64,000 nt of DNA, from NCBI RefSeq assembly GCF_020422885.1, contig NZ_CP084622.1, forward strand, positions 2,499,001 through 2,563,000, read 5' to 3'. A program made the position numbers and the translations under genes. The notes beneath the pieces were generated by a model. The model saw only the letters and a program-made list of their open reading frames with translations. It ran no database searches and was not told where the DNA came from. The stretch comes from Mesobacillus sp. S13 (GTDB taxonomy: Bacteria > Bacillota > Bacilli > Bacillales > Cytobacillaceae). This document shows positions 1-64,000 of the stretch, one piece after another (position 1 is the first letter of the stretch; each line of letters starts with the position of its first letter).

Positions 1-597
1 GTTGAATCCATAGCTCTTAAATGTGACATCACCAATCCGGAAGATGTGAAGAGCGTAGTAGAACAAACTGTGGAGAAATTCGGCCGGATCGATATCCTTG
101 TCAATAACAGTGGAGCTTCCTGGGGAGCGCCGGCTGAGGAAATGCCGCTTGAAGCATGGCAAAAGGTATTGAATGTCAATGTAACAGGAACTTTCTTAAT
201 GTCCCAGGCGGCTGGGAAAGTCATGCTGGAACAAGGGTCCGGCAAGATTATCAACATTGCCTCTGTTGCTGGACTGAAAGGCTCCAATCCAAAGGTAATG
301 GACGCAATTGGCTATAACGCCAGCAAAGGGGCTGTCATTACTTTTACAAAGGACCTGGCAGCAAAATGGGGACCGCGCGGAATCTATGTTAATGCGATTG
401 CACCGGGTTTCTTTCCGACAAAGATGTCAAAGGGACTGCTGGAAAAAGGTGGCCAGGCAATTCTTGAGGGAACTCCATTACGAAAATTCGGCTCTGACAC
501 GGACCTTAAGGGCGTAGCAGTATTCCTGGCGGCAGCAGCGTCTGATTACATTACTGGTGATGTAGTCGTTGTGGATGGCGGGACACATGTACTGTAA
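1..597 (+). CDS. SDR family oxidoreductase (5' end outside window)
   Basis: This is the C-terminal part of a classical short-chain dehydrogenase/reductase, an NAD(P)H-dependent alcohol/ketone oxidoreductase. The frame is open from base 1, so a GTG at 46 is internal and not the start. Visible family features are the NNSGA variant of the NNAG motif, the Ser of the catalytic triad in the IASVAG strand, the YNASK catalytic Tyr-x-x-x-Lys, and the APG motif after it. The protein ends with the usual GGTHVL-type tail. It lies 15 bp before a thiolase in what looks like a single operon, so a 3-hydroxyacyl-type dehydrogenase role is plausible. The substrate cannot be read from the sequence. Confidence 0.9.
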   Translation, partial: VESIALKCDITNPEDVKSVVEQTVEKFGRIDILVNNSGASWGAPAEEMPLEAWQKVLNVNVTGTFLMSQAAGKVMLEQGSGKIINIASVAGLKGSNPKVMDAIGYNASKGAVITFTKDLAAKWGPRGIYVNAIAPGFFPTKMSKGLLEKGGQAILEGTPLRKFGSDTDLKGVAVFLAAAASDYITGDVVVVDGGTHVL

Positions 598-612
598 AAG
601 GAGGCAGCTCCA

Positions 613-1782
613 ATGAATAGAGATGCAGTGATTGTATCTGCAGTCAGGACGGCGATTGGCAGGCAGGGAGGAGCACTTGCTACGGTACCTGCCCATGTGT
701 TTGGTGCAGAGGTGATCAAAGAGGCAATCAGGAGGGCAAACGTACAGCCTGAAATGATTGAGGATGTCATCATGGGGAATGTCATCAGCGGAGGTGGGAA
801 CATTGCCCGACTTACAGTGCTGCAAACAGGACTTTCCCTTGAATTGCCTGGCCTGACGATCGACCGCCAGTGCGGGTCAGGTATTAATGCAGTCAATCTT
901 GCCGCCCAGGCAATTATGTCGGGAGCGGGCGATATCTATGTTACTGGCGGCATCGAAAGCATGAGCAGGGCTCCTTATTTAATGGATAAACCAGAAAGAC
1001 CCTATAGCCCTGTGCCACCAAATTTCAGGAAGTCCCAGCTGTCACCTAAAGAAATCGGAGATCCGCCAATGGGAATCACAGCAGAGAATCTCGTAACAAA
1101 ATATGCAATTAGCAGGGAAGAGCAGGATGAATTCGCACTCTCCAGCCAGCAAAAAATGGCGGCAGCGATGGGTGAAGGCCGGTTTGATGAACAGATTATC
1201 CCAATCTCGATACCTGTCCGAAAGGGTCCACCGGTCATTTTTTACAAGGATGAGTATCCACGGCCGCAAACGACTTTGGATGCCCTGGCTCAACTTAAGC
1301 CAGCGTTTTTACCGAATGGGACTGTCACAGCCGGAAGCAGTTCCGGTCTGAATGATGCCGCGGCAGCATTACTTGTTATGTCAAGGGAGAAAGCACAAGA
1401 ATTGGGTGTGAGACCAATGGCCGTCATAAGGGAGCAGGCAGTAGCCGGGGTAGATCCGAATCTAATGGGCATTGGACCAGTTCCTGCAGTCAGGAAAGTG
1501 CTGGAGAAGTCTGGATTGACGCTCGATGACATGGACATCATCGAGATAAACGAGGCATTCGCTGCCCAGGTCATTGCATGTGACAGGGAGCTAAAGATGG
1601 ATATGGAAAAGGTCAATGTGAATGGTGGAGCAATTGCCCATGGGCATCCTCTTGGAGCCACAGGAGCAATCCTTGTGACGAAAGCTGTTTACGAGCTCGA
1701 AAGAAGAGGCGGACGGTATGCGCTTATCACTGCCTGTATTGGCGGAGGACAGGGTATCGCCACGATCATTGAACGAGAATAG
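613..1782 (+). CDS. thiolase family protein (acetyl-CoA C-acyltransferase)
   Basis: A 389-residue thiolase, full length for the family. It catalyses CoA-dependent cleavage of 3-ketoacyl-CoA, or the reverse condensation. The nucleophilic Cys is at about residue 87 in DRQCGSG. The His of GHPLGATG lies near 345 and the second catalytic Cys in CIGGGQG near 375. An AAAGGAGG-like ribosome binding site precedes the ATG. Gene order SDR-thiolase-kinase-CoA ligase supports a degradative role rather than polyhydroxybutyrate synthesis. I see no frameshift or missing catalytic residue. Chain-length preference is not determinable. Confidence 0.93.
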   Translation: MNRDAVIVSAVRTAIGRQGGALATVPAHVFGAEVIKEAIRRANVQPEMIEDVIMGNVISGGGNIARLTVLQTGLSLELPGLTIDRQCGSGINAVNLAAQAIMSGAGDIYVTGGIESMSRAPYLMDKPERPYSPVPPNFRKSQLSPKEIGDPPMGITAENLVTKYAISREEQDEFALSSQQKMAAAMGEGRFDEQIIPISIPVRKGPPVIFYKDEYPRPQTTLDALAQLKPAFLPNGTVTAGSSSGLNDAAAALLVMSREKAQELGVRPMAVIREQAVAGVDPNLMGIGPVPAVRKVLEKSGLTLDDMDIIEINEAFAAQVIACDRELKMDMEKVNVNGGAIAHGHPLGATGAILVTKAVYELERRGGRYALITACIGGGQGIATIIERE

Positions 1783-1812
1783 AAATTTCAGCTTAAAGGA
1801 GGACTGGTACTT

Positions 1813-2868
1813 ATGGCTTCTGATACGATTCCAATCAGACAAGGAGAAGAACTTGATACCAGCGTGATCGAAAACTACTTAAGGGAGCAATTGCCGAATC
1901 TTCCTGGAGATAACCTGACGATTGAGCAATTCAGCTTTGGAAAATCCAATTTAACCTATCAGCTGAAGATTGGGGAATGGGAGGCGGTCCTACGGCGTCC
2001 CCCACTTGGTCCTGTGGCACCAAAAGCCCATGATATGGAAAGAGAATATAAAATCCTAAAAGAAATCAGCCCTCATTTTTCAGCAGCTCCGGAGCCCTAT
2101 TTGTTCGCTGATGAAAGAGTGATCGGCAGTCCATTTTTTGTGATGGAAAGAAAGCGCGGCATTGTCCTTGACACCGATTTTCCCGAAGGCGTCATGCCAA
2201 CTGATAAAATATGCAGATCATTGTCTGAAACGATGGTCAACCATCTTGTCCAGCTGCACAGTATCGATTACCAGAAGACAAAACTTACGGAAATGACAAA
2301 ACCAGAAGGCTTCATGGAAAGGCAGGTCATTGGCTGGATCCGCCGCTATGAGCGGGCGGAAACGGATATTGTTAAAGGAGTGGAGCAGCTGAAGCAATGG
2401 ATGCTGAAAAACGTATCTGAATCTGAAACTCCAGCTATTATCCATTACGATTACAAATTGAATAATGCTATGTTCAATGAGGAATTGACTGAAATGGTAG
2501 GACTGTTCGACTGGGAGATGACTACAGTGGGTGATCCGCTTGCCGATTTAGGTGTCGCGATGAGCTACTGGATTGAACCCGACGACTCTGATCTTTTGAA
2601 AAAAGGGATGGGAAAGCCGCCCGTTACGGTGACCCCCGGCTTTATGACACGTGATGAATTTTTGGAGGACTATGCCAGGAAAAGCGGCAGGGACCTGGCC
2701 AACATGAACTTTTATCAAACATTCGCTTATTTCAAACTTGCTGTCATTTGCCAGCAAATCTATTACAGATGGAAAAAGGGACAAACGAGGGACCCACGGT
2801 TTGCACACCTTGATGCATTTGTCAGCAGCCTGATACAATATTCTCTTTACACAGCAGAAAAAAAATAA
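1813..2868 (+). CDS. phosphotransferase family protein (APH/ACAD10-like kinase)
   Basis: A 351-residue protein of the aminoglycoside phosphotransferase (APH) fold, in the branch resembling the N-terminal kinase domain of ACAD10/11. Visible are the N-terminal nucleotide-binding lobe (FSFGKSNLTYQL, then a Lys/Arg-containing strand AVLRRPP), the catalytic-loop equivalent IHYDYKLNNAMF near residue 213, and the metal-binding DWEMTTVGDPLADLG near 237. Some members of this family phosphorylate hydroxy acids or hydroxyacyl-CoAs so that phosphate can be eliminated. Others have no known substrate. An AAAGGAGG site precedes the ATG. Antibiotic resistance is unlikely given the fatty-acid-type neighbours. 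Confidence 0.88.
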   Translation: MASDTIPIRQGEELDTSVIENYLREQLPNLPGDNLTIEQFSFGKSNLTYQLKIGEWEAVLRRPPLGPVAPKAHDMEREYKILKEISPHFSAAPEPYLFADERVIGSPFFVMERKRGIVLDTDFPEGVMPTDKICRSLSETMVNHLVQLHSIDYQKTKLTEMTKPEGFMERQVIGWIRRYERAETDIVKGVEQLKQWMLKNVSESETPAIIHYDYKLNNAMFNEELTEMVGLFDWEMTTVGDPLADLGVAMSYWIEPDDSDLLKKGMGKPPVTVTPGFMTRDEFLEDYARKSGRDLANMNFYQTFAYFKLAVICQQIYYRWKKGQTRDPRFAHLDAFVSSLIQYSLYTAEKK

Positions 2869-2884
2869 CAGAAAGGGCTCGGTG

Positions 2885-3616
2885 ATGATGAAAGTTCACC
2901 TTTTGCTAAAAAAAGAAGACATCGATAAACAGAAAATGGCTGATAATAAAATCGCTGTTGTTTTCGATGTTCTGCTTGCGACTTCCACTATCGCGTCTGC
3001 TCTTGAGTTTGGAGCCAGGGAAGTCATCCCCGTGCTCGATGGAAAGGAAGCTGAACAGGAAGCTGAAGGCAAGGAAAAGGATAGTTTCGTTCTTGTCGGA
3101 GAGTATCAAGGGACAACAATTGACGGGTTCCTTTCGCCAAACCCTCTGGAATTAAAGGAAAAGATTGCAGGGAAGTCTGTCATTCTCTCCACTACAAATG
3201 GAACGGTTGCTCTCAAAAACTCTGCTCATGCGAAGGCGGTTTATGCGGCATCCCTGTTGAATTGCGAGGCAGTTGCGAAACATATTTTAAAAGAATACCA
3301 GGGCGAGACGATTGTGGTTGTCTGCTCAGGGTCCTCCAATGAATTCAATATCGAAGATTTCCAGGGAGCGGGCTGCTTTATTGACTGCCTAATTAAGCAA
3401 TTCCGCGAAGAGTTTTTTCTAACTGATTCTGCCTATGCTGCGTATAGTTTCTACCATGGGCACAATCAAAATAGTGTTGATATCTTAAAAGCTTCTCGAG
3501 TCGGACGGATGCTGAGCAAACATGGATTTGAAAAGGAAATTGAATTCGTTTCTCAGCAAAATATATTTAATAAGGTCCCTATGCTTTTAGATAAAAACCG
3601 GATCATTGCTGTCTGA
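2885..3616 (+). CDS. 2-phosphosulfolactate phosphatase family protein (ComB-like)
   Basis: About 243 residues. The Mg-dependent phosphatase family is recognised from FDVLLATSTIASALEFGA near the N terminus, a GEYQG segment, and STTNGT followed by a CSGS loop. Characterised members (ComB) dephosphorylate 2-phosphosulfolactate in coenzyme M or sulfolactate synthesis. Here there is no ComA or sulfonate gene beside it. The gene sits between an APH-type kinase and an esterase in a catabolic operon, so it may act on another phosphorylated hydroxy acid (inference). Three possible starts (GTG 2882, ATG 2885, ATG 2888) follow an AAAGGG site. I chose 2885. Confidence 0.8.
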   Translation: MMKVHLLLKKEDIDKQKMADNKIAVVFDVLLATSTIASALEFGAREVIPVLDGKEAEQEAEGKEKDSFVLVGEYQGTTIDGFLSPNPLELKEKIAGKSVILSTTNGTVALKNSAHAKAVYAASLLNCEAVAKHILKEYQGETIVVVCSGSSNEFNIEDFQGAGCFIDCLIKQFREEFFLTDSAYAAYSFYHGHNQNSVDILKASRVGRMLSKHGFEKEIEFVSQQNIFNKVPMLLDKNRIIAV

Positions 3617-3652
3617 ATTGACAGCGCTTACACAAAAAGGAGGAGAGAAAGT

Positions 3653-4606
3653 ATGGCATTAAAACCAGAAGTAAAGGCTTTGCTCGAAGCGTTTGCCAAT
3701 AATCCTGTTCCGCCGCTGGAACAGCTTCCATTGGCAGAAGCCAGGAAGGGATTTGAACAGTCTGCAAAACTAATGAGCAGAGCAGAAAAGCTGGCCAAAA
3801 CGGAAGATCGGAAAATAAAAGGGTTTAATGGAGAAATAGATATCAGGGTCTATACACCAAAAGGACCTGGTGAATCTCAGTTTCCGGCCATTGTCTACTA
3901 CCATGGAGGCGGGTGGGTAATCGGAAACATTGAAACACATGATGCCCTCTGCCACACATTAGCCAATGAAGCTGAATGTAAAGTAGTTTCAGTGAATTAC
4001 AGTCTCGCTCCAGAAAGCAAGTTCCCGGTTGCAGTAGAAGATTCATATCTAGCTGCTAAATGGGTGTTTGAAAACGCTGACGAGCTGAATATTGATAAAA
4101 ACTTTATAGCAGTCGCAGGCGATAGTGCAGGAGGGAATCTTGCAGCTGCTGTCAGCTATCTTGCAGTCGAAAGGCAGACACCGTCGATTGCTTACCAAAT
4201 GCTGTTTTACCCTTCTACAGGATTTGAGTATACTCCATCTTACGAAAAATACGGCGAAGGCTACCATTTAACGAAGTCCACAATGAACTGGTTCCGTGAA
4301 CAATACCTGAACACACCAGCTGATACCCTAAACCCCCTGGCGGCACCTATGCTGATTCCCGATGATATCACTGCCAAGCTTCCGCCAGCTCTGATTATGA
4401 CGGCAGAGCTTGACCCATTATGTGATGGAGGCGAGCATTTTGCCAACAAACTGAAAAATGCCGGAGTGGAGACGGAATATGTTTGTGTCCCGGGTATGCT
4501 CCATGGTTTCCTAGGCATGACCGAATATTTGCCAGACGGGAAGAAGGCAATCAAGGACGCTGCAGCGGCTTTTAAAAAACAAAGTTCTCTTAAACCAGTT
4601 GAGTAG
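3653..4606 (+). CDS. alpha/beta hydrolase, HSL-type esterase/lipase
   Basis: A 317-residue esterase of the hormone-sensitive lipase (family IV) type. The oxyanion-hole motif HGGGW is at 84-88, the nucleophile Ser158 is in GDSAGG, the acid is in TAELDPLCDGG near 253, and the catalytic His is in GMLHGF near 285. No signal peptide is seen, so it acts in the cytoplasm. GGAGGAG precedes the ATG. Within the operon it could release an acid from an ester, or open a lactone, before CoA activation by the next gene. The true substrate is unknown. Confidence 0.92.
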   Translation: MALKPEVKALLEAFANNPVPPLEQLPLAEARKGFEQSAKLMSRAEKLAKTEDRKIKGFNGEIDIRVYTPKGPGESQFPAIVYYHGGGWVIGNIETHDALCHTLANEAECKVVSVNYSLAPESKFPVAVEDSYLAAKWVFENADELNIDKNFIAVAGDSAGGNLAAAVSYLAVERQTPSIAYQMLFYPSTGFEYTPSYEKYGEGYHLTKSTMNWFREQYLNTPADTLNPLAAPMLIPDDITAKLPPALIMTAELDPLCDGGEHFANKLKNAGVETEYVCVPGMLHGFLGMTEYLPDGKKAIKDAAAAFKKQSSLKPVE

Positions 4607-4623
4607 AAAATAAGGAGGAATGG

Positions 4624-6303
4624 ATGATGCCTAATCTTCATTTAGAACATTGGCCTAAAATATCTAAGTCACTAAAATTGCCTGAAACCTCACTCTATGA
4701 AAATTTGAAAGTCAGTGCTGACCGATATCCAGACCAGAGCGCGATTTACTATTATGGAAATACAATTTCCTATAAGGAGCTTGATAAAGAGGTCAACGCG
4801 CTTGCAGGATTCCTCCAGCAGAAGCTGGGTGTTGCTAAAGGGGAAAGAGTTCTGTTGTTCATGCAAAATTCACCACAGTTTGTGATTGGATTCTATGCCA
4901 TTTCAAGAGCAGACGCAGTTGTGGTCCCGATCAACCCGATGCTGACCGCAGAAGAACTAAGCTTTTATATCAAGGATTGTGAAATTAATACTGCGCTGGT
5001 TGGCCAGGAGCTTTATGGCAAGGTTGAGCCGCTTATAGAAACAACTCCATTAAAAAATGTGGTAGTTGCCGCTTATTCAGATTATATAGGGAATCGTTTT
5101 AACGGAACAGTACCTCCGGAGGCAGAGGCAAAAAGAAAGATTTACGAACAGCCGGGACATTTCCTCTGGAAGGAAACCATTGCGGCAAAGCATGAACCCA
5201 GAAAGCATACGACCAGCGCAGGTGACCTTGTTGTGCTGCCCTATACTTCTGGAACAACGGGACTGCCAAAAGGCTGCATGCATACGAACCGAACTGTCCA
5301 GGCGAATACAATCGGCGCCTACCACTGGTCGAGTTCTACCACCAGTGCGGTTCATTTAACGACGCTGCCATTGTTCCATGTGACCGGAATGGTCCACAGC
5401 ATGCATATGCCGATTTATTCAGGCAGCACAATGGTGCTCATGACAAGATGGAACCGCGAGGCAGCCGTTGAATTGATTCAATCGCAAGGGTGCACGCACT
5501 GGGTGGCGATTGCAACAATGATCGTTGACTTCCTTGCAAACCCCAAACTGAAAAAAGAGGATATCGCAACGTTAACCTCGATTTCAGGCGGCGGCGCAGC
5601 GCTCCCTGAGGCAGTTGGAGAAAAACTGTACAAACTTTCTGGCCTGAGGTTTGTGGAAGGCTACGGACTTTCAGAAACAATTGCCCAGACCCACTTCAAC
5701 CCGCCTGATAGGCCAAAAATGCAATGCCTTGGAATCCCGTCTTTTGATGTTGATGCAAGAATCATTGAACCTTCAACCGGAAAAGAACTGGGTGCAGGAG
5801 AAATTGGCGAAATCATAGTGAATGGTCCGCAGGTAATGGTTGGTTATTACAACAGGGAAGATGAAAACAGGAATTCATTCATTGACATAGACGGCAAAAA
5901 GTTTTTCAGGACAGGTGACATAGGCCGTTTCGATGAAGAGGGATACTACTTCATGGTCGACCGCGTCAAAAGGATGATCAATGCTTCCGGTTACAAGGTA
6001 TGGCCAACGGAAGTGGAATCGTATCTCTACAAACATCGGGCAATACAGCAGGCGGTGGTCGTTGGTATTCCAGATCCAAAAAGAGGGGAATCCGTGAAGG
6101 CCTTCGTGATTCTGAATGAGGGGTATGAGGGGGAAATAAGCGAAGAAGAAATAATAGAATGGTCCAAACAGCATATGGCGGCCTACAAATATCCAAGGGA
6201 GATTGAGTTCAGGACACAGTTTCCTATGACAAGCAGCGGAAAGATATTATGGCGGAAACTACAGGAGGAAGAACGGGAAAAGGCTGAAAAACAGGTGAGG
6301 TAA
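4624..6303 (+). CDS. AMP-binding acyl-CoA synthetase
   Basis: A 559-residue class I adenylate-forming enzyme of the long-chain fatty acid-CoA ligase group. It activates a carboxylic acid with ATP and transfers it to CoA. Motifs seen in order: YTSGTTGLPKG phosphate loop, GYGLSETIAQTH (A5), the RTGDIGRFDEEGYY hinge region (A7/A8), RVKRMINASGYKV, and the C-terminal catalytic Lys in SSGKILWRK. AAGGAGG lies 5-8 bp before two ATG codons (4624 and 4627); either could start the protein. It follows the esterase by 17 bp and precedes the ABC transporter by 44 bp. Together these suggest the imported compound is a carboxylate. Confidence 0.93.
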   Translation: MMPNLHLEHWPKISKSLKLPETSLYENLKVSADRYPDQSAIYYYGNTISYKELDKEVNALAGFLQQKLGVAKGERVLLFMQNSPQFVIGFYAISRADAVVVPINPMLTAEELSFYIKDCEINTALVGQELYGKVEPLIETTPLKNVVVAAYSDYIGNRFNGTVPPEAEAKRKIYEQPGHFLWKETIAAKHEPRKHTTSAGDLVVLPYTSGTTGLPKGCMHTNRTVQANTIGAYHWSSSTTSAVHLTTLPLFHVTGMVHSMHMPIYSGSTMVLMTRWNREAAVELIQSQGCTHWVAIATMIVDFLANPKLKKEDIATLTSISGGGAALPEAVGEKLYKLSGLRFVEGYGLSETIAQTHFNPPDRPKMQCLGIPSFDVDARIIEPSTGKELGAGEIGEIIVNGPQVMVGYYNREDENRNSFIDIDGKKFFRTGDIGRFDEEGYYFMVDRVKRMINASGYKVWPTEVESYLYKHRAIQQAVVVGIPDPKRGESVKAFVILNEGYEGEISEEEIIEWSKQHMAAYKYPREIEFRTQFPMTSSGKILWRKLQEEEREKAEKQVR

Positions 6304-6347
6304 TACCACTCCTTCGCGGCAGCTATTAAAATTCAAGGAGGATTTTA

Positions 6348-7211
6348 ATGGAGATTTTGGTTCAGCAGTTGTTCAATGGGCTTACCATAGGAAGTGTTTA
6401 TGCACTTGTTGCCCTTGGACTTACTCTAGTTTACGGTATCCTTCATATCCCAAATTTCGCTCACGGTGCTTTGTATATGATGGGTGGTTACATCACCTTG
6501 ATGATGATGGTGCAGTACGGCCTTCATTATTGGCTGGCTATCCTGGTTTCTGTCATTGTTGTTGGTCTTATTGGCGTGCTGATGGAACGATTGGTCTTTT
6601 ACCCATTGCGGCATGCACCGCCAATACACGACAAAATTGCGGCAATTGGAATTCTATTGTTTCTGGAAGCCTTTGCCCAGTATGTCTGGGGAGCCGATTA
6701 TCAAACAATGCCGACACCATATGGCCAGGTCATTCAATTATTCGGTTTGACCTTTACTATGCAAAGATTACTGATCATCATTGCAGCGATTGCCGTGATG
6801 GTTCTGCTTTACCTTTTCCTGAAAAAGACATATACAGGAGCATCGATCATCGCCATGTCACAGGACCGGGACGGCGCTAACCTTGTCGGAATAAATACCA
6901 ACCGGGTCGCGATGCTGACGTTCCTGATTTCCGGAGGGCTTGCTGCGATTGCTAGCTCTCTGGCTGCACCTATCAATCTGGTTTTTCCAGGCATGGGACA
7001 GCTGGTGATTTTAAAAGCATTTGTCATCATCATTCTCGGCGGCATGGGCAGCATTCCAGGAGCCATCATCGGCGGATATATTTTAGGGTTCAGCGAAAGC
7101 CTTGGTGCCACGTATATTTCTAACGATTATAAAGATATTATCGCGTTCATCCTGCTGGTGATCATTCTATCAGTAAAACCAACAGGTCTCTTTGCAAAGG
7201 GGGGACACTAG
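6348..7211 (+). CDS. branched-chain amino acid-type ABC transporter permease (LivH family)
   Basis: A 287-residue hydrophobic permease of the HAAT family, first of the two channel subunits. The N-terminal NGLTIGSVYALVALGLTLVYG segment and the GGMGSIPGAIIGG loop, which is the site contacting the ATPase, are typical. AAGGAGG precedes the ATG. Its TAG stop overlaps the GTG of the next gene by one base, so translation is probably coupled. LivH-type systems import branched-chain amino acids, but also aromatic acids, urea and amides. The acyl-CoA gene neighbourhood makes a non-amino-acid substrate more likely here. Confidence 0.93.
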   Translation: MEILVQQLFNGLTIGSVYALVALGLTLVYGILHIPNFAHGALYMMGGYITLMMMVQYGLHYWLAILVSVIVVGLIGVLMERLVFYPLRHAPPIHDKIAAIGILLFLEAFAQYVWGADYQTMPTPYGQVIQLFGLTFTMQRLLIIIAAIAVMVLLYLFLKKTYTGASIIAMSQDRDGANLVGINTNRVAMLTFLISGGLAAIASSLAAPINLVFPGMGQLVILKAFVIIILGGMGSIPGAIIGGYILGFSESLGATYISNDYKDIIAFILLVIILSVKPTGLFAKGGH

Positions 7212-8236
7212 TGGCAAAAATCATCAATAAACGGACTATCATTCTGGCACTCGTGATATTTGCCATCGTCTTTCCATTGGTGACTCAAAATGACTATTTC
7301 ATCCATGTAATGACTCTCTCTTTCATCTGGATGATTGGAGTTTATGGTCTTAACCTATTGGCCGGATATACTGGATATCTATCATTGGCACATGCTGGAT
7401 TCTTTGCGGTTGGTGCGTATTCCTTAGGTCTTTTAACAGTAAAAGCACAAATGAACTTCTGGCTGGCTTTTGCGCTCGCCTTGATTATCACAAGCGTACT
7501 TGGATTATTGATTGGCCTGATTGCGCTCAGGACAAAAGAACACTTCTTTGCCATTTATACTCTATGTGTAGGGTATATCCTTTATCTCGTCATCGATAAG
7601 TGGGACAGCTTAACAGAGGGCGTCCGGGGACTTATTGGAATTCCGGCACCTGCCAATATCGGACCGATTTCCTTTGAAACACCTTTATCACAATATTACT
7701 TGGTCCTCGTTATCCTGCTCGCTGTGATCATGATTGTCTACCGGATCGTGAATTCTTTGACAGGAAGGACTTATATCGCCATTCGCAATAGTGAGGACCT
7801 GGCACAGACAATCGGTATTTCTACGATGAAAAATAAACTCGAAGTCTTCGTACTTTCAACTTTCTTTGCCGGATTGTCAGGAGCTCTCTACGCCTCTTTC
7901 ATCCGCTTCATAGGGCCTGATATAGGGAACATTGTCATCACGTTTGATTTGCTGACTTACCTGCTGATTGGGGGGATCGGTACACTTTCTGGTCCAATCG
8001 TGGGGACTGTTTTGGTCGTATGGATTTCACAGCAGCTGCAATTTCTCCAGGATTACCGCATGCTTATTTTCGGACCGATCCTTACCCTGCTAGTGATCTT
8101 TTACCCACGGGGCATCGCAGGTTCGATTGCTGAGTGGAAAGGAAAACGAGCAGAGAAAAAGCTTGCCAAAGACCAGCAGGATAAACGCTTCTCACAAAGT
8201 CCAATCGCAGCAGACAATCAGGTAAAGGAGGGATAA
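7211..8236 (+). CDS. branched-chain amino acid-type ABC transporter permease (LivM family)
   Basis: A 341-residue second permease subunit. LLAGYTGYLSLAHAGFFAVGAY in the first third and GGIGTLSGPIVGT in the last third are the LivM signatures. The last one carries the EAA-like contact with the nucleotide-binding subunit. The start is GTG, overlapping the livH stop. A hydrophilic, lysine-rich C-terminal tail of about 35 residues follows the last membrane segment. It forms a transporter with the neighbouring LivH, LivG, LivF and lipoprotein receptor genes. Confidence 0.93.
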   Translation: MAKIINKRTIILALVIFAIVFPLVTQNDYFIHVMTLSFIWMIGVYGLNLLAGYTGYLSLAHAGFFAVGAYSLGLLTVKAQMNFWLAFALALIITSVLGLLIGLIALRTKEHFFAIYTLCVGYILYLVIDKWDSLTEGVRGLIGIPAPANIGPISFETPLSQYYLVLVILLAVIMIVYRIVNSLTGRTYIAIRNSEDLAQTIGISTMKNKLEVFVLSTFFAGLSGALYASFIRFIGPDIGNIVITFDLLTYLLIGGIGTLSGPIVGTVLVVWISQQLQFLQDYRMLIFGPILTLLVIFYPRGIAGSIAEWKGKRAEKKLAKDQQDKRFSQSPIAADNQVKEG

Positions 8237-8238
8237 GG

Positions 8239-9003
8239 ATGTTCCTTGAAACGAAGAATTTAACGAAGAAATTTGGCGGTTTGACAGCAGTTAACAATGT
8301 TGATTTCTCCATTGAAAAGGGTAAAATCAATGCCATCATCGGACCTAATGGCGCCGGCAAGTCAACGTTTTTCAATTTAATCAGCGGCTTCCATCCTCCA
8401 AGCTCAGGCACTATTATCCTAAAAGGGCAAGATATCACCAAAATGCCTCCTAATAAAATTGCTGAATTGGGAGTCGCACGCACCTTTCAGACTACGAATC
8501 TGTTTGAGCAGTCAACAGTGCTTGACAATGTGTTCGTCGGGCATAGATTAAGGACGAAATCAAATTTGCTGGATGCTGTTTTGAGGTCAAAGAGGTTGAA
8601 AAGAGAAGAAGAAAAATGCCGAGAAAAAGCGCTCGAAGTGATAAAGTTCACCGGATTAGAAAAGGTTGCCGGCAAGTTGGTGGGCAGCCTGACTCAGGAA
8701 GAGAAAAAACGGACGGCTTTTGCTCTGGCCCTTGCGACGGAACCGGAAATTGTTTTTCTTGATGAGCCTGCAGCAGGTGTCAATCCTGATGAGACAGAAG
8801 GTTTGGCTCAATTAATGAAGAAAATGGTGGATAAAGGGATTACTGTATGCCTGATTGAACACAAAATGCAAATGATTATGAAACTAGCAGACAAAATTAT
8901 GGTTCTCAACTATGGAGAGAAAATCGCAGAGGGCACTCCTGAAGAAATCAGGAATGATCCCAATGTCATTAAGGCTTATCTGGGAGGGAGCGCAAGTGCT
9001 TAA
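8239..9003 (+). CDS. ABC transporter ATP-binding protein (LivG family)
   Basis: A 254-residue ATPase. Walker A is GPNGAGKST and Walker B is IVFLDEPAAGVNPDE. The switch His lies in LIEHKMQMIM. The signature loop reads GSLTQEEKKR in place of the standard LSGGQ-type sequence (LivG proteins usually have LSYGQQR), which is a noticeable deviation. A GGAGGG site precedes the ATG, two bases after livM. The C terminus with the ILGGSA-type end (AYLGGS) is usual for LivG. The gene overlaps livF by 8 bp. Confidence 0.92.
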   Translation: MFLETKNLTKKFGGLTAVNNVDFSIEKGKINAIIGPNGAGKSTFFNLISGFHPPSSGTIILKGQDITKMPPNKIAELGVARTFQTTNLFEQSTVLDNVFVGHRLRTKSNLLDAVLRSKRLKREEEKCREKALEVIKFTGLEKVAGKLVGSLTQEEKKRTAFALALATEPEIVFLDEPAAGVNPDETEGLAQLMKKMVDKGITVCLIEHKMQMIMKLADKIMVLNYGEKIAEGTPEEIRNDPNVIKAYLGGSASA

Positions 9004-9703
9004 ACTGCAGGACGTTTCGGTAAAATACGGAAGCTTTACTGCTATTCATAACGTCAGTCTTGAAGTTAACCCCGGACAAATTGTTGTTTTGCTAGGGGCG
9101 AATGGAGCTGGAAAAAGTACAATATTCAAGACGATCAGCGGGCTGAACAAAGCGTCTTCTGGGAGTATTGAATTCGAAAGCGAATCCCTTAACAAACGCT
9201 CTCCCGATAAAATTGTCCAGTCAGGCATTGTCCAGTGTGCTGAAGGGCGTAAACTATTCCCTTCAATGACAGTAGAAGAGAACTTGAAGATGGGAGCCTA
9301 TGTCCATAGAAAGCACAAGAAAGGGATAAAAGAATCGCTAAAGCATGTATACGAGCTTTTCCCTATTTTACAAGAAAAGCAGGATGATATGGCTGGTTCA
9401 CTGAGCGGGGGCCAGCAGCAAATGCTTGCGATTGGAAGAGCACTCATGGCTAAACCAAAGCTGATGTTGCTCGATGAACCTTCAATCGGGCTTGCACCAT
9501 TGATTGTGGAACAAATGTTTGAAGTGATCAAGAAAATCAATCGCGAGGGTACCACAATTCTCCTTGCTGAACAAAATGCCAATGCTGCCTTGAAAATTGC
9601 GGATAAAGGATATGTATTTGAAAATGGGGCGGTTGTGCTCGAAGGAACTTCAGAGGAACTGTTCGCGAATGATGAAATTAAGAAGGCTTATATCGGTGCT
9701 TAG
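8996..9703 (+). CDS. ABC transporter ATP-binding protein (LivF family)
   Basis: A 235-residue ATPase. An in-frame extension upstream to 8912 exists, but the GTG at 8996 has a good GGGAGGG site 6-8 bp before it and gives the normal LivF length, so I chose it. It overlaps livG by 8 bp. Walker A is GANGAGKST, the signature is LSGGQQQM, Walker B is LMLLDEPSIGLAP, and the switch His position is Gln in LLAEQN, as is usual in LivF. Unlike the LivG partner, it keeps a canonical signature loop. Confidence 0.93.
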   Translation: MLKLQDVSVKYGSFTAIHNVSLEVNPGQIVVLLGANGAGKSTIFKTISGLNKASSGSIEFESESLNKRSPDKIVQSGIVQCAEGRKLFPSMTVEENLKMGAYVHRKHKKGIKESLKHVYELFPILQEKQDDMAGSLSGGQQQMLAIGRALMAKPKLMLLDEPSIGLAPLIVEQMFEVIKKINREGTTILLAEQNANAALKIADKGYVFENGAVVLEGTSEELFANDEIKKAYIGA

Positions 9704-9792
9704 AACAACTTCTGTCTTTAGGGAGGTGGTTGTGAAGCGGTATGAACAAATATTTCTGAATATTAGGAAAATAAAACTAAGGGGGAAAGCAA

Positions 9793-10992
9793 ATGAAGAA
9801 ATCTAAACTGTTTTTGATTTTAAGTGTAATGTTTGCTTTGATTTTCAGCCTTGCCGCTTGCAACAACTCTGAAAAAACAGATTCTGGAGGAACTGATACT
9901 GAAGCTGGGTCAGGAGAAGGGTCAATTAATATTGGTTATACAGGACCGTTAAGCGGACCTGCAGCCTTTTATGGAGAAAGGACATTGAACGGTGTCCAGA
10001 TGGCCGCAGAGGAAATCAACAATGCCGGCGGGATTGAAGTGAATGGCAAGAAGTATAAATTTAACATCGTCTCCCTGGACGATAAATACTTGCCAAACGA
10101 AGCTGGAGCGAACGCCAAAAGGCTGATGCAGGAAAACAAGACACCGATTATTTTCACACCGCATAGCGGCGGAGTGGCTGCTTTACAAGTGTTCAACCAG
10201 CAGGATAAATTCATTATCGGCGCCTATACCAGTGAACCTAAAGTTACTGAAGGCGGCAATAAATTAACAGTCAGAATCCCTCCTCGTTATGATGGCTATC
10301 TTGAGCCATTCACAAATTATTCAATGGAGAAATTCGGCAAGAAAATCGCTTTCCTTCCTACTGCGTCCCAGTACGGTAAAGACTGGGCAGAAAAGCTGCA
10401 GCCTCACTGGGAAAAAGCAGGCGGGAAAGTCGTGTATAACTCTTCGATCGACTTTGCGAAAGATACCGATTTCTTTACGATCATAACGAATGCCCTGAAG
10501 GAGAAGCCTGATGTATTATTTATCGGGGGACCGTCCGAGCCAACGGCAAAAGTTGCCAAACAAGCAAGAGAACTTGGCTTCAAAGGCGGTTTCATTGTCA
10601 TGGACCAGGCAAAGTTCGACGAAATGAAGAAGGTTACCGGGAGCTATGATGTTCTAAATGGAGCGATTGGTGTCATGCCCCTTGTTGATTCAGACAGTCC
10701 AGGAATTCCAGAATTCGTCAAGAATTATCGTGAGAAATATAATGAAGACCCAGGTTCTGAAGCTGGCTTGAATTATATCGCCATGTATGTTTTTGCAGAG
10801 GCAATAAAAGCCGCAGGATCTGTAGATGACCCTGAAAAAATCATGGCACATATGCAGGATGGCCTGGATAATCTTCCAGAAGACAAGAAGGTATATGTCA
10901 TACCAAAGATTGACCCGAACGGCGGATTTGAAGGCGAGCTGATCGTTGCAGCAATTGAGGATGGGAAGGTCGTGCCAATCAAGGTTGATTAA
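9793..10992 (+). CDS. ABC transporter substrate-binding lipoprotein (Leu/Ile/Val-binding family)
   Basis: A 399-residue extracellular receptor. It has a positively charged N terminus (MKKSK), a hydrophobic stretch and the lipobox LAAC with Cys23 as the lipid-modified residue. A Ser/Gly/Thr/Glu-rich linker follows, then a type I periplasmic-binding fold starting with INIGYTGPLSGPAAFYG. This is the receptor for the LivHMGF transporter just upstream. A strong AAGGGGGAAAG site precedes the ATG. Ligand specificity cannot be read. A hairpin terminator about 95 bp downstream closes the operon. Confidence 0.93.
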   Translation: MKKSKLFLILSVMFALIFSLAACNNSEKTDSGGTDTEAGSGEGSINIGYTGPLSGPAAFYGERTLNGVQMAAEEINNAGGIEVNGKKYKFNIVSLDDKYLPNEAGANAKRLMQENKTPIIFTPHSGGVAALQVFNQQDKFIIGAYTSEPKVTEGGNKLTVRIPPRYDGYLEPFTNYSMEKFGKKIAFLPTASQYGKDWAEKLQPHWEKAGGKVVYNSSIDFAKDTDFFTIITNALKEKPDVLFIGGPSEPTAKVAKQARELGFKGGFIVMDQAKFDEMKKVTGSYDVLNGAIGVMPLVDSDSPGIPEFVKNYREKYNEDPGSEAGLNYIAMYVFAEAIKAAGSVDDPEKIMAHMQDGLDNLPEDKKVYVIPKIDPNGGFEGELIVAAIEDGKVVPIKVD

Positions 10993-11085
10993 TGGGTGTA
11001 TAGGGCTATGCATAGGTGCCCAACTGTTCTTAGCTGCTGATTCCTTTTGGAAAAGGTACACAAATCCTTGCTTATAGACATACAA

Positions 11086-11116
11086 AGCGGCAGTTAAAAT
11101 AACTGCCGCTGTTTTC
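11086..11116 (+). terminator. Rho-independent terminator after the Liv operon
   Basis: Perfect 11-bp inverted repeat (AGCGGCAGTTA / TAACTGCCGCT) with a 3-nt loop, followed by GTTTT. It separates the transporter operon from the pantothenate kinase gene. Confidence 0.85.
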
Positions 11117-11195
11117 ATTGCTTTCAAGTTTTCCAAAGACTTAAAATAGAAGATAGGATCTAACTTGATTGATAGTCATGAAAGGAGGAGACTTC

Positions 11196-11999
11196 GTGAA
11201 TAATAGAGTCGGCATTGATGCTGGAGGGTCCTTAATAAAAATTGCTTATGAGGAAAATGGCATTCTGCATTATCGAAAACAACCGATCAGTGAAATGGAC
11301 GAAGCATTAGGATGGCTGAAACTAATTTCTTCAAACAAATCCATTTTCCTGACAGGAGGTCGAGCTGGAAAAATCAAAGCAAAACTTTTTCCGGAATCAG
11401 AGATTGTCGATGAATTTTCATCCGCATGTGAAGGTGCGAACTACCTGATGAGGAAGGAAGGGCTGCCTGCTGCAGAAAATTCCTTGCTCATTAATATTGG
11501 TACAGGAACTTCGTGGTTTAAAATCGAAGGGGAAGAATATAACCGGGTCCTTGGCAGTGGAATAGGCGGAGGGACTTTTATGGGGATGGGAAGGCTTTTA
11601 GCAGATTCCAGTGATTTCGCTAATCTGGTTCATATGTCAGCCTCAGGACAAAGGGGAAATGTTGACCTGCTGGTGAAAGATCTCTATCATCCGGAAGAAC
11701 CTCCGATACCTGGCGACCTGACTGCAAGCAACTTCGCCAAAACAGAAGCAATCAATGCAAGCTCCCGAGCCGACAAGATGGCTTCCTTTATGAATTTGAT
11801 GGCAGAGACCATCACACTACTGACCGTACAAACTGCTGCATTACATGGAATCAAGAATGTCATTTTCATAGGTAGTACGCTGGCAGGCAATAAACCATTG
11901 CAAGACAGCCTGGATTACTATTGTAAAATGTCTGGCCTGGAACCAATCTTTTTGCAAAACGGGGAATTCAGCGGGGCAATCGGGGCTATGCTCAGATGA
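11196..11999 (+). CDS. coaW: type II pantothenate kinase
   Basis: About 267 residues, ASKHA-fold kinase. GIDAGGSLIKIAY at the N terminus is the phosphate-binding motif. NIGTGTSW and VLGSGIGGGTFMG in the middle are typical of type II PanK (Staphylococcus CoaW and eukaryotic PANK relatives). It catalyses the first step of CoA synthesis, ATP-dependent phosphorylation of pantothenate. A TTG upstream at 11169 is in frame, but AAAGGAGG lies between it and the GTG at 11196, so the GTG is the start. Many bacilli instead rely on type I CoaA or type III CoaX. Whether those also exist here cannot be seen. Confidence 0.87.
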   Translation: MNNRVGIDAGGSLIKIAYEENGILHYRKQPISEMDEALGWLKLISSNKSIFLTGGRAGKIKAKLFPESEIVDEFSSACEGANYLMRKEGLPAAENSLLINIGTGTSWFKIEGEEYNRVLGSGIGGGTFMGMGRLLADSSDFANLVHMSASGQRGNVDLLVKDLYHPEEPPIPGDLTASNFAKTEAINASSRADKMASFMNLMAETITLLTVQTAALHGIKNVIFIGSTLAGNKPLQDSLDYYCKMSGLEPIFLQNGEFSGAIGAMLR

Positions 12000-12028
12000 T
12001 TTGAGACATTTTTAAAAAAGGATCATAG

Positions 12029-12068
12029 AAAGAGGAGCATCTAGCTTTATTAGATTCTCCTCTTTTTA
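12029..12068. terminator. bidirectional terminator
   Basis: Inverted repeat AAAGAGGA / TCCTCTTT with an inner ATCTA/TAGAT helix, followed by a T run on the plus strand and preceded by an A-rich stretch. It lies between two convergent genes, the pantothenate kinase and the luciferase-like oxidoreductase. Confidence 0.85.
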
Positions 12069-12083
12069 TGATGAAGTTATTTA

Positions 12084-13100
12084 CTACCCTTTAAAAATCT
12101 CAGAAACGATTTCGAAAGATTTCAATCTGGCTTTATGGTCAAATATTTGTGCGTTGATGATCATTTCATCCGCCTGTGTTTCTTCCAGGAATTCCTGTAG
12201 TTTGATTTTGATCGTTTCAGGGCTGCCGACAATGGAAGAACCGATACGGCTGCCAAGTAGCATTTTTTCATACTCGCTCAGCTGATCTTCCATATTTTTG
12301 ACAGGGGGCAGCAGAGGACTTGGATTATTCCTGAACAGGTTTAGGAACTGCTGCTGCATAGAGGTTGCCAGGAATTCCGCTTCTTCATCCGTTTCCGCAG
12401 CAATCACGTTGACGCCGACCATTGCGTATGGCTTTTGCAAAACATCTGAAGGCTGGAAGTTTCTGCGGTAAAGCTTTAATGCACCTAATGTATTTTCCGG
12501 TGAAAAATGGCTGGCGAATGAAAATGGCAAACCCAGTTGTCCCGCAAGCTGTGCACTGTAGCCGCTTGAGCCCAATAACCAGATTGGTATATTCAATCCT
12601 TCACCTGGAATCGCCCTGACACTGCGATATTGTGAATCCAGTTCCGGATTGAAATAGGCTCTAAGTTCATCCAATTGCTCCGGGAAGTCCTGGCCATCAC
12701 TTCGACGTTCCCGCCTTAAAGCATAGGCCGTCACCTGGTCAGTCCCTGGAGCGCGTCCGAGACCAAGATCAATGCGTCCCGGGAAAAGAGATTCAAGGGT
12801 CCCGAATTGTTCAGCGATGACAAGAGGAGCATGATTAGGGAGCATGATCCCTCCGGAGCCAACTCTGATGGAGCTCGTTCCCGCTGCGACATGGCCGATC
12901 ACAACGGACGTTGCAGAACTTGCGATGCCTGGCATGTTATGGTGCTCTGCTAACCAATAGCGGTTATAACCCCATTTTTCTGCATGCTGGGCAAGGTCAA
13001 GGGTGTTCTTAAAAGCATCTGTTGCTGTGCTGCCTTCTAGAATCGGAGCCAAGTCGAGCACGGAGTATTTTATATCGTTTAAACGTTTGTTGTCGGTCAT
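12084..13100 (-). CDS. LLM class flavin-dependent oxidoreductase
   Basis: A 338-residue luciferase-like monooxygenase (TIM barrel, FMN-dependent family). The start [27 protein letters not shown], and [17 protein letters not shown] are the conserved segments of this subfamily. The physiological substrate is unknown; the family uses reduced flavin and oxygen. An AAGGAAG site precedes the ATG. A clear paralogue is at 26846-27838. The gene appears to be transcribed alone. Confidence 0.9.
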
Positions 13101-13266
13101 TTTTCATCTTCCTTCATTGAATAATAGTAACTGCCAGGGTTAGCATTTTTACTATTCCCAGCGATTATACCATTCAATAGTAACAATTATCTTTCGGTAA
13201 TCAAAATAAAATGTTTGAGATAATAGAAATGAGGACATGGGGTGGGGAAGGATGCGAGGAACAAGC

Positions 13267-14001
13267 TTATCTCTTTAAAGATAGGTATTCATAAACCTCG
13301 CGCAAATTTTTGTAGCCTTGCTCCCGGGCTTTTTTAATATAGAAAGCCCATAGCTTCGCTGCCATTTTGGCATCCGCCAATGCATGATGCCTATCTTTCA
13401 CTTCAATCCCGCACTCATGGCAAATTTGTTCCAAAGGCAGGGAATTGACAACAGGCTGGAAAATCCTTATTAAAAATGAAGTATCAATCACCCTGTGTTC
13501 AAAATTCAACCGCAAATGGCTGCCTGTGAATTTCTTCATAAAGGCTTGCTCATGTCTTGCATGGTGAGCTACAAGGACTGAGCTGCCTATGAAACTTAAA
13601 AATTCCATCAGGGCTTGTGAAGTTTTCGGGGCAGTCAAAAGCTCTTCCTCAGTAATAGAAGTCAGGCTCAGGACATCAGGCGGTACTGGAATTTCAGGGT
13701 TGATTAATGAATAGAAGAACTCATTTTCAAGTATTGTGGAACCAATAACTTTTACAGCTCCTATAGAGATGATCCTATCGCCTTTTTCAGGATAAAAGCC
13801 TGTTGTTTCAAGATCAAATACAATGACCTGCAATTCCTCCAACGGACAGTCGAGGCTAGTTCCTTCCTTCATTTCTTTTTGCAGCTGTCTTAAAAACGAC
13901 ATTTGTTGTGGATTTGAGTGCGTTGGCATACCGGCATAGATGTTCGATCCGAGCTTCCCGGTCATTTGCCGAAAGAAACGAATCATATCATTCATCCCCA
14001 T
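13267..14001 (-). CDS. DEDDh-family 3'-5' exonuclease
   Basis: About 244 residues. An exonuclease domain of the DnaQ/PolC type spans roughly residues 45-230. Exo I is VFDLETTGFYP (two metal-binding acids), exo II is around VAHHARHEQAFM, and exo III is HHALADAKMAA with the general-base His and final Asp. A start at ATG 14001 follows AAAGGA by 10 bp; other ATG/GTG codons nearby are possible. It lies 14 bp downstream of the DUF294 gene and is probably co-transcribed with it. The partner and substrate are unknown. Confidence 0.85.
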   Translation of the reverse strand: MGMNDMIRFFRQMTGKLGSNIYAGMPTHSNPQQMSFLRQLQKEMKEGTSLDCPLEELQVIVFDLETTGFYPEKGDRIISIGAVKVIGSTILENEFFYSLINPEIPVPPDVLSLTSITEEELLTAPKTSQALMEFLSFIGSSVLVAHHARHEQAFMKKFTGSHLRLNFEHRVIDTSFLIRIFQPVVNSLPLEQICHECGIEVKDRHHALADAKMAAKLWAFYIKKAREQGYKNLREVYEYLSLKR

Positions 14002-14015
14002 AATATTCACATCCT

Positions 14016-14975
14016 TTAAACCAGCTTTTTGACATGTTCATAAAACTGTTCACCTACTTTAATGATCTCTTTTAATGCTTTCTTTTCATCTTTAGAAAGT
14101 TTATTGATATTAACGTAGTGTCCGGAGTCATAATCCCTATGACTTCCATGTTTCAGGCGATAGTCAAGCAATGCAGAGAAGTTATTGCTGTACAAAGCTT
14201 TTTCTTGATGTGTCATCAAGTCGTCGGATAAAAGGCTGATACGGAAGAGAGTCGGAGTTTCTTTTATCCCTTCTGAAAATGACAACAACCTTGCAGCATT
14301 TACAAAAGGGAAAAACGCTGTCTCCTTTAGATTAATAGATCCCGTATAGGTGCCATGAGTTTCTGCAAGCAGCTGGCCAAGTACTCCGATCCCTTTTTTA
14401 AGAAACATTGTGTTATGAAGCATTCTTAACAGTAATTGTTCTCTTTTAACTTCTTCAAAGGCTTTTTCTTTCAACCTTCTTAACAGACCAGCTTCACCGT
14501 GGATAGACCTGGCATCGGCAAAAATAAGCAAATATCGAATTGACTCCCATGTAGCTTCACCAGCCCAAACTCCAAGTTGATTCTCCCAATCCTTCAGCGA
14601 TTTACACCACAATGCATTGCTTGCCATGACACCGCCGGAACATTTTTTATAGCCAGCCAGCTCTAATCCTTCGGAAATCTCTTTACCTAACTTTAAAAAG
14701 TATTCCTTTGCTTCATCGGTGTTCATCGTGAAAACCAGTCCGTGGTCCTGGTCACTCCAAATAGATTGCTCCATCCTTCCAGCACTTCCCATGACGAAGA
14801 AGGAAAATGGGGAAGGGGGATTCCCATATTGCTTTGTCAATTTGCTGACAGCAGCAGAGATGACTTGATCATAAATAAAGTCATGGAAATGATTTAATTG
14901 TTCATTATTAAAAGAAGCTTCAGTCAGTCCTTTAACTCTTAGAGCGTTTATATTAGTATAGTCAACGAAGTTCAT
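14016..14975 (-). CDS. DUF294 nucleotidyltransferase-like protein
   Basis: A 319-residue protein matching the DUF294 putative nucleotidyltransferase family. The active-site-like block FVMGSAGRMEQSIWSDQDHGLVF (GSxxRxE followed by SDQDH) is near residues 60-83. This block resembles the metal-binding GlnD-type nucleotidyltransferase motif. The C-terminal helical part, with LNLKETAFFPFVNAARL, is the DUF294 C-terminal domain. No CBS or cyclic-nucleotide domains precede it, unlike longer relatives. A strong AAAGGAGG site is 11 bp from the ATG. It lies downstream of the ammonium transporter on the same strand, so a nitrogen-signalling role is possible but unproven. Confidence 0.8.
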   Translation of the reverse strand: MNFVDYTNINALRVKGLTEASFNNEQLNHFHDFIYDQVISAAVSKLTKQYGNPPSPFSFFVMGSAGRMEQSIWSDQDHGLVFTMNTDEAKEYFLKLGKEISEGLELAGYKKCSGGVMASNALWCKSLKDWENQLGVWAGEATWESIRYLLIFADARSIHGEAGLLRRLKEKAFEEVKREQLLLRMLHNTMFLKKGIGVLGQLLAETHGTYTGSINLKETAFFPFVNAARLLSFSEGIKETPTLFRISLLSDDLMTHQEKALYSNNFSALLDYRLKHGSHRDYDSGHYVNINKLSKDEKKALKEIIKVGEQFYEHVKKLV

Positions 14976-15016
14976 AATTCGGACGTCCTCCTTTCTCCAT
15001 TCATCAAAAGAGGGCT

Positions 15017-15032
15017 GGCCCCAATAGGGACC
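15017..15032 (-). terminator. weak hairpin between amt and the DUF294 gene
   Basis: On the minus strand GGTCCC and GGGGCC pair around a TATT loop (one G-U pair), then a short CTTTT. It could be a weak terminator or attenuator limiting read-through from the ammonium transporter. The short T run makes this uncertain. Confidence 0.35.
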
Positions 15033-15059
15033 GCCGCTCCATATAACAGACTTAATAAT

Positions 15060-16379
15060 CTAATTGACAGAAGGTTGCTGTGAATTTAAGGGGATGTTGG
15101 ATGTTGAAGTGACATCCATTGAAACCTTAGCTGCTGCTTCCTTATTGACCAATTCTGGATACCCATAGCTCCCATGTTCACTAATATCCAGGCCAATGAT
15201 TTCTTCTTCTTCTGTTACCCGCAAGCCCTTCATTGTTACCTTCATAATCGATAAGATGATATAAGATACTGCGAAAGCGAAAGCTCCTGAGGCGAAAACT
15301 CCCAGCGCCTGCACTCCTAGCTGTTCAAAACCGCCGCCATAGAACAAACCTGGATTTCCAACTGTGGCTAGTTCAGGTGTCGCAAAGAATCCTGTGGAAA
15401 GAGTTCCCCAAACACCAGCCGTACCATGTACAGATAGCGCAAAGATAGGATCATCTATCTTCCTGCTTTCAAAGAAGCGAATACTATAGAAAACAAGGAT
15501 GCCGGCGATCAATCCGATCAGGACCGCTGCCCAAGTATCAACAAAAGCACAAGAGGCCGTAATGGCCACGAGTCCTGCCAGTGCTCCGTTCAGCATCATT
15601 GGAACATCCGCTTTGCCTAAAACAATCCAGGAGATGAGCATGGCTGCAACAGTACCGGCAGCTGCTGCAAGATTCGTGTTGAGCGCAACAAATCCAAAAA
15701 ATGCTCCATCAACAGAAACGGTGCTTCCTGCATTAAATCCAAACCAGCCAACCCATAGTAACAATACGCTCAATGCTGTGAAGACCTGGTTGTGACCTTC
15801 GATATTATTAGCTGAACCGTCTTTATTGAATTTACCAATCCGCGGCTTCAGAAGAATGGTTGCTGCTAGTGCTGCCATTGCTCCAGTGAGATGGACAACA
15901 GTCGAGCCAGCAAAATCCTGTTTTCCATGTTCTGCAAGCCAGCCACCGCCCCAAATCCAGTGGGCGATGAACGGATAAACCAATACTGAGAACAGGAGTG
16001 CAAAAACAAGATAGACAGATAATTTTGCCCTCTCAGCAAATCCGCCAAAAGCAATCGTTAAAGAGATTCCCGCAAATGCCAGTTGGAATAGAAAGAAGAC
16101 AGCACCTGAAAGTCCTAACCCCTCAATATCATAGCCTGAATAAAAAAAGTTTGAGAATCCAAGAATTGAGTTGCCTTCTCCAAAGATAAGTCCATAACCT
16201 ACAGCCCAGAAAACAATTGATGAAATTCCAAATGTCAAAATCGTTTTTCCAGCAATGTGGCCAGCGTTCTTCATTCGGGTTGATCCTGTTTCAAGCAGGA
16301 TGAAGCCACCAATCATCAAAATAACTAAAACAGCGGAGATCATTACCCATAGGCTATTCATTAAAAATACCGTATCCAT
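15060..16379 (-). CDS. amtB: ammonium transporter (Amt family)
   Basis: A 439-residue membrane protein with 11 expected helices. Family landmarks: GTSRMKNAG-like ETGSTRMKNAG near 30, DFAGSTVVHLTGAMAAL near 160, WVGWFGFNAGS near 215, and FALSVHGTAGVWGTLSTGFFA near 320. The last two carry the pore His pair region. It conducts ammonium/ammonia across the membrane. GAAAGGGG precedes the ATG. A TnrA-type 17-bp operator lies about 73 bp upstream, so nitrogen-limitation control is likely. The B. subtilis counterpart is followed by a PII gene (glnK), which is absent here. Confidence 0.94.
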   Translation of the reverse strand: MDTVFLMNSLWVMISAVLVILMIGGFILLETGSTRMKNAGHIAGKTILTFGISSIVFWAVGYGLIFGEGNSILGFSNFFYSGYDIEGLGLSGAVFFLFQLAFAGISLTIAFGGFAERAKLSVYLVFALLFSVLVYPFIAHWIWGGGWLAEHGKQDFAGSTVVHLTGAMAALAATILLKPRIGKFNKDGSANNIEGHNQVFTALSVLLLWVGWFGFNAGSTVSVDGAFFGFVALNTNLAAAAGTVAAMLISWIVLGKADVPMMLNGALAGLVAITASCAFVDTWAAVLIGLIAGILVFYSIRFFESRKIDDPIFALSVHGTAGVWGTLSTGFFATPELATVGNPGLFYGGGFEQLGVQALGVFASGAFAFAVSYIILSIMKVTMKGLRVTEEEEIIGLDISEHGSYGYPELVNKEAAAKVSMDVTSTSNIPLNSQQPSVN

Positions 16380-16451
16380 TTTTTTCGTCCCCTTTCAAAT
16401 TGTGAATGTAGTTTGTATTCTCGCATGGATTTTTATTTCAATCTACGTTTA

Positions 16452-16468
16452 TGTAAGAAAACCTAACA
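16452..16468 (-). promoter_or_regulatory. TnrA/GlnR box upstream of amtB
   Basis: The sequence TGTAAGAAAACCTAACA, on the plus strand, matches 16 of 17 positions of the TnrA consensus TGTNANAWWWTMTNACA. A possible -35 (TTGAAA, minus strand, 16441-16436) follows. The box centre would be about 50-55 bp before transcription start, the usual place for TnrA activation. Confidence 0.75.
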
Positions 16469-16515
16469 CGAATTCTGGACATAAGAAAAAACCTCCAATA
16501 ATGAAGGTCTTCAGT

Positions 16516-16854
16516 TTAGTATTTTCGAACGCCGAATCTTGCGTTCAATTGTCCTTGTATCATTTTCTTATGATCTTCGTCTTTATGTCGCTTCTTTTCT
16601 TTAATCATTTCCTGCCGGATCTCATAAGTCTGTACACCATCTTCGATTTTGTTGGCAATCTCCACTAATTGTTCAACGTCTAAGAATGAATATCTTCTGC
16701 TTCCGCCAGGAGTACGGTCGGGGAAAACCAATTTCCTTTCTTCATAATATCGTATCTGTCGTTCTGAAAGACCGGTCAACTCACTGACAATACCAATGGT
16801 AATTACTTTCTTTTCTTTGTAGGAGGAGGGGTCTGCAGCCAATTCATTCACCAC
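16516..16854 (-). CDS. tnrA: nitrogen transcriptional regulator TnrA (MerR family)
   Basis: 112 residues. The MerR-type winged helix [24 protein letters not shown] spans about residues 22-45, followed by [14 protein letters not shown]. The C-terminal [12 protein letters not shown] corresponds to the TnrA tail that feedback-inhibited glutamine synthetase binds, which favours TnrA over its paralogue GlnR. TnrA activates nitrogen-scavenging genes during nitrogen limitation. The start is one of two tandem GTG codons (16854 or 16851) with only a weak ribosome binding site. A perfect TnrA box is just upstream. Confidence 0.88.
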
Positions 16855-16878
16855 ACTTTATTCACTTTTAATATTATA

Positions 16879-16895
16879 TGTTATATTTTCTCACA
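16879..16895 (-). promoter_or_regulatory. TnrA/GlnR box upstream of tnrA
   Basis: On the minus strand TGTGAGAAAATATAACA matches all 17 positions of the consensus TGTNANAWWWTMTNACA. A TATAAT-like hexamer follows immediately. The box therefore sits close to the core promoter rather than 50 bp upstream, which could mean repression or a different true start site. Confidence 0.8.
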
Positions 16896-16918
16896 TGGTA
16901 TATCAATTTGTAAATTGG

Positions 16919-17065
16919 CTAAAACCTATTTATTAAATTTTTCAGTTCCGTTAATGTTAGCTTTCTTAATTCTTCTTCGCTTTCATTTGTCATATTTGAT
17001 TTAATCAGATGCTGGATATAATGGTCTTTAAGCTTTTCCACGGCAGTACGCAAATGCAAGGACAC
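16919..17065 (-). CDS. FbpA-like small basic protein
   Basis: A 48-residue gene starting at a GTG preceded by AAGGAG. Translation reads VSLHLRTAVEKLKDHYIQHL, then an acidic linker, and ends with LRKLTLTELKNLINRF. The HLR.AVE start and the LTLTEL ending resemble the Fur-regulated basic protein FbpA family, small proteins linked to the B. subtilis iron-sparing response. I see no convincing Fur box in the region, so iron control is not demonstrated. It follows the next entry by 13 bp, in the same transcription unit. Confidence 0.7.
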   Translation of the reverse strand: MSLHLRTAVEKLKDHYIQHLIKSNMTNESEEELRKLTLTELKNLINRF

Positions 17066-17078
17066 AGTGAATCACTCC

Positions 17079-17228
17079 TTAATAAGTTTCATTCTGGGCA
17101 GTACGTAACAGTTCAAGAGCGTGCTTTCCATGCCTTTTCAAAAGTTCTTCATACAATTCATCACGAAAAAGATCGACCAAGATAATCAATTGAGCTAATT
17201 CCATTCCATTCCGACTTTTCATATTCAT
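17079..17228 (-). CDS. hypothetical small protein upstream of the FbpA-like gene
   Basis: 49 residues, starting MNMKSRNGMELAQLIILVDL and ending in a Lys/His/Leu-rich helix (EELLKRHGKHALELLRTAQ). A GAGGAG site precedes the ATG. It is probably one or two amphipathic helices; no known domain is recognised. The tight spacing to the FbpA-like gene suggests an operon. It lies divergent from the arginine deiminase-type gene. Confidence 0.6.
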   Translation of the reverse strand: MNMKSRNGMELAQLIILVDLFRDELYEELLKRHGKHALELLRTAQNETY

Positions 17229-17382
17229 CTCCTCAATATTGAAACATTTTTTCAAGCTTAATGATTTTCTGGAATAAAGTCAGCGACTTCGTAAGGATAT
17301 CTGACAGGTTTTTTTTGAGTAAAGTAATGTTTAAAGTGTAATCCGGAAAACCTATAATGATTTGTTCAAAGGAGGAATGATG

Positions 17383-18249
17383 ATGGAACAAAATATGCAG
17401 CCCGAAAATAGAGGGTATGTCATAAATGAATATGACGTACTTAAGAAAGTCATTCTTTGTCAGCCACAGTATATGACAATCCGCGAAGTAATAAATGAAA
17501 CCCAGAAACATTTCAAGGATGAAGGCATACATATAGAAGTTGCCTTGGAACAGCATAATGAATTTGTGAACACATTGAAAAATCATGGGGTAGAGGTCAT
17601 CCTGCTTCCATACCACAAAAAATATCCGGAGCAAGTGTTTACGAGGGATATCGGATTCACACTTGGCCAAACCATATTTGTGGCGGATATGGCAAGCGAT
17701 GTACGTAAAGGTGAGGAAGACGTCCTGAAACAATGGCTCGAGGATGACGGAATATCATACTATAATTTAATCGGGGACCATATAGAAGGCGGGGATGTTG
17801 TCATTGATCAAGACACTGTATATGTCGGGCTGAGTAACCGGACCAACCAACAAGCGGCAGACCACCTTCAAGGACTGCTTCCGACCTTTGAAGTGAAATC
17901 CGTCCCATTTAAAGCGGAGTATCTGCACCTTGACTGTGTTTTCAATGTCGTTTCCCCTGAAGTTGCACTAATCTATCGACCTGCACTGACAGACGAGGAT
18001 ATTAAAATGTTCAGCTCGAAATATGAATTGATCGATGTTAGCGAGGAAGAACAATTCACACTTGGAACGAATGTGCTTGGTATCGGGAACAAGAAAATAC
18101 TGAGCTTGCCTGTGAATAATGGCGTTAATGAACAGCTAAGAAGTAAAGGATTTGATGTCATTGAAGTGGATATAACGGAAATCATCAAATCTGGCGGATC
18201 CTTCAGATGCTGCACACTTCCAATTATGCGTGAAAGAAGTGTTCAATAA
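17383..18249 (+). CDS. dimethylarginine dimethylaminohydrolase/arginine deiminase family protein
   Basis: About 288 residues in the guanidino-group-modifying (GME) fold. Seen motifs: FTRDIGF near 87, EGGDV near 133 with the catalytic acid, HLDCVFN near 185 with the catalytic His, and FRCCTLP near the C terminus with the nucleophilic Cys. It probably hydrolyses a guanidino compound such as methylated arginine to citrulline plus an amine. Exact substrate is uncertain. AAAGGAGG precedes three tandem ATG codons (17377, 17380, 17383); spacing favours the last. It lies beside tnrA and amtB, in keeping with nitrogen acquisition. Confidence 0.85.
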   Translation: MEQNMQPENRGYVINEYDVLKKVILCQPQYMTIREVINETQKHFKDEGIHIEVALEQHNEFVNTLKNHGVEVILLPYHKKYPEQVFTRDIGFTLGQTIFVADMASDVRKGEEDVLKQWLEDDGISYYNLIGDHIEGGDVVIDQDTVYVGLSNRTNQQAADHLQGLLPTFEVKSVPFKAEYLHLDCVFNVVSPEVALIYRPALTDEDIKMFSSKYELIDVSEEEQFTLGTNVLGIGNKKILSLPVNNGVNEQLRSKGFDVIEVDITEIIKSGGSFRCCTLPIMRERSVQ

Positions 18250-18285
18250 TATTTATTCAACTTGTTAAAACACTAACACTGAAAG

Positions 18286-18313
18286 AGTGGGAGATAATTT
18301 TCTCTCGCTTTTT
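18286..18313 (+). terminator. terminator after the deiminase-family gene
   Basis: Arms AGTGGGAGA / TCTCTCGCT pair with two G-U wobbles, followed by a five-T run. Confidence 0.7.
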
Positions 18314-18346
18314 CGTGTGTTTTTTAAGGAGATTGCGTGCCACTTA

Positions 18347-18500
18347 TGACAGCTTCGAGGGAAACCAGTCCAAACTAGTCTGAACCCAGGGCAACTTCAG
18401 ACAACTTCTCAGGTAAACAACGAAAAGCTGTCTGAAGTAGAGCGTTTTTTTGACAACTTTTAGAGAAAACAGCACAAACTTGTCTGAAGACAGGCAACCT
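18347..18500. repeat. three degenerate copies of a ~50-bp intergenic repeat
   Basis: Copies start near 18347, 18400 and 18451. Each reads roughly GACAACTT, a purine-rich A stretch, then an ACTTGTCTGAAG-like block. The first copy has diverged most. There is no coding potential. The rest of the 18250-18714 gap holds the preceding terminator and the promoter of the next gene; I see nothing else in it. Confidence 0.65.
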
Positions 18501-18645
18501 TCAAAGAGTTTTACCTGAGAATCGAATCCCGACAGAACCAGAGCAAGTCGGATTAGTCAAATCACAAAAATAGCAGAGTAAACCCCACGAGCAATTGTTT
18601 TCACACAGCTTAATAAATTGTTTACTGTTAAATATCACATTTTGA

Positions 18646-18674
18646 TTGTCCTTTGGGTTAAATTATCTTATAAT
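18646..18674 (+). promoter_or_regulatory. sigma-A-type promoter of the sodium:alanine symporter gene
   Basis: TTGTCC, 17-bp spacer, TATAAT, about 40 bp before the TTG start codon. Confidence 0.7.
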
Positions 18675-18714
18675 TCAAAATAGCAAGAAATTATTTTGAT
18701 AAAGGGGGATTCAT

Positions 18715-20175
18715 TTGGAAGCTTTCATTTCTTGGCTCAATGGGATTCTTTGGAGCAACCCGGTCATTTATATCATTCTTGGAATCGGTTTGCTCTTCTC
18801 GATCCTGACACGATTTTTGCAAGTCAGATTACTTAAAGACATGGTATTACTTATGTTCAAAGGAAGAAGTTCCGATGCGGGTGTTTCATCTTTTCAGGCC
18901 TTATCTATTGCTTTATCCGGCCGTGTAGGAACTGGTAACATTGCAGGTACTGCCACTGCGATCGCAATGGGTGGTCCTGGTGCTGTATTCTGGATGTGGA
19001 CGATTGCGTTCATCGGCGCAGGAAGCGCTTTTGTTGAATCAACCTTGGCGCAGATTTACAAGGTTAAACAAGATGGACTTTATCGAGGCGGTCCAGCTTA
19101 CTACATTGAAAAAGGACTTGGTATCAAGTGGTTCGCTATTGCCTTTGCTGTGGCTGCTTTGCTGGCAATGTCACTTTTGATGCCAGGGATTCAGTCCAAC
19201 TCTATAGCACTTGGTCTTGAGAACGCTTTTGGCGTTAGCAAAACGGTGACAGGATTTGTTGTAATTGCATTATTGGCTTTAATCATTTTCGGTGGTGTTA
19301 AAAGGATTGCGACTGTTGCTCAATATACAGTACCATTCATGGCCGTAGGATACATCCTTGTTGCTCTTATCATCATTGGAATGAATATCTCAGAAGTTCC
19401 TGCGGTGTTCAGTTTAATCTTCAAAAGTGCATTCGGTGCTGACTCAATGTTTGGCGGTATTCTTGGAAGCGCGATTGCTTGGGGTGTAAAACGCGGAATT
19501 TATTCCAATGAAGCAGGACAGGGAACAGGACCTCACGCAGCTGCTGCTGCTGAAGTATCACACCCTGCTAAGCAAGGTCTAGTTCAGGCATTCTCAGTTT
19601 ACATCGATACTTTATTCGTTTGTTCCGCTACAGCATTCATGATCCTCTTCACTGGAATGTTCAACACTGTTGGCGCTGATGGAGCATTCATCGTCGAAAA
19701 CCTTCAGGGAGTGGAAGCCGGTCCTGGTTATACACAGGCTGCAGTTGATGCGGTTCTTCCTGGATTCGGAGCAGAATTCGTTGCTGTCGCACTATTCTTC
19801 TTCGCTTTCACAACCATCATGGCATACTATTATATGGCTGAAACGAATATCGCCTATCTTCTCAGGGGAAGAAATGGCAAAGTTCCAATGCTCATCCTAA
19901 AAGTGGTCATCCTCGGAGCAACTTTCTACGGAGCGGTGAAAGAGGCGTCACTCGCTTGGGCTCTTGGTGACGCTGGACTGGGATTGATGGTATGGCTCAA
20001 CCTGATTGCCATTGTACTTCTTGCAAAACCGGCATTGATTGCTTTGAAGGATTATGAGGAACAGAGAAAGCAAGGTATCGATCCGGTCTTCAATTCCAAA
20101 AAGCTTGGTATCAAGAACGCTGAGTACTGGGAAGAGGAATATTCCTTCAACCATGAGAAAGAAAAAGTATCATAA
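18715..20175 (+). CDS. sodium:alanine (or glutamine) symporter family protein
   Basis: 486 residues, AGCS family, 10-11 membrane helices. Signatures: SGRVGTGNIAGTATAIAMGGPGAVFWMW near 75, ESTLAQIYK near 110, and GVKRGIYSNEAGQGTGPHAAAAA near 260. It imports alanine, glycine or glutamine with sodium. The TTG start has a well-placed AAAGGGGG site and no better alternative. The C-terminal tail is hydrophilic. A paralogue of similar length is at 38684-40117. It is transcribed alone with its own promoter and terminator. Confidence 0.92.
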   Translation: MEAFISWLNGILWSNPVIYIILGIGLLFSILTRFLQVRLLKDMVLLMFKGRSSDAGVSSFQALSIALSGRVGTGNIAGTATAIAMGGPGAVFWMWTIAFIGAGSAFVESTLAQIYKVKQDGLYRGGPAYYIEKGLGIKWFAIAFAVAALLAMSLLMPGIQSNSIALGLENAFGVSKTVTGFVVIALLALIIFGGVKRIATVAQYTVPFMAVGYILVALIIIGMNISEVPAVFSLIFKSAFGADSMFGGILGSAIAWGVKRGIYSNEAGQGTGPHAAAAAEVSHPAKQGLVQAFSVYIDTLFVCSATAFMILFTGMFNTVGADGAFIVENLQGVEAGPGYTQAAVDAVLPGFGAEFVAVALFFFAFTTIMAYYYMAETNIAYLLRGRNGKVPMLILKVVILGATFYGAVKEASLAWALGDAGLGLMVWLNLIAIVLLAKPALIALKDYEEQRKQGIDPVFNSKKLGIKNAEYWEEEYSFNHEKEKVS

Positions 20176-20189
20176 TATTATCATTCTAG

Positions 20190-20222
20190 AAGAGCTGCCT
20201 TCACGATGGCAGTTCTTTTTTG
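20190..20222 (+). terminator. terminator after the symporter
   Basis: AAGAGCTGCC / GGCAGTTCTT hairpin (one G-U pair) with an eight-base loop and a T-rich tail. Confidence 0.85.
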
Positions 20223-20296
20223 TTTGATGAGTTTGATTATATTGTTATGACGGAATGGGAAGAATGATAGCAGCAAGGACGAACCGGGGGAATTTC

Positions 20297-21211
20297 ATGA
20301 AAATGCTATGCATTGACGGTGGGGGAATAAGGGGCATTTTCCCAATTGCCATCCTTCAAAATATAGAAGAAGAGTTTGGGAAGCCTGTTGGCGAACTTTT
20401 TGATGTGATCTCAGGGACAAGTACAGGTGCAATCATCGCGGCTTCAGCTGCCCTGAATACTTCAATGCAAGAGGTGATGGGTAGGTACGAGACCTACGGA
20501 GAGAAGATCTTTTTAAGGAAATCAAAAATCGGCCTCTTCAAAAGTGTCTATAGTGACAGTTATTTACGTCGGCTATTAAAACAGGCCTTCAAGGATATCA
20601 CTCTCGCTCAAATTGAAAAACCTTTATTGATACCAGCTGTTGATATAACCCATGGAAAACCCTATGTCCATCGATCAGACTTTGGACACTCTTCCGAAAA
20701 AGAGTTATCAATAAACTTGTGGGATGCCGTCCTATCGTCCTGTTCAGCACCCATCTACTTCCCGCCAAACAATGTAAACAATCAATATCTTTCGATAGAT
20801 GGGGGATTATGGGCCAATAACCCTTCATTGGTTTGTGTAACTGAAGCCTTGCATCATTTTAAAATTGGTCTCAATGACATTCAGATTATGTCAATTGGGA
20901 CAGGCCAACAGAAGATCGATTTTACAATGGAGGAGGAACGACACTGGGGAATCCGCCAGTGGCTCCCGTTCCAATTTCCTTCATTGAAGGTTACGCCAAA
21001 GTTATTGGATCTGGCAATGGACTTGTCCTCTGAATCCGTTTCTTATCACTGCAGGCTTTTGCTAGGGAATCATTACTTCCGCATTAATTCAGAGTTATCG
21101 GAAGAAGTACCGTTTGACGATTTTACAAGTATGGCAAAATTAAAGGAGCTAGGGCACAAAGTTTTTAATGATAATAAAAAGGATATAGATGCATTTTTAT
21201 CACAAAAATAA
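20297..21211 (+). CDS. patatin-like phospholipase family protein
   Basis: About 304 residues. DGGGIRGIFP near residue 7 forms the oxyanion hole. GTSTG near 41 carries the nucleophilic Ser, and DGGLWANNP near 173 carries the dyad Asp. These indicate an active patatin-type lipid acyl hydrolase. The ATG at 20297 has a GGGGG site; upstream in-frame ATGs lack one. No CD-NTase, ubiquitin-like or other CBASS gene is nearby, so there is no basis to call it a defence effector. It is probably a housekeeping lipase of unknown substrate. Confidence 0.9.
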   Translation: MKMLCIDGGGIRGIFPIAILQNIEEEFGKPVGELFDVISGTSTGAIIAASAALNTSMQEVMGRYETYGEKIFLRKSKIGLFKSVYSDSYLRRLLKQAFKDITLAQIEKPLLIPAVDITHGKPYVHRSDFGHSSEKELSINLWDAVLSSCSAPIYFPPNNVNNQYLSIDGGLWANNPSLVCVTEALHHFKIGLNDIQIMSIGTGQQKIDFTMEEERHWGIRQWLPFQFPSLKVTPKLLDLAMDLSSESVSYHCRLLLGNHYFRINSELSEEVPFDDFTSMAKLKELGHKVFNDNKKDIDAFLSQK

Positions 21212-21317
21212 ATATGCGTTAGACCGGCATTATCAGTCAATTTAACTTAGTCTTAAAAAGAATGTGGTTTAGTTGTAATTGGATAAAAGTTTTTTTAAAC
21301 GACAGGAGGGCATTTCC

Positions 21318-21587
21318 ATGGAAAAACTTGAAGTTGGCGAAGTATTCACAATAAGTGATGAAAATGATGCAGAGCAAGAGGTAGAGGTTATTGGGACAGT
21401 GACTATAGAAGGCACTGACTATGCAGCAGTAAGCTTCGTGGATGATCTGCAAACGGAAACAGATGAAGATATCGATATCTTTTTCTTAAAAGTGGATGAG
21501 GATGGAGATTTAGCAGCCATTGAGTCTGATGAAGAATTCGAAAAAGTTTCTTCTGCGTTTGATGAAATGATGAATGAAGAAGAGTAA
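21318..21587 (+). CDS. DUF1292 family small acidic protein
   Basis: 89 residues, strongly acidic. The pattern EVGEVFTISDENDAEQEVEV, then GTDYAAVSF and FFLKVDEDGDLAAIESDEEF, matches DUF1292 proteins found throughout Firmicutes, for which no function is known to me. AGGAGGG precedes the ATG at 21318; an in-frame TTG at 21279 lacks a ribosome binding site. A terminator follows directly. Confidence 0.85.
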   Translation: MEKLEVGEVFTISDENDAEQEVEVIGTVTIEGTDYAAVSFVDDLQTETDEDIDIFFLKVDEDGDLAAIESDEEFEKVSSAFDEMMNEEE

Positions 21588-21593
21588 TGCACA

Positions 21594-21622
21594 GGAGAAA
21601 GGTTAATCCTTTCTCTTTTTTT
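21594..21622 (+). terminator. terminator after the DUF1292 gene
   Basis: GAGAAAGG / CCTTTCTC hairpin with a five-base loop and a seven-T tail. Confidence 0.9.
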
Positions 21623-21723
21623 GGTATTATTGATTATAGGCAAGCAGGTTTACGTAAAAATGTTGTAAATAGAAGGAAATCAAACGAGTTTGTCGAATTG
21701 TTTTTTGGAAGGAGTTGATTCCA

Positions 21724-21993
21724 TTGGATAGCGTCATCCTTGTCACCTTTAAAATTAAAGGAATTCCCATACCTATCAAAATAGCATCTACTAACGAACC
21801 CACCAGGGAGCAAATACTGAAGAAAATTACTGACTTGGCGAATGGATATGACTTATCTGGCGAAATCCAATTCAAGAAGCTCCTTAAAGAAAACGGCCAT
21901 AAAATGTTTATCTACGAAATCGGCGATAAAAAATGCATGGTGCTCGTAGAAAAGCTCGAGAAGATTAAAGAGTTTGAAGAGATTGATTCTTAG
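21724..21993 (+). CDS. hypothetical protein
   Basis: 89 residues starting at TTG 21724, nine bases after a GGAAGGAG site; the in-frame TTG at 21715 is too close to that site. The protein begins MDSVILVTFKIKGIPIPIKI, continues with a helix rich in Lys/Glu (REQILKKITDLANG), then KMFIYEIGDKKCMVLVEKLEK. The alternating hydrophobic strands suggest a small alpha/beta fold. No family is recognised. It stands alone between two terminators. Confidence 0.7.
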   Translation: MDSVILVTFKIKGIPIPIKIASTNEPTREQILKKITDLANGYDLSGEIQFKKLLKENGHKMFIYEIGDKKCMVLVEKLEKIKEFEEIDS

Positions 21994-22031
21994 TCCAGAT
22001 CCTCTTTGTATTTATAATTTCTTATTTAAAA

Positions 22032-22056
22032 AACCCAGAGGCATAAGCCCTGGGTT
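22032..22056. terminator. terminator-like hairpin
   Basis: AACCCAG and CTGGGTT enclose an inner GGC/GCC pair and an ATAA loop, with flanking A and T runs. It can serve the plus-strand small gene and the converging PhoD-like gene. Confidence 0.8.
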
Positions 22057-22194
22057 ATTTTACGTCAAAGTATGATTTAGGTGCAGCTTTTGATAAGGAT
22101 CATATATTGAAAAAAATTCAAAGTCCCATTGTCGATTGGATTAGGTATCGATTTAATAGGTGCAACAGAAGATGATAACTCTACGGTCAACTAA

Positions 22195-24255
22195 TTATTC
22201 AATACTTTCGCTATAATCCATTGTCATAAGCAAGGTATTTTCCAGGCTGCTTTTTTCGGTCTTCAGGTAACCGATAGAATTTTTTGTTTCGGCAATGTTT
22301 CCATCTTCAAAAGAATTATAATTTATATTTTCTTCCCACAAAAGTTGTTCGTCCTGTTTTTCATCATTTTTACCAAGAGCAAGAACCAACGATTCGCCAC
22401 AGCTGCGGTAAAGGGACTGTTCTCGACGTTTGCGGGCGTTGAGCCAAAGAACCGACTTCATTAAGACTCCCCATAATCCGGTAAAGCTCTCATTATGGAT
22501 AGGGCTGCTTGTAAATTGGTAGAATGATTGTTTTTCGCCGGAATGGAACAGGACATCCGATTTAACGGATGAGGAGAAGTGGACATCTCCGGACAGCAAT
22601 ATAGAGTACGATGGGTCCCAGGAAACGACTTGTGATATAAAAGCATGAAAGCCTTTGCCATTATATTTCCAGCCATCAAAATCAAAAGAAGTCTGGACGG
22701 GGAAACCCAAAACTTTGAAGGGATATACGTACTTGTGGAGAAAGGATTCAATTAATCCCATCCCATAAAAGGGAGTGGGAGAAACGATATTCAGCGGCGT
22801 TTTTCTTTTCCAGCCGCTCTGCAATAATTTTTGGCTTATATCTTTCCAGCCTGCTTCGCTGATCAATAGAGGTGTACGTGTTGTTTCTTCAATCACGCTG
22901 CCGAGTTTAACACCCTCCGGTCTCGGGTCGAACTCCCGCTGGGTCCTTGTATCCAGGAAAACGGTTTTTGGAATGGTTGGTGCAATGAAATGCCAGGAAT
23001 GAAAGTCCCATAGATGATTCAAACCATTCATATAGCCATCTGAATCATTGCTGGATGAAATAAAGTTTTTAACTTGCTTTAAAAATTCACTGTCAAAGTT
23101 TTCGGGTTCATTGCCCCAGCCCTGGAATAGCCAGTAGGCAGCAAGTCCGTTACCGATGATATGCTTCCCTAAAGCGGAATCTCTTACAGCAGAAGTCCAC
23201 TTATTGGATATGTTCCAATCATCGGTCAGGTCGTGATCATCAAAGATCATATAGGTTGGCGTGTTTGCCATTAAGCGTCTTGCAGCAGACAGTGAGACAA
23301 CAAAGTCCCTGACATGATCCATCTGCTCCTCGTACCTTGATTCCAGCCTGGATAATTCCTTTTTTCTCTTTTTTTCACAATCCATTTTGAGGTGGAGTTT
23401 ATCCCTTTCTTTTATCTGTTGAAAAGAAAGGAGAAGCTCCTTCTCATGGATATAATCCCAGACTTCGGGGCTCCAGCTGAACATATACATTGCCGCATAT
23501 TCACCAAAAGAAATCAAATGGTTATCACCTTTCCTTGTTGAAAAATTGGCGAGATGTTCAATCAAGAATTGCCTTCCATTCACCTTGTCCAGCCGGGGAA
23601 TTAAATTTTCTGGGATCAGTTCATTCAATTTATCCCTTTCGCAGTTTCCGACCAAATCCTTTCCAAGTTCAGTCATGATCGGAAGGAGAGGATCTGCAAC
23701 ATCATCAGCATAAATTTGGTCTCCCATTAAAAATAGAGCATTGGGTCTTTCTGTAAGATCCAGGTGATTGTTTTCAACCAGTACATCTGCTGCAAAAAGA
23801 GCGTCATCTCCATGGCCATGGGGCTTTCGGCAAGAGCCATAAAGCAAGTTATCAGGTTCGCTTTCATGGTTGATAGTAAACGAAGGATACTTAAGATTTC
23901 CGTATACGATTGAGCGGGGATTTTCAGGATTCAGCAGGTTATAACTGCCTAGGGTACGGACTTGTCGCCCTTTTTTAAGAATCAAATCATAACCGAGGAG
24001 AGTGCAAGGAGGAAATTGAGAAAGATCAGGGGAAATCTTAAGCAAATAGATATATAGATTATCGCCCGCTTTAAAGGTGTTTGCCTCAGTGTGTGTACGT
24101 AAAGGTATATATTGATACTTTTCGTCACTACTAGACTCGATCTGGAATATTTGAGCATCGATTTCAACCTTAGAGCTTAATGCGATCCAAATATATACGG
24201 AAGAAGGTTCGACCCTCCTAATAATTGGACCGGATAAAATTGCCGGTAATTTCAT
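22195..24255 (-). CDS. PhoD-like metallophosphatase family protein
   Basis: A 686-residue protein. The N-terminal beta domain is followed by a calcineurin-like/PhoD phosphatase domain. Motifs: LLYGSCRKPHG near 130, LFLMGDQIYADDV near 175, MIFDDHDLTDDWN near 335, and LLSGDVHFSS near 555. These supply the metal ligands of a phosphodiesterase or phosphomonoesterase. No signal peptide or Tat motif is seen, unlike secreted PhoD, so a cytoplasmic location is likely. It is longer than classical PhoD. The substrate is unknown. It is transcribed alone. Confidence 0.87.
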   Translation of the reverse strand: MKLPAILSGPIIRRVEPSSVYIWIALSSKVEIDAQIFQIESSSDEKYQYIPLRTHTEANTFKAGDNLYIYLLKISPDLSQFPPCTLLGYDLILKKGRQVRTLGSYNLLNPENPRSIVYGNLKYPSFTINHESEPDNLLYGSCRKPHGHGDDALFAADVLVENNHLDLTERPNALFLMGDQIYADDVADPLLPIMTELGKDLVGNCERDKLNELIPENLIPRLDKVNGRQFLIEHLANFSTRKGDNHLISFGEYAAMYMFSWSPEVWDYIHEKELLLSFQQIKERDKLHLKMDCEKKRKKELSRLESRYEEQMDHVRDFVVSLSAARRLMANTPTYMIFDDHDLTDDWNISNKWTSAVRDSALGKHIIGNGLAAYWLFQGWGNEPENFDSEFLKQVKNFISSSNDSDGYMNGLNHLWDFHSWHFIAPTIPKTVFLDTRTQREFDPRPEGVKLGSVIEETTRTPLLISEAGWKDISQKLLQSGWKRKTPLNIVSPTPFYGMGLIESFLHKYVYPFKVLGFPVQTSFDFDGWKYNGKGFHAFISQVVSWDPSYSILLSGDVHFSSSVKSDVLFHSGEKQSFYQFTSSPIHNESFTGLWGVLMKSVLWLNARKRREQSLYRSCGESLVLALGKNDEKQDEQLLWEENINYNSFEDGNIAETKNSIGYLKTEKSSLENTLLMTMDYSESIE

Positions 24256-24345
24256 TCATTTGTTCACCACCGTAAAGTTCTTTACTGCTAACTTATTCAT
24301 GCAATAACTAAACGGTGTCCTACAGAACCATGGACTATAAAGAAA

Positions 24346-24367
24346 AGGAAGCCAATTGCGGCTTCCT
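24346..24367 (-). terminator. terminator after the GH18 gene
   Basis: AGGAAGCC / GGCTTCCT with a six-base loop; read on the minus strand it is followed by TTTTCTTT. Confidence 0.85.
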
Positions 24368-24371
24368 CGAT

Positions 24372-25520
24372 TTATTTCCTCGTATAGTAACGTGTATTTT
24401 CTTGTTTCTTTAGTTCTCCTGCAATTAAGGCTGTAGCACTATGCTTCCCTTTTGCGTCCAATCCCGCTTCCCAAAGCATCATTCCGCCCAGTTTTTGAGA
24501 GAGAGCAAGATCGGTTTTCTTTATCAATGTGGAATGGCCATTATAATGGTATGTCGTTCCATTCAACACAACCTGATCCTTACTGGCATTATCGGGGTGA
24601 TGATTGATGAGAGCTTCGAATGAAACCTGTTTGACCGAAGGGTTTTCAGGCTGAGCATAGAGAGGCACTCCCAGGGTCAGCTTTTCTCTCGAGTATCCTT
24701 GCTTGTCGAATAGCGCCGTCCAGTAGGCTACTATATTAGCAGAATAAGAGTAAGGTGATAGATTGGCTGCATTATACTCTCCGTCCCATTGGCCGTCATA
24801 TGCCATCAAATTGACATGGTCAAAGTACTTGAACATGGATGGCTCAAATACTACTGAATGGATTTCTGTCCCTGTTACGCTATGGACCTTGGCGTTTACC
24901 GCTATAGACAGTTCTTTCCCTTTAGGCGTCAACTGTTCACTTAACTCTTTAGCAAATTCAGCCAGATAGCGGGCATCTTCTTGTGAGCGCGGGTGCTCGA
25001 AATCGATGTCGACTCCATGAAGCTTTTCTTTCTCTGTAAAACTCACAAGCTCGTGAACTAGTTTATTTCTTGAGGCAGGGCTTGAGATAGCTGCCTTAAA
25101 ATAGTCATAAGATTCTCCGCCATTTATATGATACCAGCCACCGATGGCCAAAATGACCTTGGTATCATATTGTTGCGCATTAGCAACAACTGCCCTTAAA
25201 TTTTTGACGGCATGATCACCATTCATCAGCATGCTGCCATCCTTGTTTGGATGGGCAAACGAAAAAATCACATGTGTCAAGTTGTCGTAATCAATATCGT
25301 CAGGATTCCTGAAATCCTGGACATAGCCTATTAACACCTTGGATTCTTGTTCTTTCAACTTCGGTTCTTTTTTGAAACCAGGAACTTTGATTGAATGTGC
25401 AGCTTGAGCACTGCTTGCTACCGGATTGTTTTTTTGAGAATTTGAATATATTGTTCCAGATATAAAGCCCCCAATGAAGGTGAATATGACAATCAACAGA
25501 GGCAGGAAAGTTTTTTTCAT
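24372..25520 (-). CDS. glycoside hydrolase family 18 protein (chitinase-like)
   Basis: 382 residues with an N-terminal membrane anchor or signal peptide (about residues 5-25). The GH18 barrel starts at VLIGYVQDFRNPDDIDYDNLTHVIFSFA. The catalytic motif GVDIDFEHP (DxDxE type) is near residue 175, MAYD near 240, and the closing MMLWEAGLD near 350. It probably cleaves chitin or peptidoglycan-type beta-1,4 amino-sugar polymers outside the cell. No LysM or chitin-binding module is present. The ATG has a GGGAGGA site. Confidence 0.9.
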   Translation of the reverse strand: MKKTFLPLLIVIFTFIGGFISGTIYSNSQKNNPVASSAQAAHSIKVPGFKKEPKLKEQESKVLIGYVQDFRNPDDIDYDNLTHVIFSFAHPNKDGSMLMNGDHAVKNLRAVVANAQQYDTKVILAIGGWYHINGGESYDYFKAAISSPASRNKLVHELVSFTEKEKLHGVDIDFEHPRSQEDARYLAEFAKELSEQLTPKGKELSIAVNAKVHSVTGTEIHSVVFEPSMFKYFDHVNLMAYDGQWDGEYNAANLSPYSYSANIVAYWTALFDKQGYSREKLTLGVPLYAQPENPSVKQVSFEALINHHPDNASKDQVVLNGTTYHYNGHSTLIKKTDLALSQKLGGMMLWEAGLDAKGKHSATALIAGELKKQENTRYYTRK

Positions 25521-25675
25521 TAAAAGATCCTCCCGAGTTTATTCAACCTCAAAATTGTAACAGAGAAAACACCTCTATAGCTGTGGAAAAATCAGCCTAT
25601 ATATACAAGTGATAGATTAATAAATGAGTATGGAGGGAATATAATAACTATACTTAATGATGGGAGCAGATCGCT

Positions 25676-26467
25676 ATGGACTTAAAAAGAGCAAGGATTG
25701 GGAATATTGAAGTAAGCTATTATGATGAAGGCAAAGGAAAACCGATGATCCTTATACATGGTTTTGCGGGGAGCAAGGAATATTGGGATAAAATCATTCC
25801 ACAATTGGCAACCGAAAACAGGGTCATTGCAATCGATTTGCCTGGACACGGAGAGTCCGGCATGAGCAAGGATCGATATGCAATTGAAGACATGGCAGGA
25901 ACAATCAAGGAATTCCTGGATCATTTAGAGGTTAATAAAGTAACCATGTTCGGCCATTCTCTTGGCGGGTATATCACACTGGCCTTTGCAGAGGCATACC
26001 CTCAATATTTAAACGGGTTTTCTTTGGTGCATTCGACGGCAAATCCAGATTCGGAGGAAGCAAAGGAAGCCAGGGAAACCAATGCAAAGAAAATCCAGGA
26101 AGAAGGAGCAGAGTCATTCATCGATGGACTTTCAAAGAAGCTTTTTTCTCCTGAAAATACAGAAGTGAATGCAAAGGAAATCGACGAGACTGTCAACATC
26201 GGGTTGAAGACGAGTGAGAAGGGACTTGTCAGCGCCTTGCTGGCAATGAAGAACCGCCCCGACCGAAACCATGTGTTGAAGGAGACTAATCTTCCCGTAC
26301 TCCTGATAGCAGGCGAACAGGACCAAATCATCCCCCCAGAAAAAACATTCACTGTATCGACGGAAAAGGTAAAGGAGAAGGTCATCCAAAATGCTGGCCA
26401 TATGAGCATGTATGAACAGCCTGAAGAACTTGTTAAGGTAATGAAGGATTTTCTAGCAGAAATATAA
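25676..26467 (+). CDS. alpha/beta fold hydrolase
   Basis: 263 residues, single-domain alpha/beta hydrolase. HGFAGSKEYWD near 28 forms the oxyanion region. The nucleophile is in GHSLGG near 95, the acid in GEQDQIIP near 220, and the His in NAGHMSMYEQP near 242. The enzyme class (esterase, dienelactone-type or haloperoxidase-like) is not resolvable. It is cytoplasmic and monocistronic, with a terminator eight bases after the stop. Confidence 0.9.
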   Translation: MDLKRARIGNIEVSYYDEGKGKPMILIHGFAGSKEYWDKIIPQLATENRVIAIDLPGHGESGMSKDRYAIEDMAGTIKEFLDHLEVNKVTMFGHSLGGYITLAFAEAYPQYLNGFSLVHSTANPDSEEAKEARETNAKKIQEEGAESFIDGLSKKLFSPENTEVNAKEIDETVNIGLKTSEKGLVSALLAMKNRPDRNHVLKETNLPVLLIAGEQDQIIPPEKTFTVSTEKVKEKVIQNAGHMSMYEQPEELVKVMKDFLAEI

Positions 26468-26474
26468 TGATCCG

Positions 26475-26503
26475 CCTGTCCCACTTAGGACAGGATTTTT
26501 TTT
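26475..26503 (+). terminator. terminator after the alpha/beta hydrolase
   Basis: Perfect CCTGTCC / GGACAGG stem, six-base loop, eight-T run. Confidence 0.92.
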
Positions 26504-26557
26504 AGGCCATTCATAAATGATAGAATGGAATGAAGCTTGTTAAAGGAGTGGACTAAT

Positions 26558-26842
26558 TTGGTTGATACAATTTTATTAGATGGACATCCCATCGTAATCC
26601 TTAAATATAACGCGGACACGATAAGTGGGCTTGATCTCATCTCAGTGGAGTTTACCGTGAAAAGTGAGGAGTATCATCAAGTAACGACATTATTGTATGC
26701 AGGAGAATTCCATGTACAGGTCCCGGCTGAGGATAAAGCATTTAGAGGGAAAATCATTGAGTATTCAACATCCATGACCAACCTGTATAAAAGCGGGCAG
26801 GTTGGAACCTTCAAACTAGTTTTAAGGGAAGTAGAGGAGTAA
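26558..26842 (+). CDS. DUF3219 (YkvR-like) protein
   Basis: 94 residues, starting at TTG 26558 after an AAAGGAG site. The segment AFRGKIIEYSTSMTNLYKSG and the preceding YHQVTTLLY strand resemble the B. subtilis YkvR/DUF3219 family, small all-beta proteins of unknown function. The gene ends three bases before the luciferase-like gene and is probably co-translated with it. Confidence 0.7.
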   Translation: MVDTILLDGHPIVILKYNADTISGLDLISVEFTVKSEEYHQVTTLLYAGEFHVQVPAEDKAFRGKIIEYSTSMTNLYKSGQVGTFKLVLREVEE

Positions 26843-26845
26843 GCC

Positions 26846-27838
26846 ATGAGATTAAGCATACTTGATCAGGCTCCTATCTCAGCAGGCCAGACAGCAAGAG
26901 AAGCTCTGGAACAATCCGTATTGCTTGCGCAGACTGCTGAAAGTCTGGGTTATACGCGTTTCTGGATGGCAGAGCACCATGATATACCTGGCCTGGCATG
27001 TCCAGCACCTGAAGTGATGCTCCCTTATATTGGTGCAAAGACAAACAAGATCCGGCTTGGATCTGGCGCTGTTTTGCTTCCACACTATAAACCATACAAA
27101 GTCGCGGAGCTTTTTAATTTACTTGCCACATTGTTTCCGGACAGGATCGATATTGGTATCGGCCGTGCACCAGGGGGGTCTGCTGAAGTGACCAATGCTT
27201 TGTCAGACAACTTCCTGCAAAATGTTTGGAAACTGCCCGAATCATTGAAGGACTTGCTCCATTTCATCAGCAACAATCACCCTGAAAACAGTGAACACGC
27301 TAAAATAAATGCTGCACCCTTACCCGATGTCCGTCCAGAACCCTGGCTTCTTGGGACGAGCAAAAAAAGTGCTTTGCTAGCGGCTGAATATGGTATGGCT
27401 TATGCGTTCGGGTTGTTTATGAGCGATAAGGACCCACAGGACATATTACAAGCTTACTATGAGTCATTCAAACCAGGAAGTACCCCATCTCCGCAAACCA
27501 TTTTGTGTGTTTCGGCAATATGCGCTGATACTTCTGAACAAGCAGAAGAAATCGCCTTAAGTTCTCTAATTTGGAGCATACAGCAGGGAAGTGGAGAAGG
27601 TCCATCCGGCATACCTTCTATTAAAACCGCTAAGGAATTCAAGTTATCTGGAGAAGCATATGAAACACTAGAAAACATGAAGCAAAAAATGCTCATAGGA
27701 GATCCTAAGCAAGTAAAAGAGAGATTGCTTGAATTATATAAGAAATATAAACCTGATGAATTTATGATATTGTCTATCACACATGCACCAGAGGACCGAA
27801 TAAAATCTTATGAACTGATAGCGGAAGAATTACTTTAG
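26846..27838 (+). CDS. LLM class flavin-dependent oxidoreductase
   Basis: 330 residues, luciferase-like monooxygenase. LSILDQAPI, ESLGYTRFWMAEHHDIPG and LFPDRIDIGIGRAPGG align closely with the paralogue at 12084-13100. The function is unknown. The ribosome binding site (GTAGAGGAG) lies inside the end of the DUF3219 gene, indicating translational coupling. Confidence 0.9.
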   Translation: MRLSILDQAPISAGQTAREALEQSVLLAQTAESLGYTRFWMAEHHDIPGLACPAPEVMLPYIGAKTNKIRLGSGAVLLPHYKPYKVAELFNLLATLFPDRIDIGIGRAPGGSAEVTNALSDNFLQNVWKLPESLKDLLHFISNNHPENSEHAKINAAPLPDVRPEPWLLGTSKKSALLAAEYGMAYAFGLFMSDKDPQDILQAYYESFKPGSTPSPQTILCVSAICADTSEQAEEIALSSLIWSIQQGSGEGPSGIPSIKTAKEFKLSGEAYETLENMKQKMLIGDPKQVKERLLELYKKYKPDEFMILSITHAPEDRIKSYELIAEELL

Positions 27839-27987
27839 ATGGTGAGGGGGACAATCCTTTGCTGGCTTGATGTTTACTAACCTCTTAACAAATCTTTCAT
27901 TTAAGGTATAATATTATCTGTGAGCAGCAGCTGCATCATGTTGAAATTATGCAGTTATCTGATATAAGTTGAAAGAGAGTGGAAAAT

Positions 27988-28704
27988 ATGGGTCGTAAAT
28001 GGAACAACATTAAAGAGAAGAAGGCGTCCAAGGACGCAAATACAAGCAGGGTTTATTCAAAATTCGCGCTTGAGATTTATGTTGCAGCCAGACAAGGAGA
28101 GCCAAATCCAGAATCCAACCAGGCACTGAAGTTCGTCCTTGAAAGAGCGAAGACATATAATGTACCAAGAGTCATTATTGATCGCGCAATCGAAAAAGCC
28201 AAGGGCGGCGGTGAAGAAAGTTATGATGAGCTTCGATACGAAGGCTTTGGTCCTAATGGTTCAATGGTGATTGTTGATGCACTTACAAACAATGTAAACC
28301 GTACAGCTTCAAATGTTCGCGCGGCCTTTGGAAAGAACGGCGGCAACATGGGAGTAGCTGGTTCCGTTTCTTATATGTTCGACAAAACTGCGGTAATCGG
28401 TTTTGAAGGTAAATCAGCTGATGAGGCGCTCGAAATATTGATGGAAGCGGATGTTGATGCACGCGATATCCTTGAAGAAGACGATTCCATCATTATTTAT
28501 GGCGAACCTGAACAATTCCACGCTATCCAAGAAGCGTTCAGGAATGCTGGAATCACCGACTTTACTGTTGCTGAACTGACCATGCTGCCTCAAAATGAAA
28601 TTAATCTTGACGAAGAATCACAGGCTCAATTCGAGAAGTTGGTTGATGCCCTGGAAGATTTAGAGGATGTCCAGCAGGTCTACCATAATGTTGATTTAGC
28701 TTAA
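27988..28704 (+). CDS. yeeN: YebC/PmpR family protein (YeeN-like)
   Basis: 238 residues. The start [45 protein letters not shown] and [14 protein letters not shown] match the YeeN branch of the YebC family. The other paralogue type (YrbC) starts MAGHSKW. Members act as DNA-binding regulators, and some have been linked to relief of ribosome stalling at proline stretches. Which role applies here is not visible. The ATG at 27988 has GAAAGAGAG upstream; the in-frame GTG at 27979 is less likely. Confidence 0.9.
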
Positions 28705-28716
28705 ATAAACTTTACA

Positions 28717-28755
28717 AAAACAAACCCATTCTACATTGGAATGGGTTTGTTTTTA
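28717..28755. terminator. bidirectional terminator
   Basis: AACAAACCCATTC / GAATGGGTTTGTT stem with A and T runs on both sides, between convergent genes. Confidence 0.92.
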
Positions 28756-28781
28756 GTTTTTGATATTCAGGAATAATACCT

Positions 28782-29108
28782 TTATGCGGCCAATTTATAT
28801 TTGGCCAGTTCCTTGTCCAATTTACCTAATAGGATTAAACGGTACATGCGGAAATCTGCACGGAGTGACCAGACTGGGTGCCCGAATGTAGCTGGCTTGT
28901 TGCCTTCAATAAAGAAATGGCTAAACCATGCGAACGCGTAAGCAGTAACTGGCGCCAGCAATACCAACCAGAAGTTCAAAGTGATCAATGCAGAGATTAT
29001 AAATACGAAAACGAAACTGGTACCGACAAAATGCCATCCTCTTGTAGAACGTTTACTATGCTGCGATAAATAGAAAGGCCAGAATTCTTCATAATCTTTA
29101 AACTCCAT
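28782..29108 (-). CDS. DUF962/Mpo1-like membrane protein
   Basis: 108 residues. The conserved pattern FYLSQHSKRSTRGWHFVGT, two membrane segments (FVFVFIISALITLNFW, then LVLLAPVTAYAFAWFSHF) and FIEGNKPATFGHPVW fit DUF962. Yeast Mpo1 of this family is an iron-dependent dioxygenase acting on 2-hydroxy fatty acids, and the His residues are kept here. The bacterial role is unproven. AGGAGG six bases before ATG 29108 decides the start over the TTG at 29114. Confidence 0.8.
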   Translation of the reverse strand: MEFKDYEEFWPFYLSQHSKRSTRGWHFVGTSFVFVFIISALITLNFWLVLLAPVTAYAFAWFSHFFIEGNKPATFGHPVWSLRADFRMYRLILLGKLDKELAKYKLAA

Positions 29109-29378
29109 TTTCAACCTCCTAATATTATTTACTATATATTTCTATGTGTAAGTAGAAATTCCTCTAAATTCACCTAGACACAGATTTCTTATAATAAGAA
29201 AGGCTAAATTTCTTAACGCCTATTACACCATAACTTGGTTGTCTTACACTCTGCATAGCGACCATATATCTTGTACGGTTGCGTATTCCTGAAATTGCTT
29301 CACGCTTTCCAACCTCAGACGTTTAACCCTCTTGTTTTACAGGAATAGACTCATATATTGAGATTGCAGGTGGTACAC

Positions 29379-30428
29379 ATGGTAGATACATTTATTCGGG
29401 ACATTTCGCGCGGGGAAATAATTAGACTGGCGATATTTTTAGTGATAATAATAATAGGAAATTGGCTGATCAAGAAGATCGCTAAGTATTCGGCAGCAAA
29501 AAATTCGAGATTTTTTCAAAGGGCACTACCCATCATAGATTCCCTTGCGGATTGGGTAACTTTTTATGGAATCATCATTTTGCTTCTTTTAACTTTTTCG
29601 AAGACAAAGTGGTTATTTTACCCGCTATATACACATGGGGAAGTGGATGTAACAGTCTTGCTGATTGTCATAGCCTTCCTGATCGTGTCACTTGCGCACA
29701 GGCTTATTAAACTATTGAATAAGTATATATTATCTTCTGTCTATGAGTATTATGGAGTGGACAGGGGATTAGGGTATACGTTCAATCAAATCATTTATTA
29801 TACTGTTATGTTTGCAGCCCTAGCTGTCAGCTTGACAAGTGTAGGGATTAATCTCACAGCTATCGGGGCAGTTTTTGGTGTTCTAGGTATTGGTATTGGT
29901 TTCGGAATGAGGAATGTTGCCGGTAACTTTGTATCAGGTATCATTATATTGTTTGAAAGGCCGATTGAGGTAGGAGAAATCATCCAAATCAATAACACAG
30001 TCGGCCGGGTTGAGAATATCCGCTTGAGATCCACAATTATCCGGACGGCAAAAGAGGGGACATTGATTGTTCCGAATCAGTATTTTATCGAGCAGATCGT
30101 CAAGAATCGAACTAGTGCTAGGATGATGGCCCAGGTGAAGGTAAGCGTCGCTTTTGGGACAGATACACATCTAGTACAGGCATTGCTTGAACAAGCAGTC
30201 AATGAAATCAAGGAAAACGAAGAGGGAGTCCTTGATTACCCGGAGCCAGATATCCGTTTTATCGATTTTAATAGCAAGGCAATGGAGTTCCTTATTGAAA
30301 TACCTGTCGTAAACTTTGAGATCAAAGAAAAGATTGAAAGTAAATTAAGACATATGGTCGCGATAATTTTTGTTGAAAAAAATATTCAACTGCCGGCTAT
30401 TACCCTCCAAGTTAGTGACACGAATTGA
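29379..30428 (+). CDS. mechanosensitive ion channel family protein (MscS)
   Basis: About 349 residues. Several N-terminal membrane helices precede the pore helix and the MscS signature GVLGIGIGFGMRNVAGNFVSGIIILFERPIEVGE near residues 170-205. A C-terminal cytoplasmic domain follows. It protects against hypo-osmotic shock. The ATG at 29379 follows AGGTGG; an upstream in-frame TTG at 29358 is less likely. It is monocistronic. Confidence 0.9.
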   Translation: MVDTFIRDISRGEIIRLAIFLVIIIIGNWLIKKIAKYSAAKNSRFFQRALPIIDSLADWVTFYGIIILLLLTFSKTKWLFYPLYTHGEVDVTVLLIVIAFLIVSLAHRLIKLLNKYILSSVYEYYGVDRGLGYTFNQIIYYTVMFAALAVSLTSVGINLTAIGAVFGVLGIGIGFGMRNVAGNFVSGIIILFERPIEVGEIIQINNTVGRVENIRLRSTIIRTAKEGTLIVPNQYFIEQIVKNRTSARMMAQVKVSVAFGTDTHLVQALLEQAVNEIKENEEGVLDYPEPDIRFIDFNSKAMEFLIEIPVVNFEIKEKIESKLRHMVAIIFVEKNIQLPAITLQVSDTN

Positions 30429-30467
30429 ACTGTGTGCGTTAATGCAATGAGCCACATAGTGTAAAAA

Positions 30468-30504
30468 AGAGAGTTTACCATGCGTTGAGGTAAACTCTCT
30501 TTTT
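30468..30504. terminator. bidirectional terminator
   Basis: Perfect 12-bp stem AGAGAGTTTACC / GGTAAACTCTCT with a nine-base loop and T runs in both directions, between convergent genes. Confidence 0.92.
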
Positions 30505-30512
30505 GTTTCATA

Positions 30513-31157
30513 TTAAACTTCTTTAATGGCTTCTTCAATTTCAGTATCACCGGAAATTAAGTCGAATGATTTTTTGAATGTATTCTTTTCATTCAGGCAA
30601 GCCAAAATGGTTTTTGCTACATCAATTCTTGGGATGCTGCCAGTTTTCAAGTTATCGGCAATTTCAATTTTACCTGTTCCAAGTTCGTTCAATAATCCGC
30701 CCGGCCTGATGATGGTGTAGTTCAGGCTGCTCTGGAGCAAAGCCCGATCAGCATAATGCTTTGCGACATAATAAGGTTTGATGACGTCGGCCCAGTTTTC
30801 ACGGTTGTTTGCCTGGAGGGCACTGACCATGATGAATCGGTCAATTCCAGCCTGTTCTGAAGCTTCTACCGTTTTCACCGCACCGTCCAGATCTACTAAA
30901 AGTGTTTTATCAAGACCTGTATGTCCACCTGAGCCTGCTGCGAATACCACCGCCTCGCAGCCTTTTGCTGCAGATACGATATCCTCAACAGAACCTTCGA
31001 GGCTTGCAATGACAGTTTCTATTCCTCTTTCCTCAAACTGAGCTGTTTGTTCAGGTTTTCTCAGCATCGCTCTTACTTCATGATCGGTGCTTTCATTAAG
31101 CAAATCGACAAGGTGTTTGCCAATCTGGCCATTAGCACCTACGACAAGTACTTTCAT
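30513..31157 (-). CDS. yhfK: NAD(P)-binding SDR family protein (YhfK-like)
   Basis: 214 residues, atypical SDR/NmrA-like. The nucleotide motif VVGANGQIGKHLV is at the N terminus. VVFAAGSGGHTGLDKTLLVDLDGA, MVSALQANNRENW and YYVAKHYAD (with the Tyr-x-x-x-Lys-like pair) match B. subtilis YhfK closely. The reaction is unknown. GGAGG precedes the ATG. Confidence 0.85.
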   Translation of the reverse strand: MKVLVVGANGQIGKHLVDLLNESTDHEVRAMLRKPEQTAQFEERGIETVIASLEGSVEDIVSAAKGCEAVVFAAGSGGHTGLDKTLLVDLDGAVKTVEASEQAGIDRFIMVSALQANNRENWADVIKPYYVAKHYADRALLQSSLNYTIIRPGGLLNELGTGKIEIADNLKTGSIPRIDVAKTILACLNEKNTFKKSFDLISGDTEIEEAIKEV

Positions 31158-31352
31158 CAGATATACCTCCTAAATAAGTATTAAATTAGATCCTATTTAT
31201 TCAAGGGTTGTTTAAAACCATATGTATATAATCTACCCTTTAATCATGATTGTAAAAGAATTAGCTTTTGAATGAGATAAAAGCTAAAAGAGTGGTATTT
31301 TCGCAATTCATTAGGGAATACAAAAGGGATACACTATAGGAGGGATGAAAGA

Positions 31353-31544
31353 ATGGGAGCAATTGAACGAAGCGGTTATGTATTTGAACCAGAATACAGT
31401 GTAATCAGTCAGGATGGAGCTATTCATGTTTACCATAAAGGAGAATTTATCGAGGAAATCAAATTTACTTTTAATGGGCAAGGACCGGAGCTTGATCAGA
31501 TCGAAAAGTTAATTGATGAATATTGTAACACCCATGAAATGTAA
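31353..31544 (+). CDS. small protein, YbxH/DUF5370-like
   Basis: 63 residues, starting MGAIERSGYVFEPEYSVISQ. This resembles the YbxH-type small proteins of bacilli, which have no known function. It is acidic and probably a single small alpha/beta unit (IHVYHKGEFIEEIKFTF strand pair, then a C-terminal helix). AGGAGGG precedes the ATG. Confidence 0.7.
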   Translation: MGAIERSGYVFEPEYSVISQDGAIHVYHKGEFIEEIKFTFNGQGPELDQIEKLIDEYCNTHEM

Positions 31545-31579
31545 GAGAATACATGGCGGTTTTAAACCAGGCATAATGA

Positions 31580-31609
31580 AACAGCTGCTCTTAAAGAAGA
31601 GCAGCTGTT
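31580..31609. terminator. strong hairpin between convergent genes
   Basis: Perfect 13-bp stem AACAGCTGCTCTT / AAGAGCAGCTGTT with a four-base loop. T runs are poor on both sides, so its efficiency as an intrinsic terminator is uncertain. Confidence 0.7.
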
Positions 31610-31619
31610 CATTAATTAT

Positions 31620-32861
31620 TTATGCTGTTACATTCTCGTCAATTTCAACTTCTCCTAAGGTTTCACCTTCAGTGCGGGCAACATAGACTGCGCAGGCGGC
31701 ATCTCCGGTAATATTCACTGCAGTTCTGCACATATCAAGGAGACGATCCACCCCTAGCACTAGAGCGATAGCTTCCACAGGCAGGCCTACAGAAGTTAAA
31801 ACCATTGACAGCATGATCAATCCCACTCCAGGAACGCCAGCTGTTCCGATACTTGCCAGTGTAGCAGTTAATATGACTGTCAACAGCTGCCCGATTCCAA
31901 GATCAGCTCCATAAACCTGGGCAATGAATATAGTCGCAACCCCTTGCATGATTGCCGTTCCATCCATATTGATGGTAGCTCCAAGCGGCTGTACGAAACC
32001 ACTTACGCTTTTGGAAACTTTGAGATTATTTTGCAGTGTTTTCATTGAAATAGGCAAGGTAGCCGCACTGCTGGATGTGCTGAATGCAACAATCATTGCG
32101 GGTGAGAATTCTTTTATAAACTTGATTGGATTCAGTTTTCCAAGTAATGATACCGCCGAACCGTATGTTATGACCATATGGAGCAGTAGGACGAACAATA
32201 CAACGAACATATATTTGCCCATCGCGGAGATTGCCTCTAACCCCTGGCTGCCAATCGCGGTAGCAATCAAACCGAAAGCGCCATATGGGGCAAATTTCAT
32301 GACTGCCTGAACCAAATACATCATGACCTCATTTGCCTGTTCGACCAGTTTGATTAGTCCGGATGCTCTTTCGCCAACTCTTGCGATTCCAAATCCAATG
32401 ATGATGGAAAAAGCGATTACTTGAAGCATCGAGCCCTCGACCATCGCACCAAGAGGATTGGCCGGGATGATATTCAATAATGTTTCAATGACAGGCGGTG
32501 CCTCAGCAGCTTCGAAGGTTGCCCCATCCAATTGGAAGGTGCCCGAACCTGGTTGCACCAGCAAGGCAATCCCAATGGCCAATACCAAGGCAATTGCTGT
32601 CGTGACTAGAAAGAAAGATATCGTCTTTCCGCCAATTCTGCCAAGTTTCTTAGGATCGCTAATTCCTGCAGTTCCAAGTATCAAAGAAACAATAACAATT
32701 GGAACGACAAGCATTTTGATCAAATTGACAAAGATTTTACCAAGGGGAACAAATAAATAACTATTGACTGTTTCGAACACTCCAGGGAAGGCTAAGTTAA
32801 AAATAAGACCAACAATGATACCCAAACCCATCCCATAAAGAATCTTGCGAGTCAGCGACAT
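31620..32861 (-). CDS. dicarboxylate/amino acid:cation symporter (DAACS family)
   Basis: 413 residues, glutamate-transporter fold. PLGKIFVNLIKMLVVPIVIVSLI in helix 2-3, the serine-rich AFSTSSSAATLP re-entrant loop near 265, PLGATINMDGTAI near 295, and the helix-8 DRLLDMCRTAVNITGD near 365 are the substrate and sodium-binding elements. It imports glutamate/aspartate or C4-dicarboxylates; I cannot tell which. A cre-like site lies 34 bp upstream of the ATG, suggesting carbon catabolite control. Confidence 0.9.
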   Translation of the reverse strand: MSLTRKILYGMGLGIIVGLIFNLAFPGVFETVNSYLFVPLGKIFVNLIKMLVVPIVIVSLILGTAGISDPKKLGRIGGKTISFFLVTTAIALVLAIGIALLVQPGSGTFQLDGATFEAAEAPPVIETLLNIIPANPLGAMVEGSMLQVIAFSIIIGFGIARVGERASGLIKLVEQANEVMMYLVQAVMKFAPYGAFGLIATAIGSQGLEAISAMGKYMFVVLFVLLLHMVITYGSAVSLLGKLNPIKFIKEFSPAMIVAFSTSSSAATLPISMKTLQNNLKVSKSVSGFVQPLGATINMDGTAIMQGVATIFIAQVYGADLGIGQLLTVILTATLASIGTAGVPGVGLIMLSMVLTSVGLPVEAIALVLGVDRLLDMCRTAVNITGDAACAVYVARTEGETLGEVEIDENVTA

Positions 32862-32894
32862 TTTATCTCCTCCTAAAAAGTAAAATAATGAAAA

Positions 32895-32908
32895 TGAAAG
32901 CGCTTACT
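32895..32908. promoter_or_regulatory. cre-like CcpA operator
   Basis: TGAAAGCGCTTACT matches 13 of 14 positions of the cre consensus TGWNANCGNTNWCA. It sits just upstream of the DAACS symporter, so CcpA repression is expected. Confidence 0.65.
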
Positions 32909-33072
32909 AAAATTATTGATAATTATAAATATTTAGATATATTTAAAGTATGACTATTTTCGAAAGAGATAGCGAAATTTTCCCCTGATATTTTTAAATG
33001 CAAATTATAGATAAGAGAGCCATCCATGTATGGTATATTTTTTAATAAGATTTTTGAAGGTAGTGACTGAAT

Positions 33073-33636
33073 ATGGACTCAAAAGAAAAGTGGAATCAAA
33101 AATATAGTGACAGGCTGACTGATCAGATTCTTCCAGAACCTAATAGAAGGCTGGTAGAGTTGAGTGCCTACCTGAACCAAGGATCAGCAATCGACCTCGC
33201 TTCTGGCCTGGGAGGAAATAGTATGTATTTGGCGGAGCGGGGCTATGAAGTGACGGCTATTGATATTTCAGAAGTTGCCATTCAATATGTTAAAGAGCAG
33301 GCGGATCATCATAAGCTGAATATCACGGCTGCAGTCGCTGACCTTACCAAAGAAACAACTGCTCTTAGCGGCCATAAATATGATTTAGCCGTAATGACAT
33401 ACTATTTAGACAGATCTTTATTTCTGCTCATAAAGCAAGTTCTTTCTACAGGCGGATATTTGTTTTTTGAAACCTTTTATAAGAATGGCTCAACTGGGAA
33501 ACAACAAGTCTCTAACCAATACAAACTAAACTCGAATGAACTGCTAAATGAATTCCAAGAATGGAAGATTCTCTTCTTTGAAGAAAATGAGCAGGAAGGG
33601 CGACAAACTATTTTTTGCCAAAAAACAACTGAATAA
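33073..33636 (+). CDS. class I SAM-dependent methyltransferase (TehB-like)
   Basis: 187 residues. Motif I is AIDLASGLGGNSMYLAERGYEV, followed by AIDISEVAI, the second acidic SAM ligand. The start KEKWNQKYSDR and the fold resemble small tellurite-resistance TehB-type methyltransferases. The substrate is unknown, and resistance to tellurite should not be assumed. Confidence 0.85.
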   Translation: MDSKEKWNQKYSDRLTDQILPEPNRRLVELSAYLNQGSAIDLASGLGGNSMYLAERGYEVTAIDISEVAIQYVKEQADHHKLNITAAVADLTKETTALSGHKYDLAVMTYYLDRSLFLLIKQVLSTGGYLFFETFYKNGSTGKQQVSNQYKLNSNELLNEFQEWKILFFEENEQEGRQTIFCQKTTE

Positions 33637-33708
33637 GCGAAACGAATTATATTCAGAATCAAATTGGAATAGATATCATACATGAGGGAAGATCAAAGGG
33701 TGGGTGCT

Positions 33709-34668
33709 ATGTATAATATTCTATTGTTTACAGATTCAGGGGTGGATGATTCATTGGCTTTAATGTATGCCTTGCTGCATCCTGAACTTAATGTTGTCGG
33801 CGTTGTTACTGGCTACGGAAATATTACGAAGAAGCAAGCGATTAATAATACCGCCTATTTATTGAAGCTGGGAGGTAGAGAGGATATTCCGATCATCGCA
33901 GGAGCATCTGGTCCTTTATCCGGTGAGCTGGCTACTTTTTATCCCGAGATTCATGGACCTGAAGGCCTTGGCCCGATCAGGCCCCCAGAAAACCTGGGGG
34001 AAGTAAAGGTTTATGATATTAATAAAATTCTTGATATTGTCAAGCAGTACCCCGATAATCTGGTAATCGTCGGAGTGGGAAGGCAAACGGAACTGGCAAT
34101 CCCATTTATCCTATATGGCGAAGAAGCGTTCAGAACAGTCAGTGCTGTCTATATCATGGGGGGAGCATTCCTAGTTCCAGGCAATGTCACTGCTGAAGCA
34201 GAGGCTAATTTTTACGCCGACCCGATTGCCGCGAATCAAGTACTGGAAAAGGCAAGGAATGTTTTCTTGCATCCGTTGAACATCACCAATAAAGCGATCG
34301 TTCCACCGACAGTAATCAATTTTCTTGCCGAAAACAGCCAGTCTCCTTTTAAGGATCTGATCAAACCAGTCTATGATTATTACTTCGAAGCTTATAAAAA
34401 GAATGTACCTGGCATCCAGGGAGCGCCACTTCATGATGTAATCACCTTAAGTGCTCTGGTGAACAAAAATCTTGTAAAATATCTTCCAAGAAGAGTCACC
34501 GTAGAATTATTTGGAAGGGCTAGAGGGAAAAGCATGGCAGACTTCAGGCCAAAACCGGAGCAGGAGCCTGAAGAGGATTTAGACTGGATTGGAATGGAGG
34601 CTGACATTCCTGCATTTATAGAGGATTTCACCTCGATATTCATGGGGACAGATACAACTAAAAGCTAG
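33709..34668 (+). CDS. nucleoside hydrolase (IunH family)
   Basis: About 319 residues. The N-terminal LLFTDSGVDDSLALMYAL is the calcium-binding DxDxGxDD motif in slightly degenerate form (DSGVDD; the usual first Asp is replaced). VYIMGGAFLVPGNVTAEAEANFYADP is the conserved central segment. It hydrolyses the N-glycosidic bond of ribonucleosides. I chose ATG 33709 rather than 33682, because the latter has no ribosome binding site and the shorter form starts like family members. Confidence 0.85.
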   Translation: MYNILLFTDSGVDDSLALMYALLHPELNVVGVVTGYGNITKKQAINNTAYLLKLGGREDIPIIAGASGPLSGELATFYPEIHGPEGLGPIRPPENLGEVKVYDINKILDIVKQYPDNLVIVGVGRQTELAIPFILYGEEAFRTVSAVYIMGGAFLVPGNVTAEAEANFYADPIAANQVLEKARNVFLHPLNITNKAIVPPTVINFLAENSQSPFKDLIKPVYDYYFEAYKKNVPGIQGAPLHDVITLSALVNKNLVKYLPRRVTVELFGRARGKSMADFRPKPEQEPEEDLDWIGMEADIPAFIEDFTSIFMGTDTTKS

Positions 34669-34670
34669 AC

Positions 34671-34710
34671 AAAAAGAACTCCCGCTCAATCGATGCCGGG
34701 AGTTCTTTTT
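34671..34710. terminator. bidirectional terminator
   Basis: AAAAAGAACTCCCG / CGGGAGTTCTTTTT stem, 12-base loop, between convergent genes. Confidence 0.92.
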
Positions 34711-34720
34711 AATCGCCAAG

Positions 34721-35941
34721 CTATATACTATGCTTGATCTCATTAAGTTTATTTTGTTTGCACCCCGAATAAATCATTACCAACATGCTTGTCGTGATTA
34801 AGGTACCATGGAAGACCCAAACCATTTTCGCCAGCGACAGAGCTTCCAGCAGGAATGGGGCAAGAACAAAACCAAGTGCAAACCCTAAAGATTTCAAAAG
34901 CATGCCAACGCCGAATATTCTTCCTCTAATGCTATTATCCGTTTTTTGGAGAATCGTTGCGTGCAAGGTGGTGAAGCATGCATCAAAAATCCCCGTAAAG
35001 AACGCAAACATGAGAACAATCCAAAGATTCATGTTTGATAGAAAAGTAATGAAACCTGTCGACATTAGAATGGCTGCTATAAAATATGTACGATACAAGC
35101 TGTTCCCTTGTATAATTTTCATTTTCGGCAAAAGCAGGGTGGCTAACACAGAGCCGATGCCCCAGACACCCCATATCAGCCCGTAAATCAAGCTTTGTTT
35201 ACTGGAATTAATTGATTCTGCCAGTAAAGGAATACCGAGATTATGGGAGGCACCAGCAAATGACCCAACTAGGAAAACGACATTTACGTACAATAACATC
35301 GGTACGGAAAGGATGAAAGAATACACTTCTTTTAGATCTCTGCCAATCTGAGATACTTTCTCCTTGATCCCATTTGAAATCAGTTTTGCTTTGTCCGGCT
35401 TAGTAGATTGCCACTTCATTTTGATCAATACTCCTGCTGATATCAGATAAGTTGCAGCATCGATAATCAATGTAACCTGATAACCGAGAAAATCTGTGAT
35501 TACCCCAGCCCCGATGAACCCAAAAACCAGGCTGATCGATGTCAATCGTGAGATAAGAGCATTTGTTTCCAAAATCTTATCCTGGCCAAAGATTTGCGGG
35601 ATTTCCGCACTGTAGCTGACAGCAAAAAAGCTGCTCGTCAAGCCAATCAAAAAGCAGACAATCAAGATCATCACTGGATTAGGGAAGGGAATCAAGCTCA
35701 GGATGATGATTGCCCTAAAAATATCGGTCCATATCATAATTTTCCTGCGATTAAAACGATCTGCAAGGACGCCTGAAAACAAGCTGGATAAAACTCCGCC
35801 CAATGTCCGGAATGCCATGGTAGCAGCAAGCCAGGCAGGACTTCCGGTAGCAATATACATCAATACATTGATTGCAATTAAATCCATAAAGGTCCCAAGG
35901 TCAGAAAAGGCTTTTACATAAAGAAAAACTTTGCGGTTCAT
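34721..35941 (-). CDS. MFS transporter
   Basis: 406 residues with about 12 membrane helices. The cytoplasmic loop 2-3 motif reads GVLADRFNRRKIMI, the standard MFS motif A. It resembles small-molecule or macrolide-type efflux permeases (MefA-like), but the substrate is unknown. AAGGGAGA precedes the ATG. Terminators isolate it from its downstream neighbour. Confidence 0.88.
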   Translation of the reverse strand: MNRKVFLYVKAFSDLGTFMDLIAINVLMYIATGSPAWLAATMAFRTLGGVLSSLFSGVLADRFNRRKIMIWTDIFRAIIILSLIPFPNPVMILIVCFLIGLTSSFFAVSYSAEIPQIFGQDKILETNALISRLTSISLVFGFIGAGVITDFLGYQVTLIIDAATYLISAGVLIKMKWQSTKPDKAKLISNGIKEKVSQIGRDLKEVYSFILSVPMLLYVNVVFLVGSFAGASHNLGIPLLAESINSSKQSLIYGLIWGVWGIGSVLATLLLPKMKIIQGNSLYRTYFIAAILMSTGFITFLSNMNLWIVLMFAFFTGIFDACFTTLHATILQKTDNSIRGRIFGVGMLLKSLGFALGFVLAPFLLEALSLAKMVWVFHGTLITTSMLVMIYSGCKQNKLNEIKHSI

Positions 35942-36156
35942 AGAATCTCCCTTAATCTACAGATAGTATAGTCATTCTGTTTTATTTTAAAGATTTTGAA
36001 TTTACTTCGCAATACGAAATTTCAGTTTTTTTGCTATAATAGAATATATTTCTAAAAAAGCAGAACTCCATGTAAAAGGGAGGAATTACAGGGAATTAAA
36101 ACAGCAAAAATGGACAGTTGCCCATGCTCCATAGGCAATTAAAAGGGGGAGACTTC

Positions 36157-36717
36157 ATGCTTCAAGTAATCAATCAAACAGTCATGCATAGTTATCCAGG
36201 AATGGTCGCACTTGTTACTGTATGCCATAACGGTGAGAATAATATCATGGCAGCCGGCTGGCATTCCTATATTTCTTATGAGCCGCCAATTTATGGGGTC
36301 GCCATAGGCCGTGAGCGCCATACTTATCAGCTGCTGAAATCCGCAGGCAAATTCGCTATTAATTTTCTGCCCTATGAATATTCAAGTCTAATTCAACAGG
36401 CAGGTGTCTATTCAGGTTCAAAGGTCAACAAATTTGAAGAGGCGAACATCCGTTTCGATCATGGATCCGCAACCAATTCACCAATACTGCAGGATGCATA
36501 TATAGCTTACGAATGTGAAGTTATCGATCGCAATAGTTACGGAGATCATGATTGGTTCGTCGCAAACATCGTCCAGTTTTACAGGGATTCAGCTAAATTC
36601 CTTGAAAATGGAATGCCGAATTTTAAAGAACTGAATATACCGCTTTATTTAGGACGATCTACATACACCAACGTAAATCAACATAGTGAATTTGTTTCGC
36701 ATAAGATCGAGGAATAG
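36157..36717 (+). CDS. flavin reductase family protein
   Basis: About 186 residues, FMN-binding split-barrel flavin reductase-like. PGMVALVTVCHNGENNIMAAGWHSYISYEPPIYGVAIG is the typical N-terminal core, followed by the KFAINFLP strand. It probably reduces flavin with NAD(P)H or binds flavin as a monooxygenase partner. AGGGGGAG before ATG 36157 decides the start over the ATG at 36118. Confidence 0.88.
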   Translation: MLQVINQTVMHSYPGMVALVTVCHNGENNIMAAGWHSYISYEPPIYGVAIGRERHTYQLLKSAGKFAINFLPYEYSSLIQQAGVYSGSKVNKFEEANIRFDHGSATNSPILQDAYIAYECEVIDRNSYGDHDWFVANIVQFYRDSAKFLENGMPNFKELNIPLYLGRSTYTNVNQHSEFVSHKIEE

Positions 36718-36727
36718 GAGCAGGATA

Positions 36728-36773
36728 AAACACGGAAACAGTTAGATGATTGTCGAGCTGATTTTCCGTGTTT
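36728..36773 (+). terminator. terminator after the flavin reductase gene
   Basis: AAACACGGAAA / TTTCCGTGTTT 11-bp perfect stem with a 24-base loop. Confidence 0.75.
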
Positions 36774-36779
36774 GCTTTA

Positions 36780-37250
<471 letters not shown>

Positions 37251-37260
37251 AGCACAGGAT

Positions 37261-37752
37261 TCATACCTGTGCTTCTGGCATTGTTTTTTTATTCACTTTA
37301 TTCAGGTACGTCCTCGGTGTACCGTAATAAGCTATTTGATTAAATTCTGGGTATACTGAGGAAAATTGTACGTAAATCGGCGCATCCAGCAGCCATGGAT
37401 AATATGTGAAGAAGCTTTTGTCTCCATAAACAATCGCAGTTAATGCTAACTCCAATTCTTTCTTAAATACCATATAACGGATTCTTGACATATTCAGATC
37501 GTATTCTCCGTTGCTGATATACACTTTTCCATACAGCAAGTATTCTCCATTGATCGTGATCCAGTCGGCTAATACTTCATCTCGCATTTCATAATTAATG
37601 GCCTGGTAATCATAAGCATTACCAATGCTGAGAAATAATTCTCCAGTGATGTCTGAATGAGTTAAAGTATACTTCCTGCCGTCTATAGGTAAAAAAGCAG
37701 TTGCAGGAGGAATAAAGGTAACTTTCAATTTTTCTGGCTTGAATTTGCTCAC
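37261..37752 (-). CDS. staygreen family protein (Mg-dechelatase family)
   Basis: 163 residues if started at GTG 37752, which has AAGGAG nine bases upstream; an ATG at 37797 gives 178. Matches to plant SGR are clear: FKPEKLKVTF, RKYTLTHSDITGELFLSIG, RDEVLADW, a Tyr/Gly strand where plants have HISGGH, the IRYMVFKKELELALTAIVYGD block, and YPEFNQIAYYG. Plant SGR removes magnesium from chlorophyll a, and some bacterial homologues are reported to have the same activity. This organism presumably makes no chlorophyll, so the natural substrate is unknown. Confidence 0.85.
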   Translation of the reverse strand: MSKFKPEKLKVTFIPPATAFLPIDGRKYTLTHSDITGELFLSIGNAYDYQAINYEMRDEVLADWITINGEYLLYGKVYISNGEYDLNMSRIRYMVFKKELELALTAIVYGDKSFFTYYPWLLDAPIYVQFSSVYPEFNQIAYYGTPRTYLNKVNKKTMPEAQV

Positions 37753-37832
37753 GTCAGAAGGCTCCTTCCCAATAAAAGAATCCTTTTCCGATAGCATATG
37801 CCAGACATCAGAAATACGTGACAGATGCCTAT

Positions 37833-38591
37833 TTATTGAGCTTCCAGCTCCTTGACTTCAGCGCTTATTACCTGCCATTTTCCATTCTCATATAACCAGG
37901 TTGATTCCAGATTGGCAATTCCATCTGCATTATACGCACCATTAATCCTCTGGCTCCCTTTTAATCCGTAACGATCGTTCTTAAGCTTAATAGGCTTTAA
38001 TGTTCCGAATGGCAGAACCATAAGTTCCGTTGGCTCATTCAATTTTCCATCCTGATATAGACCAAGCCGTTCATACTCCTCTTTCCTGTTGCTTAAATCA
38101 AAGCTGTATGATTGGCCTGTTTCCTCGATTGAAATGGAAGCCTTATAATCATCCTCGAATTGGCTGCTGACTGCCAAAGTCTCTGGAACAGTCAGATCGG
38201 TAACCTGAAAATCCTTTAAACTATAAAGATAAAAATTGGACAGACCCCCGCTTCCTCCCGTAGGAACACTGATCAGTATGTCCTTCACGGAATCATGATT
38301 CATGTCTTTATAAATAGTGGTTGGGTCATAGCCAGCTTCAAGGTCAATTTTATATATTTCCCCGTCAGAAGCTCTTATTTTCAAGTAAATACGCTTGAGA
38401 TACTGCGCACCCTCTTCAAAAGGTACACCTTTTACATAAACCAAATCCATTTTCCCATCGCCTGTATTATCAACTTTATCTTCCGAAATCGTCACCGTTT
38501 TCTCTTTGGACTCTCCTGCATATGCGCCAGTTAGGGCAGTTAACGACATAAAAAAGAAGGCACTGAATGTTATTAGTAATTCCCTTTTCAT
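37833..38591 (-). CDS. secreted protein with VCBS/FG-GAP-like repeats
   Basis: 252 residues. A signal peptide (MKRELLITFSAFFFMSLTAL, with a cut near AYA-GE) is followed by two calcium-loop-like segments, DNTGDGKMDLVYV and DMNHDSVKDILISV. These are typical of extracellular FG-GAP/VCBS-type proteins. The rest is strand-rich with no enzyme motif seen. The function is unknown. It precedes the staygreen gene on the same strand with an 80-bp gap and could be co-transcribed. Confidence 0.75.
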   Translation of the reverse strand: MKRELLITFSAFFFMSLTALTGAYAGESKEKTVTISEDKVDNTGDGKMDLVYVKGVPFEEGAQYLKRIYLKIRASDGEIYKIDLEAGYDPTTIYKDMNHDSVKDILISVPTGGSGGLSNFYLYSLKDFQVTDLTVPETLAVSSQFEDDYKASISIEETGQSYSFDLSNRKEEYERLGLYQDGKLNEPTELMVLPFGTLKPIKLKNDRYGLKGSQRINGAYNADGIANLESTWLYENGKWQVISAEVKELEAQ

Positions 38592-38647
38592 TAAGCATCA
38601 CCCCGTTATAGTTAACATCTCCATATATGGTAAAAAAATGCACAAAA

Positions 38648-38675
38648 AACCCTTCTGAATTCTTTCAGAAGGGTT
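38648..38675 (-). terminator. terminator after the second alanine symporter
   Basis: AACCCTTCTGA / TCAGAAGGGTT stem; read on the minus strand a T6 run follows. Confidence 0.9.
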
Positions 38676-38683
38676 GATTTTCA

Positions 38684-40117
38684 TTACTTATTCTTAGATT
38701 CTGCAGACTTTCGGTATTCCCAAGATTCAATTCCAGTCAATCCTTCGATTGAGTCAGCATAAAATACTGGGTCTTTCCCTTGTTTTCGCTGTTCCCTGTA
38801 ATCCTTTAATGCTGCCATCGCAATCTTAGCCAACAAGGTGATGACTATTAGATTGATCAATGCCATGATCCCCATGAAAAGATCTGCTAGATTCCAGACA
38901 ATGGCTAACTCGGCAATTGAACCGAATAGAACCATTCCAATAACAGCAAGACGGTAAATAAACAAAGCTGTAGGGCTTTCCTTGATGAATTCAATATTCG
39001 TTTCACCATAATAGTAATTCCCGATAATGGAGGTGAAGGCAAAGAGGAAAATAGCTCCGCCGACGAATGTTGGTGCCCATGAACCGACATGCGCTGTCAA
39101 TGCTGCCTGGGTTAATTGTATTCCGTCTAAATCTGGGTTGGTATATTCACCAGACATAATGATGATGAAGGCTGTTGCCGTACAAATCAGTAAAGTATCC
39201 GTAAATACGCCTAATGTTTGGATGAGACCTTGCTTTACTGGGTGTGTAACTGCAGCTGTAGCCGCTGCATTTGGTGCACTACCCATTCCAGCCTCATTGG
39301 AGAATAACCCTCGTTTGATTCCCATCATCACCGCTGCTCCCATTCCTCCGCCAACCACTTCCTGTAAGCCAAAAGCGTTCTTGACGATTAGTGAGAGCAT
39401 AGCAGGTATTTCACTGAAGTTCATGATTACAATGAACATAGCAAGAATCAAATAGATGACCGCCATGATTGGCACGATGATTTGTGAAACAAAAGCAATC
39501 CTTTTGATGCCCCCGAAAATGACTGCTGCAGTCATAACTGCCAAAATGATTCCCATCCATAAGCGATCGAATCCAAATGCCTGGTCAAATGCAAGGGAAA
39601 TCGTATTGGATTGAACAGAACTAAAAACCAAACCAAACGTGAAAACAATGATGATCGCAAATAAAATCCCCAGCCATCTCTTATTTAAACCGCGTTCCAT
39701 ATAATAAGCTGGTCCGCCACGATATTCAGCCTCGTCGGTATCCTTGACCTTATAGATTTGAGCAAGAGTACTTTCGATGAAGCTTGAAGCTGCACCTACA
39801 AGGGCAATGATCCACATCCAAAATATAGCCCCCGGTCCCCCTGCAGACACGGCTGTCGCCACACCAGCGAGGTTTCCTGTTCCTACCCTTGAAGCTAGGC
39901 TGACAGTAAATGCCTGAAATGAAGACCTGCCTCTTTTTCCCTCAGATGAAACGGTAGCTGGGTCTTTAAGTACCCTAATCATTTCAGGAAAGAATTTAAA
40001 CTGGACAAACCTGGTCCTGAAAGTAAAATATGTACCGAGCACAACTAGTACAGCTATTAAGATATAGCTCCACATATAGTTGTTTAGTTCCGATATGATG
40101 TTGTTAAGGATCTCCAT
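38684..40117 (-). CDS. alsT: sodium:alanine symporter family protein
   Basis: About 477 residues, AGCS family. Signatures: SRVGTGNLAGVATAVSAGGPGAIFWMW, ESTLAQIYKV and GIKRGLFSNEAGMGSAPNAAATAA. It imports alanine or glycine with sodium. Position beside parC corresponds to B. subtilis alsT, which motivates the symbol. AAGGAG six bases before ATG 40117 decides the start; an upstream in-frame ATG at 40144 has no site. It is paralogous to 18715-20175. Confidence 0.9.
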   Translation of the reverse strand: MEILNNIISELNNYMWSYILIAVLVVLGTYFTFRTRFVQFKFFPEMIRVLKDPATVSSEGKRGRSSFQAFTVSLASRVGTGNLAGVATAVSAGGPGAIFWMWIIALVGAASSFIESTLAQIYKVKDTDEAEYRGGPAYYMERGLNKRWLGILFAIIIVFTFGLVFSSVQSNTISLAFDQAFGFDRLWMGIILAVMTAAVIFGGIKRIAFVSQIIVPIMAVIYLILAMFIVIMNFSEIPAMLSLIVKNAFGLQEVVGGGMGAAVMMGIKRGLFSNEAGMGSAPNAAATAAVTHPVKQGLIQTLGVFTDTLLICTATAFIIIMSGEYTNPDLDGIQLTQAALTAHVGSWAPTFVGGAIFLFAFTSIIGNYYYGETNIEFIKESPTALFIYRLAVIGMVLFGSIAELAIVWNLADLFMGIMALINLIVITLLAKIAMAALKDYREQRKQGKDPVFYADSIEGLTGIESWEYRKSAESKNK

Positions 40118-40270
40118 ATTAAACTCCTTTTCATTTTCTCGCAAAGCTATTTACATATAGTTTTTAATGTACCAAAAATGCTGTCCAAGCACAATGGCAC
40201 TAAACTTCCATTTCAAGCTTTGCACTTTAAGTCATCTAATTATTTACCCTGGTTTTAATAATGAAAACAA

Positions 40271-40298
40271 AAAAACACAGGAATGACCCTGTGTTTTT
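40271..40298 (-). terminator. terminator of the parEC operon
   Basis: AAAAACACAGG / CCTGTGTTTTT stem with a six-base loop, directly after the parC stop. Confidence 0.92.
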
Positions 40299-40308
40299 AA
40301 GTAATCTT

Positions 40309-42750
40309 TTATTTGTTTTCTGTTTCTTTCACTTCTTCGCTTTTCCAAATAGCTGTTAGCTTGCCAGTTTCGCTCTCGTCCACAAGGAAAGAGCCATTTG
40401 AATAACGATCATTGAATCTTAATTCTAAAGCCTTCAAGGATACAATTTGCTGTTTTTCTGTTTGGAAGAATACTTCATCCTCATCTCTGACAGCTTCCAC
40501 TCCAATAATGCGGTGTGGATTTGCTTTCAGCTCCCGAAGCATTACAACACCGCGTTTCGCCCGCGAGGTTTTCTCGAACTCTGATAGCTTCATTTTCTTA
40601 ACGGCACCGCGCTGTGTAGCGATGACGATGGAGTGACTTTGATTGTTGTCAATCATTTTCCCGCCGACAACATAATCTCCGTCCTTCAGGTTCATCCCTT
40701 TCACTCCAGCAGCCCTGATTCCGATCGGACTGATTTCTTCTTCACTGAACCATAGGGCGTAGCCTAGGTTCGAGGCAAGGAATAGATCATTCTCACCATT
40801 GGTTACATGCACATCGATCACTTTGTCGTCACCCTTGACATTGATCGCAGTCAGCGGCTTCGAATAGCGCTGGGCTTTGTAAAGGCTTAATTCTGATTTT
40901 TTCACCATGCCATTCTTGGTCACAAATACAAAGAATGCGTTTTGTTCGAAATCTGTGACAGGAACAGCTTTTATGATTTCTTCATCACGATCCAGCGGTA
41001 CAAGATTTGCTACATGCTGGCCAAGGTCTTTCCAGCGGATGTCAGGCAGTTCATGGACCGGCAAGTATAGATAGCTGCCTTTATTCGTGAACAAGAGCAA
41101 GACATCCTTTGTATTCATATTCAACTGTGACAGTAGCCTGTCGGTATCCTTCATGGCAAAATCCTGCCCATTGGACGCGGCATATGATCTTTGGCTGGTT
41201 CGCTTAACGTAACCGTCCTTCGTCACAGTAACAATGACATCCTCACTAGCAATGAGAACTTCAAGATTGATTTTGATTTCCTCAATCTCATCCTGGATTT
41301 TTGTTCGGCGCTCATCTGAGAAGCGCTTTCTGACATCCTTCAGTTCTTTCTTGATTACGGATAGAAGCTTTTTCTCACTGCCAAGAATTGCGGTAAGCTC
41401 TTCTACCTTCTTGGCAAGCTCCTCTGCCTCGGCTTGAAGGGCAGTGATGTCGGTGTTAGTCAGGCGGTATAATTGCAAGGATACGATCGCTTCTGCCTGG
41501 ACCTCGGTGAATTCGAATTTTTTAATCAAATTATCTTTGGCGTCACGTTTATCCTTGGATGCACGGATCGTTGTGATGACCTGATCCAGTATTGATAAAG
41601 CTTTAATGAGCCCTTCAACGATATGCTGTCGGTCACGCGCCTTTTGAAGATCATATTGGGAACGTTTTGTAACAACATCCTTCTGATGGTCAATGTAAGC
41701 ATCAAGCAGCTCGGCAAGTCCCATTAATACAGGCCTTTTCTTGTTGATCGCCACCATATTGAAGTTATAAGTGATCTGCAAATCGCTATTTTTATATAGG
41801 TAATTCAATACACCATTTGCGTCCGCATCTTTTTTTAATTCAATCACGACACGCAGACCGGTGCGGTCAGTCTCATCACGCACTTCTGCTATGCCTTCCA
41901 CTTTTCGGTCAAGTCGGAATTCATCGATCCGTTTAACAAGATTGGCTTTATTGATCTCATATGGGATTTCTGTAATGACAATCTGCTGCTTGCCGCCACG
42001 GATATCTTCAATCTCAGCTTTGCCGCGAACGATGATCTTTCCTTTTCCGGTTTTGTATGCCTTTGCAATGCCTTCGATGCCCTGGATGATTCCCCCTGTA
42101 GGAAAATCAGGACCCTTAATGACTTCCATCAAATCTTCAATCGTGCAAGCAGGGTTGTCCATCCTCATGATAACCCCATCAATCACTTCCGATAAATTAT
42201 GGGGCGGTATATCCGTCGCATAACCCGCTGAAATACCTGTTGAACCATTGACCAGCAAGTTAGGGAACATCGCTGGAAGCACGGTTGGCTCGCTGGACGT
42301 ATCATCAAAGTTTGGAATGAATTCCACCGTTCTTTTTTCAATATCCCTTAGCAGCTCACCGGCAATGGCCGATAATCTCGCTTCGGTATAACGCATTGCG
42401 GCTGGGGGGTCACCGTCGATACTTCCGTTATTTCCATGCATTTCGACCAGATAGTTCCGCACTTTCCAATCCTGGCTCATCCGCACCATCGCTTCATAAA
42501 CAGAAGAATCACCATGCGGGTGGTAGTTACCAATTACGTTACCAACAGTCTTCGCAGATTTACGGAAGCCTTTTTCACTTGTATTGCCTTCCACGTGCAT
42601 AGCATACAAAATTCGGCGTTGGACAGGCTTAAGCCCATCCCTGGCATCAGGAAGTGCACGTTCCTGAATAATATACTTACTATAGCGGCCAAAACGGTCG
42701 CCTAAAACGTCTTCTAAAGGGAGGTCGCGAAACTTTTCGACTGAACTCAT
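40309..42750 (-). CDS. parC: DNA topoisomerase IV subunit A
   Basis: 813 residues. The catalytic Tyr121 lies in [11 protein letters not shown], and [22 protein letters not shown] is the quinolone-resistance-determining region with apparently wild-type Ser and Glu. Six C-terminal beta-pinwheel repeats (for example [14 protein letters not shown]) follow. ParC, rather than GyrA, is indicated by the neighbouring parE and by the missing GyrA box. ParC2E2 decatenates daughter chromosomes. The ATG overlaps the parE stop (ATGA), so translation is coupled. Confidence 0.96.
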
Positions 42751-44726
42751 TCGCCTGCTGCCTCCTCTGCAACTGAGATATTTTCATTTTCAAGGATGTT
42801 TCCATCTTCCTCAAGTCCGAATGCCACATTGGATTCGATCCATTTCCTGCGTGGTTCTACCTTATCACCCATAAGTGTCGTCACTCTGCGTTCTGCTCTT
42901 GCTGCATCGTCAATTCGTACGCGGATTAATGTCCTGGTTTCAGGATCCATGGTCGTTTCCCATAACTGGTCTGCGTTCATTTCCCCGAGACCCTTATAAC
43001 GCTGGATGATATAGCCTTTGCCGACCTTCTTCATCGCATCCTTCAGCTCTTCGTCGCTCCAGGCATATTCGATGATTTCTTTCTTGCCGGTACCCTTGCT
43101 GACCTTATATAAAGGCGGCAGTGCTATGAATACCTTTCCGGCTTCAATCAGTGGCTTCATATAACGATAAAAGAACGTTAATAACAGCACCTGGATATGA
43201 GCTCCGTCCGTATCAGCATCCGTCATGATGACAATTTTGTCATAGTTGATGTCTTCTACATTGAAGTCAGACCCTACACCCGCTCCAATCGCATGGATGA
43301 TCGTATTGATTTCTTCGTTCTTGAAGATGTCCTGCAGCTTTGCTTTTTCTGTGTTGATCACTTTACCGCGGAGTGGGAGCACCGCCTGGAACTTTCTGTC
43401 ACGACCTTGCTTGGCAGATCCGCCAGCAGAGTCACCCTCTACTAAGTAAAGTTCATTTTTGGCAGGATTCTTGGACTGAGCTGGAGTCAATTTACCAGAT
43501 AGTATGGCATCTGATCTCTTTCGCTTCTTCCCGCTTCTTGCATCCTCACGTGCTCTGCGTGCAGCTTCTCGAGCCTGGTAGGCCTTGATGGACTTCTTGA
43601 TCAGCAATGTACTGATATCCGGATTCTCCTCAAGAAAATAAGAAAGATGCTCTGAAACGACAGAGTCGACAGCAGATCTTGCCTCACTCGTTCCAAGCTT
43701 ACCCTTTGTCTGGCCTTCAAATTGAAGCAGCTCTTCAGGAATACGCACAGAGACAATGCCTGCTAATCCTTCCCGGATATCTGCTCCTTCAAGGTTTTTG
43801 TCTTTTTCCTTAAGCAATCCAACCTTACGGGCATATTCATTGAATACCCTGGTCATAGCTGTTTTGGAACCAGCTTCATGTGTTCCGCCATCTTTTGTTC
43901 GGACATTGTTTACGAATGAAAGTACATTCTCTGAGTACCCATCATTAAATTGAAAAGCAAACTCAACTTCTATTTGGCTGTTGTCCCCCTCGAAACTGAC
44001 AACAGGATGAAGCACATCTTTTTCTTCGTTCAAATATTCAACGAAAGCCTGAATTCCTGTTTCGAAATGGAAGACATCCTTAACATCATTGCGTTCATCG
44101 ACCAACTCTATTTTTAACCCTTTTAACAAAAAGGCAGACTCTCTAAGGCGTTCCGAAAGGGTATCATAGTTATAAGTTAATGTAGAAAATATTTCAGGGT
44201 CTGGTTTAAAGTGGATGGTTGTTCCTGTTTGGTTTGTTTTTCCGATCTTTTCAAGTGTAGTCACTGGCTTGCCGCCATTCTCAAAACGCTGTTCATAGAC
44301 AAAGCCATCACGTTTTATGGTGACAACCAGCCATTCTGATAATGCGTTAACAACGGAAGCACCTACACCATGCAATCCACCGCTCGTTTTATATCCGCCC
44401 TGTCCAAATTTACCCCCTGCATGCAGGACAGTAAGGATTACCTCTGGAGTCGGTTTGCCAAGCTTATGCATACCTGTAGGCATACCTCGGCCTTTATCCT
44501 GGACGCTGACGGAATTATCTTTATGGATTTTGACGATGATCTGATTACCGTAGCCGCCGAGTGCTTCGTCTACCGAGTTATCTACGATCTCATAAACGAG
44601 GTGATGAAGTCCTCTTGTATCTGTGCTGCCGATATACATACCCGGCCTTTTGCGCACCGCTTCAAGGCCTTCAAGTACCTGTATGGCATCATCATTATAA
44701 TCAAAAGCTTGCTGATTTCTTGCCAC
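42747..44726 (-). CDS. parE: DNA topoisomerase IV subunit B
   Basis: About 659 residues. GHKL ATPase motifs [22 protein letters not shown] and [13 protein letters not shown] come first. The transducer domain follows, then TOPRIM with [17 protein letters not shown] and [11 protein letters not shown]. The start is uncertain. GTG 44726 lies seven bases after AAAGGGG and yields the family-type start [20 protein letters not shown]. The longer ATG form from 44759 adds 11 unlikely residues. The LexA-like site and an intergenic repeat lie upstream. Confidence 0.95.
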
Positions 44727-44833
44727 GAACATACCCCTTTCATTTCTTGCAAACAACATTGACGGTTTTTATGTATAGTGTCAATGAATTCGTTAAGTAT
44801 TCATTTTTTTGATAAAGGCTTCTATATTTGCTA

Positions 44834-45025
44834 TTGTTTTTCGTTCCAGGTGCTTCGCTTTCCGCGGGAAGTCCGGGAGCCTCCTCGGCGTTTTTAGCGC
44901 CTGTGGGGTCTTCCGTGACTTTCTCATCCCGCAGGACATTGATTGGCTTCCTCGAATATTCCCACGCACGATGGAAATGCGTTAGCATTTTCGGAGGAGT
45001 CTTCGCGCCTTCCACTATAAACAAA
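44834..45025. repeat. Bacillaceae GC-rich intergenic repeat, copy 1
   Basis: About 190 bp, GC-richer than its surroundings. It begins near TTCGTTCCAGGTGCTTCGCT and ends near CGCGCCTTCCACTATAAACA; the ends are imperfect inverted repeats. A related copy is at 62182-62315. The predicted ORFs inside are not believable. It sits in the parE leader. The remaining gap up to 45355 holds the LexA-like site and a 14-bp direct repeat (ATTAATTGGAATTT at 45117 and 45149). Confidence 0.8.
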
Positions 45026-45056
45026 AAATTTAGTAAAACAGCCTTTCATCTCGATC

Positions 45057-45070
45057 AGAACAGTTGTTCT
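45057..45070. promoter_or_regulatory. LexA/DinR-like box at parE
   Basis: AGAACAGTTGTTCT contains the GAAC-N4-GTTC core of the Bacillus SOS box, flanked by A/T instead of C/G. A TAAAAT -10 with an upstream TG (minus strand, 45083-45078) sits just before it, so the box would cover the transcription start. Confidence 0.55.
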
Positions 45071-45355
45071 CTTATTTATTTTACCATAAGAATGGCGTCT
45101 ATGCTTAATTGTAGCGATTAATTGGAATTTGGCAAACGGATTTCAAGAATTAATTGGAATTTTGTCATAAAAAATCAGTTTTTTGGATACTTATGTGAAG
45201 GTTTTATGTCGTCCTGGATGCTGTTTAAATTATGATTCTCACCCGCCATACTTGCAATACCCGCTCCTGAATCAAACTCCCAGCGATTTCCGCCGTTATT
45301 TTTTCGAGATGTACTGCAACATAAGAACAAATTCTTTTTATGGAGGACATTCAAT

Positions 45356-46750
45356 ATGAGAAGCACGAAGGTGTTCTTTCTTGGAACAGCACTGCTCCTT
45401 CTTCTTGCTGTTACTGCCGGCGGTGTATTCAGAAGTGACACTGATGAAAATAGACAGGGGCAACAAATTCAGTCAGCAGGACAACCAATCATGCTCGAAC
45501 GGTCCATGGCAAAGATAAACAATGTAAAGATGGGTGAGAAAATCAAGACACAACTTGATACCCAAGATGAAATCACATTAATCTTTCATAATAAAAAAAA
45601 CACAAGTCATTATTATGACCATGAAGCCACAGTAGACTTTGCTAGTGAACCAAGCGCGGAAGAAATAGATGAAATAACCCGGGATATCAAGGGCTGGGTC
45701 ATCAAGCATCTGAATTCAATCTATATTTTTAGATCGACTGCGATGGAAACGCCTGAAATGATTCAATATTTTAGTCAGAGACAAAATATTGAGTATGTTG
45801 AACCAAATTTTATCTTGATGCAAAATGAAGTGAGTGGACCTAATGACCTTCTTTACCAGGAGAACTATCAATGGAATTTACCGGTGATCGGGACGGAACA
45901 AGGATGGAACGTGACCCGTGGAAATGAAGAAATCCAAATAGCGATTGTTGATACGGGAGTTGATTTGAATCATCCTGATTTAAGAAACCGACTTGTTAAG
46001 GGCTACAATGTGATTGATGATAAATCTGAGCCGGATGATGACAATGGACATGGAACCCATGTAGCCGGAATTATTGCTTCAGAAACCAATAATAATGAAG
46101 GAGTAGCCGGAATGACATGGTACAGTAAAATCATGCCGGTAAAAGCAATGGGGGCAAAAGGGTATGGTACCACCTTTGACATTTCAAAAGGGATTGTCTG
46201 GGCTGTTGATCATGGGGCCGATGTGATTAACCTTAGTCTTGGCAATTATCAGCCTTCAAAAGTTCTTGAAGAAGCTGTCCGTTATGCTTATGAGAATAAT
46301 GTGGTCATGGTTTCTGCAGCCGGCAATGACTCATCAAACCAGCCTACCTACCCTTCTGCCTATCCAGAAGTCATAAGTGTTGCTGCGGTAGATTATAATG
46401 GAAACCGGGCAAGCTTTTCTAACTATGGGGATTATATTGATATTGCCGCACCAGGAGTTTATATCCCCAGCACCTACTTTAATGAACAGTATGCAGCCCT
46501 CTCAGGGACGTCCATGGCAGCTCCACATGTCGCCGGCCTTGCAGCGCTTATAAAATCTGCTAACCCTGGATTAACAAGCTCTCAAGTCATCAGGATCATC
46601 AAAAATTCTGCGATCGATCTTGGGGAGCAAGGAAAAGATGTTCAGTTTGGAAATGGCTTGATTGATGTGAATTCAGCACTGCAGGAAGCAAATAAAGAGA
46701 CGCCAAGCATCAACAAAAGAGAGAAGTCTTTATTTGAATGGTTAAGGTAA
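45356..46750 (+). CDS. S8 family serine peptidase (subtilisin-like)
   Basis: 464 residues. An N-terminal signal peptide or anchor (about 5-24) is followed by a propeptide of the inhibitor I9 type ending near YVEPNFIL. The catalytic domain has DTGVDLNHPDL (Asp), NGHGTHVAGI (His) and GTSMAAPHVAG (Ser). It is a secreted endopeptidase, with the chain ending soon after the catalytic domain. TGGAGG precedes the ATG. It is transcribed away from parE. Confidence 0.92.
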   Translation: MRSTKVFFLGTALLLLLAVTAGGVFRSDTDENRQGQQIQSAGQPIMLERSMAKINNVKMGEKIKTQLDTQDEITLIFHNKKNTSHYYDHEATVDFASEPSAEEIDEITRDIKGWVIKHLNSIYIFRSTAMETPEMIQYFSQRQNIEYVEPNFILMQNEVSGPNDLLYQENYQWNLPVIGTEQGWNVTRGNEEIQIAIVDTGVDLNHPDLRNRLVKGYNVIDDKSEPDDDNGHGTHVAGIIASETNNNEGVAGMTWYSKIMPVKAMGAKGYGTTFDISKGIVWAVDHGADVINLSLGNYQPSKVLEEAVRYAYENNVVMVSAAGNDSSNQPTYPSAYPEVISVAAVDYNGNRASFSNYGDYIDIAAPGVYIPSTYFNEQYAALSGTSMAAPHVAGLAALIKSANPGLTSSQVIRIIKNSAIDLGEQGKDVQFGNGLIDVNSALQEANKETPSINKREKSLFEWLR

Positions 46751-46764
46751 ACCATTACCATGTA

Positions 46765-46792
46765 ACAAGCCGCCCTTAATTGGACGGCTTGT
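46765..46792. terminator. hairpin between convergent genes
   Basis: ACAAGCCG / CGGCTTGT stem with an inner CC/GG pair. The flanking T run is weak on the plus strand. Confidence 0.65.
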
Positions 46793-46797
46793 AGCTT

Positions 46798-49131
46798 TTA
46801 TACCAGATTGTATAGCTGTTCATCAACTTCTTCGATAAGCGGACTAAGTTCTTCTTTAGAAAGGATATATAATTCATGCATTGCCCTTGTACAGGCAGTA
46901 TATAACAATTTCCTTTCCTCAGTCCTTGTATAGACAGATGAATCATAAATGACCACCGCGTCGAACTCGATTCCTTTTGCCAGGTATGTCGGCACCACAT
47001 TCACTCCATTTTCAAACGTCATGGTGCCTTTTTCGATCAGCCTCGCGTCAACTACTTTTTTGACACCCTCGAAAGCAGCCTTACTCTCCTTTGCTGTTTT
47101 ACAAATAACCGCGATATTTTTATGCCCCGACCTTTGAAGCTCCGAAATCAAATCATTCACTTTAAGAATATGGTCCCTGCTTTCGAGGCTTTGGAAGATA
47201 ACCGGCTTTGGTCCGGTCCGATTAAAAGGTTCAATCATTTCTCCACCTTCGATTAGCTGGCGGGTAAATTCTACGATTTGCTTTGTCGACCTGTAAGTCC
47301 TTGTTAGGCTGTAAAGTTCCATTTTTCCAAAATCAAGTGCTGAATCCGCCAGAATCGTCTGGGCCCCGGTAGGCCCCGAATAAATTGCCTGGTTTATATC
47401 TCCGAGCAGTGTCATCTTACTATAAGGGAACAGCATCTTTATATAAGCAAACTGAAATGGAGTATAGTCCTGGGCTTCATCAACGAAAACATGCCGAATC
47501 GATGTGTTCGATTTCCTGCCTTCTATTAAATCCTGAAGATAAAGAAAAGGAGTTGCATCTTCATAGGCAATAAATCTATTTTCCAAGTTGCTTATGGACT
47601 GTTCACAGATGGCACTCCAATTTTCCGGTAACGGTAAAGGTTCAGCCATAAGATGGCCTTCCTTAAAGAAATCCATGAAAATGGCTCTTTTATTTATGAA
47701 TTTTAATTTTTTCACGGCATTGAATAGTGGTTTGAAGCGTCTTTTGACTACCATTTCAGATAGCCATTTCTGCTCTCGATCAAGATCATGGAAGGTATCC
47801 TCTGCTTCGCCTTGTTTTTGTTGACTGGTTTTGAATGCCTCTAGATAATCTTCCTTTTCAAGAAATTGAATCTCCTTCTCCACCCATTCCTGTGACAATT
47901 CCGCTTTTGCTTTTCTCTTAAGCTCTTTTAAAAGCCATTCCTTAACAAGCTGAACTCTATTTGGAATTGAAATACTCTGATCGAGCGAATCATAATATGC
48001 GGCGATTTCTTTCTTTGAGATGATGGCGCGTTTATTAATGCCTAAACTTTTAAAGACTAGCGTTTCGCCAGCCAGTTTCTTAGCGTATTGATCCAGTAGG
48101 TCTTTAAATGCCAAACTTGCTTTAAATCGGATACTTTCAATCCTATCAAAATAGTTTTTGTTTTTTTCGGCTTCAAGCATGAACTCCATTTGTTCAAAAG
48201 GGTCTTCCAGTTCATATTCGCTGCCGAAACGCGTTGAAAGATATTCCTGGAAGGTGGCCTGCTGCATATTTTCCTCACCAAGCTCAGGCAATACTGTAGC
48301 AACATAGCTATTGAACAGCGGATTAGGTGAGAATAGCATGATATTTTCCGATGTGATGATATTCCTGTACTTATATAGCAGGTAGGCGACACGCTGCATA
48401 GCAGCAGAAGTCTTTCCGCTTCCAGCCACACCCTGAACAACAATAAGACTGCTTGAGTCATTGCGGATAATCTGGTTCTGTTCCTTCTGGATCGTAGCCA
48501 CAATCGTTTTCATCTGGGTATCGGCATTATTGCCAAGGACTTCCTGAAGCATTTCGTCTCCTATTGTAACCCCGGTTTCAAACATTGCTGAGATTTTTCC
48601 GCCTTTAATGACGAACTGTCGTTTTAGTTCCATTGTACCTTCAATGAGATCTGTTTCAGTTTTATATTTCGCAGGTCCGGGGGAGTAATCATAGTAAAGA
48701 CCGGAAATAGGTGCTCTCCAATCATAAATCAAGAAGTTTTCTTCTTGTTCATCCATTAGAGTGGCGATGCCTAAGTATATTTGCTCCGCTTTGTCTTCAC
48801 CGTCTTCTTTAAAATCGACTCTGCCAAAGTAAGGAGAAAACCTGAGGCGAGACAAAGTCTGCAGCTGCTTGATCATTTGAGATTGAGTCCGTTCACGCTC
48901 TGATAAAAGAGCAGCCTGCTGCTTGATGCTAGTAAAAGTTTCCGCTACATCATCAGCTTCATCAAAGTTAACCGTAACATCTTCCCAAAAGGTTTTTCGG
49001 ATTTGAAGAGCATCAGAGCCGACATCACTTGAACTCTCATTCCACTTCGCTGCTTTCTTATCAATTTCCTCAATGATGACTTCAACTCGTTCTTGTTCCA
49101 TTACCAAGTCTTTCAGTTGCTTTTCTTCCAT
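46798..49131 (-). CDS. helD: HelD-type UvrD/Rep-like ATPase (RNA polymerase recycling)
   Basis: 777 residues. A long N-terminal alpha-helical arm (1-70, coiled coil) precedes a domain with LIYDWRAPISGLYYD. The superfamily 1 helicase core has Walker A VVQGVAGSGKTSAAMQ near 235, HVFVDEAQDYTPFQ near 560, and LTRTYRSTKQIVEF near 620. The arrangement matches HelD, which removes stalled RNA polymerase from DNA in Firmicutes. The ATG follows TGGAG. Confidence 0.9.
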   Translation of the reverse strand: MEEKQLKDLVMEQERVEVIIEEIDKKAAKWNESSSDVGSDALQIRKTFWEDVTVNFDEADDVAETFTSIKQQAALLSERERTQSQMIKQLQTLSRLRFSPYFGRVDFKEDGEDKAEQIYLGIATLMDEQEENFLIYDWRAPISGLYYDYSPGPAKYKTETDLIEGTMELKRQFVIKGGKISAMFETGVTIGDEMLQEVLGNNADTQMKTIVATIQKEQNQIIRNDSSSLIVVQGVAGSGKTSAAMQRVAYLLYKYRNIITSENIMLFSPNPLFNSYVATVLPELGEENMQQATFQEYLSTRFGSEYELEDPFEQMEFMLEAEKNKNYFDRIESIRFKASLAFKDLLDQYAKKLAGETLVFKSLGINKRAIISKKEIAAYYDSLDQSISIPNRVQLVKEWLLKELKRKAKAELSQEWVEKEIQFLEKEDYLEAFKTSQQKQGEAEDTFHDLDREQKWLSEMVVKRRFKPLFNAVKKLKFINKRAIFMDFFKEGHLMAEPLPLPENWSAICEQSISNLENRFIAYEDATPFLYLQDLIEGRKSNTSIRHVFVDEAQDYTPFQFAYIKMLFPYSKMTLLGDINQAIYSGPTGAQTILADSALDFGKMELYSLTRTYRSTKQIVEFTRQLIEGGEMIEPFNRTGPKPVIFQSLESRDHILKVNDLISELQRSGHKNIAVICKTAKESKAAFEGVKKVVDARLIEKGTMTFENGVNVVPTYLAKGIEFDAVVIYDSSVYTRTEERKLLYTACTRAMHELYILSKEELSPLIEEVDEQLYNLV

Positions 49132-49365
49132 TTAAATCACTCCAGACTCAACGCTCTAATACTTGACTGCCACCTTGTTTTGTGGTATTGTTATACTAGA
49201 ATTATTGTGTATTCATTGATAAGCTAAATAAGTACCAACTGTCATTTTACTATGTACATATTTTTATTACAAATCTCTTTTCCCGAAGTCACCTTGTATG
49301 GTGCTTTTTTATTTTTCACATAGTACTTTAATTATATTTATTCGATTTCCAACCTTTTTAAACAT

Positions 49366-49403
49366 AAAAAACCGCGTTGCTGTATTTCAGCCCGCGGTTT
49401 TTT
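49366..49403 (-). terminator. terminator after glycerate kinase
   Basis: AAAAAACCGCG / CGCGGTTTTTT stem, symmetrical A/T flanks. The rest of the 49132-49462 gap shows nothing else I can name. Confidence 0.9.
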
Positions 49404-49462
49404 CATGAATCTGATCAAAATAGATATTTATTCCTATTACTGTTGCTCTTTCCGAGTTCTCG

Positions 49463-50596
49463 TCATCTGCTAAGTTTTATGATGGTTGCGATATTTGCTG
49501 CGATTTTTTCTGCAAATGTGTGAGCGTTTTTAAAGGCATCTTCAAGCGATACAACACCTGGAACTATGCTGAATACGGCATCAATTCCATACTCGTGGAC
49601 AACTTCACTGTCAGCACCTACATTGCCCGCAATCGCAATGACCGGGACATTGTGTCGTTTAGCTGTTTTGGCAACGCCTATAGGAGTCTTTCCGAAAATC
49701 GTCTGACCATCAATCTTTCCTTCTCCGGTTATAACAAAGTCGGCATCTAGGATATGGCTTTCTAGTTGAGCAGCCTCAATCACGATGTCAACACCTCTTT
49801 TTAACTCCGCCGACAGAAACGCCATTAATCCGCCACCAAGCCCACCTGCTGCGCCGGCACCTGGAACTTTCTCGATGTCCTTGCCGATGTCCTTCCAAAT
49901 GATCTGGGCAAAATGGTGAAGGTTGTGATCCAGTAATTCAACCATTTCTTGCGTTGCTCCCTTTTGAGGTCCAAAAACATGTGATGCACCTCTTTTGCCC
50001 GTTAAGGGATTATCCACATCACAAGCAACTTCAATCTTCACTGTTTCCAGCCGTTTATCCAACCCAGCCATGTTCACTGCAGCAAGAGAACCTAAGGCTC
50101 CTCCGCCCTCGCCGATTTCTTTTCCATTTGAATCAAGCAGCAAGATACCAAGGGCCTTAGCCATACCCGCTCCTCCATCATTAGTGGCACTTCCGCCTAT
50201 CCCAATAATGATATGCTCGACACCATAGTCAAGAGCGGTAGCAATCAATTCACCTGTACCCCGAGTAGTCGTTTCCAGAGGGTTTCTGTTACATGAAGGT
50301 ACAAGATGAAGTCCTGAAGCAGCAGCCATCTCTATGACAGCTGTCTTTTCATCACCTGAAATTCCGAAAAAGGCTTCAACCGGAGCGCCTAGTGGGCCTG
50401 TCACTGTTTTGGTGACCAGTTTTCCGCCTGTGGCATCAACAAGGGATTGGACCGTTCCTTCGCCTCCGTCTGCCATAGGTACCTTTACGAAACTTGCTCC
50501 AGGGAGGATCTTTTTCATGCCACTCTCGATTGCTAAAGCAGCCTCGAGCGCTGTAAGGCTCTCTTTAAAAGAATCAGGTGCAATTACAATTTTCAT
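49463..50596 (-). CDS. glxK: glycerate kinase
   Basis: About 377 residues, GckA/GlxK class I fold. KIVIAPDSFKESLTALEAA is the family start. ADGGEGTVQSLVDATGG near 45 and IGIGGSATNDGGAGMAKALG near 132 are its signatures. It phosphorylates glycerate to 2- or 3-phosphoglycerate. ATG 50596 has an AGAGGAG site; a start at 50614 lacks one. It is last in a set with the GntP permease and CdaR regulator. The symbol is functional, not proof of orthology. Confidence 0.92.
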   Translation of the reverse strand: MKIVIAPDSFKESLTALEAALAIESGMKKILPGASFVKVPMADGGEGTVQSLVDATGGKLVTKTVTGPLGAPVEAFFGISGDEKTAVIEMAAASGLHLVPSCNRNPLETTTRGTGELIATALDYGVEHIIIGIGGSATNDGGAGMAKALGILLLDSNGKEIGEGGGALGSLAAVNMAGLDKRLETVKIEVACDVDNPLTGKRGASHVFGPQKGATQEMVELLDHNLHHFAQIIWKDIGKDIEKVPGAGAAGGLGGGLMAFLSAELKRGVDIVIEAAQLESHILDADFVITGEGKIDGQTIFGKTPIGVAKTAKRHNVPVIAIAGNVGADSEVVHEYGIDAVFSIVPGVVSLEDAFKNAHTFAEKIAANIATIIKLSR

Positions 50597-50647
50597 GCTC
50601 GTTTCTCCTCTCATTGAATACTACAGTATCCATACGCTGAAATGAAA

Positions 50648-50677
50648 GGTCTGGACTTTACAAGAAAAATCCAGACC
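50648..50677 (-). terminator. hairpin between the permease and kinase genes
   Basis: GGTCTGGA / TCCAGACC stem between two co-oriented genes. On the minus strand a short T-rich tract follows, so it may attenuate read-through into the kinase gene. Confidence 0.7.
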
Positions 50678-50716
50678 ATTTTTAAAAATCTAGGTACTAT
50701 ATACCAAAGCTTTTAT

Positions 50717-51985
50717 CTATCCGAAAAACTTGAAGATCCCAAAGATTAGTGTCGAAACCATTGCGAGTGTTAAACCGACTGCTGTTTCATAAGGTATCAA
50801 TTTTAAACGTTCTTTAATCTCCATGTTGACACTTCCTCCAGTTGCGTGGAAGAAGCTTCCGTGTGGAAGATGGTCAAGGACTGTGGCACCCGCGTGTACC
50901 ATGGCTGCACCCGCTAGTGCGGTGACACCCATTTCCAATATGGTTGAACCGAAAACCTGCGAAGCAACTGCGGTCCCTGCTGTTGTAGAAGCAGTAGCCG
51001 CTGACATGAAAATACCAGATGCAGGTGCAAGGACGAAGGCTGGAAGACCAAGCGCATCCAGGCTGTTAATTAAGACATCCTTCAACCCTGAATTGGCGAT
51101 GATTCCCGCGAGTGTTCCTGTACCAAGGAGCATGATTGCTACTCCGGACATTTTATTTAATCCAGCGATTGCATAGTCATTGATTTGCCTGATCCTGCCC
51201 ATCGCAAGCGCTCCTGCGATTCCTCCAGCTGGCAGGGCGATCATTGGGTCGATGTTTATATCGAATAATGGTCGCAGGGCCAGCAAAATGATGGTAACTA
51301 ATGGGGCCACGATTGCCGGGACTACTAATGGGTGCTTACCTTTATCCGTTGTTTCACTTTCTTGAGCTGTTACCATCGAACCTTTATTCACTAGCTTCTT
51401 AGCTAAAATATACGTAACGGTCAATCCGAAAATAGCTGGAATGATTCCCGCAGCCATTACTGATGTCAATGGGATTTGGAACGCATCCGCTGCAGCTATT
51501 GCATTTGGGTTCGGTGACATGATATTCCCAGCCTTGCCGCCGCCAATCATTGCAAGCAGGATCGCTGTTTTGGAAATACCCGCTTTATTGGCGATTGCCA
51601 ACGCGATTGGCGCAACAGTGATGACAGCAACATCGACAAATACGCCAACAGTAGTAAGGATCATTGTCGCGATTGCCAGTGCAAGTAACGCACGTGTTTC
51701 CCCGACCTTCTTAACGATTGTTTCGGCGATTACTGCAGCAGCACCTGATTCAATTAGGACGCCTGCCAGCACACCGGCAGCGAGAATCCTTAATACTGCA
51801 GGAATGATTCCCTTTGCCCCTTCCATCATCAAGGCAACGGTGTTCGTGACATCAACTCCGCCTACAAGTCCCCCGATCAGGGCACCTGCAATCATTCCAT
51901 ATGCTGGTGAAACTTTCTTTAAAATAAGGAAAATAGCTACTACTAGTGCTACAATTGCGCCGAAAGCGCTTACTTGAATATCCAC
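50717..51985 (-). CDS. GntP family permease
   Basis: About 422 residues with 12-14 membrane helices. Features: PAYGMIAGALIGGLVGG near 35, GGGKAGNIMSPNPNAIAAADAF near 140, and AAMVHAGATVLDHLPHGSFFHATGG near 380. It imports gluconate, glycerate or a related sugar acid; the neighbouring kinase favours glycerate. GTG 51985 has AGGAGG upstream and is preferred over the ATG at 52018. A cre-like site is 35 bp upstream. Confidence 0.9.
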   Translation of the reverse strand: MDIQVSAFGAIVALVVAIFLILKKVSPAYGMIAGALIGGLVGGVDVTNTVALMMEGAKGIIPAVLRILAAGVLAGVLIESGAAAVIAETIVKKVGETRALLALAIATMILTTVGVFVDVAVITVAPIALAIANKAGISKTAILLAMIGGGKAGNIMSPNPNAIAAADAFQIPLTSVMAAGIIPAIFGLTVTYILAKKLVNKGSMVTAQESETTDKGKHPLVVPAIVAPLVTIILLALRPLFDINIDPMIALPAGGIAGALAMGRIRQINDYAIAGLNKMSGVAIMLLGTGTLAGIIANSGLKDVLINSLDALGLPAFVLAPASGIFMSAATASTTAGTAVASQVFGSTILEMGVTALAGAAMVHAGATVLDHLPHGSFFHATGGSVNMEIKERLKLIPYETAVGLTLAMVSTLIFGIFKFFG

Positions 51986-52019
51986 GGTGATACCTCCTAA
52001 GAACTTTTTGTATCCCAAT

Positions 52020-52033
52020 TGTAAGCGCTGTCT
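52020..52033. promoter_or_regulatory. cre-like CcpA operator upstream of the permease
   Basis: TGTAAGCGCTGTCT matches 13 of 14 positions of TGWNANCGNTNWCA; the final A is T. It would place the permease under catabolite control. Confidence 0.6.
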
Positions 52034-52063
52034 ATTGATATTACATTAGTCAAATCATCAAAA

Positions 52064-52089
52064 AAAGACCTGTAATAGTACAGATCTTT
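52064..52089 (-). terminator. terminator after the CdaR-type regulator
   Basis: AAAGACCTGTA / TACAGATCTTT stem with one mismatch; on the minus strand a T6 run follows. Confidence 0.75.
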
Positions 52090-52106
52090 TGTGCATTTGC
52101 ACAATT

Positions 52107-53219
52107 TCATTCCAGCTCATGATTAAGAAAGGATAAATAAAGGTGAAGAAGGTCTGTCGTTTTTCGCGGATCCTTGCCTGTTATTTCGGTGATTTTATCA
52201 AGTCGATATCGCAGCGTGTTCCTATGTACGAATAGCCTCTGTGCAGCCTTATTCATGTCGCCGTTCGTATCGATAAGAGCTCTCAAAGATTCAGTGAGCT
52301 CGCCTTTAACATCCTTCTCCATCAGACTCTTATAAAAAGGCTGCAAATTCCCCGTGAGCCCTTTGTGAGAAGCGCTTAAAAGGAATACTGGCAAATAATA
52401 TTCCTCCAACATGTATATATTGTTTTGTGGAGATAATTTCAGACCAGAATCCAATGTCATGACTGCCTGTCTGTATGACTCCGTGAAGCCTGGCAATCCT
52501 TCATGGAATTGGCCAACCCCGATTTTTACCTGGATTTGCTCATTCATTCTTAAACCATTAAGCCATGTTTCAGTTGTTTTTCTCAGGAAATGATCAATGT
52601 CATCTCTCGGTACGACCTTTAAAACCACGATCCTATCATCCTGCATCAATAATAGATCATCTTTTTTCAGTCGACTTTTTAAATAGGCGTAAGTTTTCTT
52701 CCTGTCAGGAGTCATGATGACAATCGCGACCCGCTCCAATTGAAGATCAATTCCAATGCGCCTAGCTCTTTCGAGGAAGAGCGAGTCATGTTTGCCTTCA
52801 GCATGGATGATTTGGCTGACGAGTTCCTCCTTAAGCCTTTCATCCCATTGAATTTCATTCATCAAAACCGCCTGCTGAAGACTGAGCTCAGCGGCCATCC
52901 GTACGAGTTCTACGTAGCTTCTGATTTCATCTGGTGATCCAGTTATGCCGATTACTCCTATGATCCTATTATCAAAGAGTATAGGAAGATTAATACCTGG
53001 TTTAACACCATTGAGCCTTTTTGCTTCATGGTCGGTAATTTCAAAGCCCTTTCCTTGTTGAATGACGATGACTGCCCCTTCATGGATGTCATCTATGCGT
53101 TTTTCGTCGCCTGAGCCAATGATCACACCCCGATTATCCATTATATTGATATTCTTTCCGATGATCCCCATCGTCCTGTCTACAATTTCCTGAGCTAGCT
53201 GCTTGTTCAATAACTCCAT
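52107..53219 (-). CDS. cdaR: sugar diacid regulator (CdaR/PucR family)
   Basis: About 370 residues. The N-terminal sugar-diacid recognition domain (LAQEIVDRTMGIIGKNINIMD) and GVIGITGSPDEIRSYVELVRMAAEL are followed by a GGDEF-like linker. The C-terminal PucR-type helix-turn-helix is DMNKAAQRLFVHRNTLRYRLDKI. It probably activates the adjacent permease and glycerate kinase genes in response to glycerate or a diacid. ATG 53219 follows AAGGCGGGG. The longer frame to 53300 is not needed. Confidence 0.88.
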   Translation of the reverse strand: MELLNKQLAQEIVDRTMGIIGKNINIMDNRGVIIGSGDEKRIDDIHEGAVIVIQQGKGFEITDHEAKRLNGVKPGINLPILFDNRIIGVIGITGSPDEIRSYVELVRMAAELSLQQAVLMNEIQWDERLKEELVSQIIHAEGKHDSLFLERARRIGIDLQLERVAIVIMTPDRKKTYAYLKSRLKKDDLLLMQDDRIVVLKVVPRDDIDHFLRKTTETWLNGLRMNEQIQVKIGVGQFHEGLPGFTESYRQAVMTLDSGLKLSPQNNIYMLEEYYLPVFLLSASHKGLTGNLQPFYKSLMEKDVKGELTESLRALIDTNGDMNKAAQRLFVHRNTLRYRLDKITEITGKDPRKTTDLLHLYLSFLNHELE

Positions 53220-53288
53220 GTAAATCCCCGCCTTGAAGTACAATACTATGTAATAGTATGGCTGAATATTTGCTGTAAAAAAAGTAAA

Positions 53289-53312
53289 GCGTGAGAACAT
53301 CAGTCCTCACGC
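53289..53312 (-). terminator. terminator after the CoA-binding protein gene
   Basis: GCGTGAG / CTCACGC stem, minus-strand T-rich tail. Confidence 0.75.
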
Positions 53313-53318
53313 ACCTAT

Positions 53319-53732
53319 TTACCTTGTTAAAGCATGTTCTACCTTGATGCATCTGTCCATGATCACAGTATATCCTTTATCTTTCAGGAAGTTGTAGGCC
53401 TCTTCATTTTCAAGGCCAAGCTGTGCCCAGAAAACATCCGCATCGATTTCGGCAAACTCCTCTGCAACCTCCATCAAATATTCTGATCGGCGGAAAACAT
53501 TGACAATGTCTACGTGTCCGTCAATTTCTTTTAACGTTTTAACTGCTTTGATTCCTAGAACTTCATCTACAGTCGGATTCACTGGGATAATATCATAGCC
53601 AGCTGCCTGCATTGCCTTTGAAACCATATAGGAAGTCCGCTCAGGGTTGTCACTCAATCCGACAACTGCAATCCTTTTTGAATTTTTAAGGATTTTGCCG
53701 ATTTCTTCTCTTCCTGGATTGTTGATTGCCAT
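53319..53732 (-). CDS. yneT: CoA-binding domain protein (YneT/YccU-like)
   Basis: About 137 residues. A Rossmann-type CoA-binding fold is shown by RIAVVGLSDNPERTSYMVSKAMQAAGYDIIPVNP, VDIVNVFRRSE, DVFWAQLGLENEEA and MDRCIKVEHA. The function is unknown. The gene is a single unit with its own terminator. ATG 53732 has better spacing to AGGAG than the two upstream starts. B. subtilis yneT also lies near plsY and parE, which supports the symbol. Confidence 0.85.
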   Translation of the reverse strand: MAINNPGREEIGKILKNSKRIAVVGLSDNPERTSYMVSKAMQAAGYDIIPVNPTVDEVLGIKAVKTLKEIDGHVDIVNVFRRSEYLMEVAEEFAEIDADVFWAQLGLENEEAYNFLKDKGYTVIMDRCIKVEHALTR

Positions 53733-53833
53733 TTTCATCACTCCTATGGAATAATTCGTTCCTAATGATTATTTTATCGCACTACTATTCAGACTCAAAT
53801 CAACTTGCCTCATGGCATGTGATACCTAAATAA

Positions 53834-55138
53834 TTATAAAGCTTTAAATCTCTCCTTTCCCTTTTTCTGGTGAAGTGTGAATCGATCAACGGCAACAGCG
53901 AGCAAAGTGCCAAGGATTAACCCGTTATTAAGGATTGAAACAAGGACAGGCGGAATATTGCGAAAAGCCTCGCCCGGAATGAACATCGCGCCTACACCTG
54001 CCATCAGGGCGGTTCCAATCACGACTCGAATCCTGCTTTTATCGTTTTCACGATCAAATTCTGAAAAAGCGATCCCTGTCATATTCACGAATATAACGAA
54101 AGTAACGGAGTAGCCTACAGGTGCAGGTAGAGCTGCGAACAAAGACATAACGTGCGGCAGCATACTTGCAAGGACGATCAACAATGAACTGATGATAAAA
54201 GGCAGAATCCTTGTAATACCAGTAGTTGAGATAAACCCTGCGGCGCCAGAAATTGGGACAGACCCAATTGCCGAGAAAATCCCTCCAAGCAGCTGGTTGA
54301 TTCCAGCTGTGAAACCGCTGGCCCTGTATCGGAAATCAGTGCGATCAGACCCCATATCCTTTAGAACTTGTCCAGTAACCCTTATGCTGGCCAACATATT
54401 GGTGATTAACAGGAATGTAATGAAAACCGACGTCACAATTAAACCTGAATCAAAAATAGGCTTCCCAAATGCGAAAATTTCCGGTATGGCAAATGCTGGC
54501 CCTGTATATACTTCATATGCTTTTCCCAAGTTAAAAGTCTTAAATAGCACCCAGCCAGCGGCCAGGCTGATTAAGATAGCATACTGGCTGATCCATTTAA
54601 TACGATGCCTTGTTAGATAGAAAGTGAAAGCTACCAAAAAAATGCTAAAACTAGCAATTGGAAGACTCACTTCGCCTTGACCTCCGCCAAGTCCAGCCAT
54701 CCCATTCAAGAATGAGCCGCTTAGCTGAATCACGAGCAAAAGAAGGTAAATCCCACTGACTACAGGAGTGAACAAAGCTGCCAGTCTATCGATAAGCTTG
54801 AATAAACTTAATAGAAAAAATACAACTCCACTGATGATCATGGCTCCTTCTAATGCCTGCAGGGTTTCAATGCTGGATGAAAACAGTGTTGCACTCAATC
54901 CTGCATATATTGTAAAAACACCCCACCATAGTCCTGCGGGCCCCTCGTTAATTGGCATACGATGCCCTATAAGGGCCTGCAACAGGCTCGAAATGCCTAA
55001 CACAAACATTGTTCTTTGGACCAATCCGGTCGTCTGCAAATCATTCAATTGAAATAAATCAGCGATCGCAATTGGTGCTACAATTGAACCAGCAATGATA
55101 AAGGCCATCCACTGAATGGCTGATAATAATGTCTTCAT
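53834..55138 (-). CDS. purine/pyrimidine permease (xanthine/uracil permease family)
   Basis: About 434 residues with 12-14 membrane segments, nucleobase-ascorbate transporter (NCS2) type. GHRMPINEGPAGLWWG near 63 and the segment SGAAGFISTTGITR near 300 match the substrate-binding loops. The transported base is not determinable. No purine riboswitch is seen upstream. ATG 55138 follows a GATGGAG site; the longer frame to 55162 is not needed. Confidence 0.83.
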   Translation of the reverse strand: MKTLLSAIQWMAFIIAGSIVAPIAIADLFQLNDLQTTGLVQRTMFVLGISSLLQALIGHRMPINEGPAGLWWGVFTIYAGLSATLFSSSIETLQALEGAMIISGVVFFLLSLFKLIDRLAALFTPVVSGIYLLLLVIQLSGSFLNGMAGLGGGQGEVSLPIASFSIFLVAFTFYLTRHRIKWISQYAILISLAAGWVLFKTFNLGKAYEVYTGPAFAIPEIFAFGKPIFDSGLIVTSVFITFLLITNMLASIRVTGQVLKDMGSDRTDFRYRASGFTAGINQLLGGIFSAIGSVPISGAAGFISTTGITRILPFIISSLLIVLASMLPHVMSLFAALPAPVGYSVTFVIFVNMTGIAFSEFDRENDKSRIRVVIGTALMAGVGAMFIPGEAFRNIPPVLVSILNNGLILGTLLAVAVDRFTLHQKKGKERFKAL

Positions 55139-55291
55139 ATACAATCTCCATCTTCTTGGCAAAATAGTAAACCGCGCAATTATATGTATGCTAATTCTAT
55201 AAATGAAATCCTTTTTCCTTCGCTTTTAATAATATCGTACTTAAGGATACTGTAAATGAATGAACTTTTGTATTAAAACAATCCATTAGAA

Positions 55292-55319
55292 AAAGGACAT
55301 CCGCATTAGGATGCCCTTT
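55292..55319 (-). terminator. terminator after the phospholipase D-like gene
   Basis: AAAGGACATCC / GGATGCCCTTT stem (one G-U), six-base loop, minus-strand T-rich tail. Confidence 0.8.
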
Positions 55320-55322
55320 ATG

Positions 55323-56759
55323 TTAATAGCTGGTAAACCATAGAATCCTTTGAATCCAATAGATAATATATTTAAATGGAGTCATCTTGTCCTTATTTTC
55401 TTCATAATCCAGTGTAAACTTTGCTTCTTCATTATTCCAGATTCGACTGAAATACTGGTCCACATCTTTGATAACCTGGCGATCAGGATCGGCTTCTATT
55501 TTGATATTGGTTTCGAGGTTTAAATCATTAAGGTTCCGACGGGTAAAGTTGGCGGATCCTCCGAGAATGACACTGTTCTTTCCTCTGTCAAAGTAAATCA
55601 ATTTTGAATGATATTGCTCCTGGCCAGCATTGTACCATTTTATATTAATATTTTCGCTGCCAAATTCCATGATCTCTTCCGACACCGGGATATTTGGCAA
55701 ACCAGACTTCTGGTTTCCGAAAGCGTTGGTATTAGGATCAAGTATAATATTTATTTTTGCTCCGCGATCAGCAGCCTTGTCAATTTCGTCGATGACTTTC
55801 CTTTCTGCAAGATAGAACATTCCAATCCAAATATGATCGTCTTTTCCAGAATTTTTCAGCTCGTTCAGGAGATGTTTGAGGATTTTCCCCTCCGTTAAAA
55901 CCTGGACCTTAATATCTCCTTCGTCTTTTTGGGTAGTGTACTCAGGGAGATCGCCACCTCCTGAAAAATTGAGTACTGCCTGCTCAGATTCCAATATATC
56001 TCCTATAATATTTCCACTTGTTTCAAAGGCGATATTTGAGTGGAACCCACTTGCATCATGTGGGTTCGCGGATGCCACGATCGCTGTCTTTTCAGTGACG
56101 AACACTTTCCTGTGATTAGCCTTCAGGTTCAGTAGTTCAAAATAGGAGCGGAGCGTCACATCAGGCGCATTCTTTGCCATTGGATTCGGAATCCACCCTT
56201 CTCCTGATTGGCCAAACCATTGGAGAAACACCCGCCAAAAAGCCGTATACAATGGGTTGGAATCCCTTAGAGGATCCAGGTTCGTGAATACAACTTTAAT
56301 GTCATGGTCCCTCAGCTCCTTAAAAACACCTGATTTGTGAGATCCATAAGTCAAATTTATTTCATCAGTGATAAAGACTACTTTAAGATCCTTATGCTTT
56401 TTCTTCTGGGCGATCAGTTTTTCTCCAATGGATTCGCTTATTTCTGGATAGCCCATGTCCTCCTTGTAATAGCCATTAAATAAAAACATATCAAGGACAA
56501 TAAAATCTTCTGCTTCACCAATCCTCTTTATGATCGTATCGAATATTTCATGTTCGTACTTTTGTTTACCGTCTTTCCCTTTATAGGTTAAATCATATAA
56601 GAAGCGGACATCCTTGACCTTATGGACTTTCCCTTCATATGATAAGCCTTCAGGGATATCTTTATTGGTCTGGTAGACAGCTATAGTGATCAGGATTATT
56701 GCAAGGATCATTATGAACAATAATGGCTTTCTTTTAGATAAACTTTTCCCAATCTTCAT
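55323..56759 (-). CDS. membrane-anchored phospholipase D family protein
   Basis: 478 residues. An N-terminal membrane helix (about 12-28) is followed by two PLD domains. The first HKD-like motif is NHRKVFVTEKTAIVASANPHD near 215; the second is YHSKLIYFDRGKNSVILGGSANFTRRN near 385. The family includes cardiolipin synthases and phosphodiesterases. This one lacks the paired N-terminal helices of standard Cls, and its substrate is unknown. AAGGAG precedes the ATG. Confidence 0.87.
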   Translation of the reverse strand: MKIGKSLSKRKPLLFIMILAIILITIAVYQTNKDIPEGLSYEGKVHKVKDVRFLYDLTYKGKDGKQKYEHEIFDTIIKRIGEAEDFIVLDMFLFNGYYKEDMGYPEISESIGEKLIAQKKKHKDLKVVFITDEINLTYGSHKSGVFKELRDHDIKVVFTNLDPLRDSNPLYTAFWRVFLQWFGQSGEGWIPNPMAKNAPDVTLRSYFELLNLKANHRKVFVTEKTAIVASANPHDASGFHSNIAFETSGNIIGDILESEQAVLNFSGGGDLPEYTTQKDEGDIKVQVLTEGKILKHLLNELKNSGKDDHIWIGMFYLAERKVIDEIDKAADRGAKINIILDPNTNAFGNQKSGLPNIPVSEEIMEFGSENINIKWYNAGQEQYHSKLIYFDRGKNSVILGGSANFTRRNLNDLNLETNIKIEADPDRQVIKDVDQYFSRIWNNEEAKFTLDYEENKDKMTPFKYIIYWIQRILWFTSY

Positions 56760-56939
56760 TTTAGAAGGGCTCCTTAAGTTAATTTACTTACTTATTCACT
56801 TATTCAGCAAGTTATAAACTTAGCAAGCAAATCCGTCTATCATGAATGACAAAAACAGTTTTGTTCAAGATTTGCATGGTGTTTTTAAGAGAACATGGTA
56901 AAATAAAAGAACCTTAAAATCTTAAAAGGAGAATATTTC

Positions 56940-57527
56940 ATGGCAATAAACGTAATAGTCATTATACTGGCATACTTGCTGGGATCAATACCTTCTGGCC
57001 TTATTATTGGAAAATTGTTCTACGGTAAAGATATTCGTGAACATGGAAGCGGGAACTTAGGCGGTACAAATACATTCAGGACACTGGGAGTAAAAGCTGG
57101 TTTAATAGTAAGTATCGCTGACGTGTTGAAAGGAACCCTTGCTGCAAGTCTGCCCTTGCTGCTAAATACGGATGATCTCCATATGCTTTTAGTAGGGGTC
57201 TTTGCGGTGATTGGACACATGTATCCTATCTTCGCAGGATTTCGAGGCGGTAAAGCGGTAGCCACTTCAGGTGGGGTTTTGCTGGCATATATTCCGGTAT
57301 TATTCATATTCATGCTCTTAATCTTTTTCATCAGCCTGTACATAACAAAGTATGTTTCCCTATCTTCCATTCTAACCGGCATTGCCGCGTTCATTTACTC
57401 GCTCTTTACCCAGGACCTCCCTTTGATCATGGTTGTCGCAGTCCTGGCCAGTTTCGTCATCTACAGGCATCGAGCCAATATTGAGAGAATCCGCAATAAA
57501 ACAGAGCCGAAAATCAAATGGCTTTAG
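56940..57527 (+). CDS. plsY: acyl-phosphate:glycerol-3-phosphate acyltransferase
   Basis: 195 residues with five membrane helices. [30 protein letters not shown] and [12 protein letters not shown] are the three PlsY motifs. It performs the first acylation in phospholipid synthesis. AAAAGGAGA precedes the ATG. A strong terminator follows. In B. subtilis the same gene (yneS) lies near yneR and yneT, as here. Confidence 0.95.
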
Positions 57528-57541
57528 AACAGGAAACTACA

Positions 57542-57574
57542 GCCGGCAAACCTTCCGTGTTTGCCGGCATTTTT
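57542..57574 (+). terminator. terminator after plsY
   Basis: GCCGGCAAAC / GTTTGCCGGC stem with a seven-base loop and a T5 run. The remaining 270 bp before the next gene contain an extended -10 (TGTTATAAT, 57707-57715) and a small palindrome ATTCGA-N6-TCGAAT at 57737-57754. Confidence 0.92.
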
Positions 57575-57843
57575 ATGGATAAAATCCAAAGTCCCCGTAA
57601 ATTCCACAATAGAATGGCAGCCAAGATTAACAATTATAGCCCCTTTTGCTCCAGTAGTTCTTTATAAGATATTTTTTGTTCTTTTTAAAAAAATAAATGG
57701 TTTTGCTGTTATAATTTAAATATATATGTCATATACATTCGAAAGAAATCGAATTCAGGCTGCTAATTTATATGTATGTCAATTCCTGATGAAATTATTT
57801 AATCTAACCATGCCCAAACAATTCGAAAAAAGAAGGGATATAA

Positions 57844-58764
57844 ATGAAACCAGGAAAACCCCTTAAAACCTTTCATTTCAGTACAGAAATGAAACAGTCA
57901 GTCTCCCCAAGTACGTATCCAAACGATAAAACGTTCTTGATTCATGAACTTCAAATGAAAAGGGGTGAGTTGACAATGGATGATTTAAAACACAAACAAG
58001 CAGAGCTTGAAAGTAAAAGCATGGAACTGGAGCAGGAAATAATTGATAAGCAGCAAACTTTAATGCACCTGCATCAGGCTATCCAAACTGCCACAAGTAA
58101 GTTTCAAGCAGCTTCAGCCAGCCATTTGGCAGCCGGATTAGCTCATGAAATTAGGAATCCCCTGACAACGATCAAGGGTTTTATCCAGTTGCTTAAACCG
58201 GAACTTCAAGCTGACCGCAAGAAGGAATTCGCTGATGTGGCTTTAGATGAAATTAATCGTGCCAACACCTTACTCACTGAATTTCTTTCTGTTTTGAAAC
58301 CTGGCTCCCCTGAGAAAAGGAAGCTATCCATGAATAAGTTAGCAGAAAGTATACTCAAGCTATTTTCGAGCGAATCAATTTTAAAGGATATCCAATTCAA
58401 AGGAACCTTTCCCGAAGACGAGCTATATGTATGGGCTGATGAAAATGGAATTAAACAAGTGTTGGTGAATTTGTTGAAAAATGCATTTGAAGCAGTGGAA
58501 GGAAATCCTGCTACAAGACCTGAAATCACATTGGTTGTAAGCAAGCTTGAGGAAAACGTTTCAGTAAGTGTAATAGATAATGGCAGCGGTATTGATCAAT
58601 TATCTCTTAACAAGATTTTCACACCCTTTTACACTACAAAAGCAGAAGGAACCGGGATAGGATTGGCGATCAGCAAGCAAATAATCGAAAGTCACGGCGG
58701 CCAAATGAGTGTTGCCATTGAACACAATAAAACAATATTCAAATTCGCGCTTCCTGCCGTTTAA
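57844..58764 (+). CDS. orphan sensor histidine kinase (sporulation-kinase-like)
   Basis: 306 residues, cytoplasmic, no membrane or PAS domain. An unusual N-terminal tail (1-44) leads into a coiled coil (48-85). The H-box AAGLAHEIRNPLTTIKGFIQLL has the phospho-His at 101. The N-box is LVNLLKNAFEA, G1 is DNGSGI, the F-box is FTPFYTTK and G2 is GTGIGLAI. An in-frame ATG at 57976 with AAAGGGGTGA upstream is a strong alternative start and would remove the tail. No response regulator is adjacent. The H-box resembles KinA-E phosphorelay kinases. Confidence 0.88.
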   Translation: MKPGKPLKTFHFSTEMKQSVSPSTYPNDKTFLIHELQMKRGELTMDDLKHKQAELESKSMELEQEIIDKQQTLMHLHQAIQTATSKFQAASASHLAAGLAHEIRNPLTTIKGFIQLLKPELQADRKKEFADVALDEINRANTLLTEFLSVLKPGSPEKRKLSMNKLAESILKLFSSESILKDIQFKGTFPEDELYVWADENGIKQVLVNLLKNAFEAVEGNPATRPEITLVVSKLEENVSVSVIDNGSGIDQLSLNKIFTPFYTTKAEGTGIGLAISKQIIESHGGQMSVAIEHNKTIFKFALPAV

Positions 58765-58867
58765 TCCTGAACAGCAATCGTCGAAAAATTGTCATATTGA
58801 AAGCCATTAACCATCTGCCGTGACTGGTAAAATGTAGGTAATAACTAAGGAAAGAAGGCGGATTGTA

Positions 58868-59056
58868 ATGGAAGAAGTTATCAAGCAGGCCGTAAATTGG
58901 GTGTATACAACCACAACCGCTGAGGTAACGTCGCCAGATGATTTTATTGTAGAATTCCTGACTGATATTCCTGACAATGAAAGAAATGACCCTTCGCCAA
59001 TCAAAATTAAAAATATGGAAGAATTATTGGATTTCCTGGAAAACACGGAATGGTAA
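58868..59056 (+). CDS. hypothetical small acidic protein
   Basis: 62 residues: MEEVIKQAVNWVYTTTTAEV, a Pro/Asp-rich middle, and an acidic C-terminal helix (MEELLDFLENTEW). AAGGCGG lies 7-10 bases before the ATG. No family is recognised. It lies 103 bp after the kinase gene and could be expressed with it. A terminator follows. Confidence 0.65.
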   Translation: MEEVIKQAVNWVYTTTTAEVTSPDDFIVEFLTDIPDNERNDPSPIKIKNMEELLDFLENTEW

Positions 59057-59145
59057 TATAAGATTCGTCTGATGTGGATTTTAAACAAAACTTTTTCAAA
59101 TGGAAGTTTTGGAAAGAATATAGTTACAAATCTCCATTAAAAAAT

Positions 59146-59174
59146 TGCGGTCTCTTAAAGGACCGCATTTTTTT
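59146..59174. terminator. terminator between convergent genes
   Basis: TGCGGTC / GACCGCA perfect stem with an eight-base loop, T7 on the plus side and A-rich sequence on the other. Confidence 0.9.
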
Positions 59175-59184
59175 ACATATCGTA

Positions 59185-59472
59185 TCACATTTTTAACAGT
59201 TTGAACTGCCCCCTTCCCAAAACATCTTTTATATAATCTAGTTTCGTATCATTGAAATAAACGGAATCGCCTTCATGAATCAGGATGGGCACTCCATCGA
59301 ATGTATGAATTTGATCATTCTTTAATGGCTGCTCCTCCAGAGCAACTCGAAGCTGCGGGCCACCTCAACCGATCCCCATCGTCAACCGGACGTATAGCAT
59401 TTCCTCTTCCTTGCATTCATTTTTGATTGCCTGACGCAAAATTTTATGTGCGCTCTCGGTTATTTTGAACAA
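59185..59472 (-). CDS. HesB/IscA-like selenoprotein (in-frame UGA = Sec36, predicted)
   Basis: 95 codons from a TTG (59472), with AAAGGG nine bases upstream, to a TGA at 59185. Reading starts LFKITESAHKILRQAIKN, then reaches LTMGIG, a TGA at 59367-59365, and continues GGPQLRVALEEQ. It ends in VYFNDTKLDYIKDVLGRGQF. HesB/IscA proteins have a conserved Cys at the interrupted position. No other stop or frameshift is present, and a SECIS-like hairpin follows. If the UGA is only a stop, the product is 35 residues. A further in-frame TGA just upstream limits the start to this TTG. Confidence 0.8.
59322..59367 (-). promoter_or_regulatory. candidate bacterial SECIS element with the UGA codon
   Basis: After the UGA (59367-59365) come 25 nt and then an apical loop TGGAG. 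The loop is closed by TGCTC / GAGCA (59344-59330), with a further T-G pair. GGTGGC right after the UGA can also pair with GCCATT (59329-59324). A G is in the first two loop positions, and the distance is in the 16-37 nt range described for bacterial SECIS elements. Confidence 0.7.
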
Positions 59473-59649
59473 TACCTCTCACCCTTTCAAAGTTTCTGCC
59501 TTTAATCTACAATTTTAATGAAAATTATCGAATTATGACAAAATAATGAAAATCACAATGAAATTTATACATTTAACACCATTCTTATAATATATTATCC
59601 TTAGAGGCTAAAAAATAAATATGCCTCATTCTAATCTGGGGAGATTAAC

Positions 59650-60813
59650 ATGAGAAAAAAGAAGAAAAAACCTTTTGGTATTGCCTTGTTTGCAGGCTTA
59701 GGCATCTTGGCATCCGTATTAACTTTGCAGATGTACAATGAAGCACAAGCCAAAGAACCAAGCATTAAAATGAAATCTCAAAAGTCACATCTCGAGAGAA
59801 GCTATGATGTGACCGGTAAGAGTTTTGTGGAAACAGTGAAAATCGGAGCAATTGGTGATATCCTGATCCACGATACAGTTTATGAAGATGCATTTTTGAG
59901 TCCCGGCTACGATTTCAAACCAATGCTCAGTCATGTCAGAGAGTACTTATTGCAACCTGATCTTTTACTGGCGAACCAGGAAACTCTTCTTGGCGGAGAG
60001 GAAATCGGGTTATCAAGCTATCCAATGTTCAATAGTCCTGTTGAAGTTGGTGAGGCATTGATAGATGCCGGAGTGGATATTGTATCAAATGCAAATAATC
60101 ATTCTCTTGACCGCTCGGAAAAGGGGGTCCTCGCATCGTTAAGTAATATGGAAGCATCCGGCCTCCCTTACGTTGGTTCATTCAAGGATGATGCAGACAA
60201 ACAAGAATTGCGGATCTTGAACAAAAATGGGGTCAGCGTTTCCTATTTATCCTACACCTATGGAACAAATGGAATCCCAGTTCCAATCGGCAAGGATCAT
60301 CTCGTGAACCTGATTGATCGGGAAGCAATGAAAGCTGAGATTCACCGCGCCCGGACTGAATCAGATATTGTTGTCATGAGTATCCATTGGGGGAATGAGT
60401 ATCAACGCTTCCCTACTATTGATCAAAAGGAACTTGCCCAGTTTCTGGTCGATGAAGGCGTAGACATCATCTTTGGCCATCATCCGCATGTTTTGCAGCC
60501 TATGGAGTGGCTGACTGCTGCGGACGGAAGAAAGGCTTTTGTCGTCTATTCACTTGGTAATTTCCTGTCTGGCCAAATGTGGGACTATAAGGATATCGGT
60601 GGTCTTGCCACGATTGAAGTAACGAAAACCATCACACCGGAAGGCGATAAAATCGTGCTGCAAAACCCGGAATTCTTACCGACATTTGTCTCAAGTAGCA
60701 GACAAAGCAATTACCGTGTTGTTCCTTTGGAAGAAGCCGGCCAATTTGGCCTCGCTGGAGCAAAAAGTAAATATAACGAAATCATGGAACATATGACACA
60801 GTTTATTAAGTAG
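59650..60813 (+). CDS. CapA family protein
   Basis: 387 residues. An N-terminal lysine-rich segment and a membrane anchor (about 8-25) are followed by a calcineurin-like CapA domain. KIGAIGDILIHDTVYEDAF, NANNHSLDRSEKG, MSIHWGNEYQRFPT and IFGHHPHVLQPMEW carry the expected metal ligands. CapA proteins are associated with poly-gamma-glutamate synthesis or anchoring, but no capB or capC is nearby, so the role is open. It is exposed outside the membrane. Confidence 0.88.
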   Translation: MRKKKKKPFGIALFAGLGILASVLTLQMYNEAQAKEPSIKMKSQKSHLERSYDVTGKSFVETVKIGAIGDILIHDTVYEDAFLSPGYDFKPMLSHVREYLLQPDLLLANQETLLGGEEIGLSSYPMFNSPVEVGEALIDAGVDIVSNANNHSLDRSEKGVLASLSNMEASGLPYVGSFKDDADKQELRILNKNGVSVSYLSYTYGTNGIPVPIGKDHLVNLIDREAMKAEIHRARTESDIVVMSIHWGNEYQRFPTIDQKELAQFLVDEGVDIIFGHHPHVLQPMEWLTAADGRKAFVVYSLGNFLSGQMWDYKDIGGLATIEVTKTITPEGDKIVLQNPEFLPTFVSSSRQSNYRVVPLEEAGQFGLAGAKSKYNEIMEHMTQFIK

Positions 60814-60920
60814 TTTTCTTACGAATATCGCAATACCGGCTAGAAAACTCGCTTCTAAACCTAAAGCCATGTATGAACTTTGCGAATAAGCAATGCGTAA
60901 ACAGCCAATAATGAAATGTG

Positions 60921-60946
60921 AATGCCTGGTCCATGAAGACCAGGCA
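60921..60946. terminator. hairpin downstream of the CapA gene
   Basis: ATGCCTGGTC / GACCAGGCAT perfect 10-bp stem with a six-base loop. No T run follows on the plus strand, so termination is uncertain. Confidence 0.6.
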
Positions 60947-60991
60947 TTGCTTATGTTATAATCGGACTACCTGGTTTGAAAGGAGAACAAT

Positions 60992-61285
60992 ATGATAATT
61001 ACAATTAATGATGATGCTGCAGCATGGTATGAAAATGAAATGGACCTTTCATCCGGAAGCTATTTAAGATTTTTTGTCCGGTACGGGGGCTTCAGTTCCA
61101 TTCAGAAAGGTTTTTCATTAGGTGTATCGAAAGAAGAACCTGATCATATTGGTGTAAAAACAGAAAAGAATGGTGTCACTTATTATATCGAAGAAAAAGA
61201 TATTTGGTATTTTGATGGACATGATATGCACGTTGAACTTCACCCAGTTGGGCAGGAACCCGATTTTAAATTCGAGAAGAAGTAA
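60992..61285 (+). CDS. yneR: HesB/YadR/YfhF-family protein (YneR-like)
   Basis: 97 residues: IITINDDAAAWYENEMDL, FFVRYGGFSSIQKGFSLGVSKEEP and DIWYFDGHD match B. subtilis YneR. This branch of the HesB-like fold lacks the iron-sulphur cysteines, and none are present here. The function is unknown. AAAGGAG precedes the ATG. It contrasts with the Cys/Sec-containing HesB-like gene 1.5 kb upstream. Confidence 0.88.
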   Translation: MIITINDDAAAWYENEMDLSSGSYLRFFVRYGGFSSIQKGFSLGVSKEEPDHIGVKTEKNGVTYYIEEKDIWYFDGHDMHVELHPVGQEPDFKFEKK

Positions 61286-61317
61286 GGCAGACGCGAAAAG
61301 CGCCTGCCTTATTTTTT
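61286..61317. terminator. terminator between convergent genes
   Basis: GGCAGACGC / GCGCCTGCC stem with one mismatch, then a T-rich tail. It overlaps the very end of the minus-strand gene. Confidence 0.8.
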
Positions 61318-61611
61318 AGCTACTATAAGAGGGTTCTCAATACCTTCCTGTTTTAAAATTTCAGCCTGCTTCGTTCCTAAAAGATCGAAATGAGGATAAT
61401 CGGTCTTCCTTTTGTCAATCCACTCCGGCCGCAAACCATATTTCCGCCCCCACTGGGCTAGCTTTTCGAGGTCCCTGCATCCAACCTTCGTCACCGTTGA
61501 GCAGTCTGGAAAGCGTTCATCAATCCAATAATGTGTCAGGAAGGCGAGCTCTCCTCTTTTGATTTTAGCTTTCCATTCTTCCAGCTCATGACGTTTGATC
61601 CCGAAAGCCAA
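61309..61611 (-). CDS. yneQ: YneQ-like protein
   Basis: 100 residues starting MAFGIKRHELEEWK, with AFLTHYWIDERFPDCSTVTKVGC and DYPHFDLLG conserved in B. subtilis YneQ. The function is unknown. The TTG start immediately follows the TGA stop of the thioesterase gene, with the AAGGAG inside that gene, so the pair is translationally coupled. Confidence 0.85.
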   Translation of the reverse strand: MAFGIKRHELEEWKAKIKRGELAFLTHYWIDERFPDCSTVTKVGCRDLEKLAQWGRKYGLRPEWIDKRKTDYPHFDLLGTKQAEILKQEGIENPLIVAKK

Positions 61612-62055
61612 TCAGACCTGCTCCTTTTCATCTTCAGGCTTTTTCATAGCCTGAAGATATGCTTCGTGCCAGTCAGGAAAGCTCCTTTTTAAAGAAATAG
61701 GACGGAAGCTATCCTTCTTCACACAGACATGTTTTGAGCTGCCTGTCAAAGCAAGCTCCCCGTTACCATTGAATATCTCATATTTATAGACAGAGCGAAT
61801 GCCATCATATTCCTCAACCCAAGTTTTGATCGTTGCAGTATCCCCATATCTCAATGGTTTTTTATAGGATGCTTGAATATCGAGTACAGGCGAGATGATT
61901 CCGTCCTTCTCCATTTCTGCATAATTAAAGCCAAGCTCTTTGATCAATTGTGTTCTGCCCAGCTCCATCCACACCAGATAATTTGCGTGATAGACAACAC
62001 CCATCTGGTCTGTTTCTGCGTATCGAACCTCAATCTCCCTTGTAGAAATGATCAT
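61612..62055 (-). CDS. yneP: acyl-CoA thioesterase (YneP-like)
   Basis: 147 residues, 4-hydroxybenzoyl-CoA thioesterase-type hotdog fold. The catalytic Asp and neighbours are in RYAETDQMGVVYHANYLVWMELGR near the N terminus. It hydrolyses acyl-CoA; substrate chain length is unknown. AAAGGGG precedes the ATG. It is in the same unit as yneQ. Confidence 0.9.
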   Translation of the reverse strand: MIISTREIEVRYAETDQMGVVYHANYLVWMELGRTQLIKELGFNYAEMEKDGIISPVLDIQASYKKPLRYGDTATIKTWVEEYDGIRSVYKYEIFNGNGELALTGSSKHVCVKKDSFRPISLKRSFPDWHEAYLQAMKKPEDEKEQV

Positions 62056-62181
62056 TTGTATTCCCCTTTATTCTTCTTGTTATTAGGTTATTTTTTCTTC
62101 GTTTTTACTTTAATTAATGATATAGAATTTCTCAAATGGACTTGAATGAATCCTCTTTTTGTTTGGCTCTGCTAAACTAGG

Positions 62182-62315
62182 CTGTTGATTTTCGTTCCAG
62201 GCGCTTCGCTTTCCGCGGGGCTGGCGCTGAGCCTCCTCGTCGCTTTGCTCCTGCGGGGTCTCATCTGACCAGCTAAGCCCGCAGGAGTCTAGGCGCCTTC
62301 CACTACAATCAACAG
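62182..62315. repeat. Bacillaceae GC-rich intergenic repeat, copy 2
   Basis: 134 bp bounded by inverted ends CTGTTGATT / AATCAACAG, with TTCGTTCCAGGCGCTTCGCT near the left end and GGCGCCTTCCACT near the right. It is related to 44834-45025. The internal ORF should not be annotated. The rest of the 62056-62383 gap shows nothing else. Confidence 0.85.
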
Positions 62316-62383
62316 GGCTTAAAAACAACAATTGGCATTAATAGAGCCTTTGTTATACAAGAAACAATCTTATGAAAATATCC

Positions 62384-64000
62384 TTATCCTATAATCTTTT
62401 TTAGAGCTGCTTCAAAGTCCTGCTTGTCTAAGTATAAAACATCTTCATCGAAATCCTCAAAAAGCTCTTGGTCAATCAAACGATATGCCTGGGATTGAAC
62501 AGCTTCATCCACTAAATTCGTAGCAAATCGTCCGTTCCCTTTCATATCGACTTCCGAAAGTTTCACCGACAAAAACGATTCCACATCTTCGCTGATCTTA
62601 TATTGATATTTACCAGCATAGTTCTTGATGATTAGCAATAAATCGCTCACACTATAGTCCGGAAAGTGGAAAAACTTCTTGAATCTTGATCTGAGACCAG
62701 GATTGCTTTCTAGCAGCAAATCCATCTCCGCAGGATAGCCAGCAAGGATCACGACTAGATTTTCATTATGCCGTGTCATTTCATCGACAATCGTATCAAT
62801 AACTTCCTTGCCAAAATCACCAGAGCTTTGACCTAGCAATGAGTAAGCTTCATCGATGAATAAAACGCCTCCGAGAGCCTCACGAATTTTTTTCTTTGTC
62901 TTGATGGCTGTTTGACCGACATAGCCAGCGACAAAATCTGCCCTGCTGCTGACGATTAGATGGCCACGCTTCAGCATTCCACATTCTTTCAGCAGTTCTG
63001 CGTAAATCTTTGCTACCGTGGTTTTTCCTGTGCCCGGATTGCCGGTGAAAACAGAGTGAAGCTGTATCGGCACAGCTGGCAGTCCATTATTCTTTCGCAG
63101 CTGCTGCATCCTGACAAATGAGATTAAGGATGTGACTTCTGATTTTACAGTGTCCAATCCAACTAGTGCGTTCAGCCTGTCTAGGGGTCTTTCCGCTGAT
63201 TGATTCGATGGAGATTCAAAATCTTCTTTTTCCAACAATGTATATGTGGAAAAGTCATCTTGTTCTGTCTGTCTGGATCCCTTTTTGAAAATGGCCTCCA
63301 ACACGAGATTCCGAACTGTCCTTGCATTTCCGAAGGTATCATCTACTCTTTCGTTTTCAATGCGATCTCTGAGCTCTAGCTTTGCTCCTTCTGTCATTGC
63401 AAAATCATTATCCTGTGCCGCCAGCTCAGCAATTCGCAACAGCTCATCATTTGAGTAATCCGGAAGGTGGAACAAATTAGATTGAGGAAAACGTGATCTT
63501 AAGCCTGGATTTGCATCAAGAAATTGTCGCATTTCTTCTGGATACCCAGCAAGTATAACGGCAAATTTGCCCCCGTACTCTTTCCCAGTCATTAGTGATA
63601 CCAGGGTATCGATTGCAGTTTGACCATAGTCATTTCCAGTCTGTCCTTCACGTTTAAGGCTGTATGCCTCATCAATGAATAAAACCCCGCCAAGTGCTTG
63701 CTCAACGACCTTCCTGACATTTTCTTCTGTTTGCCCGACATAAGCTCCGACAAGCTGGGAACGGTCTGCCTCGATTATTTCTTCTCGTGGAAGTACTCCT
63801 AGCTGATGATAAATTTTTGCAAGCAACCGAGCTAACGAAGTTTTCCCTGTTCCCGGATTCCCGGTCAGGACCATATTCAAGCTTTGATCATCCTTAGTTT
63901 GCAGGCCAAGTTCTTTCCGTTTTTGCTGATACTTGAGAAAGCGATAAAAATCATTCACTCTCTCTTTAACCGACTCGAGACCCACCAATTTATTTAGTTC
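62384..64000 (-). CDS. tandem AAA ATPase, CbxX/SpoVK-like (5' end outside window)
   Basis: At least 538 residues. The frame stays open to the right edge, where it reads ELNKLVGLESVKERV, so the start is outside. Two CbxX/CfxQ-type AAA modules follow each other. The first has GNPGTGKTSLARLLAKIY and LFIDEAYSLKREG; the second has LVGLDTVKSEV, GNPGTGKTTVAKIYAELL and LFIDEAYSLLGQ. Such proteins act as ATP-driven remodellers; SpoVK works in spore formation. This tandem form may carry further modules upstream. Confidence 0.88.
   Translation of the reverse strand, partial: ELNKLVGLESVKERVNDFYRFLKYQQKRKELGLQTKDDQSLNMVLTGNPGTGKTSLARLLAKIYHQLGVLPREEIIEADRSQLVGAYVGQTEENVRKVVEQALGGVLFIDEAYSLKREGQTGNDYGQTAIDTLVSLMTGKEYGGKFAVILAGYPEEMRQFLDANPGLRSRFPQSNLFHLPDYSNDELLRIAELAAQDNDFAMTEGAKLELRDRIENERVDDTFGNARTVRNLVLEAIFKKGSRQTEQDDFSTYTLLEKEDFESPSNQSAERPLDRLNALVGLDTVKSEVTSLISFVRMQQLRKNNGLPAVPIQLHSVFTGNPGTGKTTVAKIYAELLKECGMLKRGHLIVSSRADFVAGYVGQTAIKTKKKIREALGGVLFIDEAYSLLGQSSGDFGKEVIDTIVDEMTRHNENLVVILAGYPAEMDLLLESNPGLRSRFKKFFHFPDYSVSDLLLIIKNYAGKYQYKISEDVESFLSVKLSEVDMKGNGRFATNLVDEAVQSQAYRLIDQELFEDFDEDVLYLDKQDFEAALKKIIG

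Follow-up and report, generated by a model that had tools for sequence, protein, structure and literature searches.

The 64-kb window analysed here corresponds to bases 2499001-2563000 of the single-contig 4.8 Mb genome of Mesobacillus sp. S13. On its minus strand it contains a small HesB/IscA-like reading frame interrupted by a TGA, which raises the question of whether this codon is a lesion, a genuine stop, or a position where selenocysteine (Sec) is inserted. The frame (59185..59472, minus strand) begins with TTG at 59472 and possesses one internal stop, the TGA at 59367-59365, which is codon 36. Read through, it translates as LFKITESAHKILRQAIKNECKEEEMLYVRLTMGIG, the TGA-encoded residue and GGPQLRVALEEQPLKNDQIHTFDGVPILIHEGDSVYFNDTKLDYIKDVLGRGQFKLLKM, a protein of 95 residues whose predicted Sec, residue 36 (59365..59367, minus strand), lies in the motif UGGP, a form of UxGP. 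The terminal stop, at 59187-59185, is a TGA too. The initial annotation, made from the sequence, had described one HesB/IscA-like frame broken only by this codon, and re-reading gave the same frame. Its claim of intact coding on both sides also holds, as the read-through frame matches Pfam PF01521 across both flanks of the TGA with 30.0 bits (gathering cut-off 26.3). The TTG start is backed by ATG or TTG at the equivalent position in members of the genus, and is preceded by a purine-rich, Shine-Dalgarno-like stretch, AAAGGGTGAGAGG (59475..59487, minus strand), similar in genus members.

The AlphaFold2 model of the 95-residue protein, built with a 32-row alignment, has a mean pLDDT of 94.7 and no residue below 70. 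Its best match among PDB structures is E. coli IscA (1r94, TM 0.82), followed by SufA, AQ_1857, HI1723 and DsrR. In a profile search of PDB sequences, the first conserved Cys (GC-G) of IscA, HI1723 and AQ_1857 aligned with the UGA codon. Sec is the sole conserved Cys/Sec residue of the window-type protein, and the C-terminal CxC is absent, with no Cys within the last 12 residues in 32/32 alignment rows. UxGP is given as the motif of HesB-like selenoproteins in the accessible passages of PMC13188914, and the window protein, with U-G-G-P, belongs to this group in the wide sense.

The initial annotation had made its reading depend on the presence of selA, selB, selC and selD in the genome, and all four were found above cut-off. 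The genes selA, selB and selD are encoded in the same single contig, with selA 13 kb past the window end, and the tRNA-Sec scored 67.1 bits (cut-off 47) and was identified by ARAGORN as tRNA-SeC with anticodon tca. The host selD has an in-frame TGA in the motif KAGUGCK, and one of the three host FdhA genes above the family cut-off contains an in-frame TGA as well. Because these two genes hold TGA, the host probably decodes UGA as Sec in other genes too. A frame resembling formate dehydrogenase (G000:C1:4685255-4686007, minus strand) also contains an in-frame TGA and gives split matches that stay below cut-off; it may be a further Sec gene or a decaying gene.

When the read-through protein was searched against 193 family genomes, 184 had a match at E 0.001, and in 147 of these E was <1e-15. 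All 147 genomes in the latter set have TGA at the site; 138 were seen in rows down to E 7.4e-22, and the other nine, searched again with the alignment, showed one TGA each. Among the 138 rows listed, an additional internal stop (TAA) was found only in G044. Decay of homologues through further stops had been named initially as evidence against a selenoprotein, and no general decay is observed. In 130 fetched loci, a pattern that also allowed Cys, Ser, Trp and Ala matched 124, with TGA in 124/124, and the six loci that it missed have TGA as well (L038 and L071 are the same gene). A DNA-pattern search that required TGA, and is hence blind to Cys forms, found at least 120 stretches, 80 of them among the matches listed. 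The residues on both sides of the UGA site include invariant ones. UGA forms also occur beyond the family, in 13 loci from eight further families of the class.

The site was present in 137 of 140 loci scanned. Classified by the first site in each, 77 belong to clade 1, the window type, and 60 to clade 2, marked by a LEES motif; these counts include related loci and do not represent independent events. In the tree, clade 2 comes out as a single group (support 96/88). The tree, calculated from 95 columns, leaves many forks unresolved and shows YneR on a very long branch, and clade 1 was not recovered in it as a single group.

The gene follows the Sec machinery across the family. SelA was above cut-off in 172/193 family genomes, which contradicts the initial remark that Sec use is uncommon in Bacillus-type organisms and points to routine use of selenocysteine in Mesobacillus and its relatives. 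A 2006 count reported in the available text of PMC1794560 listed three selenoproteins in three families for Bacillales. Gene and selA occur together in 144 of the 193 genomes, the gene alone in 3, selA alone in 28, and neither in 18 (odds ratio 31, p 2.4e-10, with the kinship of genomes ignored). The 28 selA-positive genomes without the gene count against the selenoprotein reading. One of the genomes with the gene and without selA, G179, is an 81% complete assembly in which tRNA-Sec and a partial selB were above cut-off. Among the first 30 selA rows listed, 24 genomes carry a clade-1-type copy on the same contig at most 20 kb from selA. Of the remaining six, one lacks a copy, another has it 45 kb away, and the other four carry only clade-2 copies.

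Downstream of the UGA, a bacterial SECIS hairpin was predicted at 59328..59346 (minus strand), with 8 bp formed by GUUGCUCU and GGAGCAGC and a GGA apical loop. According to the excerpted text of PMC13188914, bacterial SECIS elements have a loop of 3-9 nt, an upper stem of 4-16 bp, a spacing of 16-37 nt, G in the first two loop positions, and a minimum free energy (MFE) of at most -7.5. The window hairpin agrees with four constraints of that text, with a loop of 3, a stem of 8 bp, a spacing of 26 nt from UGA to loop, and an MFE of -10.3 kcal/mol for nucleotides 16-45 counted from the start of the UGA. Taken alone, it is moderate against controls (z -1.8 for shuffles, -1.6 for recoding, and -0.5 for a wider stretch of 58 nt).

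The comparison among relatives is stronger. The alignment is gap-free from the TGA on and comprises 118 distinct 60-nt windows. Nucleotides 26-36 from the TGA are CTCTGGARGAG in 116/118. Codon 9 (Leu) is CTG in 118/118, compared with 20% of Leu codons in long ORFs of the window, and codon 11 is GAG in 117/118, compared with 29% of Glu codons; the reference frequencies were taken from 38 mechanically called ORFs with 250 codons or more, some of which are perhaps not genes. Codon 8 encodes Ser, Ala, Thr or Val, with T as third base in 118/118. The 4-bp upper stem is intact in 118/118, versus 6% under synonymous recoding, and the folding energy over the 118 windows has a mean z of -2.6 versus synonymous recoding. 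When all fetched loci were considered (177 distinct windows, selected by a protein motif covering the same stretch), codon 9 CTG and codon 11 GAG were found in 177/177, and CTCTGGARGAG in 172/177.

The lower stem occurs in two registers, one with a bulged U (85 distinct windows) and one with an unbroken 8-bp helix (33, including that of the window). A bulged U is also present in the stem of the E. coli fdhF SECIS. Among the 82 rows of the bulged-U register, pair 21-40 occurs mostly as G-C (40 rows) or U-A (40), and pair 22-39 as C-G (77) or U-A (5). Among the 32 rows of the 8-bp register, pair 22-40 occurs mostly as G-C (17) or C-G (14). Cells are paired at 99.5% and 99.6% in the two register alignments. 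None of 500 shuffles reached as high in either alignment for cells paired, cells changed on both sides, or covariation score, and sliding of the pairing partners destroys the pairing and covariation signal. Two other measures did not exceed shuffles: the number of pairs changed on both sides was equalled or surpassed in 19 and 420 of 500 shuffles, and that of further pair types in 171 and 79 of 500. The shuffles keep relatedness, and pairs 21-40 and 22-40 track clade-like amino-acid changes, so that independent events are fewer than cells.

Distant relatives with Cys at the site serve as a natural control. Cys forms of the RKSCFMK type (RKSCFMKVKLTLEE and similar) occur in six family genomes and in one genome from a different family (L302-L306, L312 and L165). 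They encode the residues equivalent to the hairpin as ACCTTGGAAGAA, ACATTGGAAGAA, ACCTTCGAAGAA, ACAGTGGAAAAT and similar. The CTCTGG motif is absent in 7/7 of them, and L302, the one Cys form folded, does not form the SECIS hairpin. The nucleotide constraint is therefore tied to the UGA and not to the protein sequence. In the tree, the four Cys forms included sit on a long branch among UGA forms; their joint group with clades 1 and 2 is supported at 96/84, and nearer forks are weak. Possibly, these Cys forms represent a Sec-to-Cys conversion with fast divergence. The initial annotation had stated that related proteins carry Cys, which is correct for distant IscA-type relatives, this divergent branch, and 1/91 database matches (P0071), but for no close relative examined. 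As to the alternation of Cys and UGA that it had proposed to look for, the tree places the divergent Cys branch among UGA forms, and the family matches at E <1e-15 are UGA throughout.

Together, the Sec genes, the conserved UGA, the SECIS with its compensatory changes, and the Cys forms devoid of the motif support the HesB-like selenoprotein with in-frame UGA proposed at the outset. The stretch 59472-59185 (minus strand) is very probably a functional selenoprotein gene, a judgement that covers the selenoprotein reading and not the function of the protein. The computation establishes the frame, the Sec machinery, the conserved UGA, the covarying SECIS and the fold; the actual Sec insertion and the function are inferred. 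SelB with Sec-tRNA(Sec) would bind the hairpin downstream of the UGA. The small HesB/IscA-fold protein would thereby receive selenocysteine as residue 36, where IscA has the first of its three cluster-binding cysteines.

HesB-like selenoproteins are already known; the Bacillaceae branch is poorly annotated so far. A database of 5.77 billion proteins gave 13 matches to the window protein and 91 to the alignment. Trp is present at the site in 67/91 matches, 64 of full length and three shortened. Since the full-length ones are all on contigs <6 kb, the Trp forms are probably products of gene calling with TGA read as Trp on short contigs. A further 22/91 matches are fragments that begin after the UGA (P0011, P0012, P0072 and P0074-P0092), in agreement with the initial expectation that standard gene calling would miss or split the gene. 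The single other residues at the site are Cys in P0071 and Arg in P0073. NCBI-named matches number 11, all post-UGA fragments; ten are named 'hypothetical protein' and one 'iron-sulfur cluster biosynthesis family protein'. A selenoprotein probably present in well over 100 Bacillaceae species appears in the searched database almost only in Trp-misread or shortened form. In openly licensed PMC text (titles, starts of abstracts, and passages), no description of the Bacillaceae branch was found.

The tested NCBI selenoprotein models do not recognise the branch. For TIGR01911 (HesB_rel_seleno), the window protein scored 21.0 bits (cut-off 66.35), and five of six relatives scored 17.0 to 27.2 bits, with L138 unlisted at E 0.01. 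For NF038090 (IscA_HesB_Se), it scored 31.3 bits (cut-off 85) and six relatives 29.9-50.2; this cut-off was reached in 0/398 genomes of the class, taken as Bacilli. Some copies may be annotated as Sec proteins in RefSeq at large. TGA followed by CTCTGGARGAG provides an annotation signature for the Bacillaceae branch. A distinct group of UGA-HesB proteins was observed in family f23 (L289, L290 and L292), with the motif IAGFGUGGPSLGLALDE and a Cys near the C-terminus; at 82.2-83.7 bits, it falls just short of the NF038090 threshold of 85.

Within the window, the gene stands alone. A promoter-like site, TTGTCA-18-TAAAAT, is located at 59512..59541 (minus strand) with 10/12 consensus matches; 11 consensus sites were counted in the region, this one included, versus 3.1 expected. 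The TTGTCA stretch of this site is conserved among genus members. The upstream alignment shows conservation within the genus, part of which belongs to the divergent neighbour gene (59650..60813, plus strand), which we take to be CapA-like. A strong, terminator-like hairpin (59146..59167, minus strand) of seven pairs with a T tail begins 17 nt past the stop; counted on both strands, 0.5 such sites were expected. This hairpin is probably the terminator of the HesB-like gene, and suggests a one-gene transcript. The Rfam scan of the 64-kb window gave no matches at the gathering threshold.

Clade 1 looks monocistronic. The five frequent neighbour clusters were found in 55, 50, 48, 46 and 40 of the 77 clade-1 loci within about 20 kb, defined by single linkage, and presumably correspond to PlsY-like, CapA-like, thioesterase-like, histidine kinase and YneR-like proteins, respectively. 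The first includes the syntenic anchor gene of the window at 56940..57527 (plus strand), and the second the divergent neighbour. A TlpA/ResA-like gene lies about 6 kb away in 20/77 loci. Genes of the TusA, DsrE and TauE cluster were not detected among the frequent neighbours in the 77 clade-1 loci. Of the 60 clade-2 loci, 36 have a TusA-type neighbour, 32 TauE, 25 TlpA/ResA-like, 21 DsrE-like and 15 CsoR-type, with family names taken from Pfam searches of members from L232 and L245.

Plasmid pBO1 of Cytobacillus oceanisediminis 2691 carries such a clade-2 locus, with the gene order TusA, TauE, two DsrE_2, the HesB gene, rhodanese, a familyless protein, DsbD_TM/CcdA, a ResA-like redoxin, and a TehB-like methyltransferase. 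The gene table of pBO1, which omits pseudogenes, leaves the HesB site, between the rhodanese and DsrE-type genes, as a gap with no CDS. Two genomes, G171 and G175, have a clade-2 UGA gene without selA, selB or tRNA-Sec above cut-off; the selA search gave a single match at E 7.5e-4 in G171 and none in G175. The G171-type copy (Bacillus sp. B1-b2 record) is 99.98% identical to pBO1 over 6.2 kb, and the G175 copy is 100% identical over 3.3 kb, the whole stretch fetched. Because the surrounding DNA is near-identical to pBO1, both copies are probably recent arrivals. Here, the UGA presumably halts translation. Since these Sec-minus genomes keep the UGA gene, retention of the UGA is not in every host a sign of Sec insertion, and a recoded gene stranded in two such hosts represents a natural experiment on its fate. 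Near-identical clade-2 loci of the pBO1 type were observed at L052, L053, L054, L204 and L232 (G171, G175 and G048; plasmid pBO1).

These observations bear on other explanations of the TGA. It might be a nonsense mutation in a decaying frame, since callers split the gene into the post-UGA fragments seen in 22/91 matches, the clade-2 copy on pBO1 has no listed CDS, and two Sec-minus genomes carry a clade-2 copy. However, TGA is present in 147/147 positive genomes with a conserved downstream frame, and a pseudogene accounts neither for the RNA covariation nor for the synonymous constraint. At the level of the family, conserved frame and hairpin refute a pseudogene, which we regard as very improbable. 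The same 22 C-terminal fragments would fit an internal start or two small proteins, with the C-terminal half as product and the UGA as genuine stop. The AlphaFold2 model, one confident domain across the site, the invariant residues that flank the UGA on both sides, and the hairpin, which lies within SECIS range of the UGA and whose motif is missing from the Cys forms, led us to reject this reading, just as improbable as the pseudogene.

The least probable alternative is that a near-cognate tRNA, for Trp or Cys, reads the UGA. Trp at the site in 67/91 matches would point in this direction, though these most probably derive from gene calling with TGA as Trp on short contigs. The gene co-occurs with selA, the SECIS is conserved, the genome has the Sec machinery, and TGA also terminates the same gene; on these grounds, near-cognate read-through was rejected.

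Regarding function, A-type iron-sulfur carriers have three cluster-binding Cys, two of them in a C-terminal CxC. The window-type protein lacks this arrangement; four ErpA-like rows (L167, L168, L291 and L307) do carry CGCG. With no conserved Cys/Sec residue besides Sec and no CxC tail, the window protein is unlikely to be an ordinary A-type carrier that transfers clusters. The favoured proposal, at somewhat less than even probability, is that the selenolate handles a metal ion or else sulfur or selenium in reduced form (persulfide, selenide). Persulfide or selenide handling is proposed because the clade-2 paralogues stand among TusA, DsrE, rhodanese and TauE genes, and its extension to clade 1, with the window gene, is a guess from homology. 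A broader and rather unlikely scheme is that the large, Sec-preferring Bacillaceae branch forms a sulfur/selenium relay and not an iron-sulfur assembly system. In such a relay, the lone selenolate would take persulfide sulfur or selenide; clade 2 would belong to a mobile TusA-DsrE-rhodanese-TauE module that reaches hosts unable to decode UGA, and clade 1 would be a housekeeping form that may feed SelD.

The window protein was compared with known relatives. Similar to the HesB-like selenoproteins of TIGR01911 and NF038090, it has PF01521 homology, UGA at the first Cys position, and UxGP, but it scores far under both curated cut-offs. A HesB-like selenoprotein of Methanococcus maripaludis is said, in the accessible part of PMC11097638, to have been identified via mutagenesis and 75Se labelling, with unclear function. 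The Bacillaceae branch makes the function of HesB-like selenoproteins testable in easily grown bacteria instead of methanogens. With the IscA, SufA and ErpA carriers, the protein shares the fold (1r94, TM 0.82; SufA 2d2a) and the alignment of Sec with the first conserved Cys, which UGA replaces, whereas the C-terminal Cys pair is absent.

DsrR of Allochromatium vinosum (2k4z) has the IscA-type fold as well (TM 0.77, 21.1 bits). It belongs to a dsr operon and its cluster cysteines are missing, and the clade-2 paralogues of the window gene stand among DsrE, TusA and rhodanese genes; unlike the window protein, DsrR has no selenocysteine. YneR/PdhI of Bacillus subtilis (9a4q) also has the HesB fold (TM 0.54), and is reported as a pyruvate dehydrogenase inhibitor in the available text of PMC10090944. 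The window encodes a second HesB-fold gene at 60992..61285 (plus strand; PF01521 29.2 bits), a relative of which is present in 40/77 clade-1 loci. Its product, which we take to be YneR/PdhI-like, differs from the selenoprotein in having no Cys or Sec residue at the site. This gene sits about 1.5 kb from the selenoprotein gene.
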